This document shows, one piece after another, positions 1 to 38,635 of a DNA stretch of 38,635 nucleotides. The stretch covers positions 1 through 38,635 of the forward strand of contig JADFMN010000015.1 in the NCBI GenBank assembly GCA_022563855.1. The letters are read 5' to 3'. Below the pieces are notes generated by a model. That model searched no databases. It was not told the origin of the DNA and saw only the letters and a program-made list of their open reading frames with translations. Source of the DNA: Armatimonadota bacterium. Lineage in GTDB: Bacteria; Armatimonadota; Fimbriimonadia; Fimbriimonadales; Fimbriimonadaceae. Both the position numbers and the translations under genes were made by a program. The stretch's first letter is position 1. Each line of letters starts with the position of its first letter.

Positions 1-377
1 ACCGGCTTGTAGTACGCCCTTGGATAACGCTCAACGCCTCGGCCGCGCCCGTGCAGGTCATCGTTGAGGCGACCGCCCCGGTTTCTGCGACCAACGAACT
101 GCGGTTCAAGCTCGAGGCATCGACCGACATCTTCGGCATCAGGCAGTGGATCGAGCTGTTCAATTTCACGACCGGGATGTACGAGGAGGTGGACGTGCGA
201 ATGGCGACGACTTCCGACTCAGCGATCGAGCTGACGTTCCTGGCCGGCGCTTCTCGGTTCATCGATCCCGGCACGCGCAAGATGCGCGCGAGGCTGAAGT
301 GGAAGCAGGCGGGGCCGATCATCTCCTATCCCTGGCAAGCGCGCATCGACCAAATCGTCTGGACCGTGCGCGTGTAG
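1..377 (+). CDS. C-terminal part of an unrecognised protein (5' truncated)
   Basis: The reading frame is open from the first bases of the window to the TAG at 375-377, so this is the end of a gene that begins upstream; a GTG at 51 lies inside it but has no clear ribosome binding site. About 124 residues are visible. They read like the beta-rich C-terminal part of a secreted or surface protein: alternating hydrophobic and polar residues, several aromatic residues, no cysteines and no membrane segment. The last residues are IDQIVWTVRV. I do not recognise a family and assign no function. It converges on the tRNA genes, leaving only 11 bp between its stop and the tRNA-Phe 3' end. Confidence 0.6.
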   Translation, partial: RLVVRPWITLNASAAPVQVIVEATAPVSATNELRFKLEASTDIFGIRQWIELFNFTTGMYEEVDVRMATTSDSAIELTFLAGASRFIDPGTRKMRARLKWKQAGPIISYPWQARIDQIVWTVRV

Positions 378-388
378 GTCAGAAAAAA

Positions 389-464
389 TGGTGCCGCAGG
401 GCGGACTTGAACCGCCGACCCTCGCATTTTCAGTGCGATGCTCTACCACCTGAGCTACCGCGGC
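389..464 (-). tRNA. tRNA-Phe (anticodon GAA)
   Basis: On the minus strand the sequence folds as a full 76-nt cloverleaf: acceptor GCCGCGG pairing with CTGCGGC (one G-U pair), D arm with TAGCTCAG and GGTAGAGC, anticodon arm with loop CTGAAAA giving anticodon GAA, a T arm GGCGG/CCGCC with TTCAAGT loop, discriminator A and an encoded CCA. The gene is followed directly by six T residues (383-388), which may help end transcription. It lies 11 bp downstream of tRNA-Asp and is probably co-transcribed with it. Confidence 0.97.
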
Positions 465-475
465 ACGGAGTTAGA

Positions 476-551
476 TGGCGAGGATGACGGGATTTGAACC
501 CGCGACCTCCGGCGTGACAGGCCGGCGCTCTAACCGCTGAGCTACACCCCC
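476..551 (-). tRNA. tRNA-Asp (anticodon GTC)
   Basis: The minus strand gives a 76-nt cloverleaf: acceptor GGGGGTG pairing with CATCCTC through two G-U pairs, the D-arm TAGCTCAGCGGTTAGAGC, anticodon stem CCGGC/GCCGG with anticodon GTC, T arm GCGGG/CCCGT with TTCAAAT loop, discriminator G (normal for tRNA-Asp) and encoded CCA. A promoter-like sequence ends just upstream at 564, which places the expected transcript start about 6 bp before the mature 5' end. Confidence 0.97.
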
Positions 552-563
552 GCGCGAAACTGG

Positions 564-593
564 ATTATCCCACCTTTTGAATCTGTAGCGCAA
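564..593 (-). promoter_or_regulatory. Candidate promoter of the tRNA-Asp/tRNA-Phe pair
   Basis: On the minus strand a -35-like TTGCGC (588-593, only 3 of 6 matching) and a -10-like GATAAT (564-569, 5 of 6) are separated by 18 bp. The predicted start, about 7 bp after the -10, falls a few bases before the mature 5' end of tRNA-Asp, as expected for a tRNA transcript. The position is convincing; the -35 match is weak. Confidence 0.45.
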
Positions 594-617
594 CCTCGCA
601 GGGACTGCTTGCCCCGA

Positions 618-1694
618 TCACGAACCGAAGAATAGACGCGCCAGTTCGCCTTGCTGTTCCCCGTCGAGCAAGAACCCGTCGTGACCGTGCGGCAAATCGA
701 TTTCGTGCCACTCTGCCGGTCGCCCAGCCTCCTCAGCCAGCCGGAGCAACTCTTGGCTCTGGCTCGACGGATACAGCCAGTCGCTGGTGAACGACGTGAA
801 CATGTATTCGCTCTGCGATCCGTCGAAGCTCTGACAATCGTAGTAGTCCAGCGCGCGGGTCAGATACAGGTAGCTGTTGGCGTCAAATCTGCGGGTGAAC
901 TTCGATGCCTGGTAGTCGAGATAGCTCTCAACTTGAAACTCTGTGCCTAGCGTCCAGTCGGCAACCGGTTTGTCCTGAAAACCGCGACCGAACTTGGTGG
1001 CGAAGCTCTCGGCGCTCAGATATGAGATGTGCCCCATCATCCTGGCGACGCCCAGCCCGCCCGCCGGCTGCTCGTCCAACGCGTACTCTCCGTTCTTCCA
1101 GGCGGGATCGCGCATGATCGCCTGTCGACCGACCTCGTTGAGCGCGATCTGCATGGCGTTGTGCGCCCGTGCGCAGCCCGTCATCCACACCTTGCGCACG
1201 GAGCCGGGTTTTCTCAAGCTCCACTCAAGCGCCTGCATTCCGCCCATGCTGCCGCCGCACGCGCCGAGGAGAGTATCGATCCCGAGGCTTCGAACGAGCC
1301 GGAACTGGCACTCGACCATGTCGCCGATCGTGATGATCGGAAACCGTCTTCCCCAGGTTCCGCCGTCTGGGTGCCGCGACGGCGGTCCGGTCGATCCTCG
1401 GCATCCACCGAGACAGTTCGAGCCGATCACGAAGAACCTGTCCGTGTCGATCCCTTTGCCCGGGCCGACCATCGCGGGCCACCAATCCGCGCAGTCGGCA
1501 TCGCCGCTCAGCGCGTGACAAACTAGGATAGCGTTATCCCGATCAGAGCTGAGCTTCCCCCAGGTCTGGTACGCAATGGCGACGCTGGGAATCTCTGCGC
1601 CCGACTCGGTAACAAGGCGACCGACGTCACTGTACATCCGTTGGTCTGAGCGCTCGCCCTGCTCTTTCGTAGCCGGGTCGGCTTCGTGACCCAT
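618..1694 (-). CDS. metX: Homoserine O-acetyltransferase (MetX family)
   Basis: An alpha/beta-hydrolase fold acyltransferase of 358 residues that acylates the hydroxyl of L-homoserine, normally from acetyl-CoA, at the entry to methionine synthesis in the cytoplasm. Visible family features are AYQTWGKL near residue 41, HALSGDA near 60, the nucleophile elbow GGSMGG with Ser149, Asp305 in FTSDWLYP and His338 in PHGHDGF, which together form the catalytic triad. The length is normal for the family. The ATG at 1692-1694 is used here; Met20 (MYSDVG) is an alternative start, since the first 19 residues are polar and poorly conserved in type. The start lies only 2 nt after the stop of the preceding pilT-like gene. 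Members of this family can use succinyl-CoA or act on serine, so the exact acyl donor is not certain. No metY or metZ is present in the window. Confidence 0.9.
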   Translation of the reverse strand: MGHEADPATKEQGERSDQRMYSDVGRLVTESGAEIPSVAIAYQTWGKLSSDRDNAILVCHALSGDADCADWWPAMVGPGKGIDTDRFFVIGSNCLGGCRGSTGPPSRHPDGGTWGRRFPIITIGDMVECQFRLVRSLGIDTLLGACGGSMGGMQALEWSLRKPGSVRKVWMTGCARAHNAMQIALNEVGRQAIMRDPAWKNGEYALDEQPAGGLGVARMMGHISYLSAESFATKFGRGFQDKPVADWTLGTEFQVESYLDYQASKFTRRFDANSYLYLTRALDYYDCQSFDGSQSEYMFTSFTSDWLYPSSQSQELLRLAEEAGRPAEWHEIDLPHGHDGFLLDGEQQGELARLFFGS

Positions 1695-1696
1695 GG

Positions 1697-2920
1697 CTAA
1701 TCCCGAGTGTAACCCGGGCGGTTGGGCTGGCCTTGGACGCCGCTGACGGGCGGCGCCTCCGGCACATCTTCTACTACCGGCGGAGCCTGAGTTGGGCCGC
1801 TATCCCTGCGTTTTCGGTCGCCACCCGCCTTCGCATTCTTTATCACTGCGTCTTCGCTCAAGTGCAGCATGCGGGTGAACTCTCCGGGTTCCTTCGCGTG
1901 GCTCCTAGCGTCCTCCTTCGTTACCATGCCATCCATCACCAGCCTGACAAGGCTTTGATCCAAGGAGAACATCTTCTGCTTGAGGCCGGTCTGAATGATC
2001 GAACTGATCTGGTAAGACTTGTTCTCACGAATGTTGTTGCGGACGGCTGAAGTCGCGTTCAACACTTCAAACGCTGCGGTTCGACCGTCGCCGTCCTTTA
2101 GCCGGACGAGGGTCTGTGACACAACGCCCAGCAGGTTGACGGAGAGCTGCATCCTAATCTGTTGCTGCTGGTGGATCGGGAATACGTCAATGATGCGATC
2201 CACTGTTTGTATGGCGTCCACGGTGTGCAGAGTCGCAAAAACGAGGTGGCCGGTTTCAGCGGCTGTGATCGCCAGGTGGATAGTTTCAAGATCGCGCATT
2301 TCGCCGACGAGGATCACGTCTGGATCCTGACGCAATACATACTTTAGCGCGTACCGAAAGGCGTGCGTGTCCCGTCCGATCTCGCGCTGGTTGAGCAGTG
2401 CCAGATGGTCGTCGTGAACGAACTCGATCGGGTCTTCGACGGTAACGATGTGCACGCTACGGGTACGGTTGATTCGATCGATCATCGCGGCGAGCGTGGT
2501 CGACTTTCCTGAGCCCGCTGGGCCGGTGACCAGAACAAAGCCGCGCGGTCGCTCGACGAAGCCGTAGCAGGCCTCCGGAAGGCGCAACTCCTCCATCGTC
2601 TGGATGTACAGGGGGATCACGCGGAATACAGCCTGCTCGTGTTCCCGCTGCCGGAACAGATTTCCGCGAAATCGCGCGACGCCGGAAATCTCGAGCGCGA
2701 AATCAAGCTCCTGGTCCCTGTGGAACGCAGAGATTTGCTCGGGAGGAAGGATTGCGCCGATGCCATCGCTGAATTCCTCAGGGGTGAAATGGGGCACGTC
2801 CTCCAGCTCGTGCAAATGCCCGTAAATGCGAACGTAAGTCTTGCCGGTGTCGGTCTTGAGGTGAAGGTCCGACCCGTTCAGCGCAACCGTGCGCTCAAGC
2901 AACTGCTTAACTTGTAGCAC
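1697..2920 (-). CDS. PilT-like type IV pilus retraction ATPase (third of three)
   Basis: A 407-residue hexameric secretion-type ATPase of the PilT/PilU family, which powers type IV pilus retraction at the inner face of the cytoplasmic membrane. The N-terminal PAS-like domain starts with GSDLHLK (residues 16-22), the Walker A motif is GPAGSGKST at 133-141, the acidic and Walker B regions follow as VEDPIEF and ILVGEMRD (203-210), and the His box is GHLVFATLHT. The C-terminal tail, from about residue 365, is an extra Pro/Gly/Arg-rich stretch that the two neighbouring paralogues lack. The start is GTG at 2918-2920, overlapping the end of the preceding paralogue by 14 nt, so translation is probably coupled. 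It could be a PilU-like accessory motor; sequence alone does not separate PilT from PilU here. Confidence 0.9.
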   Translation of the reverse strand: MLQVKQLLERTVALNGSDLHLKTDTGKTYVRIYGHLHELEDVPHFTPEEFSDGIGAILPPEQISAFHRDQELDFALEISGVARFRGNLFRQREHEQAVFRVIPLYIQTMEELRLPEACYGFVERPRGFVLVTGPAGSGKSTTLAAMIDRINRTRSVHIVTVEDPIEFVHDDHLALLNQREIGRDTHAFRYALKYVLRQDPDVILVGEMRDLETIHLAITAAETGHLVFATLHTVDAIQTVDRIIDVFPIHQQQQIRMQLSVNLLGVVSQTLVRLKDGDGRTAAFEVLNATSAVRNNIRENKSYQISSIIQTGLKQKMFSLDQSLVRLVMDGMVTKEDARSHAKEPGEFTRMLHLSEDAVIKNAKAGGDRKRRDSGPTQAPPVVEDVPEAPPVSGVQGQPNRPGYTRD

Positions 2921-3998
2921 GTGTCGCCTCCAGCAAGCCCTGTTTCGTCGCCAGACGCTTGAACTCTTCGGGATCCGACGATTTCGCCAGCGCTTGTTCG
3001 TATTCTATAATTCCCTCAGAGAGCAGCCCCAGCAAGCCCGTGTCGAGCGTTTGCATGCCGAACTGCGCTCCAGTCTGAATGTCCATATAGAGTTGGTGCG
3101 TCTTGGCGTCACGGATCAGCGTTCGGACCGCCGGCGTAGCGATCATGATTTCGAAGGCCGCCACTCGGCCCTTTTTGTCGGCTGTCGGAAGGATCGTCTG
3201 CGATATGACCGCTTGCAGCGTCACGCCCAGCTGCGTTCGAATCTGCTCCTGTTGATCTGGCTCGAACACGTCGACGATACGATCGATCGTCTGAGCTGCG
3301 TCCACGGTGTGGAGCGTCGAGAACACGAGGTGTCCGGTCTCCGCTGCAGTGATCGCCAGCTTGATAGTCTCCAGGTCGCGCATTTCGCCTACCAGGATCA
3401 CGTCCGGGTTCTGCCGCATGATGTGAAGCAATGCTTCAGCGAACGAACTCGTATCCGTGCCGACTTCGCGTTGATTGATGATCGACATCTTGTCGGAGTG
3501 CACGTACTCTATCGGATCCTCGATTGTTACTATGTTCTTCCGTGAGGTTATGTTTATGTGGTTGATCATCGCTGCAAGCGACGTCGACTTGCCTGAGCCC
3601 GTTGGGCCGGTGACCAGAATCAAGCCTCGTGGCAGCAACGACAGTTTTTCGGCGACCTTTGGAATCCTGAGATCCTCTATTGTCCGAATCTTGTACGGAA
3701 TCAGGCGGAATAGCGCGCCCAGCTTGCCTCGCTGCCAGAACATGTTGACGCGAAACCTCGCAAGTCCTTCCAAGGCGTAGGACATATCGAGCTCAAGGTC
3801 CTTCATCAGCCGCTGCTTTCGCTCGTCCGAGAGAACCTCAAAGAGCATGTTCTGCAGTTCGTCGACTGTGAATGGAGGCTGATCCACACGAATCAATTCT
3901 CCGTGAAGGCGAATGATCGGCGGATTTTCCGCCTTCAAGTGGAGATCGCTGGCCTCGATCTCGACGATGTGTCTTAACAGTTCGTTTAGTCTCGACAT
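2907..3998 (-). CDS. pilT: PilT-like type IV pilus retraction ATPase (second of three)
   Basis: This 363-residue protein is the most canonical PilT of the three. It has the N-terminal ASDLHLKA motif (residues 16-23), Walker A GPTGSGKST at 131-139, VTIEDPIEYVH, the Walker B segment ILVGEMRDLET, and the His box GHLVFSTLHTVDA. The length matches typical PilT (about 345-370 residues). It is expected to form a cytoplasmic hexamer that depolymerises the pilus during twitching motility. It begins 12 nt after the upstream paralogue ends and overlaps the next one by 14 nt. The remaining pilus assembly genes (pilB, pilC, pilM-Q, pilin) are not in this window. Confidence 0.93.
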   Translation of the reverse strand: MSRLNELLRHIVEIEASDLHLKAENPPIIRLHGELIRVDQPPFTVDELQNMLFEVLSDERKQRLMKDLELDMSYALEGLARFRVNMFWQRGKLGALFRLIPYKIRTIEDLRIPKVAEKLSLLPRGLILVTGPTGSGKSTSLAAMINHINITSRKNIVTIEDPIEYVHSDKMSIINQREVGTDTSSFAEALLHIMRQNPDVILVGEMRDLETIKLAITAAETGHLVFSTLHTVDAAQTIDRIVDVFEPDQQEQIRTQLGVTLQAVISQTILPTADKKGRVAAFEIMIATPAVRTLIRDAKTHQLYMDIQTGAQFGMQTLDTGLLGLLSEGIIEYEQALAKSSDPEEFKRLATKQGLLEATRATS

Positions 3999-4010
3999 TC
4001 CACCCTCGTC

Positions 4011-5090
4011 CTATCGACGCAACAACTGTTTCAACTCCGATACGATACCTGCATAGTTGATCGCGATCTCCTCAGTTATGATCCCAGCTTTGACGTATCG
4101 CGCCAAGCCTTGGTTCATCGTCTGCATTCCCCAGAATCCACCTTCGTTCATTAGATGGTACAGGTCGCCAAACGCTCCGTCCTCGATCGCCTTCGATACC
4201 GTGGGCGTGCAGATCAGAATCTCGGGAACGACTACGCGCCCAGCACCGTCAGCGCGCGGCACCAGTTTCTGTGCGATGATCGCCCTGAGTGATCCGCCAA
4301 GGCGTTGGCAGAGGTGCCTCTTCTCGTGCGGCGGGAACATGTTGACGATTCTGTCGAGAGTGTCGTACGCGCTCGACGTGTGCACCGTGGAGAAGACGAG
4401 GTGGCCTGTTTCACTTGCTTGGAGAGAAGCGTGCATCGTGGTGACGTCGCGCATCTCACCGATCAGAATCACATCGGGGGCTTCTCTCACAACCGCGCGC
4501 AGCGCCGGGAAGAAATCCTCCGTATCAAGGCCAACCTCGCGCTGGCTGATGTACGCCACTTTGTCGTGGTGCTCGATCTCAAGAGGATCTTCGATTGTGA
4601 CGATGTGCACCGGTCGCGTTTCGTTGATGATATCGAGCAGCGCCGCCAGGGTCGTCGTTTTGCCGCAGCCCGTCGGCCCGGTTACAAGCACGAGACCCTG
4701 CCGGTGCTTGGTCAGTTCACCTAGAACCGCCGGCATTCCGAGCTCTTCCAGGTTCTTGATCCTCGATGGAATGATCCGGCAAACGGCAGCGATCGTCCCT
4801 TTCTGCCGATAAATGTTCGTGCGAACTCGGCATTTGCCCTCGACTGAGAAGGCGATATCCATCTCCATCGAGTTCTCAAAGCGCTTGCTCTGCCTCTCGG
4901 TCATAACGCTGCCAATCAGGCGCAGGACGTCAGCCTCCGACAACACGGGCCAATCGCCCGGCAGGGGCGCCACGGAGGCGTGCTGCTTCATCATCGGCTT
5001 GTGATCCGCCTTGAGCATCACGTCCGAGGCCACGACCTCGTAGCCGGCTTCTATCAGGTCGAAAAGTTGTATGGATGCCGCGTCTTGCAT
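4011..5090 (-). CDS. Divergent PilT-like ATPase (first of three)
   Basis: A 359-residue PilT/PilB-superfamily ATPase. Core motifs are intact: Walker A GPTGCGKTT (138-146), VTIEDPLEIEH, Walker B ILIGEMRDVTT and His box GHLVFSTVHT. The N-terminus is divergent: the usual SDLHLKAG signature appears as SDVMLKADHKP (22-32), so the dimerisation/regulatory domain differs from its two neighbours. ATPase activity is well supported; the exact motor role is inferred. It follows the membrane-anchored protein at 5124-5825 after 33 nt and precedes the second pilT by 12 nt, which indicates one operon. A specialised or regulatory pilus motor is one reading. Confidence 0.88.
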   Translation of the reverse strand: MQDAASIQLFDLIEAGYEVVASDVMLKADHKPMMKQHASVAPLPGDWPVLSEADVLRLIGSVMTERQSKRFENSMEMDIAFSVEGKCRVRTNIYRQKGTIAAVCRIIPSRIKNLEELGMPAVLGELTKHRQGLVLVTGPTGCGKTTTLAALLDIINETRPVHIVTIEDPLEIEHHDKVAYISQREVGLDTEDFFPALRAVVREAPDVILIGEMRDVTTMHASLQASETGHLVFSTVHTSSAYDTLDRIVNMFPPHEKRHLCQRLGGSLRAIIAQKLVPRADGAGRVVVPEILICTPTVSKAIEDGAFGDLYHLMNEGGFWGMQTMNQGLARYVKAGIITEEIAINYAGIVSELKQLLRR

Positions 5091-5123
5091 ATTCTGTCCG
5101 CTGTGCGCTGGCTGCCCCCTCCC

Positions 5124-5825
5124 TCAAGCTGCAGCTTGGCCTCTAAGCTGGGCGAAGTATACCAAAGCACCGGCTGATAGGCCAGCAATAACCAGGAGAG
5201 AAATCACGATCGGCAACCTGCTCCGGCTCTTGCCGCTGGGCACAACGTACGAGTTGGGAAAGTACCGCGGAGGAATCGTCAGTTCAGCGGGGTCATCGGT
5301 CCTGACGAGGACGCGGTATTCCAGGATGGATGACCTTGGATCGAAGCTGGCTTCGAGCACGACAGCGTCCGATCGGTAGGACTGCAAGGTGGAGTTAGTC
5401 GGAACGAATCCGCTGAATCGAATGCTGAACGACTTGATCGTTTGGCCCTGCGATCCGGTAAGGAAGGCTCGAATGAGAGGCTGAATTCTAAGTTCGCCGA
5501 GCGTGGGGTCCACGACGTTGTTGACGGTGCAGATTGCTTTGACCCCAGGCTGTCCATTCCCCATCGGATACACTTCCAGGCCATCGACCGGCGAACCTAA
5601 TTCACTTGCGATCCATTGGATCTTGGATCTGAGCAATTCAGGCGTATAGCCCGGTTTGACGACGTAAATCTGGAGGATGTCCCGCATCGAGCTATCGTGC
5701 TCGATGTTGATGATGACCTCAGGTGAGACCTCCCAGACGTCGTCTGCCTCAACCCGCACTACATGCTGGGCCATGGCCTGAGAACTCAAAACCAGCCCGA
5801 ATAAGCCGATCAGCCTGATTCGCAC
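5124..5825 (-). CDS. Secreted or membrane-anchored protein of unknown function
   Basis: I do not recognise the family. The 233-residue product has a classical N-terminal signal sequence (residues 1 to about 20, hydrophobic core followed by SQAMAQ) and a single C-terminal membrane segment at about 204-224 preceded by KSRSR. The roughly 180 residues between them form a beta-rich extracytoplasmic domain containing just one cysteine (C99). The topology fits a protein tethered to the cytoplasmic membrane with its domain outside. The start is GTG at 5823-5825. It is the first gene of the run that continues with three pilT paralogues, so a link with the pilus or cell envelope is possible but only from context. 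Confidence 0.75.
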   Translation of the reverse strand: MRIRLIGLFGLVLSSQAMAQHVVRVEADDVWEVSPEVIINIEHDSSMRDILQIYVVKPGYTPELLRSKIQWIASELGSPVDGLEVYPMGNGQPGVKAICTVNNVVDPTLGELRIQPLIRAFLTGSQGQTIKSFSIRFSGFVPTNSTLQSYRSDAVVLEASFDPRSSILEYRVLVRTDDPAELTIPPRYFPNSYVVPSGKSRSRLPIVISLLVIAGLSAGALVYFAQLRGQAAA

Positions 5826-5992
5826 AGGCTCAAAGGTACCTTTCGGGGCTGAAGTATTACTGCTTGCCGCACAATCCCCGTAAATTTGACGTATATATTT
5901 GAAGTCACGAAATGGTGCTGAATCGGAACCGCCTCGCCGCTAGGGACGTTGGTAACTTAGAAATTAACCCCGCAGGGCACAGCTAACTATCC

Positions 5993-6001
5993 TGCTATAA
6001 T
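5993..6001 (+). promoter_or_regulatory. Extended -10 promoter of greA
   Basis: The sequence TGCTATAAT is a perfect -10 hexamer (5996-6001) with the TG extension one base upstream, a form that can work without a good -35 box; none is seen at the right distance. The expected start is about 6008, giving a leader of roughly 24 nt that contains the purine-rich binding site GGAAAG (6019-6024) seven bases before the greA ATG. The 5826-6031 gap is shared with the divergent gene at 5825, for which I found no convincing promoter. Confidence 0.6.
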
Positions 6002-6031
6002 TGCGAACCGCGACAAGCGGAAAGAAGCCAA

Positions 6032-6529
6032 ATGGACGACATTGAACTTGAATCGACAGGCCAGATCCTGCTGACGGCCGAAGGCCACGCTCGCCTCAAG
6101 AACGAGCTTCAACGCCTCTCCGTGGACAAGCGGGCGGAGATCGCTGAGCGCATCCGGGACAGCAAGGATCGGGGCGAGTTCAGCGAGGATAACAGCGAGC
6201 TCGAAGAGGTGAAGATCGAGCAGGCCATGGTAGAAAACCGGATCAACGAACTCAAGGCGATGTTTGCGAACGCGGCCATTATCAATAAGCGGAAGGTTTC
6301 TACGAAGGAAGTAGGCTTGGGCGCCCGTGTCACCGTCAAGGACAAGCGCCGACGGATCGAGTTCGAGGTTCGGATCGTCGCTAGCGTCGAGGCGAATCCG
6401 GACGAGGACTTGATCAGCGACGAATCCCCCCTCGGCCGGGCTCTGCTGGGCAAAGCCGTCGGCGACATCGTGCGGTACAGCGCCCCAGCTGGCGACCTTA
6501 GATACGAAATCACGAACATTCGCCGCTAG
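6032..6529 (+). CDS. greA: Transcription elongation factor GreA
   Basis: A 165-residue GreA/GreB family protein that enters the RNA polymerase secondary channel and stimulates cleavage of backtracked RNA. The N-terminal half is the expected antiparallel coiled coil (about 14-85), starting LLTAEGHARLKNELQRL; the C-terminal half is the FKBP-like domain ending with GDIVRYSAPAGDLRYEITNI. In the coiled-coil tip the usual GD-L-x-E-N segment reads GEFSEDN (48-54), so the first catalytic acid is Glu49 rather than Asp, while the second acid is kept as Glu52. It has its own promoter just upstream and is followed after 117 bp by secE. Slightly longer than the common 157-158 residues because of extra residues at the N-terminus. 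Confidence 0.93.
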   Translation: MDDIELESTGQILLTAEGHARLKNELQRLSVDKRAEIAERIRDSKDRGEFSEDNSELEEVKIEQAMVENRINELKAMFANAAIINKRKVSTKEVGLGARVTVKDKRRRIEFEVRIVASVEANPDEDLISDESPLGRALLGKAVGDIVRYSAPAGDLRYEITNIRR

Positions 6530-6559
6530 CGCGACGGCTCGGACAAGGGGCCAATCGTG

Positions 6560-6587
6560 CTGACCTGCGCCAAGACGATGGTATCAT
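6560..6587 (+). promoter_or_regulatory. Possible promoter of secE-nusG
   Basis: A -35-like CTGACC (6560-6565, 4 of 6) and a -10-like TATCAT (6582-6587, 5 of 6) with a 16-bp spacer lie in the 117-bp gap between greA and secE. The gap holds no tRNA gene, although tRNA-Trp sits before secE in many bacteria. Read-through from greA is an alternative source of secE transcripts. Confidence 0.35.
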
Positions 6588-6646
6588 AGTCGTATTCCTC
6601 GGTTCTTCGGCCCTATAACCGTAGCAACCGCAATCGTCGAGCGACA

Positions 6647-6868
6647 ATGAGCAAGAAGTCAATCCCGATACCGAAAATGCGGCGTGGCATCCGTGGTTTC
6701 TATAAGGATGTCGTGAGCGAAATGAAGCACGTCACGTGGCCCGGCCCTAAGGAGACGAGCCGCTTGACTAGCGTTGTGCTGTCCGTCTGCCTGGGCGTTG
6801 TCCTGATGCTCTTTGGGCTGTCGGTCGTGGTAGAACAAATTCTCAAAATACTTCTCGGAGGTGGCTAG
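6647..6868 (+). CDS. secE: Preprotein translocase subunit SecE
   Basis: A 73-residue single-membrane-span SecE, the clamp subunit of the SecYEG channel. The conserved amphipathic helix is GFYKDVVSEMKHVTWPGPKET (residues 17-37) and contains the family motif E-x-x-x-V-x-W-P; the membrane segment is about 40-69. The length is typical for the short bacterial form. The gene sits directly before nusG (3 nt gap), the usual arrangement. SecY is not in this window because the spc cluster stops early at rplE. Confidence 0.95.
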   Translation: MSKKSIPIPKMRRGIRGFYKDVVSEMKHVTWPGPKETSRLTSVVLSVCLGVVLMLFGLSVVVEQILKILLGGG

Positions 6869-6871
6869 GCA

Positions 6872-7399
6872 ATGGCAAGGTCTTGGTACGCGGTTCACAC
6901 GATCTCGGGCCACGAGAACAAAGTGCGGGATATTTTGAAGCGCAGAGCTGAAGCGGAGGGTCTCTGGGATTTCGATCTGTTTGAAATCATGATCCCGACT
7001 GAACAACAGCTCAGTACTCGCAACGGCAAGCGCGTCGTCGTGTCAAGGAAGGTTTTTCCTGGATACATCATGGTCCACATGAACATGACCGACGATTCTT
7101 TCAAGTTGGTCAAGAGCACGAGCGGAGTGACAGGGTTCGTGCAAAGCGGCAGCAAACCAATCCCGCTTGAGGATTTCGAGGTTCGACGGATCCTGAAGAA
7201 CCTTGAATTGAGCAAGGAGACGCCAAAGGTCGCGTTTGACAAAGGCGATTTGATCCGGGTGGTCGAAGGACCGTTCGTGGACTATCAAGGACGGATTGAG
7301 GAGGTCAATCGTGATCGAGAAAAGCTCAAGGTCATGATCAGCATCTTCGGCCGCGACACGCCCGTGGAGCTAGACTTCCCACAAGTCGAAAGGGTGTAA
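6872..7399 (+). CDS. nusG: Transcription termination/antitermination protein NusG
   Basis: A 175-residue NusG with the N-terminal NGN domain that binds RNA polymerase (starts with WYAVHTISGHENKV, residues 5-18; FPGYIMVHM near 63-71) and a C-terminal KOW domain (about 120-175, GPFVDYQGRIEEVN) that contacts Rho or ribosomal protein S10. Length and domain order are typical. A good ribosome binding site, GGAGGT, overlaps the end of secE. The next gene is recJ and not rplK, which departs from the usual order. Confidence 0.97.
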   Translation: MARSWYAVHTISGHENKVRDILKRRAEAEGLWDFDLFEIMIPTEQQLSTRNGKRVVVSRKVFPGYIMVHMNMTDDSFKLVKSTSGVTGFVQSGSKPIPLEDFEVRRILKNLELSKETPKVAFDKGDLIRVVEGPFVDYQGRIEEVNRDREKLKVMISIFGRDTPVELDFPQVERV

Positions 7400-7441
7400 G
7401 CTGTCGTACTTGTTAGCCGCCGCCAGCGGCTTGATAGCTTT

Positions 7442-9178
7442 ATGCCTGAAGTCGATACCAGATACAAGCAGTGGACCGTTGCTGAGGTCGACGACCGGGC
7501 AGTTGACACGTTGTCGCATGAGTTGGGCATCAGCCCCCTCGTGGCATCAGTACTCCTCAGCCGCGGTATTTCTGATCCGCTGCAGGCCTCGGCGTATCTC
7601 AATCCAAGCCTGCAGGACCTGCACTCTCCTTCCCTGCTGCCTGACTTCGATCCGGCGGTCGGCGAAATCCTCGGTGCCAAAGAGAGCGGAAAGCGGGTGT
7701 TCGTACATGGAGACTACGACGCCGATGGAGTCACGAGCGCGGCCCTCTTCACAAGGTTCCTGCGCAGACTCGGCTGCGACGTAGTGCCGCACGTACCGCA
7801 TAGAACGCGCGAAGGGTACGGCATCCACCTAGATGCGGTCAAAATGGCCGCTGAGGCTGGCTGCAAGCTGTTTCTGACGTGCGACTGCGGCATATCTGCT
7901 CACGAGCAAGTCGCCGCGGCTAACTCGGCTGGAATGCGAGTCGTCGTTACCGACCACCACGAAGTCGGTGAAACCTTGCCTCCGGCTGCTGCTGTAGTCA
8001 ACCCTCACAGACGCGATTCGCAATATCCGTTCAAGCACTTAAGCGGCGTTGGAGTCGTCTTCAAACTTTGCCAGGGCATCACACAAGAGCTGAAGATCGA
8101 CGAAAGCCGTTTCTTCCGCGCCTACCTGGACCTTGCGGCGCTTGGAACGATCGCCGACGTAATGCCGCTCATCGACGAGAACAGGATTATCGCTAGCCAC
8201 GGCTTGACAAGCATCAAGCACAGCAAGAAGCCGGGGCTGCGATCTCTTCTCAGAGTGTGCGAGCTCGATGACCCAAGTCGAAAGATCACTGCCCGCAACG
8301 TCGGGTTTCAGATCGCGCCGCGCATCAACGCAGCAGGGCGCATGGCAGATTCGCGCCTTGCGCTCGACCTGCTGCTGGAAGACGATCCTGAAAAGGCAGA
8401 CGTGATCGCAGAGCTGCTGGACGAAACGAATCGACAGCGACGCGTCGAGCAAGCTCACGCCTATGATGAGGCGGTCGAACTCGTCGAACAAACCCACTCC
8501 CCGAGCGACCGCGCTATCGTTGTGAGTCGTGAGGGGTGGCACCCAGGTTTGATCGGTATCGTGGCCGGCAAACTTGCGGAGCAGTACTACAGGCCGACCT
8601 TCGTCGTGACGATCGACGAAAACGGCCATGCTCGCGGATCGGCGAGGTCCATCCCTGGCTTCAACTTGGGAGCAGCCATCGACGCAGCTAGGCCACATCT
8701 CTCCAGCGGAGGCGGCCACGAGCAAGCTGCGGGGTTTTCGCTCGAGGCCTCTAAGCTTGAGGGTTTCGCCCTAGCGATGAAGTCGTATGCGAACTCGGTG
8801 CTGACCGACGACGACCTCGTGCCGCGCATCGAGATCGACGCGATCATCGACCCGAGCGAAGCGTCCAACCCACGGGTTGTCGAGGAACTCGCCGCGCTGG
8901 CGCCGTTTGGACAGGGCAATCCCGAACCGACGTTTGGCTGCCTCGGTCTGACGACGTCGAATATAGCTCCGACGAGCAACCCGGCTCATGTGCGGCTATC
9001 TCTGATTGACACGAGCGGCACACCTCACAAGGCTATGGCGTTCGGCATCGGCGAGGGGCTCTCCGCACTCGGCAACGGGGCGAAGATCGACATCGTGTTC
9101 AGGCCGGACGAAAACGTGTTTCGAGGCAAGGCCGAGTTTCGCTGGCTGATCGACGACTATCGACCGAGCGGAAACTGA
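7442..9178 (+). CDS. recJ: Single-stranded-DNA-specific exonuclease RecJ
   Basis: A 578-residue DHH-family 5'-3' exonuclease acting on single-stranded DNA in recombination and repair. The N-terminal DHH domain carries HGDYDADGVTSA (about residues 88-99), CDCGIS and TDHHEV; the C-terminal DHHA1 domain carries the GG-motif SGGGHEQAAGFSLE; an OB-fold region follows, with APFGQGNPEP and the nucleic-acid binding end. The length matches typical RecJ (about 560-580). The ATG at 7442 lies 42 bp after nusG without a clear ribosome binding site. Its 3' end overlaps the convergent gene at 9157 by 22 bp. Confidence 0.95.
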   Translation: MPEVDTRYKQWTVAEVDDRAVDTLSHELGISPLVASVLLSRGISDPLQASAYLNPSLQDLHSPSLLPDFDPAVGEILGAKESGKRVFVHGDYDADGVTSAALFTRFLRRLGCDVVPHVPHRTREGYGIHLDAVKMAAEAGCKLFLTCDCGISAHEQVAAANSAGMRVVVTDHHEVGETLPPAAAVVNPHRRDSQYPFKHLSGVGVVFKLCQGITQELKIDESRFFRAYLDLAALGTIADVMPLIDENRIIASHGLTSIKHSKKPGLRSLLRVCELDDPSRKITARNVGFQIAPRINAAGRMADSRLALDLLLEDDPEKADVIAELLDETNRQRRVEQAHAYDEAVELVEQTHSPSDRAIVVSREGWHPGLIGIVAGKLAEQYYRPTFVVTIDENGHARGSARSIPGFNLGAAIDAARPHLSSGGGHEQAAGFSLEASKLEGFALAMKSYANSVLTDDDLVPRIEIDAIIDPSEASNPRVVEELAALAPFGQGNPEPTFGCLGLTTSNIAPTSNPAHVRLSLIDTSGTPHKAMAFGIGEGLSALGNGAKIDIVFRPDENVFRGKAEFRWLIDDYRPSGN

Positions 9179-10197
9179 CTGCCAATCGGCGTTAAACCGA
9201 GCGAGACCTGACCGCCGACCAGCATTACGTTGACGCTCGTCTTTGTCAATCCGCGCATATACCGTATTGTAATCGTGTCGCCGATCGACTTGCTGAAGAG
9301 AATCGAAGCCAGCTCCACCGGATCGTTGACCGATGTGCCGTTCACGTCCAGAACGACATCGCCGGCCAACAGCCCTGCAAGACCGGCCGGCGAGCCGGGC
9401 ATCACGGACACTAGCAGCACGCCCCGGCCAGAAGTCGACGCTTTGAAGAAAATACCGATCGTAGGATGCTGCACGCGCCGCATCGGACTCTTGAAGCCAA
9501 CGACGACTCTTCGCAGCACGTCTTGCGAAATCGCGTACCCGACTGTAAGCCCTTTGGGGCCGAACTTGGCGGGAGCGAAACCGCTCCTGATATCGCTTAA
9601 CGACTGCTCCTGCTGAGATTCTAGAGCCCTTTGGCTTTTCGTCAGGGTTGCGCCGAGGACGGCGATCAACTCTCCGTTGCTGGCAAACACCATCGATCCC
9701 CCTATTTTGCCGGCTGAGGATTCAAAGCGAATTTCGCTCAGCGGCATATACCGGAGCGAAGGCCTCATCACGCCAACGCGACTGTCACTGACGAACTCGC
9801 CGCGAATCGGGCCTTGCGCCGTTGCAACCGTGACGGGTGCACCTCGCTCTAGCGCAGACTTGGAAATTGCGATCGGCCGCCGCCTGCCCATCTCCCAGTA
9901 CGACGGTCGAAGAAGCGCGAGCTGCGTGTGCTCGTCCGACGCGATTAAGAGCATCGACATCGGCAGGCTGCCGTCTTCGAACTTTGCGAGAGTCTGTATG
10001 CCCTGGACCAAGCTCATATGGGTCAAGAACAGGCCAGAATCGTCGATCAGCGCTGCCACGCCGATCGGCTGGTTGCCGTGATACAGATACGCGACGGATT
10101 GGCGAACGAGCTGCCACGTGGTCGCCTCCGTGGATTGGGCCTGCCCGAGCAGGCCGGCGCCGATCGCTAGAAAACTAGCCGCCGAAGACAACATCAC
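9157..10197 (-). CDS. HtrA-like protein with PDZ domain, catalytic triad apparently lost
   Basis: A 346-residue exported protein (signal peptide about 1-22) with the layout of a DegP/HtrA protease: a trypsin-like region (about 25-190) and one PDZ domain (about 246-330, including VMPGSPAGLAGLLAGDVVLDVNG spread over 265-287). By my alignment by eye the three catalytic positions are changed: the His of the TNNHVV-type motif becomes Ser62 in FLTHMSLV (His60 is two residues off), the Asp of D-L-A-V-L becomes Gln92 in TQLALL, and the Ser of GNSGG becomes Ile165 in GKIGG. This suggests a pseudoprotease that binds peptides. The start is GTG at 10197 or the adjacent ATG at 10194. It overlaps the end of the anti-sigma-like gene by 23 bp and so belongs to the sigma factor operon. 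Confidence 0.75.
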   Translation of the reverse strand: MMLSSAASFLAIGAGLLGQAQSTEATTWQLVRQSVAYLYHGNQPIGVAALIDDSGLFLTHMSLVQGIQTLAKFEDGSLPMSMLLIASDEHTQLALLRPSYWEMGRRRPIAISKSALERGAPVTVATAQGPIRGEFVSDSRVGVMRPSLRYMPLSEIRFESSAGKIGGSMVFASNGELIAVLGATLTKSQRALESQQEQSLSDIRSGFAPAKFGPKGLTVGYAISQDVLRRVVVGFKSPMRRVQHPTIGIFFKASTSGRGVLLVSVMPGSPAGLAGLLAGDVVLDVNGTSVNDPVELASILFSKSIGDTITIRYMRGLTKTSVNVMLVGGQVSLGLTPIGSQFPLGR

Positions 10198-10960
10198 CGA
10201 ACGTTTCTACCTCAGTGGCGACGAATGCGCCCGTGTCTGGATCCTCAACATAGTCGATCACGACCAGATTATCCGAGTACTCGTCGTCTTGCGAGCCTGT
10301 AGCTGCTAAGAAAGTCGGAAAGACCTCGGAGTCAGGCAGCGGGTCAAACCTCACGAGGCTCATACCGCCCTCGGAGCCACGTTGCCAAGGGGGGACACCC
10401 CACTCTTCGGTGTCATCGGCCCGGCTCCCTGCTCGACTTGCAGAGTTGTTCGACGGCCTAAATCGACCCACGTTCGTCGCCACTGATGCGTCCAAAACTG
10501 CGACCAACGAGTTACCGTTCGCAGCGCCAGACTCGGAAGGTTCTGTGTCTCCATTCTCATCGGGATTCACGATGTCGCCATCAGCTGGCGGCAGAACGCC
10601 TTCTAAGCCTGATTCTGGATCACCGGAATCGAGGCTACTCACTGTATCACCGGGAACAAGAACGTCGAGTTGAGAGCCGAAGAAGACGACCAGAATCGCT
10701 GCAGCAGCGACAATCGCAAACGTCCACGGCTTGGACTGTCTGCTAGGTACGACGCCTTGGTTCAGGATGGCGTCGCGCAGGCGCTCGGACGACATCTGGC
10801 ACTCGGGGACTTCGCGCAGCGCCTTCAGGCCTTCGCGCACCTTCTTGACCTGCTCGACCTGTTCAAACTCCTCTGGAGACAGGGAGTCAAGCTTGGCCTG
10901 GTCCCCTGGCGAAAGCTCGCCAAATCCGGCCTTGATGATCAAATCTCTTCTGCTCTTCAT
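10175..10960 (-). CDS. Single-pass membrane protein in anti-sigma factor position
   Basis: I place the start at the ATG 10958-10960, which shares the ATGA overlap with the sigma factor stop and has a purine-rich binding site GGAAGAGG upstream; an upstream in-frame extension to 11056 would lie inside the sigma gene and reads as arginine-rich shadow. The 261-residue protein has a charged cytoplasmic N-terminal part (1-78, including LSPGDQAKLDSLSPEEFEQV), one membrane segment (about 79-98), and an acidic, low-complexity outer part with no recognised domain. There is no zinc-binding HxxxCxxC motif, so it is not an ordinary ZAS-type anti-sigma. The anti-sigma role is inferred from the gene order (ECF sigma, then single-pass membrane protein, then HtrA-like protein). 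Confidence 0.7.
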   Translation of the reverse strand: MKSRRDLIIKAGFGELSPGDQAKLDSLSPEEFEQVEQVKKVREGLKALREVPECQMSSERLRDAILNQGVVPSRQSKPWTFAIVAAAAILVVFFGSQLDVLVPGDTVSSLDSGDPESGLEGVLPPADGDIVNPDENGDTEPSESGAANGNSLVAVLDASVATNVGRFRPSNNSASRAGSRADDTEEWGVPPWQRGSEGGMSLVRFDPLPDSEVFPTFLAATGSQDDEYSDNLVVIDYVEDPDTGAFVATEVETFGDVVFGG

Positions 10961-11604
10961 TCTGCCTCTTCCATCTCCTTCAGCAGCGGGGCTACGCGAG
11001 TCTGCAACGCGCGCCGGGCCCGCAATACGCGCAGCTTTGCTCCGCCGACGCTGCAACCAAGAGTAGCGCCCATGTCCTTGTAATCCATTTCCTCGATGTC
11101 TCTCAGCACGATCACGTTCCGGTGGTGATCTGGCAGCGCGCTGATCGCCCTGCGCAGAATGTCCTTCAACTGTTCTCTTTCCAGGTTCTTAATGGGATCT
11201 TCGGCATTTCCGACGGTCATCCAGCTCAACGCCCCAGCCGATTCCTGTAGCTCGAGCCTTTGACGGCGACGAATCATGCGGCCGCGATCGGTTCCTAAGT
11301 TCGTCGCAATACGAAGCAGCCAGGTTGTGAACTTCGCCTCGTCCCGATACCTGTGCAAGTTCTGGTAAGCCCGGACGAAGACCTCTTGCACGATATCCTC
11401 AGCGTCGTCTCGCCCCTGCGTCATTTGATACGAAAATCGGTACACCAGGGCGCGGTGGCGCTCGAACAGCAGTTCGAACGCTGTATATTCGCCAGCTTTC
11501 GCCTTCCGCACCAACAGCTCATCCGAATCACGATCTGACGCGGTCCCTAGGTGGGAGGTTCTAGCCTGCACCTGCAAATTCAGCCTCAAGGCGTGCCTCG
11601 ACAT
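10957..11604 (-). CDS. ECF-type RNA polymerase sigma factor (RpoE-like)
   Basis: A 215-residue sigma-70 family protein with only regions 2 and 4. Region 2 (about 40-105) contains LLFERHRALVYRFSYQM, DAEDIVQEVFVRAYQNL and FTTWLLRIATNLGTD, the usual core-binding and -10 recognition parts. Region 4 (about 145-205) contains ISALPDHHRNVIVLRDIEEM and a helix-turn-helix with YKDMGATLGCSVGGAKLRV. It is expected to direct transcription of an extracytoplasmic stress regulon when released from the membrane protein encoded next. The ATG at 11604 lacks a good ribosome binding site and the N-terminal 30 residues are unusual in length, so a later start is possible. Confidence 0.92.
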   Translation of the reverse strand: MSRHALRLNLQVQARTSHLGTASDRDSDELLVRKAKAGEYTAFELLFERHRALVYRFSYQMTQGRDDAEDIVQEVFVRAYQNLHRYRDEAKFTTWLLRIATNLGTDRGRMIRRRQRLELQESAGALSWMTVGNAEDPIKNLEREQLKDILRRAISALPDHHRNVIVLRDIEEMDYKDMGATLGCSVGGAKLRVLRARRALQTRVAPLLKEMEEAE

Positions 11605-11685
11605 GATCTTACATGGATTTGACGGATTCGTGGTCAGATCGTTACTCTCTCACGGGGTTGAAACAGCATAATTCTGCGAATCTGC

Positions 11686-11735
11686 GCCCAATTGGGCACT
11701 TGCCCGAGTCTGGGCTCAATTCGGTTATGCCCGAA
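11686..11735. repeat. Cluster of inverted repeats between ABC permease and ECF sigma gene
   Basis: Three inverted repeats are packed into 50 bp: the perfect 12-bp palindrome GCCCAATTGGGC (11686-11697), the overlapping GGGCA-CT-TGCCC (11694-11705), and TTCGG-TTATGC-CCGAA (11720-11735). The gap between the two minus-strand genes (11605-11740) contains nothing else I can name. The palindrome could be an operator or, together with the others, part of a terminator for the long ribosomal transcript; no run of T follows, so an intrinsic terminator is doubtful. Confidence 0.5.
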
Positions 11736-11740
11736 CCCGG

Positions 11741-12568
11741 CTACATCCCTACCCCGGTATAGTGCCGGGTTCCCTGCCACCACAGTAGCTTGAACAGCCC
11801 GAATGACAGCACGATCCACACGCCTTGCACCAGCAGCACCCTGGCTATGTCCGGACCGTGTGTAATTTGGATCAGTATCTCTGTCGGAGCTCCGATCGTG
11901 TAGTAGAACGGAAAGATGGCGGCCAAGTCGCGCGCCCAGTCGGGAAACAGCGCGATCGGGAATATCTGACCGCTGAGGAACAGCATCGGCAGATAGTACA
12001 GCTCGAAGATCGCGAACGCCTCCTGGACGAATAGGGCGATCATCGCCAAGGCTACGACGAGCGTCAGGCTGACCCCGTGCCCCAACAGCACAGAAAGCCA
12101 GAACTCCCAGCCGAAGTAAAGGTCGGTTCCACCGAGATACCCGCTGAAGAGGATCAAGAACGTAACGAACCAGGGCAGGAACAACACAGTACGAATCAGC
12201 CTCCAGGAGAGGTTTCTGAAAACGCAAAATTCGAAGTACCCGAGCGGTCGCATGAGGTGTGATGAAAAAACTCCCTCTTTGATCTCCAGCGCGATGTCCC
12301 ACATCAGATGGCTCGTCACGAACGATCCAATCATCAGCATCGAGAGGTAATAAACGACAAAATCGCCGCTGGAGAAGCCGTGTATCTCCCCTCCGCCGGA
12401 GGCGGCGATCAAGACGATCGGCATCGTGATCGCAGTCACGACGTCTGTGATGACCCAAATCGCCATCGACGCTCGGTACGCCACCGCATCGCGGAAATAG
12501 ACCGAGACCAGCGCCTTCCATCGACGTAACGCCAGAACAGACGGGCTTCTACCGATCGACACGATCAA
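11741..12568 (-). CDS. ABC-2 type transporter permease
   Basis: A 275-residue integral membrane protein with about six hydrophobic segments (first near 38-57, last near 245-265). It resembles the ABC-2 permease group found in three-gene exporter operons with an ATPase and a second permease: an N-terminal basic segment with RRWKALVSVYFRDAVAYRASM, the middle SHLMWDIALEIKEGVFSSHLMRPL, and PMLFLSGQIFPIALFPDW near the fifth segment. No ATPase or second permease is present in the window, so the partners must lie elsewhere. It starts 45 bp after rplE in the same direction and may be co-transcribed with the ribosomal protein genes. Substrate unknown. Confidence 0.8.
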   Translation of the reverse strand: MIVSIGRSPSVLALRRWKALVSVYFRDAVAYRASMAIWVITDVVTAITMPIVLIAASGGGEIHGFSSGDFVVYYLSMLMIGSFVTSHLMWDIALEIKEGVFSSHLMRPLGYFEFCVFRNLSWRLIRTVLFLPWFVTFLILFSGYLGGTDLYFGWEFWLSVLLGHGVSLTLVVALAMIALFVQEAFAIFELYYLPMLFLSGQIFPIALFPDWARDLAAIFPFYYTIGAPTEILIQITHGPDIARVLLVQGVWIVLSFGLFKLLWWQGTRHYTGVGM

Positions 12569-12613
12569 CGCTCCGAGAAAGTCGGAAAGCCCCGCGCTTG
12601 TGCCGTGCCGGCG

Positions 12614-13204
12614 CTACGCGTTCTGATCGTGCAGGGGAAAGCCAAGTTCCTTGAGAAGAACCGCTCCCTCTTCGTCGGTCTTCGCCGACGTCACGATCGT
12701 AACGTCCATTCCACGAATCTTGTCGAATGTGTCGTAGTCGATTTCAGTGAAGATCAACTGCTCCTTGAGCCCGATCGTCACGTTGCCTCGACCGTCGAAC
12801 GACTTTGGGCTAAACCCTTGGAAGTCCCTGATTCTCGGCAGCGCGACCGTGCAAAGCCTGTCCAGGAAGTGCCACATACGGTCTCCGCGCAGCGTGACGC
12901 GGCAACCGATCTTCATGCCCTCGCGGATCTTGAAGTTCGAGACCGACTTTTTGGCTAGGCGAACCTGCGCTTTCTGTCCTGTGATCGTCGCCATGTCCCG
13001 CATAGCGTTATCGACGGCCTTTTCGTCGGAGCCTGTGCCCATGTTGACGACGATCTTCGTTGGTTTGGGCGTCTCCATTACCGAGCGATACTTAAACTTC
13101 TCCTGAAGCTTCGCCATCGCTTTCTCGCGGTAGATCTTCTTCAATCGCGGCGCCGGGAGCTTCATCTGGACTTCGTCTTTCTTCTTTCCGTCGTGCTTTG
13201 CCAT
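12614..13204 (-). CDS. rplE: 50S ribosomal protein L5
   Basis: A 196-residue L5, which binds 5S rRNA in the central protuberance. Conserved parts are [64 protein letters not shown] and [20 protein letters not shown] (split here as separate motifs). The N-terminus has about 14 extra charged residues compared with the usual 179-residue form. It overlaps rplX by one base (TGATG). It is the last ribosomal protein gene of the run. Confidence 0.97.
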
Positions 13205-13617
13205 CAGTCCTTCTCCTGCATGATCGGCCCGTCAACGAGCGTCTTACCGGACTTCTTCGCGTATCGAACGAGTTTGCCGTCCTCTCGCCGCCGACCGATC
13301 CTTGTCGGCTCGTCCGTCTCAGGATCGAGGACCATGAGGTTGCTCAGGTTGATCGGCGCCGGCAGGCGCACCCTGGCAGATTTTTCGCCCTGGTACTTTG
13401 CCTTGCGGTGCTTCGTGACCGCGTTGAGCGGCAACGGCTGGTCTTCGTTCTCCTCATTCGCTTGGAGCACGATGGCGGTGTTCTTCTCGGCGTTGATCGA
13501 CCAGATATAGCCCTTTTCGCCAAGGTCCTTTCCCGCGACGATCATCACCTCGTCGCCCTTGCGAATTTTAGGCTTCTGCTTGCCCGCTATTCGCTTCATT
13601 TCAGCTTTCGACGGCAT
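13204..13617 (-). CDS. rplX: 50S ribosomal protein L24
   Basis: A 137-residue L24 that helps start assembly of the large subunit. The KOW motif is [20 protein letters not shown] (residues 17-36); the second half has [20 protein letters not shown] and [10 protein letters not shown]. The family is usually about 104 residues; the extra length is an N-terminal extension of about 12 residues, a short acidic insert (EENEDQP) and a longer C-terminus. Its start is preceded by a near-perfect ribosome binding site GGAGGTGAT inside the end of rplN, one base upstream of which the genes meet. Confidence 0.95.
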
Positions 13618-13618
13618 G

Positions 13619-13990
13619 CTAAATCACCTCCGGGGCGAGCGATACGATCTTGATGAACTTGCCGTCGCGCAGCTCGCGTGCGACCGGGCCAAAAATGCGA
13701 GTCCCGCTCGGCTCCATCGTCGCCGGGTTGATGATGACGCACGCGTTATCGTCGAATCTCAGAGTAGAACCGTCCCGGCGGCGAATCGGATTCTTAGTCC
13801 GCACGATGACTGCTCGAATCACCTCGCCTTTCTTGATCGGCATGTTCGGCGTGGCGGACTTGACAGAGCATACGATCATGTCGCCCACGCCTCCGTAGCG
13901 CGGCTGAGAACCCTTCAGGACCGTGATGCACATTACTTCACGCGCGCCTGAATTGTCCGCGACCTTCAATCTCGAAAACTGCTGTATCAT
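13619..13990 (-). CDS. rplN: 50S ribosomal protein L14
   Basis: A 123-residue L14 with normal length and the expected blocks [16 protein letters not shown] at the N-terminus, [35 protein letters not shown] and [14 protein letters not shown]. It binds 23S rRNA and contributes to the subunit bridge with 16S rRNA. It sits in the standard place between rpsQ (27-bp gap) and rplX (1-bp gap). Confidence 0.98.
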
Positions 13991-14017
13991 CTATCCGTTC
14001 CGTCCACCGCTGCTGCC

Positions 14018-14281
14018 TTACTTGACCTTCTCAATAATCCGAACTATGCGCCACCGTTTATGCTTGCTCAGAGGGCGCGTCTCCATAATCTCAACTTTGT
14101 CACCGATGTCGCATCCGAACGTGTCGTGCGCCTTGACTCCGCGAGACTTACGTACGATCTTGCCGTACAGCGGGTGCTGGAACGCTCGTTCCAAAGTGAC
14201 GATGCAGGTTTTTTCCATGCGGTTCGATTTAACGACGCCTTGTCGCATCTTTCGCCGCCCGCGCTGTGCCTCTTCGCTCAC
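14018..14281 (-). CDS. rpsQ: 30S ribosomal protein S17
   Basis: An 87-residue S17 that binds the 5' domain of 16S rRNA. Conserved parts are RQGVVKSNRMEKTCIV (13-28), HPLYGKIVRKSRGVKAHD and GDKVEIMETRPLSKHKRWRI. The length is normal. The start overlaps the rpmC stop by four bases (ATGA). Confidence 0.97.
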   Translation of the reverse strand: MSEEAQRGRRKMRQGVVKSNRMEKTCIVTLERAFQHPLYGKIVRKSRGVKAHDTFGCDIGDKVEIMETRPLSKHKRWRIVRIIEKVK

Positions 14282-14487
14282 CTGTCTCCTCCGCTCTTCT
14301 TTTCCTTGATGATCGTTAAAATCCGCGCGATGTTCTTTCGCCGGACCTTCAGGCTCGCGACATCCGTGATCTGGCGGAATACGAGGTCTCGACGAGCCTT
14401 GTAGAGCGACGCGCGCTCCTGTTCAACAATCTCTTCGAGCTCCGGCACGCTCTTTTCTCTCAGTTCAGACGACTTGATTCCTTTCAT
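14278..14487 (-). CDS. rpmC: 50S ribosomal protein L29
   Basis: A small two-helix protein at the polypeptide exit tunnel, which helps form the docking site for trigger factor and SRP. I choose the ATG at 14485-14487, giving 69 residues beginning MKGIKSSELREKS, the typical L29 start; a TTG at 14508 in the same frame would add seven residues (MLIGIIE) not typical of the family. The second half has RDLVFRQITDVASLKVRRKNIAR, split over residues 34-56. Four-base overlap with rpsQ. Confidence 0.93.
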   Translation of the reverse strand: MKGIKSSELREKSVPELEEIVEQERASLYKARRDLVFRQITDVASLKVRRKNIARILTIIKEKKSGGDR

Positions 14488-14523
14488 CTCGATGATTCCG
14501 ATCAGCAACGCAGGCGCCCGCTG

Positions 14524-14940
14524 CTAATACCCCTCCTGGCGGACCACAAACTTCGTTTTGATCGGCAGCTTGTGCTGAGCGAGTCGGATCGCCTCTCGCG
14601 CAGTCTCAATGTCCACACCGTTCATTTCAAATAGGATTTTGCCGGGCCTCACGACTGCCACCCAGTATTCGACCGAAGCCTTGCCCTTGCCCATCCTCTG
14701 CTCGAGGGGCTTCTTGGTAACCGGCTTGTCGGGGAACACTCTGATCCACACCTTCCCTCCGCGCTTGATATGGCGCGTCATCGCGATGCGGGCAGATTCT
14801 ATTTGTCTGCTTGTGATCCAAGACGGCTGCAGCGCCATTAGACCGTAGTCGCCGAAGTCGACGGTGGTGCCGCCCTTCGACACTCCCCGCATGCGGCCCC
14901 GGTGCTGCTTTCTGAACTTCGTTCGCTTAGGCATCAACAT
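14524..14940 (-). CDS. rplP: 50S ribosomal protein L16
   Basis: A 138-residue L16, placed near the A site and needed for tRNA accommodation. Conserved blocks are [15 protein letters not shown] at the start, [50 protein letters not shown] and [10 protein letters not shown]. The ATG at 14940 (MLMPK) has GAGGTGA at a good distance; the second ATG two codons later, which gives the canonical MPKRTK start, is the alternative. The gene overlaps the end of rpsC by 8 to 14 bases, depending on the start. Confidence 0.97.
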
Positions 14941-15763
14941 TCTTGCTCACCTCGTCTTCTGATTTGGTCTCGGTGACCTCTGGTGCTGCCGCGTCCGTAT
15001 CCACCGTTGGGCCGGTGGTCAATTCGGCTGGAGACTCACTTGCGACGGCTGACTCCCGGTCACGCGCTGGTCGTTTCCGCGGCAAGTTTTCTGCCTTGAT
15101 CGCTGCCAGCACCTGCTTCTCCGGCAGCACCTCGCCCCTGTAGACCCACACCTTGATTCCAACCGTACCGTAGACGGTAAAGGCCGTCGCAAATCCGTAG
15201 TCGATGTCTGCGCGCAAGGTGTGCAACGGGACTTTTCCAACCATGTCCGACTCGCTCCTGGCGATCTCCGCGCCGTTCAAGCGTCCGGATACCTGGATTT
15301 TGATGCCTCGTCCGTTCATCCTGACACAGCGTGTAATCGCCTGGCGCATCGCGCGCCTGTGCGAAATCCTGCGTTCGAGCTGCACGGCGATGTTCTCGGC
15401 GACCAGCTGCCCGTCGAGCTCCGGCTGCCGCACCTCTGCGACGTTCACCTGGACCTGTGCAGACGCATTCTCTTTGCGCATATAGTGATTCAAATCGCTT
15501 GAGATTTCGTCGATGCCTTTACCGCCTCTGCCGATCACGGCACCGGGACGAGAGGTAAAGATCGTCACTTTTATCTTGGAAGCGGCTCTCTCGATTTCGA
15601 TCCTTGAGATCAGGCCCTTGCCGATCTTCTTCGCCAAGTACCGACGAATCTTGTAATCCGACAGCAGTGCTTCTCGATACTGCCGCTTGGGGTAGATCCA
15701 GTGGCTGTCGTGGCCTCTGATGATCCCGAGCCTAAAGCCGATCGGATGGATTTTCTGACCCAT
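14927..15763 (-). CDS. rpsC: 30S ribosomal protein S3 with acidic C-terminal tail
   Basis: S3 at the mRNA entry tunnel of the small subunit. The 278 residues include the usual start [14 protein letters not shown], the KH domain with the [10 protein letters not shown] loop (about 77-86), and the C-terminal domain ending [13 protein letters not shown] near 215. Beyond the ordinary length (about 210-230) lies a tail of roughly 50 residues from about 228, rich in Ser, Thr, Glu and Asp and ending KNVDA. The binding site GGAGTAGG precedes the ATG at 15763. It follows rplV after 18 bp. Confidence 0.96.
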
Positions 15764-15781
15764 AGTTAACCTACTCCTCGG

Positions 15782-16369
15782 CTAATCGCCGTCCTCCTTC
15801 TCGCTTGCATCGTCGCTCTTCTCGGCATCTTCTGTTTCCTGTTCATCTCCCTCAGCGGCTTCGCCTTCGACAGCCTCACTGCCGTCTTCTGATGTATCCT
15901 CCGCCTGGTCCTCGTCTGCCGCTGCCACAGTTTCCTCTACGATCGCCTCGTCCTTCTTCTTTTTCCTGGACTTCGCTTTGTCGAAGCTCGGTCGCGGCTT
16001 CGGCCTGGTGCCGTGCGGCTTGACCTTTCTCCCGCCGTCGAACTCCTCCACAACAACCGTGATGTGGCTCGTCTTCTTGAGAATGCGATTGACTCGCCCC
16101 ATGGCCCGAGGGCGAATTCGCTTGAGCCGCGGACCTTCGTCCACGCTGATCTTCAAAATGCGAAGCGTGTCCGGATTCGCGCCGTGGTTCTCCTGGGCGT
16201 TGGCCATCGCGGAGATCAGCACCTTGCGCAAGGCTCGCGCACCTTTGCTGGGATGAAAGCGCAATAGGTCGGCCGCAGCGCGAGCTGATTTTCCTCGCAC
16301 TTCGCTTGCCACCAGCCGTACCTTCCGGGGCTGAACCCGTACGTACTTTGCTACTGCTCTAACGTCCAT
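15782..16369 (-). CDS. rplV: 50S ribosomal protein L22 with long acidic tail
   Basis: The first 112 residues are a complete L22: VRVQPRKVRLVASEVRGKSA (11-30), ISAMANAQENHG, the hairpin segment that lines the exit tunnel (DEGPRLKRIRPRAMGRVNRI at 77-96) and HITVVVEE. The normal family length is about 110. Here a tail of about 80 residues follows, first basic (KSRKKKKDE near 133-141) and then strongly acidic (mostly Glu, Asp, Ala and Ser) to the end at residue 195. The gap of 98 bp upstream, to rpsS, is long for this cluster and contains a promoter-like sequence. Confidence 0.96.
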   Translation of the reverse strand: MDVRAVAKYVRVQPRKVRLVASEVRGKSARAAADLLRFHPSKGARALRKVLISAMANAQENHGANPDTLRILKISVDEGPRLKRIRPRAMGRVNRILKKTSHITVVVEEFDGGRKVKPHGTRPKPRPSFDKAKSRKKKKDEAIVEETVAAADEDQAEDTSEDGSEAVEGEAAEGDEQETEDAEKSDDASEKEDGD

Positions 16370-16428
16370 CTTCTGTACCGTTGCCGAATCCCATTCCTAG
16401 CTTCAAACTACCTCGCGCAAGACCACTG

Positions 16429-16456
16429 ATTGTACCTCTTGGCACCCTGTGGCCAA
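16429..16456 (-). promoter_or_regulatory. Possible internal promoter before rplV
   Basis: On the minus strand TTGGCC (16451-16456, 4 of 6) and TACAAT (16429-16434, 5 of 6) are spaced by 16 bp in the 98-bp gap between rpsS and rplV. The inverted repeat CTTGGC/GCCAAG (16439-16444 and 16453-16458) overlaps the spacer and the -35. It could supply extra transcripts for the second half of the cluster or be a binding site in the mRNA. Confidence 0.35.
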
Positions 16457-16467
16457 GGGCCGTCGAT

Positions 16468-16755
<288 letters not shown>

Positions 16756-16773
16756 ATTCTCATCAACCTCCGA

Positions 16774-17616
16774 TTACTTCCGAGCATCGTGTCTGCTCCT
16801 AACGATAAACCTGTTGCTCCTTCTTTTCCGTCGCGTCTTGGAGCCGCGCGCCTTGTTGCCCCATCGGTCAACCGGTCCCTTCTTCCGACCGACCGGCGAC
16901 TTAGCCTCGCCGCCGCCGTGGGGATGGTCGCGCGGATTCATCGCGACGCCGCGAACGTGCGGCCTGCGACCAAGGCCTCGGTTCTTGCCGGCCTTGCCGA
17001 GCACTTCGTTTTCGTGATCCGAGTTGCCGACTTCGCCGATGGTCGCCATGCACTCCAGATGCACCATACGCATCTCATTGCTCGGCAGCCGCAGTGTGGC
17101 GTAGTTTCCCTCTTTCGCCATGAGCTGCGCCCCAAGGCCTGCGGCCCGAACGATCTGTCCGCCGCGACCCAACTGCAACTCGATGTTGTGAACGATCGTT
17201 CCAAGCGGAATGTTCCGAAGCGGCATCGCATTGCCGGGGAGAATGTCCACGCCAGGCCCCGACTCAACCGTCGTGCCGACCACCAACCCTGCCGGGGCGA
17301 TGATGTACCTCTTCTCGCCGTCAGCGTAGTGCAGCAACGCGATTCGGCAACTCCGGTTCGGATCGTATTCAATGGCGGCGACCTTGGCCGTTATGCCGAT
17401 CTTGTTCCGCTTGAAATCAATGATGCGATACTTGCGCTTTTTCCCACCGCCTCGATGGTGCGAGGTGATGCGCCCGGTATGGTTTCGACCGCCGGTCTTC
17501 CTCTGCGATGTCGTCAGCCGCTTTTCAGGGCGCTTGCCCTTGGTGATATCGGCATAGTCCGAGAGGATCATGTGACGCCTACCCGGTGATGTCGGTTTCA
17601 TTTTGCGAGTCGCCAT
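16774..17616 (-). CDS. rplB: 50S ribosomal protein L2
   Basis: A 280-residue L2, a primary 23S rRNA-binding protein near the peptidyl transferase centre. Family features: [10 protein letters not shown] at the start, [20 protein letters not shown] (43-62), [22 protein letters not shown], and the C-terminal [19 protein letters not shown], with the histidine associated with peptidyl transferase function in HPHGGG. Length is normal (about 275). It follows rplW after 2 bp. Confidence 0.98.
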
Positions 17617-17618
17617 TG

Positions 17619-17963
17619 TTAAACTCCGTAGTCCTCTAAGACCTGGCCTGGCGCGAGGGTTACGACGGCCTTCTTGAAGTCAGGCGTCTTGCCTTTCTTG
17701 CCGCGTCCTACGCGCCGCATCTTGCCCCGCACGTTCATTGTCCGCACGGACAGAATACTGATCACGTCGTCCTTCTTTCGACCGCTGTTATAGATCGACT
17801 CCAGCGCCTGCTTGATTTCGATCTTGTTGGCAGTGCGCGCCACGACGAACGTGTACGTCCTCTGTACCGTGCTTTCGTCGGTCGCCAGCGGATCGCCGTA
17901 GCTCAGGCTTACGCTCTTCTCCGTTATGTGCGGCTTAATAATCACGTTGTGCGGATCTTTCAC
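17619..17963 (-). CDS. rplW: 50S ribosomal protein L23
   Basis: A 114-residue L23, the main docking site for trigger factor and SRP at the exit tunnel. It starts at GTG 17961-17963, inside a GTGA overlap with rplD, with GAGGTG upstream. Conserved parts are [33 protein letters not shown] and [20 protein letters not shown]. About 15 residues longer than usual. Confidence 0.97.
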
Positions 17964-18613
17964 TTAACCCACACCTCCTCGGTCTTTTCTAGAGCCGCCT
18001 TGCTCATCAGAATCTTGTGGGCGACCAACAGATCGCGCGTCGAAAATGAGCTGGCCTTGCCATCTTTGCTCGGCGCGGTCCGAACGACCACGTTCTGCAG
18101 ATTCCGAAAGCTCATGGTGACGATGCTATCGTTTTCAGCAACGACGACGAGAACGCGGCGACAGTTCTTCAGCCCGTGGGCGTTCAACAGTTCGCAGGCA
18201 GCCCTTGTCTTGGGCTCGCCGAACGAAATCTTGTCCGCGAGAACGACGTCGCCAGCTTGCAGCCTTGTTGAAAGCGCTGTGATCGTCGCAAGCTTTCGCT
18301 CCTTTTTGTTCAGCTTGTGACCGTGGTCTCGGGGTTTGATCGCGAACGCCATGCCACCGCCTGCGTATTGCGGGGCGCGGATCGTGCCTTGCCTGGCGTT
18401 GCCGGTCTTCTTTTGGCGATACGGCTTCCGTCCGCCGCCGTGCGCATCGCTCCTGCTCTTGCCAGAGTGGGTTCCCTGCCGCGAGTTCGCCTGTTCGGCC
18501 ATGACCGCGCGGTGCAGGAGGTTGTTCTCCGGACTCAGCGAGCCAAGCGGTTCGGCGACCTTGTGCTTGCCGACTACTTTGCCCTGATCGTTCTTGATCT
18601 CGATTTCCGCCAT
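17960..18613 (-). CDS. rplD: 50S ribosomal protein L4
   Basis: A 217-residue L4, whose long loop reaches into the exit tunnel: RQGTHSGKSRSDAHGGGRKP (44-63) followed by GNARQGTIRAPQYAGGGMAF. In some bacteria L4 also represses its own operon. The ATG at 18613 has a strong site AAGGAGG, and the start lies 2 bp after the rplC stop. The end overlaps rplW by four bases. Confidence 0.97.
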   Translation of the reverse strand: MAEIEIKNDQGKVVGKHKVAEPLGSLSPENNLLHRAVMAEQANSRQGTHSGKSRSDAHGGGRKPYRQKKTGNARQGTIRAPQYAGGGMAFAIKPRDHGHKLNKKERKLATITALSTRLQAGDVVLADKISFGEPKTRAACELLNAHGLKNCRRVLVVVAENDSIVTMSFRNLQNVVVRTAPSKDGKASSFSTRDLLVAHKILMSKAALEKTEEVWVK

Positions 18614-18615
18614 CT

Positions 18616-19242
18616 CTACTTGGCCTCCTTCCTGATCGTCACGAGGCTGCCGTTGCTGCCCGGCACACTGCCGCTCACGAGCACCAGATCGCGCTCTGGA
18701 TCGACCTTGACTATGCGCAGGCTCTTCTGGCTGACCGTCTCGCCGCCCATGCGCCCTGGGCCGCGCTTGCCCTTGAATACGCGCGCCGGCCCTGTTGGGC
18801 CGCTGGACATCGGTCTGCGCTTCGCCATATAGCCGTGGGTCATGTGCTGACCTTTGAAGCCGTGGCGCTTGACGACGCCGGCAAAACCGCGTCCCTTGCT
18901 TATGCCAATGACTACGACTTCGTCGCCTTCACTGAACACGTCTGCCGTGATCTCTTGGCCGAGCTCAAACCCGGACGAGTCATCGACCCGGAACTCGCGC
19001 AGCCAGCGCAAATTCGTGCCGACGCCTGCCTTCTTGAGGTGTCCGAACTTGGGCCACGTCATGTTCTTGCTGCTTTTGGCGGCAAATCCGACTTGGACCG
19101 CGCTGTAGCCGTCGGTCTCTTGCGTCTTGATCTGGGTGACGAACACGGGCCCAGCAGCGATTACGGTGACGGGAATCATCTTCCCGTCCTCCGTAAAGAC
19201 GTGGGTCATTCCGACTTTCGTGCCTAATATTCCTGGGAGCAA
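18616..19242 (-). CDS. rplC: 50S ribosomal protein L3 (TTG start)
   Basis: A 208-residue L3 that organises 23S rRNA near the peptidyl transferase centre. It begins MLPGILGTKVGMTHVF and contains SKGRGFAGVVKRHGFKGQ (split around residues 125-142) with the conserved GRGF and KGQ elements, and RPMSSGPTGPARVFKGKRGPG later. The start codon is TTG at 19240-19242; AGGAGGT six bases upstream and the exact match to the family N-terminus support it. It is separated from rpsJ by 109 bp containing a strong hairpin. Confidence 0.96.
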   Translation of the reverse strand: MLPGILGTKVGMTHVFTEDGKMIPVTVIAAGPVFVTQIKTQETDGYSAVQVGFAAKSSKNMTWPKFGHLKKAGVGTNLRWLREFRVDDSSGFELGQEITADVFSEGDEVVVIGISKGRGFAGVVKRHGFKGQHMTHGYMAKRRPMSSGPTGPARVFKGKRGPGRMGGETVSQKSLRIVKVDPERDLVLVSGSVPGSNGSLVTIRKEAK

Positions 19243-19293
19243 CCGTTTACCTCCTGCTTCCTGTGCCGGCCATCGCTGAACTTGTTCGCGTTG

Positions 19294-19312
19294 CCCCGAA
19301 ACGGTTTCGGGG
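19294..19312. repeat. Hairpin between rpsJ and rplC
   Basis: The inverted repeat CCCCGAAA-CGG-TTTCGGGG makes a perfect 8-bp stem with a three-base loop in the 109-bp gap between rpsJ and rplC. No T run follows on the minus strand, so it is not an intrinsic terminator; an mRNA structure for processing, stability or regulation is more likely. The rest of the gap holds the rplC ribosome binding site and nothing else I recognise. Confidence 0.5.
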
Positions 19313-19351
19313 GCGCTGCTATGACCTGCTCGAAGCTCTTACATACTTTCT

Positions 19352-19666
19352 CTAGACCGTCTTGATCTCAATGTCGACGCCGCTCGGCAAGTCCAAGCGC
19401 ATCAGCGCGTCGATCGTCTTGTTCGTGGGCTCTCTTATATCGAGCAGCCTGTTATGCGTCCTAATCTCGAAGTGCTCCATCGACTCCTTGTCGATGGTCG
19501 GACCTCGAATGACACAGAACTTCCGAATCCGCGTTGGCAGCGGAATCGGTCCGCACAGCCGGGCGCCCGTGCGCTTGACCGTTTCCACGATCTTAGATAC
19601 AGAACTGTCTAAGATCCTGTGGTCGTACGCTCGGAGCCTAATCCTGACTGTTGGTGGTTGTGCCAT
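19352..19666 (-). CDS. rpsJ: 30S ribosomal protein S10
   Basis: A 104-residue S10, also known as NusE for its role in antitermination with NusB and for linking to NusG. Conserved parts are [19 protein letters not shown] (7-25), [18 protein letters not shown] and [18 protein letters not shown]. Normal length. It lies 47 bp downstream of tuf, joining the str and S10 parts of the cluster. Confidence 0.98.
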
Positions 19667-19713
19667 CTGTGCCTTCTAATTCAAGAGGGAGCCCTTGGGG
19701 CTCGATCATCGCT

Positions 19714-20925
19714 CTACTCGTGCACCGCCGTGATCGTTCCAGCTCCGACCGTTCGACCGCCTTCGCGAATAGCGAACTTTGATCCGTGCTCCATTGCGAT
19801 CGGAGCTATCAGCTCGACGTTCATCTTCGTGTTTTCGCCCGGCATCACCATCTGCACTCCCTCGGGCAGCGACAGCGATCCAGTGACGTCCGTGGTCCTG
19901 AAGAAGAACTGGGGCCGGTAGCCCGTCGTGAAAGGCGTGTGACGGCCGCCCTCGGCCTTGGACAGAACGTAGACCTCAGCATCGAACTTCGTGTGAGGGG
20001 TAATCGACTTCGGCGCCGCGATAACCATGCCACGCTCGACTTCGTTTCGGTCTACTCCACGAAGAAGCAGTCCTACGTTGTCGCCAGCCTGACAGTCATC
20101 GAGCAGCTTGCGGAACATCTCGATACCGGTGCAAACCGTCTTCATCGGCTCGTCGCGCAGGCCGACGATTTCAACTTCCGTGTTGATCTTGAGCGTTCCG
20201 CGTTCGACACGGCCGGTAGCGACCGTGCCGCGTCCGGTGATCGTGAACACGTCTTCCACGGCGCACAAGAACGGCTTGTCGGTCTCGCGAACCGGTTCAG
20301 GAATGAAAGTGTCGCAGGCGTCCATCAACTCAAGGATCTTCTTGACCTCCTCGTCTTCCATGTCCATGCTGCCGGCCTCCGCCATCCGCATAACCTTGAG
20401 GGCGGTTCCTTTGATGATCGGCGTGTCGTCGCCGGGGAACCCGTACTGGGTCAGAAGCTCACGGATCTCCATCTCGACGAGCTCGATCAGCTCGTCGTCG
20501 TCTACTTGGTCAGTCTTGTTGATGTAGACCACGATGTGCGGTACACCGACCTGGCGCGCCAGCAAGATGTGCTCGCGAGTTTGCGGCATCGGCCCATCGG
20601 CGGCTGACACGACCAAGATAGCACCGTCCATCTGAGCCGCGCCTGTGATCATGTTCTTGATGAAATCGGCGTGCCCAGGGCAGTCGACGTGCGCGTAGTG
20701 GCGCTTCTCGGTCTCGTACTCCTGGTGCGAGATATTGATCGTAATGCCGCGCGCCTTTTCCTCGGGAGCGTTATCAATCTCATCGTACTTAGCAGCCGTA
20801 GCAAGACCCTTCTCTGCGAGCACTGCGGTGATCGCAACGGTCAAGGTTGTCTTGCCGTGGTCCACGTGACCAATCGTGCCAATGTTGACGTGTGGTTTCG
20901 TTCGAATGAACTTCTCTCGTGCCAT
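19714..20925 (-). CDS. tuf: Elongation factor Tu
   Basis: A 403-residue EF-Tu, the GTPase that brings aminoacyl-tRNA to the ribosome. G motifs are complete: GHVDHGKT (19-26), the switch I region with [15 protein letters not shown] (81-85, His85 being the catalytic histidine) and NKTD. Domains 2 and 3 follow with [13 protein letters not shown] and the C-terminal [14 protein letters not shown] single copy is seen here, between fusA (19 bp) and rpsJ (47 bp), the normal place. Confidence 0.98.
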
Positions 20926-20944
20926 GACTTCGTGTTTTCCTCAG

Positions 20945-23080
<2,136 letters not shown>

Positions 23081-23091
23081 GAGTACTATCT

Positions 23092-23562
23092 CTAAAACCG
23101 ATAGTGGCTGAACGCCTTGTTCGCTTCGGCCATGCGATGGGTGTCTTCCTTCTTCTTCACCGCGCCGCCTGTCCCGTTGTACGCGTCCTTGAGCTCCTCC
23201 GTGAGCTTCTCTATCATCGTTCTGCCCGACCTTTTCCTCGTGTTCTGAACCAGCCAGCGCAGCGCAAGCGTCCGCCTGCGCAGCGGTCGGACGTCCATCG
23301 GAACCTGGTAAGTCTGGCCGCCAACGCGCCGCGGACGAACCTCGACTGTCGGCAGGATGTTCTGCACGGCTTGATCGAACACTTCAAGCGGCTCTTTCTC
23401 AAGCTGCTCAGCTGCACTCTTGAGCGATGTGTAAACGATTTTCTCCGCCATGATCTTCTTGCCGTCGAGCATCAGGCGATTGATGAACCGCTGGAGCATC
23501 TCCGAGCCGTAAATCGGATCGGGGGTTATTTTCCTCGGCGGGATCGGACCTTTTCTCGGCAT
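23092..23562 (-). CDS. rpsG: 30S ribosomal protein S7
   Basis: A 156-residue S7, which starts assembly of the 30S head and in some bacteria represses the str operon. It begins [20 protein letters not shown] and contains [38 protein letters not shown] (101-120) and [20 protein letters not shown]. Length is exactly typical. Separated from rpsL by 12 bp. Confidence 0.98.
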
Positions 23563-23574
23563 GTCAGTTCGTGG

Positions 23575-23961
23575 CTATCGCGAAGCCCCCTTCTTCGGTT
23601 TCTTCACGCCGTACTTGCTGCGGCTGTTCGATCGCACGGCAACCCCAGACGTTTGCTGCGTGCCCCGGACGACGTGGTAGCGCACGCCGGGCAAGTCTTT
23701 GACGCGGCCTCCTCGCACCAGCACGACTGAGTGCTCTTGCAAATTGTGGCCAACTCCTGGAATGTACGCGGTGATTTCGATCCCGTTCGTAAGGCGAACG
23801 CGAGCAACCTTTCTCATGGCCGAGTTCGGCTTCTTCGGCGTCGCCGTTCTAACGATCGTGCAGACGCCGCGACGAAACGGATTGCGCTTCAGAGCCGGTG
23901 ACTTTGATTTCACCGTCTGAATCTTTCGGCCTTTTCTAACAAGCTGATTTACAGTTGGCAT
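23575..23961 (-). CDS. rpsL: 30S ribosomal protein S12
   Basis: A 128-residue S12 at the decoding centre. It starts [12 protein letters not shown] and has [19 protein letters not shown], including the PKKPNS loop whose lysine is a site of streptomycin-resistance changes (unaltered here), and [21 protein letters not shown] (split around 71-91). It heads the long ribosomal transcript; the preceding 180 bp form a structured leader with its own promoter. The nearby rpoB-rpoC genes usually found upstream are absent. Confidence 0.98.
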
Positions 23962-24004
23962 TCGTTCCGCAGGTCGCGCGCTCTTGGCGATTTCGACGGC
24001 CTCT

Positions 24005-24037
24005 CAACAAGAAACCCCTGTGTCATTCACACAGGGG
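24005..24037 (-). terminator. Terminator-like hairpin in the rpsL leader (candidate attenuator)
   Basis: Read on the minus strand, the sequence forms a perfect 9-bp stem CCCCTGTGT/ACACAGGGG with a 5-nt loop, followed at once by TTTCTTGTTG. That is the form of an intrinsic terminator, yet it lies 43 bp before the rpsL start and about 107 bp after the predicted transcript start. A terminator in this place suggests premature termination control of the whole str/S10 cluster. The T run is broken by C and G, so its strength is uncertain. Confidence 0.6.
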
Positions 24038-24071
24038 GCTCGCAGACTGGTCGTTCGAGCGTACTGTTGTA

Positions 24072-24121
24072 TCACCTCGTCATCACCGAAAGCGTGCCTC
24101 CTTTGAGGGTCGAGACCCTCA
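24072..24121 (-). promoter_or_regulatory. rpsL leader element: hairpin, Shine-Dalgarno-like site and minimal ORF
   Basis: Within the predicted leader the 7-bp stem TGAGGGT/ACCCTCA with loop CTCG (24104-24121) is followed by AAAGGAGG (24097-24104), a near-perfect ribosome binding site. Ten to thirteen bases later come GTG and ATG codons and a stop after three or four codons (GTG ATG ACG AGG TGA, 24086 down to 24072). This may be a tiny leader peptide upstream of the terminator-like hairpin, or only a decoy binding site. I find no known riboswitch class here. Confidence 0.35.
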
Positions 24122-24150
24122 GCGACGCACACCAAGTGCGCCAACTGGAT

Positions 24151-24180
24151 ATTATGGTGCCAGCACAGGCCTATTGTCAA
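24151..24180 (-). promoter_or_regulatory. Promoter of the rpsL (str/S10) cluster
   Basis: A perfect -35 TTGACA (24175-24180) and a -10 CATAAT (24151-24156, 5 of 6) are separated by 18 bp on the minus strand. This is the best sigma-70 promoter in the window, placed about 190 bp before rpsL, as expected for a heavily expressed ribosomal cluster. The predicted start is near 24144. The 238-bp gap between rpsL and the divergent peptidase gene contains this promoter and the leader structures described separately. Confidence 0.75.
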
Positions 24181-24199
24181 GGACTAGCAGAACGTCCCG

Positions 24200-25945
24200 G
24201 TGAACCGGGCCTGGGTTCAAACGATTGGCAACTCGCCGGGGATCGGCAGCTTGTCGAACGACGCCGGCCGTACGCGCGTCCGGTCGCCAGTTTTTCGGGG
24301 AGTCAAGTTTGATCGAGACTTTGGCGTATTCTGGTTCATCATGCTAGCGATCGTTCTCAACACCGTGCTGACGACCACTGCCGCCAGGGTTATGCACTAC
24401 GACATCAGCGTTTTCCTAAAACCTGAACAGCAACAAATGACGGTGGACTCAGTCGTACTCGTCCCGTCGGGCACGCTTTCATCGCCAGAGATGCCGATCA
24501 GCCTTGGCGAACAGATGGGAGTCCCCGAATTGCTCCTCAACGGCGAACCAGTCGAACCGACCAGAACTGAAGAGGCTGAGGGAGTCATGGGAAACAAAGT
24601 AGTCCGGTACATCAAGGTCGACCCCAAAGTTGACAATAGAATCACAGCCCGTTACACGACGGTCAAAGCCACGGGATTCGTTTATATGATCGCCAAGGGC
24701 GGCAGCTTTGCCAGCGGTTCAAATACTGACTGGTACCCATCGACCGGCGGCCGTGTCGTCTCGTCGACTATTACGGTAAGCGTTCCTAAGGGCGAGGTTG
24801 TCAAGGCGACGGGCAGATTGGTCAAGACGGAAGAGACTGACAGCCGAACGGTATACACGTTCGACAGCCCGGCTGCGGCGACGCTGTCGTTCGTCGCCGG
24901 ACCTTACAAAGTGTACAGGGACGACTCGGGCAAACTGCCGGTCGCGCTCTATCTCTTCAAAGAGCGCCCCTTTACCGAGAAGGCTGTTCAAATGCTTCGT
25001 GACGTTGCCGACGAACTTGAAGAGTGGTTCGGGCCGTACCCATTCAGCGAAATGGCCATTGTTGAGGTTGATCCCATCGCAGACACAGTCGCAGGATTCG
25101 GTGGCGCCGCTCTAGAGGGGTTCCTCCTGGCCGTTCCTAATTTTATCGATGGCGATGGCGCCGGGCCGAATCTCGCGTTCATCGGACACGAACTCGGGCA
25201 TTCTTGGTGGGGACACCAGGTTAAACAAGCCGGAGAGACGGGCAAGTACATGGTCACCGAGGCGATGGCGCAGTTTGGATCGCTCAAGGCGGTCGAAGCT
25301 ATCGATGGGCCGGCTTTGGCAGTGAGATACAGGAAGACCGGATACCCCGGCTACATCCCTGAGCAAAGCGGTCGCGGAGCGCTCCAAACGATGAGAGGCG
25401 GTTACGACCCGCCGCTGGCCAGGTTGACCGGGAGGCAAGCCCACGGGTTTTCAGACGGCAAGGGCTTCCAGATTTACCACCAGCTCGAACAAGTCATCGG
25501 GACCGAAAAGCTAAAGAACGCCTTTCATCAACTGCAGAAGGAGTACGCCTGGCAACGCATCAATTCCGAGAAGATGTTCGAACTGATCGGCGAGTCCGCG
25601 GGCGTCGATCTCGCGTGGTTCTATGACCAGTGGTTCGAACGACCGGGAGCGCCGAGATGGGATGTCGGATGGCATCAAGAAGGCAACACACTCGTCGTTG
25701 ACATCGACCAGCAGGGAGAGCAGCCGTACCGCTTTGTCACAGAATTAGAAGCCGTGTTCACCGACGGCACGAAGAAGAGGTGGCCGGTCGATATGCGCCA
25801 GGATCACCTGGCCCTGAAATTCCCAGTCGCCAAGAAGGTCGAAAGCGTGTGGTTCGACCCCGACTGGGACGTGTTCCACTGGGATCCGGACCTGGTCGAT
25901 CTTCGGGACGACGGTGTGAAAGAGGCGTCACTAACCGGCACATAG
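24200..25945 (+). CDS. M1-family-like zinc metallopeptidase, membrane-anchored or secreted
   Basis: The 581-residue frame opens with GTG at 24200, but the first 40 residues are arginine- and glycine-rich and look non-native; a hydrophobic segment follows at about 42-64, so a start nearer 24341 (ATG, residue 48) giving a short signal sequence is possible. The body has the aminopeptidase zinc motif HELGHSWWGH (330-339) and a downstream glutamate in VTEAMAQ (Glu354), which is 19 residues after the second His, one more than the usual 18. The exopeptidase motif GxMEN is not present; GGAALEG (301-307) stands in its place. The C-terminal part includes WFYDQWFERPGAP, typical of the M1 helical region. 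It probably cleaves peptides outside the cytoplasm. Exact specificity cannot be given. Confidence 0.8.
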   Translation: MNRAWVQTIGNSPGIGSLSNDAGRTRVRSPVFRGVKFDRDFGVFWFIMLAIVLNTVLTTTAARVMHYDISVFLKPEQQQMTVDSVVLVPSGTLSSPEMPISLGEQMGVPELLLNGEPVEPTRTEEAEGVMGNKVVRYIKVDPKVDNRITARYTTVKATGFVYMIAKGGSFASGSNTDWYPSTGGRVVSSTITVSVPKGEVVKATGRLVKTEETDSRTVYTFDSPAAATLSFVAGPYKVYRDDSGKLPVALYLFKERPFTEKAVQMLRDVADELEEWFGPYPFSEMAIVEVDPIADTVAGFGGAALEGFLLAVPNFIDGDGAGPNLAFIGHELGHSWWGHQVKQAGETGKYMVTEAMAQFGSLKAVEAIDGPALAVRYRKTGYPGYIPEQSGRGALQTMRGGYDPPLARLTGRQAHGFSDGKGFQIYHQLEQVIGTEKLKNAFHQLQKEYAWQRINSEKMFELIGESAGVDLAWFYDQWFERPGAPRWDVGWHQEGNTLVVDIDQQGEQPYRFVTELEAVFTDGTKKRWPVDMRQDHLALKFPVAKKVESVWFDPDWDVFHWDPDLVDLRDDGVKEASLTGT

Positions 25946-25963
25946 GCCACGCCCAGACTCAAG

Positions 25964-25969
25964 TACAAT
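25964..25969 (+). promoter_or_regulatory. Possible -10 element close to lysS start
   Basis: TACAAT (5 of 6) lies nine bases before the lysS ATG in the 33-bp gap after the peptidase gene. No ribosome binding site is seen between it and the ATG and no good -35 is present. If active it would give a leaderless or nearly leaderless transcript. Read-through from the peptidase gene is the alternative. Confidence 0.3.
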
Positions 25970-25978
25970 CTGCGCTGA

Positions 25979-27484
25979 ATGGACGACGGCAGGCCGATAC
26001 GTGAAGTGAAGCTGGAGAAGCTCGCAAAGCTGCGCGAGCTTGGGGCCGATCCGTTCTCCGTCGAGCGGTTCGACGTCGACTGTTCGGCGAACGAGCTGAT
26101 CAGTCAATTCGAAGAGGGCAAAGCGGTCAGCTTCGCGGGACGGATCGTCTCGATGCGCATGATGGGCAAGGCGGCGTTCGCTCATCTCTCGGATGGCGAC
26201 GGGCAGATTCAGGGCTACTTCAAGAAGGACGACCTGGGCGAAAACGCGTGGGCGGTGTTCAAACTGCTCGACGTCGGCGACCACCTCGGCGTGACCGGCG
26301 AGCTGTTCGTCACGCGCACCGGCGAAAAGTCGATCCACGTCCGCACGCTCACCCCGCTGAGCAAGTCGCTACAGAGCTTGCCTCTCGGCAAGGAGAAGGA
26401 CGGCCAGCACTGGTACGGCCTGCAAGACGTGCAGGAGCGGTACCGGCACCGGCACCTCGACCTCGTGTGCAATCCGGAGGCGCGAAAGATGCTGCTCGAC
26501 CGTTCGCGCATCGTCTCCGCCGTCCGCAACTTCTTCGACGGCCGGGGCTACCTCGAAGTCGAAACGCCGATGCTGCAGATAGAGGCAGGCGGCGCTGCCG
26601 CGAGGACGTTTTCGACGCACTACAACGCTTACGACCTGGACGTTAAGCTCCGCATCTCGCTGGAGCTGTATCTCAAGCGGATCATCTGCGGCGACGTGCC
26701 GAAGGTGTACGAAATCGGTCGCGTTTTCAGAAACGAGGGCGTCAGCAGCCGCCACAGCCCCGAGTTCACGATGCTGGAGTTTTACGAGGCGTACGCGAAT
26801 CTTGAGGACGTGATGGCGCTCGTTGAGGAGATGTTTCGCTTTGTTGGAAACGAAGCTTTCGGATCGACGACCGTGCAGGGCATAGACTTCAGCAAGCCGT
26901 GGAAGCGCGTTGACTTGCTCGAGGAGATCGAGCGGTACTCCGGACTGACCGCCGAGGATTTGAGCAACATCGAATCCGCTAAGAGTGCTTTCAAGACAAA
27001 GGGAGTCACATACCCCGACACCGACCGGCGCATCGCGGTCGAGGACGAGTACCACCTCGGCGGACTGATCGAAAAGCTGCTCGAAGTGTTCGTCGAGCCG
27101 AACCTTCAAGAGCCGACCTTCGTGATCGGCTACCCGATCGAGACCTCCCCTCTAGCAAAGAAAGACCCGAACAGGCCGGGCTTTACAAGACGGTTCGAGG
27201 GGTTCATCCGCGGCCGCGAGATCTGCAACGCGTTCAGCGAGATCAACGATCCGATCGACCAGCGCGAGCGGTTTGAGCAACAGGTCGGAGAGAGAGACCG
27301 CGGCGACGAAGAAGCGCATCCGATGGATGAGGATTTCATCTACGCGCTCGAAGGCGGCATGCCACCGACCGGTGGGTGCGGGATCGGAATAGACCGTCTG
27401 GCGATGCTTCTCACCGGAGCCGACAGCCTGCGCGAAGTGCTTCTGTTCCCGACGATGAAGCCTCGGTCAAACGAAAGCGACTGA
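25979..27484 (+). CDS. lysS: Lysyl-tRNA synthetase, class II
   Basis: A 501-residue class IIb synthetase that charges tRNA-Lys in the cytoplasm. The N-terminal OB-fold anticodon-binding domain (about 48-125) has VSFAGRIVSMRMMGKAAFAH; the catalytic domain has motif 1 near 175-200 (RSRIVSAVRNFFDGRGYLEV), motif 2 FRNEGVSSRHSPEFTMLEFY (250-269) and motif 3 GCGIGIDRLAMLLTG near the C-terminus. Length is normal. The ATG at 25979 fits the family start, although no ribosome binding site is visible. Confidence 0.97.
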   Translation: MDDGRPIREVKLEKLAKLRELGADPFSVERFDVDCSANELISQFEEGKAVSFAGRIVSMRMMGKAAFAHLSDGDGQIQGYFKKDDLGENAWAVFKLLDVGDHLGVTGELFVTRTGEKSIHVRTLTPLSKSLQSLPLGKEKDGQHWYGLQDVQERYRHRHLDLVCNPEARKMLLDRSRIVSAVRNFFDGRGYLEVETPMLQIEAGGAAARTFSTHYNAYDLDVKLRISLELYLKRIICGDVPKVYEIGRVFRNEGVSSRHSPEFTMLEFYEAYANLEDVMALVEEMFRFVGNEAFGSTTVQGIDFSKPWKRVDLLEEIERYSGLTAEDLSNIESAKSAFKTKGVTYPDTDRRIAVEDEYHLGGLIEKLLEVFVEPNLQEPTFVIGYPIETSPLAKKDPNRPGFTRRFEGFIRGREICNAFSEINDPIDQRERFEQQVGERDRGDEEAHPMDEDFIYALEGGMPPTGGCGIGIDRLAMLLTGADSLREVLLFPTMKPRSNESD

Positions 27485-27489
27485 GCGCA

Positions 27490-28032
27490 TCAGCCCTTCG
27501 CCTTGACCGTGTCCGGAATCTCGATCTTCTGGCCAACCTCGACTTTCAGCTTCTTGAACAGTCCGGCACGAACCTCTAAGGCGTACTTCGCGTACTTGCC
27601 GCTGCCGTAGTCCGTGACGGTATCGAGCGGTTTCATCGTATAGATCTTGACGATGACGCCGTCCTCATCCAGGTATGCGATGTCAAGCGCGATCAACGTG
27701 TTCATCATCCAAAAGCTCAACGGGTATTCGCGCCGAAAGACGAAGATCATCCCTTGCTTCTCGCTGACGTCCTGCAACTCCAGGAACATCATCCCCTCTT
27801 GCCGCTTCAGCTCGGTGTCCATGACCCAAATCTTTAGTTTGTGCTCGAGCTTCGGCCCTAGCTTGATCTCCTCTTTTTGGAGGTCCTTGAGCTGGTGCGT
27901 GCGGCGCACGTTGAACCGGGGCTCCTGGTCTTGATCTTTATCCTGGCTTTGACTGATTTGGTTCGCAGTGAGGACTGGAGTTGCGTCGACTGGCGAAATC
28001 CGCATGGCCAGAATCAAAATTACGGTGAGCAT
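27490..28032 (-). CDS. DUF192 family exported protein
   Basis: A 180-residue protein with a likely signal sequence (about 1-18, MLTVILILAMRISPVDA) and a Gln/Asp-rich linker, followed from about residue 65 by a DUF192 domain. Typical elements are VMDTELKRQEGMMFLE, GMIFVFRREYPLSFWMMNT, LDIAYLDEDGVIVKI and KYALEVRAGLFKKLKVEVG. Members of this family are small extracytoplasmic proteins of unknown biochemical role. A good binding site GAGGAAAG precedes the ATG at 28032. It converges on lysS with 5 bp between stops and follows leuD after 35 bp. Confidence 0.9.
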   Translation of the reverse strand: MLTVILILAMRISPVDATPVLTANQISQSQDKDQDQEPRFNVRRTHQLKDLQKEEIKLGPKLEHKLKIWVMDTELKRQEGMMFLELQDVSEKQGMIFVFRREYPLSFWMMNTLIALDIAYLDEDGVIVKIYTMKPLDTVTDYGSGKYAKYALEVRAGLFKKLKVEVGQKIEIPDTVKAKG

Positions 28033-28067
28033 CGTAGACTTTCCTCGTTGTTCCTCACATTAGACGC

Positions 28068-28676
28068 CTATGCGCCGGATTCGGTATCAGCACTCGGGCT
28101 GAACGTTTCAGATCTTCGCTCAAATTCGGCGATCTTGTCCGCGTGCTGCATCGTTGAGCCTACCAGGTCGAGCCCAGATATCAGCTGCTGCTTCAGTCCG
28201 GCGGCAATTTCAAACTGCAACACGTGCGAACCTAGCTGAACGTTCTGCTCCGCTAGGTTCACCGTCACCTCAGTGCCTGAGCCTGCGTTCACGAGTAGTG
28301 CGTGCTGGTCAGCAGGAAGCTCGACCAAGAGCAAGCCGCAGTTCGCAGAGTTTTGCCGAAAGATGTCGCTGAAGCCGGGCGTATCGTCGCTCGACCTAGA
28401 TATGACAACGCAGTACCCCGCCTGTTGGATCGCCCACACGGCGTGCTCGCGCGAGGATCCACAACCAAAGTTCGATCCGACGACCAGCACGGTACCGCCC
28501 TCTGCATCGGGTTTGCCCAGCGGATAGTCCGGGCCGCGCACGTCATGGAACAGCAGCTCGCCGTACCCTGTCCGCGTTAGGCGAGACAGAAATCTCGCCG
28601 GAATGATTCGATCGGTATCGACGTTGTCTCCGGGGTAAACCGCAATTCGACCAGTGTGGGTGCGAAATCCTGGCAT
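28068..28676 (-). CDS. leuD: 3-isopropylmalate dehydratase small subunit
   Basis: A 202-residue small subunit of the aconitase-superfamily enzyme that converts 2-isopropylmalate to 3-isopropylmalate in leucine synthesis. Visible signatures are DNVDTDRIIPARFL (17-30) and GSNFGCGSSREHAVWAI (67-83), the swivelling-domain substrate loop. The length fits bacterial LeuD. The large subunit gene leuC is not next to it, nor are leuA or leuB in the window. A homoaconitase-type small subunit is a remote alternative, as the families resemble each other. The start lies 23 bp beyond an intrinsic terminator. Confidence 0.9.
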   Translation of the reverse strand: MPGFRTHTGRIAVYPGDNVDTDRIIPARFLSRLTRTGYGELLFHDVRGPDYPLGKPDAEGGTVLVVGSNFGCGSSREHAVWAIQQAGYCVVISRSSDDTPGFSDIFRQNSANCGLLLVELPADQHALLVNAGSGTEVTVNLAEQNVQLGSHVLQFEIAAGLKQQLISGLDLVGSTMQHADKIAEFERRSETFSPSADTESGA

Positions 28677-28699
28677 CTGGAGTTATTGTGGCATGGGAG

Positions 28700-28729
28700 A
28701 AAAAAGCCCCCTGCTTGGAGTACAGGGGG
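28700..28729 (-). terminator. Intrinsic terminator after sepF
   Basis: On the minus strand CCCCCTG (28723-28729) pairs with CAGGGGG (28707-28713) through a 9-nt loop, and the stem is followed by C and six T (28700-28705). This is a textbook rho-independent terminator 81 bp after the sepF stop. It ends only 23 bp before the leuD ATG, so it may also limit read-through into leuD. Confidence 0.85.
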
Positions 28730-28810
28730 AGAAGGATTGTCGCTTATTGAGCTACTCGTACGCATGCGACCACTTGGGCCACTTGCACGCGCCGTTGGAG
28801 AAACAAACCG

Positions 28811-29215
28811 CTAGTTCAGCTCGGCTTCCATTCTTGGCGAAGCGGGCGCTACTTCGACAAACACGGATGGTGGAGCGAGCAAGAAAATGTGCTCGCCGAT
28901 CTCCTCCCACGTGCCGTCTGTCGTGTAGTTCACGCCGCACATAAAGTCCTTGACTTTGTCCCGCACATCGGGCGGCGCCATCGTGAGATTGAGTATCTGC
29001 TGCTCGCCTCGTTTCAGACCGTCGGCCGCTGCGACCGCGTCCTGGAAAGACACGACCTGCCGCCTGACTGTAATGTGAGTGGAGCGCTCTCGGATGAGAG
29101 AGGGGTAGCCCTTGGCGGGCAGTTGGTTGACTTCTTCGTCCAGTTCGTCGTCGTGACGATGGATGTGCCCGAAAACTCGCTCGAAGAAGCCCGGCTTCTC
29201 GACCATTTCTTCCAT
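28811..29215 (-). CDS. sepF: SepF-like cell division protein
   Basis: With the start at the ATG 29213-29215 the protein has 134 residues. It opens with a short amphipathic stretch (MEEMVEKPGFFERVFGHIH) like the membrane-binding helix of SepF, then an acidic linker, then the SepF core: VVSFQDAVAAADGLKRGEQQ, ILNLTMAPPDVRDKVKDFM, CGVNYTTDGTWEEIGEHIFL and LAPPSVFVE. SepF anchors FtsZ filaments to the membrane. A longer frame to an ATG at 29317 exists, but that ATG overlaps the -10 box of a good promoter and cannot be on the transcript. GGAG lies 11 bases before the chosen ATG. Met38, three codons later, is an alternative. Confidence 0.82.
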   Translation of the reverse strand: MEEMVEKPGFFERVFGHIHRHDDELDEEVNQLPAKGYPSLIRERSTHITVRRQVVSFQDAVAAADGLKRGEQQILNLTMAPPDVRDKVKDFMCGVNYTTDGTWEEIGEHIFLLAPPSVFVEVAPASPRMEAELN

Positions 29216-29315
29216 GATGTTTTTGTCTCCGTCCGTGGATACAATTGCGCGCTTCGACCCGAATCGTTTGGTCTTGCCCAAACTTAAATAGTCGGAGTTC
29301 GTCGCACGCAAGGAC

Positions 29316-29345
29316 ATTATGCACTTTGCCGAGGGCTTCCGTCAA
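29316..29345 (-). promoter_or_regulatory. Promoter of sepF
   Basis: On the minus strand TTGACG (29340-29345, 5 of 6) and CATAAT (29316-29321, 5 of 6) with an 18-bp spacer. The predicted start near 29309 leaves a leader of about 94 nt before the sepF ATG at 29215. The -10 hexamer shares bases with the upstream ATG at 29317, which excludes that start codon if this promoter is used. Confidence 0.65.
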
Positions 29346-29408
29346 GCTGCACCGTCGTGGCAGCGCTTCAAATGTCGGGCAGTGAGACGTTGAAATTGGA
29401 TTCATTTC

Positions 29409-29438
29409 TTGCTAAATTAATCCTGCATCCTCTATAAC
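29409..29438 (+). promoter_or_regulatory. Possible promoter of trpE
   Basis: TTGCTA (29409-29414, 4 of 6) and TATAAC (29433-29438, 5 of 6) with an 18-bp spacer, giving a start near 29445 and a 40-nt leader. A second pair, TTGAAA (29390-29395) and TAAATT (29413-29418) with 17 bp, overlaps it. A third -10-like box lies at 29473-29478 right before the ATG. No Trp-rich leader peptide or terminator is visible in the 168-bp gap between sepF-side sequences and trpE, so classical attenuation is not indicated. Confidence 0.4.
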
Positions 29439-29485
29439 ATGATCAATAGCGGCAATTCGCAGGATCGTCCGCCATAATCGGTGCG

Positions 29486-30970
29486 ATGCTCACCCCCTCC
29501 CGTGAGGAGTACGTTGAACTCGCACGCGGAGGCGGGCCGATCCCGATCTATGTCGACGTTCTCGCCGATATGGAAACCCCGCTCAGCACCTACTGGAAAC
29601 TGGCGCAGGGCGAGACCCACAGCTTCTTGCTAGAGAGCGTCACCGGTGGCGAAAGCCTTGCGCGCTACAGCATCATCGGGGTTCGCCCGCGACTGGTCAT
29701 TCGGTGCAAAGGCCAAGCCGTGCGAAGATTCGAGCGCGGACGAATTACATCGATCACGCTCGAAGACGGCGACGACCCCTTGCGGATCATCCAGGCCGAG
29801 ATAAGGCCGATTCGGAGCGAGCTGTTGCACGATCTGCCGAAGTTCTGCGGCGGAGCCGTAGGGATGATCGGCTATGACTACGCTCGGCGCATCGAAGATT
29901 TGCCCGACAGTACCGAAGACGACTTGGACGTTGACGACGTCGCGATGATGATCGCCGACGGCATGGTCGTGTTCGACCACGCGAAAAACCACGTTCGGAT
30001 CGTCGTGCTCGCCGACGGAACGCCGGACGGCTACGACGTCGCGAAGGCAGAGATCGAGCGACTGCAGCTGCTCATGCAAGGCCCTCTCCCGGAGCTGCCA
30101 TCGCTGCTCGGAGAGCCGCAAGAGGTGACCTGCAACATCACACGCCCGGAGTTTGAGTCGAACGTCAGCCGCATCATCGAATACGTGAATCAGGGGGACT
30201 GCATTCAAGCCGTGCCGTCTTTGCGTTTCGAAACTCGGCTCGACGCGCACGGGCTGACCGTCTACCGGGCGTTGCGGTCGCTCAACCCTTCGCCATACAC
30301 GTTCTACCTTCGATTCGAAGACATGGACATCGTCGGCGCCTCGCCCGAGATTCTCGTCGGCCTCGACGGGAACCAGGCCAGAGTCCGACCGATCGCTGGC
30401 ACGAGGCCTAGGGGAGCCACCGTCGGCGAGGACAAGCGCCTAGGAGAAGACCTGCTCTCAGACGAAAAGGAGCGGGCTGAACACATCATGCTCGTCGATC
30501 TTGGAAGAAACGACTTGGGCAAAGTGTGCGAGTACGGCTCGGTCGAAGTACAAGACCTGATGACGATCGAGCGGTACAGCCACGTCATGCACATCGTCAG
30601 CAGCGTCGTCGGCGAACTCAAGCCGGATGTCGATTCTGTCGAGCTTATTCGTGCGTGCTTCCCTGCTGGGACTGTCAGCGGCGCGCCGAAAGTACGGGCG
30701 ATGCAGATCATCGATGAGCTTGAATCGACTCGTCGTGGGCTGTACGCCGGAGCGGTCGGCTACATGAGCGCGTCCGGCGACATCGATCTCGCGATCGCGA
30801 TCCGCACGATACTGATCAAAGGCGGTCGGGCGTACGTCCAGGCAGGCGCCGGGATCGTGGCCGATTCAGTGCCTGCAAACGAGTACGACGAGTGCGTGAA
30901 CAAGGCGCGAGCCTGCCTGAAGGCGATTGAGATCGCCCAGCGTGGCCTCAAGGCAGGCTTCGACCGATAG
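29486..30970 (+). CDS. trpE: Anthranilate synthase component I
   Basis: A 494-residue chorismate-using enzyme that makes anthranilate with the glutaminase TrpG. Conserved parts are the LLES element of the tryptophan feedback site (48-51), PIAGTRPRG, AEHIMLVDLGRNDLGKV, FPAGTVSGAPKVRAMQII and GYMSASGDIDLAIAIRT. The chorismate-domain start normally reading Q-V-V-x-S-Q-R-F is here IQAVPSLRF, with Leu for the usual Gln. A 4-amino-4-deoxychorismate synthase (PabB) is the main alternative, but LLES and the DLGRNDLGKV and FPAGTVSGAPKVRAM contexts favour TrpE. No other trp genes are in the window. The stop lies 7 bp from the convergent secDF end. Confidence 0.92.
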   Translation: MLTPSREEYVELARGGGPIPIYVDVLADMETPLSTYWKLAQGETHSFLLESVTGGESLARYSIIGVRPRLVIRCKGQAVRRFERGRITSITLEDGDDPLRIIQAEIRPIRSELLHDLPKFCGGAVGMIGYDYARRIEDLPDSTEDDLDVDDVAMMIADGMVVFDHAKNHVRIVVLADGTPDGYDVAKAEIERLQLLMQGPLPELPSLLGEPQEVTCNITRPEFESNVSRIIEYVNQGDCIQAVPSLRFETRLDAHGLTVYRALRSLNPSPYTFYLRFEDMDIVGASPEILVGLDGNQARVRPIAGTRPRGATVGEDKRLGEDLLSDEKERAEHIMLVDLGRNDLGKVCEYGSVEVQDLMTIERYSHVMHIVSSVVGELKPDVDSVELIRACFPAGTVSGAPKVRAMQIIDELESTRRGLYAGAVGYMSASGDIDLAIAIRTILIKGGRAYVQAGAGIVADSVPANEYDECVNKARACLKAIEIAQRGLKAGFDR

Positions 30971-30977
30971 CTCGCTG

Positions 30978-33950
30978 CTACTTGTCGTCATCGTCTAGCT
31001 TCTGTTCGCCTTCCGTGCCTCGTCGCCGCTTGATCTGGCCGTACGTTTGGCCTGATTCGGTCTTGTAGGAGCGCGAGTCGGCTTCCAAGACCTGCTTGGC
31101 ACGCAGTTTCGCCTCGCGCTCGGCCTCTAACATCAGCCCAGCCTTCTCGCCCTGGCGCTTCATCGTGGCTCTATTCCAAAGCCAGAGGATAGGCGAGGCG
31201 TTGAAGATCGAAGAGTAAGTACCAACGGCGATTCCAGCCGCCATCGTGAGACACATGAACTTCAGCTCGGGCGTCGATGTGCCCCAGATGACGAGCACCA
31301 TGAGTGGCACGAACGCGGTTACGGACGTATTGATCGAGCGGGCGACAGACTGGGTGATCGACTTGTTGATGAGGTGCTCGAACGACTGGCCCTTGTGAGG
31401 CCGCCTGAGGTTCTCTCGGATGCGGTCAAAGATGACGATGCTGTCGTGCACCGAGAATCCGATCACGGTCAGCATCGCCGTAATGAACAGCGAGCTGATC
31501 TCCCAACCGACCAAGTACCCCACGATTCCCGCAAAGCCGAGGACGAACATGATGTCGTGCGCCAACGCTGCAACCGCGGACAGACCGAATTTCAGACCGT
31601 TCTTCAGCCCGCCAAGTGCAAAGCCGAAGCGGATCGCCAGGTACAGCACGATGAGAGCCGAAGCGACGATCACGGCCAGTATCGCATTCGTGACCGTCTC
31701 TTTCTGAATGGTCGGTCCGACCTTTCGGAAGCTGGCGCCCTCCGTCGGCAGACCGATCGCTGCCGCGAGGGCATCACTCATTGCGTTATCGCTCGCAATC
31801 TCAGCGCTCGCGGCGATTACCGAGGTGTCGTCGTCAGATGTCTCACCGTCCGAGTCTTCGTCGATCAGTTGCAGGCTTGATGTTTCTTCCGTGGTTTCCG
31901 TCTCAGAGTCGTCGTCGATCAGTTGCGGGCTTGATGTTTCTTCTGTGGTTTCCGTCTCAGAGTCGTCGTCAGTAGCCTCGCCGTCCGATGAGTCCGACGT
32001 GGCTTCCGACCCAGAATCGTCGTCGGCTGGCTGCGGACCTGCTGTTTCTTCCGCGATTCCCGTCCCAGAGTCGTCGTCGGCTGGCTGCGGGCTTGATGTT
32101 TCTTCTGTGGTTTCCGTCTCAGAGTCGTCGACGGCAGCCTCACCGTCCGACGTATCCGACGCGGTATCCGCGCCAGAGTCGTCGCCTGGTTCATCACTCG
32201 AGTCATCGGGAGTAGCGGCACTGCCTGTGCCCGCGCTCGCAGGCGCTCCACCGGCAGGAATAGTTACGTAGACAAGCTCGAATTCCTCTCCGGTGTCAGG
32301 GTCTATGCCCGACCCCCTCTTGACGTTAAAGTTCTTATAACCGGCTGTTGCAAGTCGCGACTCAATTTCTGACTTGCTGAGGTTGTCTACGTTCCTGAAT
32401 ATGCCCTCCCCTCCGCCTGCGAATTCGACGTTCGGCTTGATGCCGCCCATGATCACGAACAGCGCGCCGATCCCGATCAGAACCCCAGACAGAATAAACC
32501 AGGTCTTGCGGCGTCCAAGGATTTCGAGCGGCTTCTTGTCCGCGCCTTCTTCCAACCGCTCACCAAACCAGTTCCTCTTGAACGCGAAGAACTTCGGGTC
32601 ATTGAACAGTCCGATCTTGAGCGACCCGATGAGCAGAGACCGCGTCACAGTGAACGCGGTGAAGAACGAAATCGCAACGCCGACCATCAGGGTCGTCGCA
32701 AAACCGATCACGGGTCCCGTTCCAAATATGAACAGGACGATACAGGTCAGGATCGTACAAGCGTTAGAGTCGACGATCGCCGTCAGCGCACGCTTGAACC
32801 CAAGCTCGACCGCGGACATCAGCTCCCGACCGCCGCGCAGCTCCTCCTTGATGCGCTCGAACACCAGAACGTTTGCGTCGACGGCCATGCCCACGCTGAG
32901 GATCAGAGCCGCGATCGACGCCAGCGAAAACGTCGCGTGCAGCATCTTGAGCGCAGTGATCGTGAAGAGCGCGTACAGGATCATCGCGATCATCGCAATG
33001 AAGCCTGGCGCAGAGTAGTAGATGATGAGGAACAGACAGATCCCAGCAAAGCTGATCCCGCCTGCGACTACGATCTTGTCGAGCGCCTTCAAGCCGATGC
33101 TCGGGTCGACTTTCTCCTCCGCCAGCGGCGACAGCAGCACGTCCAAAGCGCCGTCGTTCAACAGCTGGCACAGCGCTTTGACGGCCTTCGGATCGAAATC
33201 CCCGTCGATGAACGCTTGATCCGTTAGGATGGTATTCTCCCGGATCGGTGCGATGCTGTAGACGACACTGTCGATTACAAACGCAAGATTCTCTCCGCGA
33301 TTGCGGTACTTCCTGGTCCAAGCCTCCATCTTCTTCGCGCCCGCGCTTGAGAACCGGAACTCGGGAACTGTCCCGCCGTTGCCCCTCACGAGCGGAGCGG
33401 CGCTCTTGAGGTCTTGCCCTTGAATGATCACCTCCCACCCTTCGATCATCTTCTCGTACTCGGGGTCCTCAGGGCCGAACGGATCGCCTCCCGAAGACCG
33501 CATGAACATCTCAACAGGTGCGCCTTCTACCGTGATTGTGTCGGATCGCTCGTACCGGCGCCTCTGAGTCCTTGTGGATACGTTCTTCGCCCAGTACCCG
33601 TACAGTCGCCCCGTCGAGCCCAACAGTTTGCGAGCCTCATCGACGTCAGTGAAACCCGGCAGCTCGACGGTGATCTGGTTGACGCCCTTCCGCCGGACAG
33701 AAGACTCGACAACGCCGAGTCCAGAAGCCGCTCGGCGTTCCAGCACCCGGATAGCCGACTTGACGTCTTGCTCGATCGTGCGACCTGCTTCCTTGCTGTC
33801 CTCAGTCTGCTCGACCTTGTAGATCAGCCGGATTCCACCCTTAACGTCCAGGCCGTACGAAAATGGGGTCTCCTTGAACCCCCAAATAGAGAGGCCTGTA
33901 AGGACGATCACGATCGTCAGGAAAATGTTGTTGCGCGACTTCAAATGCAT
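30978..33950 (-). CDS. secDF: Fused protein translocase SecD-SecF with acidic insert
   Basis: A 990-residue fusion of SecD and SecF, the RND-type motor that uses the proton gradient to finish protein export. SecD part: first membrane helix (about 8-26), YGLDVKGGIRLIYKV (32-46), the outer P1 domain, and helices with GMAVDANVLVFERIKEELR (354-372). SecF part: helix near 485-502, KPNVEFAGGGEGIF in the outer domain, and GFSVHDSIVIFDRIREN (831-847). Within the SecF outer domain, residues about 566-712 form an Asp/Glu/Ser/Thr-rich insert absent from ordinary SecF. The C-terminal tail is basic and ends KLDDDDK. It lies 33 bp downstream of the molybdoenzyme gene and converges on trpE. Confidence 0.95.
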   Translation of the reverse strand: MHLKSRNNIFLTIVIVLTGLSIWGFKETPFSYGLDVKGGIRLIYKVEQTEDSKEAGRTIEQDVKSAIRVLERRAASGLGVVESSVRRKGVNQITVELPGFTDVDEARKLLGSTGRLYGYWAKNVSTRTQRRRYERSDTITVEGAPVEMFMRSSGGDPFGPEDPEYEKMIEGWEVIIQGQDLKSAAPLVRGNGGTVPEFRFSSAGAKKMEAWTRKYRNRGENLAFVIDSVVYSIAPIRENTILTDQAFIDGDFDPKAVKALCQLLNDGALDVLLSPLAEEKVDPSIGLKALDKIVVAGGISFAGICLFLIIYYSAPGFIAMIAMILYALFTITALKMLHATFSLASIAALILSVGMAVDANVLVFERIKEELRGGRELMSAVELGFKRALTAIVDSNACTILTCIVLFIFGTGPVIGFATTLMVGVAISFFTAFTVTRSLLIGSLKIGLFNDPKFFAFKRNWFGERLEEGADKKPLEILGRRKTWFILSGVLIGIGALFVIMGGIKPNVEFAGGGEGIFRNVDNLSKSEIESRLATAGYKNFNVKRGSGIDPDTGEEFELVYVTIPAGGAPASAGTGSAATPDDSSDEPGDDSGADTASDTSDGEAAVDDSETETTEETSSPQPADDDSGTGIAEETAGPQPADDDSGSEATSDSSDGEATDDDSETETTEETSSPQLIDDDSETETTEETSSLQLIDEDSDGETSDDDTSVIAASAEIASDNAMSDALAAAIGLPTEGASFRKVGPTIQKETVTNAILAVIVASALIVLYLAIRFGFALGGLKNGLKFGLSAVAALAHDIMFVLGFAGIVGYLVGWEISSLFITAMLTVIGFSVHDSIVIFDRIRENLRRPHKGQSFEHLINKSITQSVARSINTSVTAFVPLMVLVIWGTSTPELKFMCLTMAAGIAVGTYSSIFNASPILWLWNRATMKRQGEKAGLMLEAEREAKLRAKQVLEADSRSYKTESGQTYGQIKRRRGTEGEQKLDDDDK
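31863..32186 (-). repeat. Six 54-bp tandem repeats inside secDF
   Basis: Six consecutive units of 54 bp run without gaps (31863, 31917, 31971, 32025, 32079, 32133). By sequence they fall in the order A-A-B-A-A-B, so a 162-bp block of three units has itself been duplicated (31863-32024 and 32025-32186). Each unit keeps the reading frame and encodes 18 residues, for example DDDSETETTEETSSPQLI. A degenerate seventh unit may precede at about 31809-31862. The repeats encode residues 589-696 of SecDF. Confidence 0.9.
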
Positions 33951-33983
33951 AGCCTCCGAAGAGCCTGGAACGCCAACCGCAGA

Positions 33984-36707
33984 TTATACCGAAGCCTCAA
34001 ACGAGCCGACAGGGTCAGTCGGAACCCGGTAGGTGTCTTCTGCCGGCTTGACGTGGCGAGCAAACCACAGAGGCCGCCGCAGCCCTCCTGGCCCTGGTGC
34101 GGGGCGGGTCATGCTCAGCCACCGCCGGTACACCTCCATGCTCTTGTTGGTGTCGACGAACACGTCTCCGTACCGGTCATCGGCATCAGCTTTCTTGATC
34201 GTGACCTTCTGGTGCCAGCAGTGCTGGCCGCTGACCGGGTCGGGTTGGACCGGGAACGTGAGGTTCTGGTGAACGCCGCCTTCCGTCCACCAGATGCGCT
34301 TGGTGTCCGGGTCGGCGCTCTCGTAAGCGCCGATGTCCTCGAGCCGCCGGAACCGGAACACGCCAGGGCGGATCTCGTCTCGCGATACCTTGACGCTCGC
34401 CCACTTGTCCGCGCCGATTTTGTCCGACAAGCGCCAGCGACCGAGGTGGTGCGAGCAGGCGATGATGCCCGGCCGGATCGACTCCGTCACCCAGACCTTG
34501 TTGATGAAGTACCCGATTTCGGTGGTCACGCGGATGAGGTCGCCCGTCTCGAAGCCGTACTTTTCAGCGAGCGACGTGTGCATCCAAACGGGGTTCGTGT
34601 TCGACAGTTCGTAAAGCCACTTGGCGTTCGCGCTCCGCGTGTGGATCAACGTTGGCAGCCGGAAAGTCGGGATCAGCACGACCTCGTTCTTCTCTGGGTC
34701 GAGCTTGCTCTGGTGGATGTGGCTGTGGATGTACCCCGGCAAGTCGTGTTCCGGCCATCCCCACTCTGCCGTCGTCTCGCTGTAAAGCTCCAGTTTTTTC
34801 GACGGCGTGGCGAAGCCCTTTATCTGCCCGCCTGACTCTTGCTCGTTGAACGTCCCGTACGATTCATCTTCGACCAAGAAGCTCCCGAACTTCCTCATGT
34901 ACTCCAGCGGGGTCAGCCCGTGCTCTTTCGCTTTTTCCGGCAGGCCGGGCACAGAGTTCTCGAATATCCATCCGTAGTACTCGTCGATCGTGATCTTCTC
35001 ACCTGGGCGGTACGGGGATTCGAAGTGCTTGCGGATTCCGAGCGATCCGTCCGGGTCGATGCGCCACGAAAGCTCGCACCAAAACTCGTCCTCTTCCCAC
35101 ACTTCGCCTGGGTTCGCCTCATACGTGAACTCGACCTTCTTACCCGCCCTCTCCATCGCGACGCGCATGACCGGTTGTCGGAACGATATCCACTTTGCGG
35201 CGTGCGTCTCCTGGCTCATCAAATCGTGACGCTCGGCGGCGTTGCCCATCGGCAGAACGTAATCCGCATATTGCGCTGTTTCGTTCCACGTCGGCGTGAG
35301 GGCGGCGTGTAGCTCGACCTTCGATTCGTCCAGAAGCATCCTCTCCCACATCATGCCGTCGGGGTTGGTCCAAACCGGATTGTAAACGCGTGTGAAGTAC
35401 GCGGCCAGCTTGCCTTTGCCTTCCTCCAGAAAGTGCGGAAGGAGATACGAAAGCTCGTGGAACGCCAGCGGATATTCGAGCGGATAGAGCAGCTCGTTCC
35501 AGTGCTTTTGTGCGGGCGGTTTCGTGTGGCGCGCCGGAACGAACTTGTTGTCGGCGCTCAGGTTCGTCCCGCCTTTCGTGCCGACCGCTCCCATCAGCGT
35601 GACGAGGAAGTGCAGGCATCGGGACACTTGCCAGCCGCCTAGATTCCCGGCGGCGGTGTTGCGCCAAACGTGCGTTGACAGAGCAGTTCCCGCTTTGCCG
35701 ATCTCCCTCGCGACATCTCGGATCATCTGCGCATCGACTCCGCACTCTTCCGCTGCGGCTTCCGGCGTGAAGGACTCATATCGTCGTTTCAAGTCCTCTA
35801 TGAACGCAGCGAAGTTGTCCGGCGCAGTGTTCGGGCACTTCGCTCTTAAGTAATCGCTCCAGTTCACCCACCTCTTGACGAACTCGCGGTCGAACAACTC
35901 TTCTTGCAGAACGATGTTCACGATCGCCAGGATTAGGAACGCCTCGGTGCCGGGCACCGGCGCAAACCAGTAGTCGGCCTTCGACGCCGTGTTCGAATGC
36001 CTGACGTCGATGACGCACAGCTTCGCGCCCTCTTTCTTGCCTTTGATAATCCGCTGCGCGTGCGGGTTGAAGTAGTGCCCGGTCTCGAGGTGCGACGACA
36101 GCATCAGCATGAACTTCGCGTTCTCGTGATCCGGCGATGGGCGGTCTGAGCCGCTCCAAATCGCGTAACCGAACCGCGCTCCCGATGAGCAGACGTTCGT
36201 GTGACTGTTGTACGCGTCGAGCCCCCATGCCTGGAGGACGCGCTGCATAGAGCCGTCTTCGCCTGGGCGCCCGACGTGGTACATCACTTCGTTGTGCCGG
36301 TTATCCAGGATCGCGTCGCGAATCTTCTTGGCAAAAGTGTCCAAAACCTCATCCCAAGTTGTTCTTTCAAAGTTGCCTTCTCCGCGTTTGCCGACCCGCT
36401 TGAGCGGATACAGTATCCGGCCCGGATCGGTCACCTGCGTCAGCGTTGCCGGCCCCTTCGCGCAGTTCTTCCCTCTCGACCCTGCATGGTGCGGGTTGCC
36501 GTCGAACCTCCTGATCTCCATCGTCTCCTTGTCCACGAACGCCATGAGCCCGCATGCGGCCTCGCAGTTGAAGCACGTCGTCGGGATCAGCATGTACCGC
36601 TTCTCTACTTTGCGCGGCCAAGCGTCGGCGTCGAACTCCACCCAGTCGTCCCAGTCCTCGACGGGTGGAAAGGACTCCAGCGGCGTGACGTTCATCTTGT
36701 CCAACAT
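33984..36707 (-). CDS. Molybdopterin oxidoreductase catalytic subunit, no Tat signal
   Basis: A 907-residue member of the DMSO-reductase superfamily, which carries a bis-pterin molybdenum or tungsten cofactor and a [4Fe-4S] cluster. The cluster motif is C45-x2-C48-x3-C52-x29-C82. Cys173 in TNVCSSGARFGY is the likely metal ligand. The C-terminal pterin-binding domain begins near residue 685 with VVLIPTFRLPTLIHTRSANA. The N-terminus is charged and has no twin-arginine signal peptide, so the enzyme is predicted to face the cytoplasm. This matches sulfite dehydrogenase SoeA more than PsrA or PhsA, which are exported. Substrate cannot be told from sequence. It follows the fused iron-sulfur/membrane subunit after 2 bp. 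Confidence 0.85.
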   Translation of the reverse strand: MLDKMNVTPLESFPPVEDWDDWVEFDADAWPRKVEKRYMLIPTTCFNCEAACGLMAFVDKETMEIRRFDGNPHHAGSRGKNCAKGPATLTQVTDPGRILYPLKRVGKRGEGNFERTTWDEVLDTFAKKIRDAILDNRHNEVMYHVGRPGEDGSMQRVLQAWGLDAYNSHTNVCSSGARFGYAIWSGSDRPSPDHENAKFMLMLSSHLETGHYFNPHAQRIIKGKKEGAKLCVIDVRHSNTASKADYWFAPVPGTEAFLILAIVNIVLQEELFDREFVKRWVNWSDYLRAKCPNTAPDNFAAFIEDLKRRYESFTPEAAAEECGVDAQMIRDVAREIGKAGTALSTHVWRNTAAGNLGGWQVSRCLHFLVTLMGAVGTKGGTNLSADNKFVPARHTKPPAQKHWNELLYPLEYPLAFHELSYLLPHFLEEGKGKLAAYFTRVYNPVWTNPDGMMWERMLLDESKVELHAALTPTWNETAQYADYVLPMGNAAERHDLMSQETHAAKWISFRQPVMRVAMERAGKKVEFTYEANPGEVWEEDEFWCELSWRIDPDGSLGIRKHFESPYRPGEKITIDEYYGWIFENSVPGLPEKAKEHGLTPLEYMRKFGSFLVEDESYGTFNEQESGGQIKGFATPSKKLELYSETTAEWGWPEHDLPGYIHSHIHQSKLDPEKNEVVLIPTFRLPTLIHTRSANAKWLYELSNTNPVWMHTSLAEKYGFETGDLIRVTTEIGYFINKVWVTESIRPGIIACSHHLGRWRLSDKIGADKWASVKVSRDEIRPGVFRFRRLEDIGAYESADPDTKRIWWTEGGVHQNLTFPVQPDPVSGQHCWHQKVTIKKADADDRYGDVFVDTNKSMEVYRRWLSMTRPAPGPGGLRRPLWFARHVKPAEDTYRVPTDPVGSFEASV

Positions 36708-36709
36708 GG

Positions 36710-38179
36710 CTATGAAAGGGGCGGCAACTGGCCGGCGCGGATGTACGCGTGTTCGTAAAGGTACAGCCCGACGACCGCTGCCGCGATCGCTAGGGGGGGG
36801 AAGATAAAGAGGAGCGCTGGTGCAAGAACGACGCTAACGATCAGACCGTCACGAAACGCGAAAAACGGCCCGGCCCTGACGACCGACAAGAACGCAGCGG
36901 CCTGGTTTGCGTTGTCCGTTTCATGCTTCCGCCTCCATTCATAGAGCGCGATTGCACCGTGAACGATCGCAGAGGCGATGAAGACAACTTTGAGCAGCGC
37001 GCTCGATGGGCTCAAGACGAGGAGCATGCCCGATCCGCACAGTGCCGCAAGCGCTAGCAGGTGCGGCAAGAGAGATTTGCTCTCCCACAGATCGCGACCC
37101 TTGCACTGCGCAAAGAGCATCGCCGTGTAGCCCGCAACGGCGAGCGCAATGACGGCAGAAGCGATTCGCAAGCCGTCTGCAAAACCGTCTGCACCGAAGT
37201 ACCGCATGACTATCGACCCAGCGACCGTCGCAGTGAAGAGACCGAGAACGACAGAACCCTTGACCAGCCAGCTGTTCCAGTTCGGCTGAGTGAACATCCT
37301 CAAGAACTTTGCTGGCTTGGCGAGGTCTTCAACGAGCAATGCCATGGTGACCATCGTGAAGAAGAGCGCGACGACCTCAGGAAGATAATCTCTTGCAAAT
37401 CCTGAGAGCCCAAGCGCGCCTGCAAACGGTGCGAACAGCGCAGCGCCCGCCGCGAGGCTCTTGGTCACGAGGTACGCCGCCACCTGCCAGCCCCACTCGA
37501 TCTTGCTCTCGGTGCCGTAGGTGACGTGCGCGTCCTCCGCGGCAAATCCGGCAGGCTCCTTCTCCGGCTTTCTGTCGGGACGCTCGGACCACAAGAAAGT
37601 GCTCCCTCGGCTCGCCCTCCCTGGCCTGAGGGCTTCCTCGGCCGCGCCGTAGTAGCGCACGTTTGGCCCTGTTCCCTGCTCTTCACCCCTGACAGTCGTG
37701 ACCTTTCCGTTCATGAACTTCGAGACAGGCGACTCGGGGTCGTCGAAATCGCCTGAGATGATCGCGCCGACCGGGCACACGGTAACGCAGGCTGGCTCCA
37801 TCCCTTTCTCAACTCGATGCGCGCAGAAGTGGCACTTCTCGATCGCCTTGATGTCCTCGTTCATGTAGATCGCGTCGTAGGGACAAGCCTGCATGCACGC
37901 TCGGCAGCCGATGCATACGTCGCGATCTACGTCAACGATCCCGTCCTCGCGCTTGAAGAGCGCGTTGACCGGGCAGATCGTGATGCACGGGGCGTCTGTG
38001 CAGTGGTTGCAGCGCTGGATGAGAAAGTTCCGCTTGACATTCGGGAACTTGCCGACGTCGACGTACTTGACCATCGTGCGAAAGTCGCCGACAGGCACGC
38101 CGTTCTCAGCCTTGCACGCGACCGTACACGCGTGACATCCGATGCACGCTTCCTGATCCATGACGAAGCCGAGCTGCAC
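36710..38179 (-). CDS. Fused iron-sulfur/NrfD-type membrane subunit of the molybdoenzyme
   Basis: A 489-residue protein joining two subunits that are usually separate. Residues 1-140 are a four-cluster ferredoxin of the PsrB/DmsB type with all sixteen cysteines in place (C12, C15, C18, C22; C57, C60, C65, C69; C89, C92, C95, C99; C116, C119, C131, C135). A polar linker (about 145-228) leads to an NrfD/PsrC-type membrane domain of about eight helices (230-480) that includes KPAKFLRMFTQPNWNSWLVK and ends EHAYIRAGQLPPLS. It should pass electrons between the catalytic subunit and membrane quinone. The start is GTG at 38179 or ATG at 38161 (MDQEACIGC); a -10-like box lies six bases before the GTG. 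Confidence 0.92.
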   Translation of the reverse strand: MQLGFVMDQEACIGCHACTVACKAENGVPVGDFRTMVKYVDVGKFPNVKRNFLIQRCNHCTDAPCITICPVNALFKREDGIVDVDRDVCIGCRACMQACPYDAIYMNEDIKAIEKCHFCAHRVEKGMEPACVTVCPVGAIISGDFDDPESPVSKFMNGKVTTVRGEEQGTGPNVRYYGAAEEALRPGRASRGSTFLWSERPDRKPEKEPAGFAAEDAHVTYGTESKIEWGWQVAAYLVTKSLAAGAALFAPFAGALGLSGFARDYLPEVVALFFTMVTMALLVEDLAKPAKFLRMFTQPNWNSWLVKGSVVLGLFTATVAGSIVMRYFGADGFADGLRIASAVIALAVAGYTAMLFAQCKGRDLWESKSLLPHLLALAALCGSGMLLVLSPSSALLKVVFIASAIVHGAIALYEWRRKHETDNANQAAAFLSVVRAGPFFAFRDGLIVSVVLAPALLFIFPPLAIAAAVVGLYLYEHAYIRAGQLPPLS

Positions 38180-38185
38180 GGGCGG

Positions 38186-38191
38186 ATTATA
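38186..38191 (-). promoter_or_regulatory. Possible -10 element directly before the iron-sulfur subunit gene
   Basis: A perfect TATAAT on the minus strand ends six bases before the GTG at 38179. No acceptable -35 is found at 16-18 bp. If active, transcription would begin at or next to the GTG, giving a leaderless message, or about 17 bases before the ATG at 38161. The 48-bp gap separates this gene from the upstream isomerase-like gene. Confidence 0.35.
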
Positions 38192-38227
38192 TACTTTCGC
38201 GGTCTTATTTCGTGGAGGGACTGCGGG

Positions 38228-38635
38228 CTACTCTTTCGCCCAGAACATCTCGCCCGCGTCCTCGCTGATTACGGCCTGCTTTAGCACTTCCAGAGCCTTG
38301 CGAAGACCCTCCATCGGCGACATCAGGCCATCCTCGTGCTCGATGCTCAGCACGTGGTCGTAGCCGACCGTGCGGAGCGTGCTGACGAACTCCTTCCACC
38401 AGTCGACGCCGTGCCCGTATCCGCACGAGCGGAACACCCACGATCGCTCGGCGATCCGGCTGTAGGACTTTGCGTCGAGGTTCCCGTTCAGGGCGGAGTT
38501 GCGCGGGTCGGTGCGGGCGTCCTTCGCGTGGACGTGCGAGATCGCGCCCTCTTCTCCGAGCTGCCGCACGGCCTGGATCGGGTCGGCGCCCTGCCACCAG
38601 AGGTGCGAGGGGTCGAAGTTCGCGCAGATCCGGTC
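38228..38635 (-). CDS. Sugar phosphate isomerase/epimerase-like TIM barrel protein (5' truncated)
   Basis: The frame continues off the right edge of the window; 135 residues are visible up to the stop at 38228. They begin DRICANFDPSHLWWQGADP and include ISHVHAKDAR, SWVFRSCGYGHGVDWWKEFV and LSIEHEDGL, which are features of the xylose isomerase-like TIM-barrel superfamily (AP endonuclease family 2), with metal-binding Asp/His/Glu residues in FDPSH, HVHAKD and IEHED. Substrate unknown. It is in the same direction as the molybdoenzyme genes but 48 bp away with a promoter-like box between, so operon membership is unclear. Confidence 0.85.
   Translation of the reverse strand, partial: DRICANFDPSHLWWQGADPIQAVRQLGEEGAISHVHAKDARTDPRNSALNGNLDAKSYSRIAERSWVFRSCGYGHGVDWWKEFVSTLRTVGYDHVLSIEHEDGLMSPMEGLRKALEVLKQAVISEDAGEMFWAKE

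Follow-up and report, generated by a model that had tools for sequence, protein, structure and literature searches.

A conserved Fimbriimonadales operon encoding an ECF sigma factor, a predicted class I anti-sigma factor and an HtrA-like pseudoprotease

Why should an operon that encodes an ECF sigma factor and a candidate membrane anti-sigma factor also encode a protein with the fold of an HtrA protease and a ruined active site? The question is posed by the minus strand of the window (the whole stretch of 38,635 nucleotides that we analyzed, from an Armatimonadota bacterium), in which the frames for an ECF sigma factor, a membrane protein with one transmembrane segment and an HtrA-like protein follow one another between positions 9157 and 11604 and overlap tightly (Table 1). 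The arrangement recalls the RpoE-RseA-RseB(-MucD) and AlgU-MucA-MucB-MucD systems, which likewise combine an ECF sigma factor, a membrane anti-sigma factor, a periplasmic partner and a terminal gene for an HtrA-fold protein, but the trio in the window has no RseB gene, and its HtrA-fold protein has no catalytic triad. A search of the literature available to us for a pseudoprotease together with an anti-sigma factor, or for an ECF factor together with HtrA, found no relevant paper.

Organization and distribution of the operon

The first gene product was recognized as an ECF sigma factor by its Pfam matches (Sigma70_r2, 4e-18; Sigma70_r4_2, 2.3e-11), which cover regions 2 and 4 only, and by a TIGR02937 score of 102.7 bits against a cut-off of 42.9. 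The original prediction had read the stop codon of the sigma gene and the start codon of the membrane-protein gene as sharing an ATGA, and this we confirmed at 10960–10957. It had also given the second and third genes a 23-bp overlap, which stands if the GTG at 10197 is used as the htrA-like start; the start conserved among relatives, however, is the ATG at 10194, which shortens the overlap to 20 bp, exactly the length found in most of them. No RseB/MucB gene lies between these two overlapping genes. At its other end, the htrA-like gene (minus strand, ending at 9157) meets recJ (plus strand, ending at 9178) tail to tail, with a 22-bp overlap at 9157–9178.

Table 1. Features of the operon and their positions in the window.
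Feature	Positions	Strand	Basis
Predicted ECF-type autoregulatory promoter, GTAAC-N16-CGTC (-35/-10)	11621..11645	-	Fixed spacing across loci
ECF sigma factor, 215 aa	10957..11604	-	Pfam Sigma70_r2/r4_2; 49–68% identity to orthologs
ATGA, sigma stop (TGA) and anti-sigma start (ATG)	10957..10960	-	Sequence; same -4 junction in most relatives
Predicted membrane anti-sigma factor, 261 aa, zinc-less ZAS descendant	10175..10960	-	HxxxCxxC orthologs in f2–f5; hhalign; zf-HC2 in relatives
Predicted cytoplasmic anti-sigma domain, residues 1–70	10751..10960	-	Helices in AlphaFold model
Transmembrane helix, about residues 80–97	10670..10723	-	Hydropathy peak; model helix 80–95
Conserved periplasmic C-terminal tail, residues 230–261, VVI..D..TGA..A.EV....DVVFGG	10178..10273	-	f1/f5 conservation; codon usage
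Anti-sigma 3′ end and htrA-like start, 20-bp overlap	10175..10194	-	Most relatives have ATG at overlap 20
Secreted HtrA-like pseudoprotease (345 aa) with signal peptide, degenerate trypsin domain and a single PDZ domain	9157..10194	-	AlphaFold model; structure matches
Lost triad: Ser61 (10012–10014), Gln91 (9922–9924), Ile164 (9703–9705)	9703..10014	-	Alignments
PDZ domain, residues 244–325, conserved loop HP-T-I-G-I	9220..9465	-	PDZ_2 in 40/40 relatives; Gly247

The operon is predicted to have an ECF-type promoter of its own. A G[AT]AAC-N16-CGTC motif with fixed spacing was present upstream of the sigma core at 75 of 83 loci, and a similar but looser pattern was observed at 33 of 60 loci, compared with about 5 of 60 in a Markov-shuffle control; we take motifs of the GTAAC-N16-CGTC type to resemble the SigM/SigW-type promoters of Bacillus. 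Because the strict pattern was no more common in three genomes than its reversed control, and because the sigma operon was the only target downstream of it common to the three genomes compared, we claim no stress regulon.

Neighborhood comparison recovered the trio in the same order at about 70 named loci, whose record titles nearly always read Armatimonadota or Fimbriimonadales, and in at least four GTDB families of the Fimbriimonadales (Armatimonadota; soil and hot-spring bacteria). The order is kept in the window's own family (f1) and in f2 (to which the hot-spring genome HR15 belongs), f3 and f5; in f4 the contig breaks off after the sigma gene, a gene for a zinc-bearing anti-sigma factor and the first part of a frame for a secreted HtrA-like protein. 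Nearly all genomes of the window's family, as well as f5, encode full-length HtrA homologs with an adjoining membrane-protein gene. Where a family genome is complete enough for a judgment, the gene order and the overlap are almost always present, far beyond chance. The sigma and HtrA genes were not found in one 1.5-Mb genome (G029), and no close ortholog was seen in the sole genome of the same genus, which is 68% complete. The sigma alignment served for scanning; the HtrA alignment has no stretch conserved enough for a scan, and a scan of genome contigs with the HtrA-like protein alone returned no relative. The five best HtrA matches inspected from beyond the order (G188, G221, G106, G233 and G125) retain the active-site motif GNSGGPL and have no adjoining match to an ECF sigma factor. 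The original prediction was to be given up if the trio proved unique to this genome; instead, a conserved operon of sigma factor, anti-sigma candidate and pseudoprotease recurs across the Fimbriimonadales, and the identity and order-wide conservation of its three parts are strongly supported.

This conservation bears on one rival account of the locus, that three genes are neighbors by coincidence or that the operon is decaying and its protease gene is a pseudogene. The lost catalytic residues are what such an account would have in its favor, but it is contradicted by the retention throughout the order of open frames, gene order, overlaps and promoter, and by full-length identities of 23–41% with conserved core motifs, and we give it next to no credence.

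One record, JADZEW010000008.1, is titled 'Methanoregulaceae archaeon' and carries the full Fimbriimonadales trio; its organism name is probably wrong.

A predicted anti-sigma factor and its periplasmic tail

The membrane protein of the window had no Pfam match, and the zinc motif HxxxCxxC was absent from it and from all 31 sampled members of f1. The motif is present, however, in 18 orthologs, comprising all f2, f3 and f4 sequences and four of the seven from f5 (it is missing from the other three), a distribution that parsimony on the sigma tree explains with four changes. The zinc-less and zinc-bearing sets were matched to each other by hhalign at 97% (E 1.2e-10), several of the orthologous membrane proteins match zf-HC2, and the top PDB profile match, a weak one, was the anti-sigma factor RslA (3hug_B, E 0.19). 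The AlphaFold model of the window's membrane protein places four helices at the N terminus (residues 2–12, 18–25, 29–47 and 58–68; pLDDT 80–97), followed by the transmembrane helix (80–95), a disordered outer part and two tail strands (232–239 and 246–251); a Foldseek search with this whole, mostly disordered model yielded nothing useful.

An N-terminal helical domain (seen in the model and the profile match) and a gene adjoining the sigma gene are the marks of class I (ASDI) anti-sigma factors, and to judge from its sequence relationships the protein is a ZAS-derived member of class I minus the zinc ligands, which would presumably bind and inhibit its cognate sigma factor. Like RslA, RsiW, RskA and RseA (class I, ASDI/ZAS), it has a four-helix N-terminal domain ahead of one transmembrane segment, and its orthologs bear the zinc motif; it departs from them in the loss of the zinc ligands from its own family and in a distinctive conserved periplasmic C-terminal tail. 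We had also considered an anti-sigma factor of a new or unknown kind and dropped the idea once the HxxxCxxC-bearing orthologs had come to light. Class I groups mix zinc and non-zinc members, and among the anti-sigma domains of this class about 44% are without the zinc motif (PMC7406223). The zinc loss seen here is thus an ordinary change, and the description of the protein as an unusual anti-sigma factor does not survive.

An acidic outer domain had been proposed as well. The window protein does have one (net charge -26), but the median in its relatives is -4, so the acidity is lineage-specific and we dropped it as a conserved trait. The part conserved outside the membrane is the C-terminal tail, which the original prediction had not included. 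In f1 and f5 the segment from about -30 to -11 relative to the C terminus (V-V-V-I....D..TGA..A.EV) is conserved, and all four synonymous codons occur at its G-18, A-17, A-14 and T-19, which shows that selection acts on the protein in this segment ahead of the gene overlap. The six terminal residues fall inside the overlap and show strong codon bias; because they coincide with the start of the htrA-like gene, their conservation is attributable to neither frame alone and may reflect the second one.

The ending of the tail changes with family. In f2 the tail reads YLP[IV].YG instead, and all f2 anti-sigma factors examined (L207–L219) end in -SF (for example VYSF, VFSF or IICSF), whereas those of f1 and f5 end in -GG or similar, with GG being an unusual PDZ ligand. 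The PDZ domains of DegS and AlgW bind YxF and WVF peptides (PMC8545111), and the f2 endings come close to the YxF peptides of DegS, a resemblance of sequence alone.

A protease fold without its chemistry

The AlphaFold model of the HtrA-like protein (pLDDT 87.7) has the trypsin-like barrel and C-terminal PDZ domain of HtrA (S1C) proteases, the latter also detected by Pfam (PDZ_2, 2e-13), and it matched known structures over its full length (Rv0983, Z 25.7; Mycobacterium tuberculosis HtrA, Z 24.9; DegS, AlgW, MucD and DegP, Z 22–24). The signal peptide was judged by eye from the sequence. The S1C triad, on the other hand, is gone: Ser61, Gln91 and Ile164 stand in place of the catalytic His, Asp and Ser. 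No sequence has the His or the Ser in an alignment of 106 (a number that includes genomes present in two collections), and the Asp is retained in some. In f2 the sequence GE[PQS]GAPL or GSP replaces the expected GNSGGPL, and the f3 proteins similarly lack the catalytic His and Ser. The proposal that the protease is dead is thus supported throughout the order.

Conservation instead peaks at an RY.PL.E.R.E motif before the old serine loop, at the linker between the protease and PDZ domains and at the PDZ carboxylate loop (HPxIG), and Gly247 is invariant (105 of 105). The binding parts have therefore been retained while the chemistry has gone, which suggests that the protease now serves as a sensor or shield and no longer as an enzyme. 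Such reuse has a parallel in MamO, a degenerate HtrA-like protein of magnetosome formation, which also retains the HtrA-family fold without protease activity, although its pathway is unrelated and has no link to a sigma factor.

The sigE – rseA-htrA-tatB locus of Mycobacterium has sigma, anti-sigma and HtrA genes in the same order, and its HtrA, Rv1223, is one of the best structural matches listed above. The locus differs from that of the window in several respects: M. tuberculosis HtrA is a serine protease described as essential, co-transcription does not link sigE and rseA, and RseA, which is redox-sensitive, is phosphorylated by PknB and then removed by the cytoplasmic ClpC1P2 (PMC10027907).

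A possible shielding role beside a canonical circuit

The genome of the window also carries a canonical RpoE-type operon (contig C7, 126000–133500, at 1260–4962 therein on the minus strand; L385). It encodes an ECF sigma factor 34% identical to that of the window, a zinc-bearing anti-sigma factor (HLNCCPRC; zf-HC2, 1.7e-9), an RseB-like protein (PF03888, narrowly below the Pfam threshold) and an HtrA that is membrane-anchored, with two PDZ domains and intact triad motifs. The same genome encodes two HtrAs with intact triads, Omp85 and, beside dxr, RseP (TIGR00054, 191.7 bits against 147.55). In RpoE-type systems a site-1 protease and RseP remove the anti-sigma factor, and that of the window may be cleaved in a similar way. 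Because the canonical operon is present, the trio would work beside a conventional system and not in place of one.

We put at roughly one in two the probability that the trio is an envelope-stress module of the Fimbriimonadales, forming a second, parallel circuit in which the pseudo-HtrA is the periplasmic partner that shields the anti-sigma tail. The ECF sigma factor would be held at the membrane by the class I anti-sigma factor, and the secreted pseudo-HtrA, made in translational step with it, would bind its C-terminal tail, either by the PDZ domain or in what is left of the substrate cleft, and block site-1 cleavage. When envelope proteins misfold, their exposed C termini would displace the pseudo-HtrA by competition, allowing an active protease from elsewhere in the cell, and then RseP, to cut the anti-sigma factor, after which the freed sigma factor would amplify its own operon. 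What we infer in this scheme is the activity of the anti-sigma factor, the binding of tail to pseudoprotease, whether that binding restrains or promotes the response, and the nature of the signal. Such a holding mechanism fits best with a peptide-binder that is dead but conserved and whose gene is translationally tied to that of an anti-sigma factor with a tail. Against it count the overlap of the last six tail residues with the htrA-like start, the GG endings of f1 and f5 and the lack of promoter targets shared beyond the operon. The original prediction of a dead protease that detects peptides and regulates the anti-sigma factor is a plausible one.

The pseudo-HtrA might instead be an effector, a proteolysis-free periplasmic chaperone of the stress response that is co-transcribed for autoregulation only. 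Elsewhere, the MucD/HtrA genes that come after sigma operons have effector roles, the canonical operon in the same genome ends its series of sigma, anti-sigma and RseB-like proteins with an intact-triad HtrA, and the fold of the pseudo-HtrA is itself intact. Yet a chaperone of this kind would leave unexplained both the constrained tail of the anti-sigma factor and its translational overlap with the htrA-like gene in almost every genome, and we consider it possible but rather doubtful.

We think it less likely still that the protein is a positive co-factor, DegS-like but dead, which on binding peptides brings in an active HtrA, or switches one on, so that the anti-sigma factor is cut. The two intact-triad HtrAs could supply the enzyme, and mixed trimers of pseudo- and active protein are conceivable because HtrA proteins act as trimers, but there is no genetically linked partner.

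In DegS-type sensing, peptide binding switches a protease on. The same fold, kept throughout the order without its active site and beside the anti-sigma factor that it would otherwise have cut, offers a natural test of whether HtrA regulation can proceed by binding alone, with the intact-enzyme operon of the same genome as a ready comparison. More speculatively, and on the strength of a canonical second operon observed in the window's own genome only, the whole order might run a parallel pair of sigma-E-type circuits, the first built on an active HtrA and the second on a dead HtrA turned sensor, whose PDZ domain would hold the anti-sigma tail as a built-in ligand until the tails of unfolded outer-membrane proteins displace it and switch the circuit on. 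This would invert the logic of DegS, with peptide binding serving competition and not the activation of an enzyme; we regard this extension as a tentative one, with the odds against it.

Elsewhere in the window, three genes for T2SSE-type secretion/pilus ATPases lie in a row on the minus strand (1697–5090).
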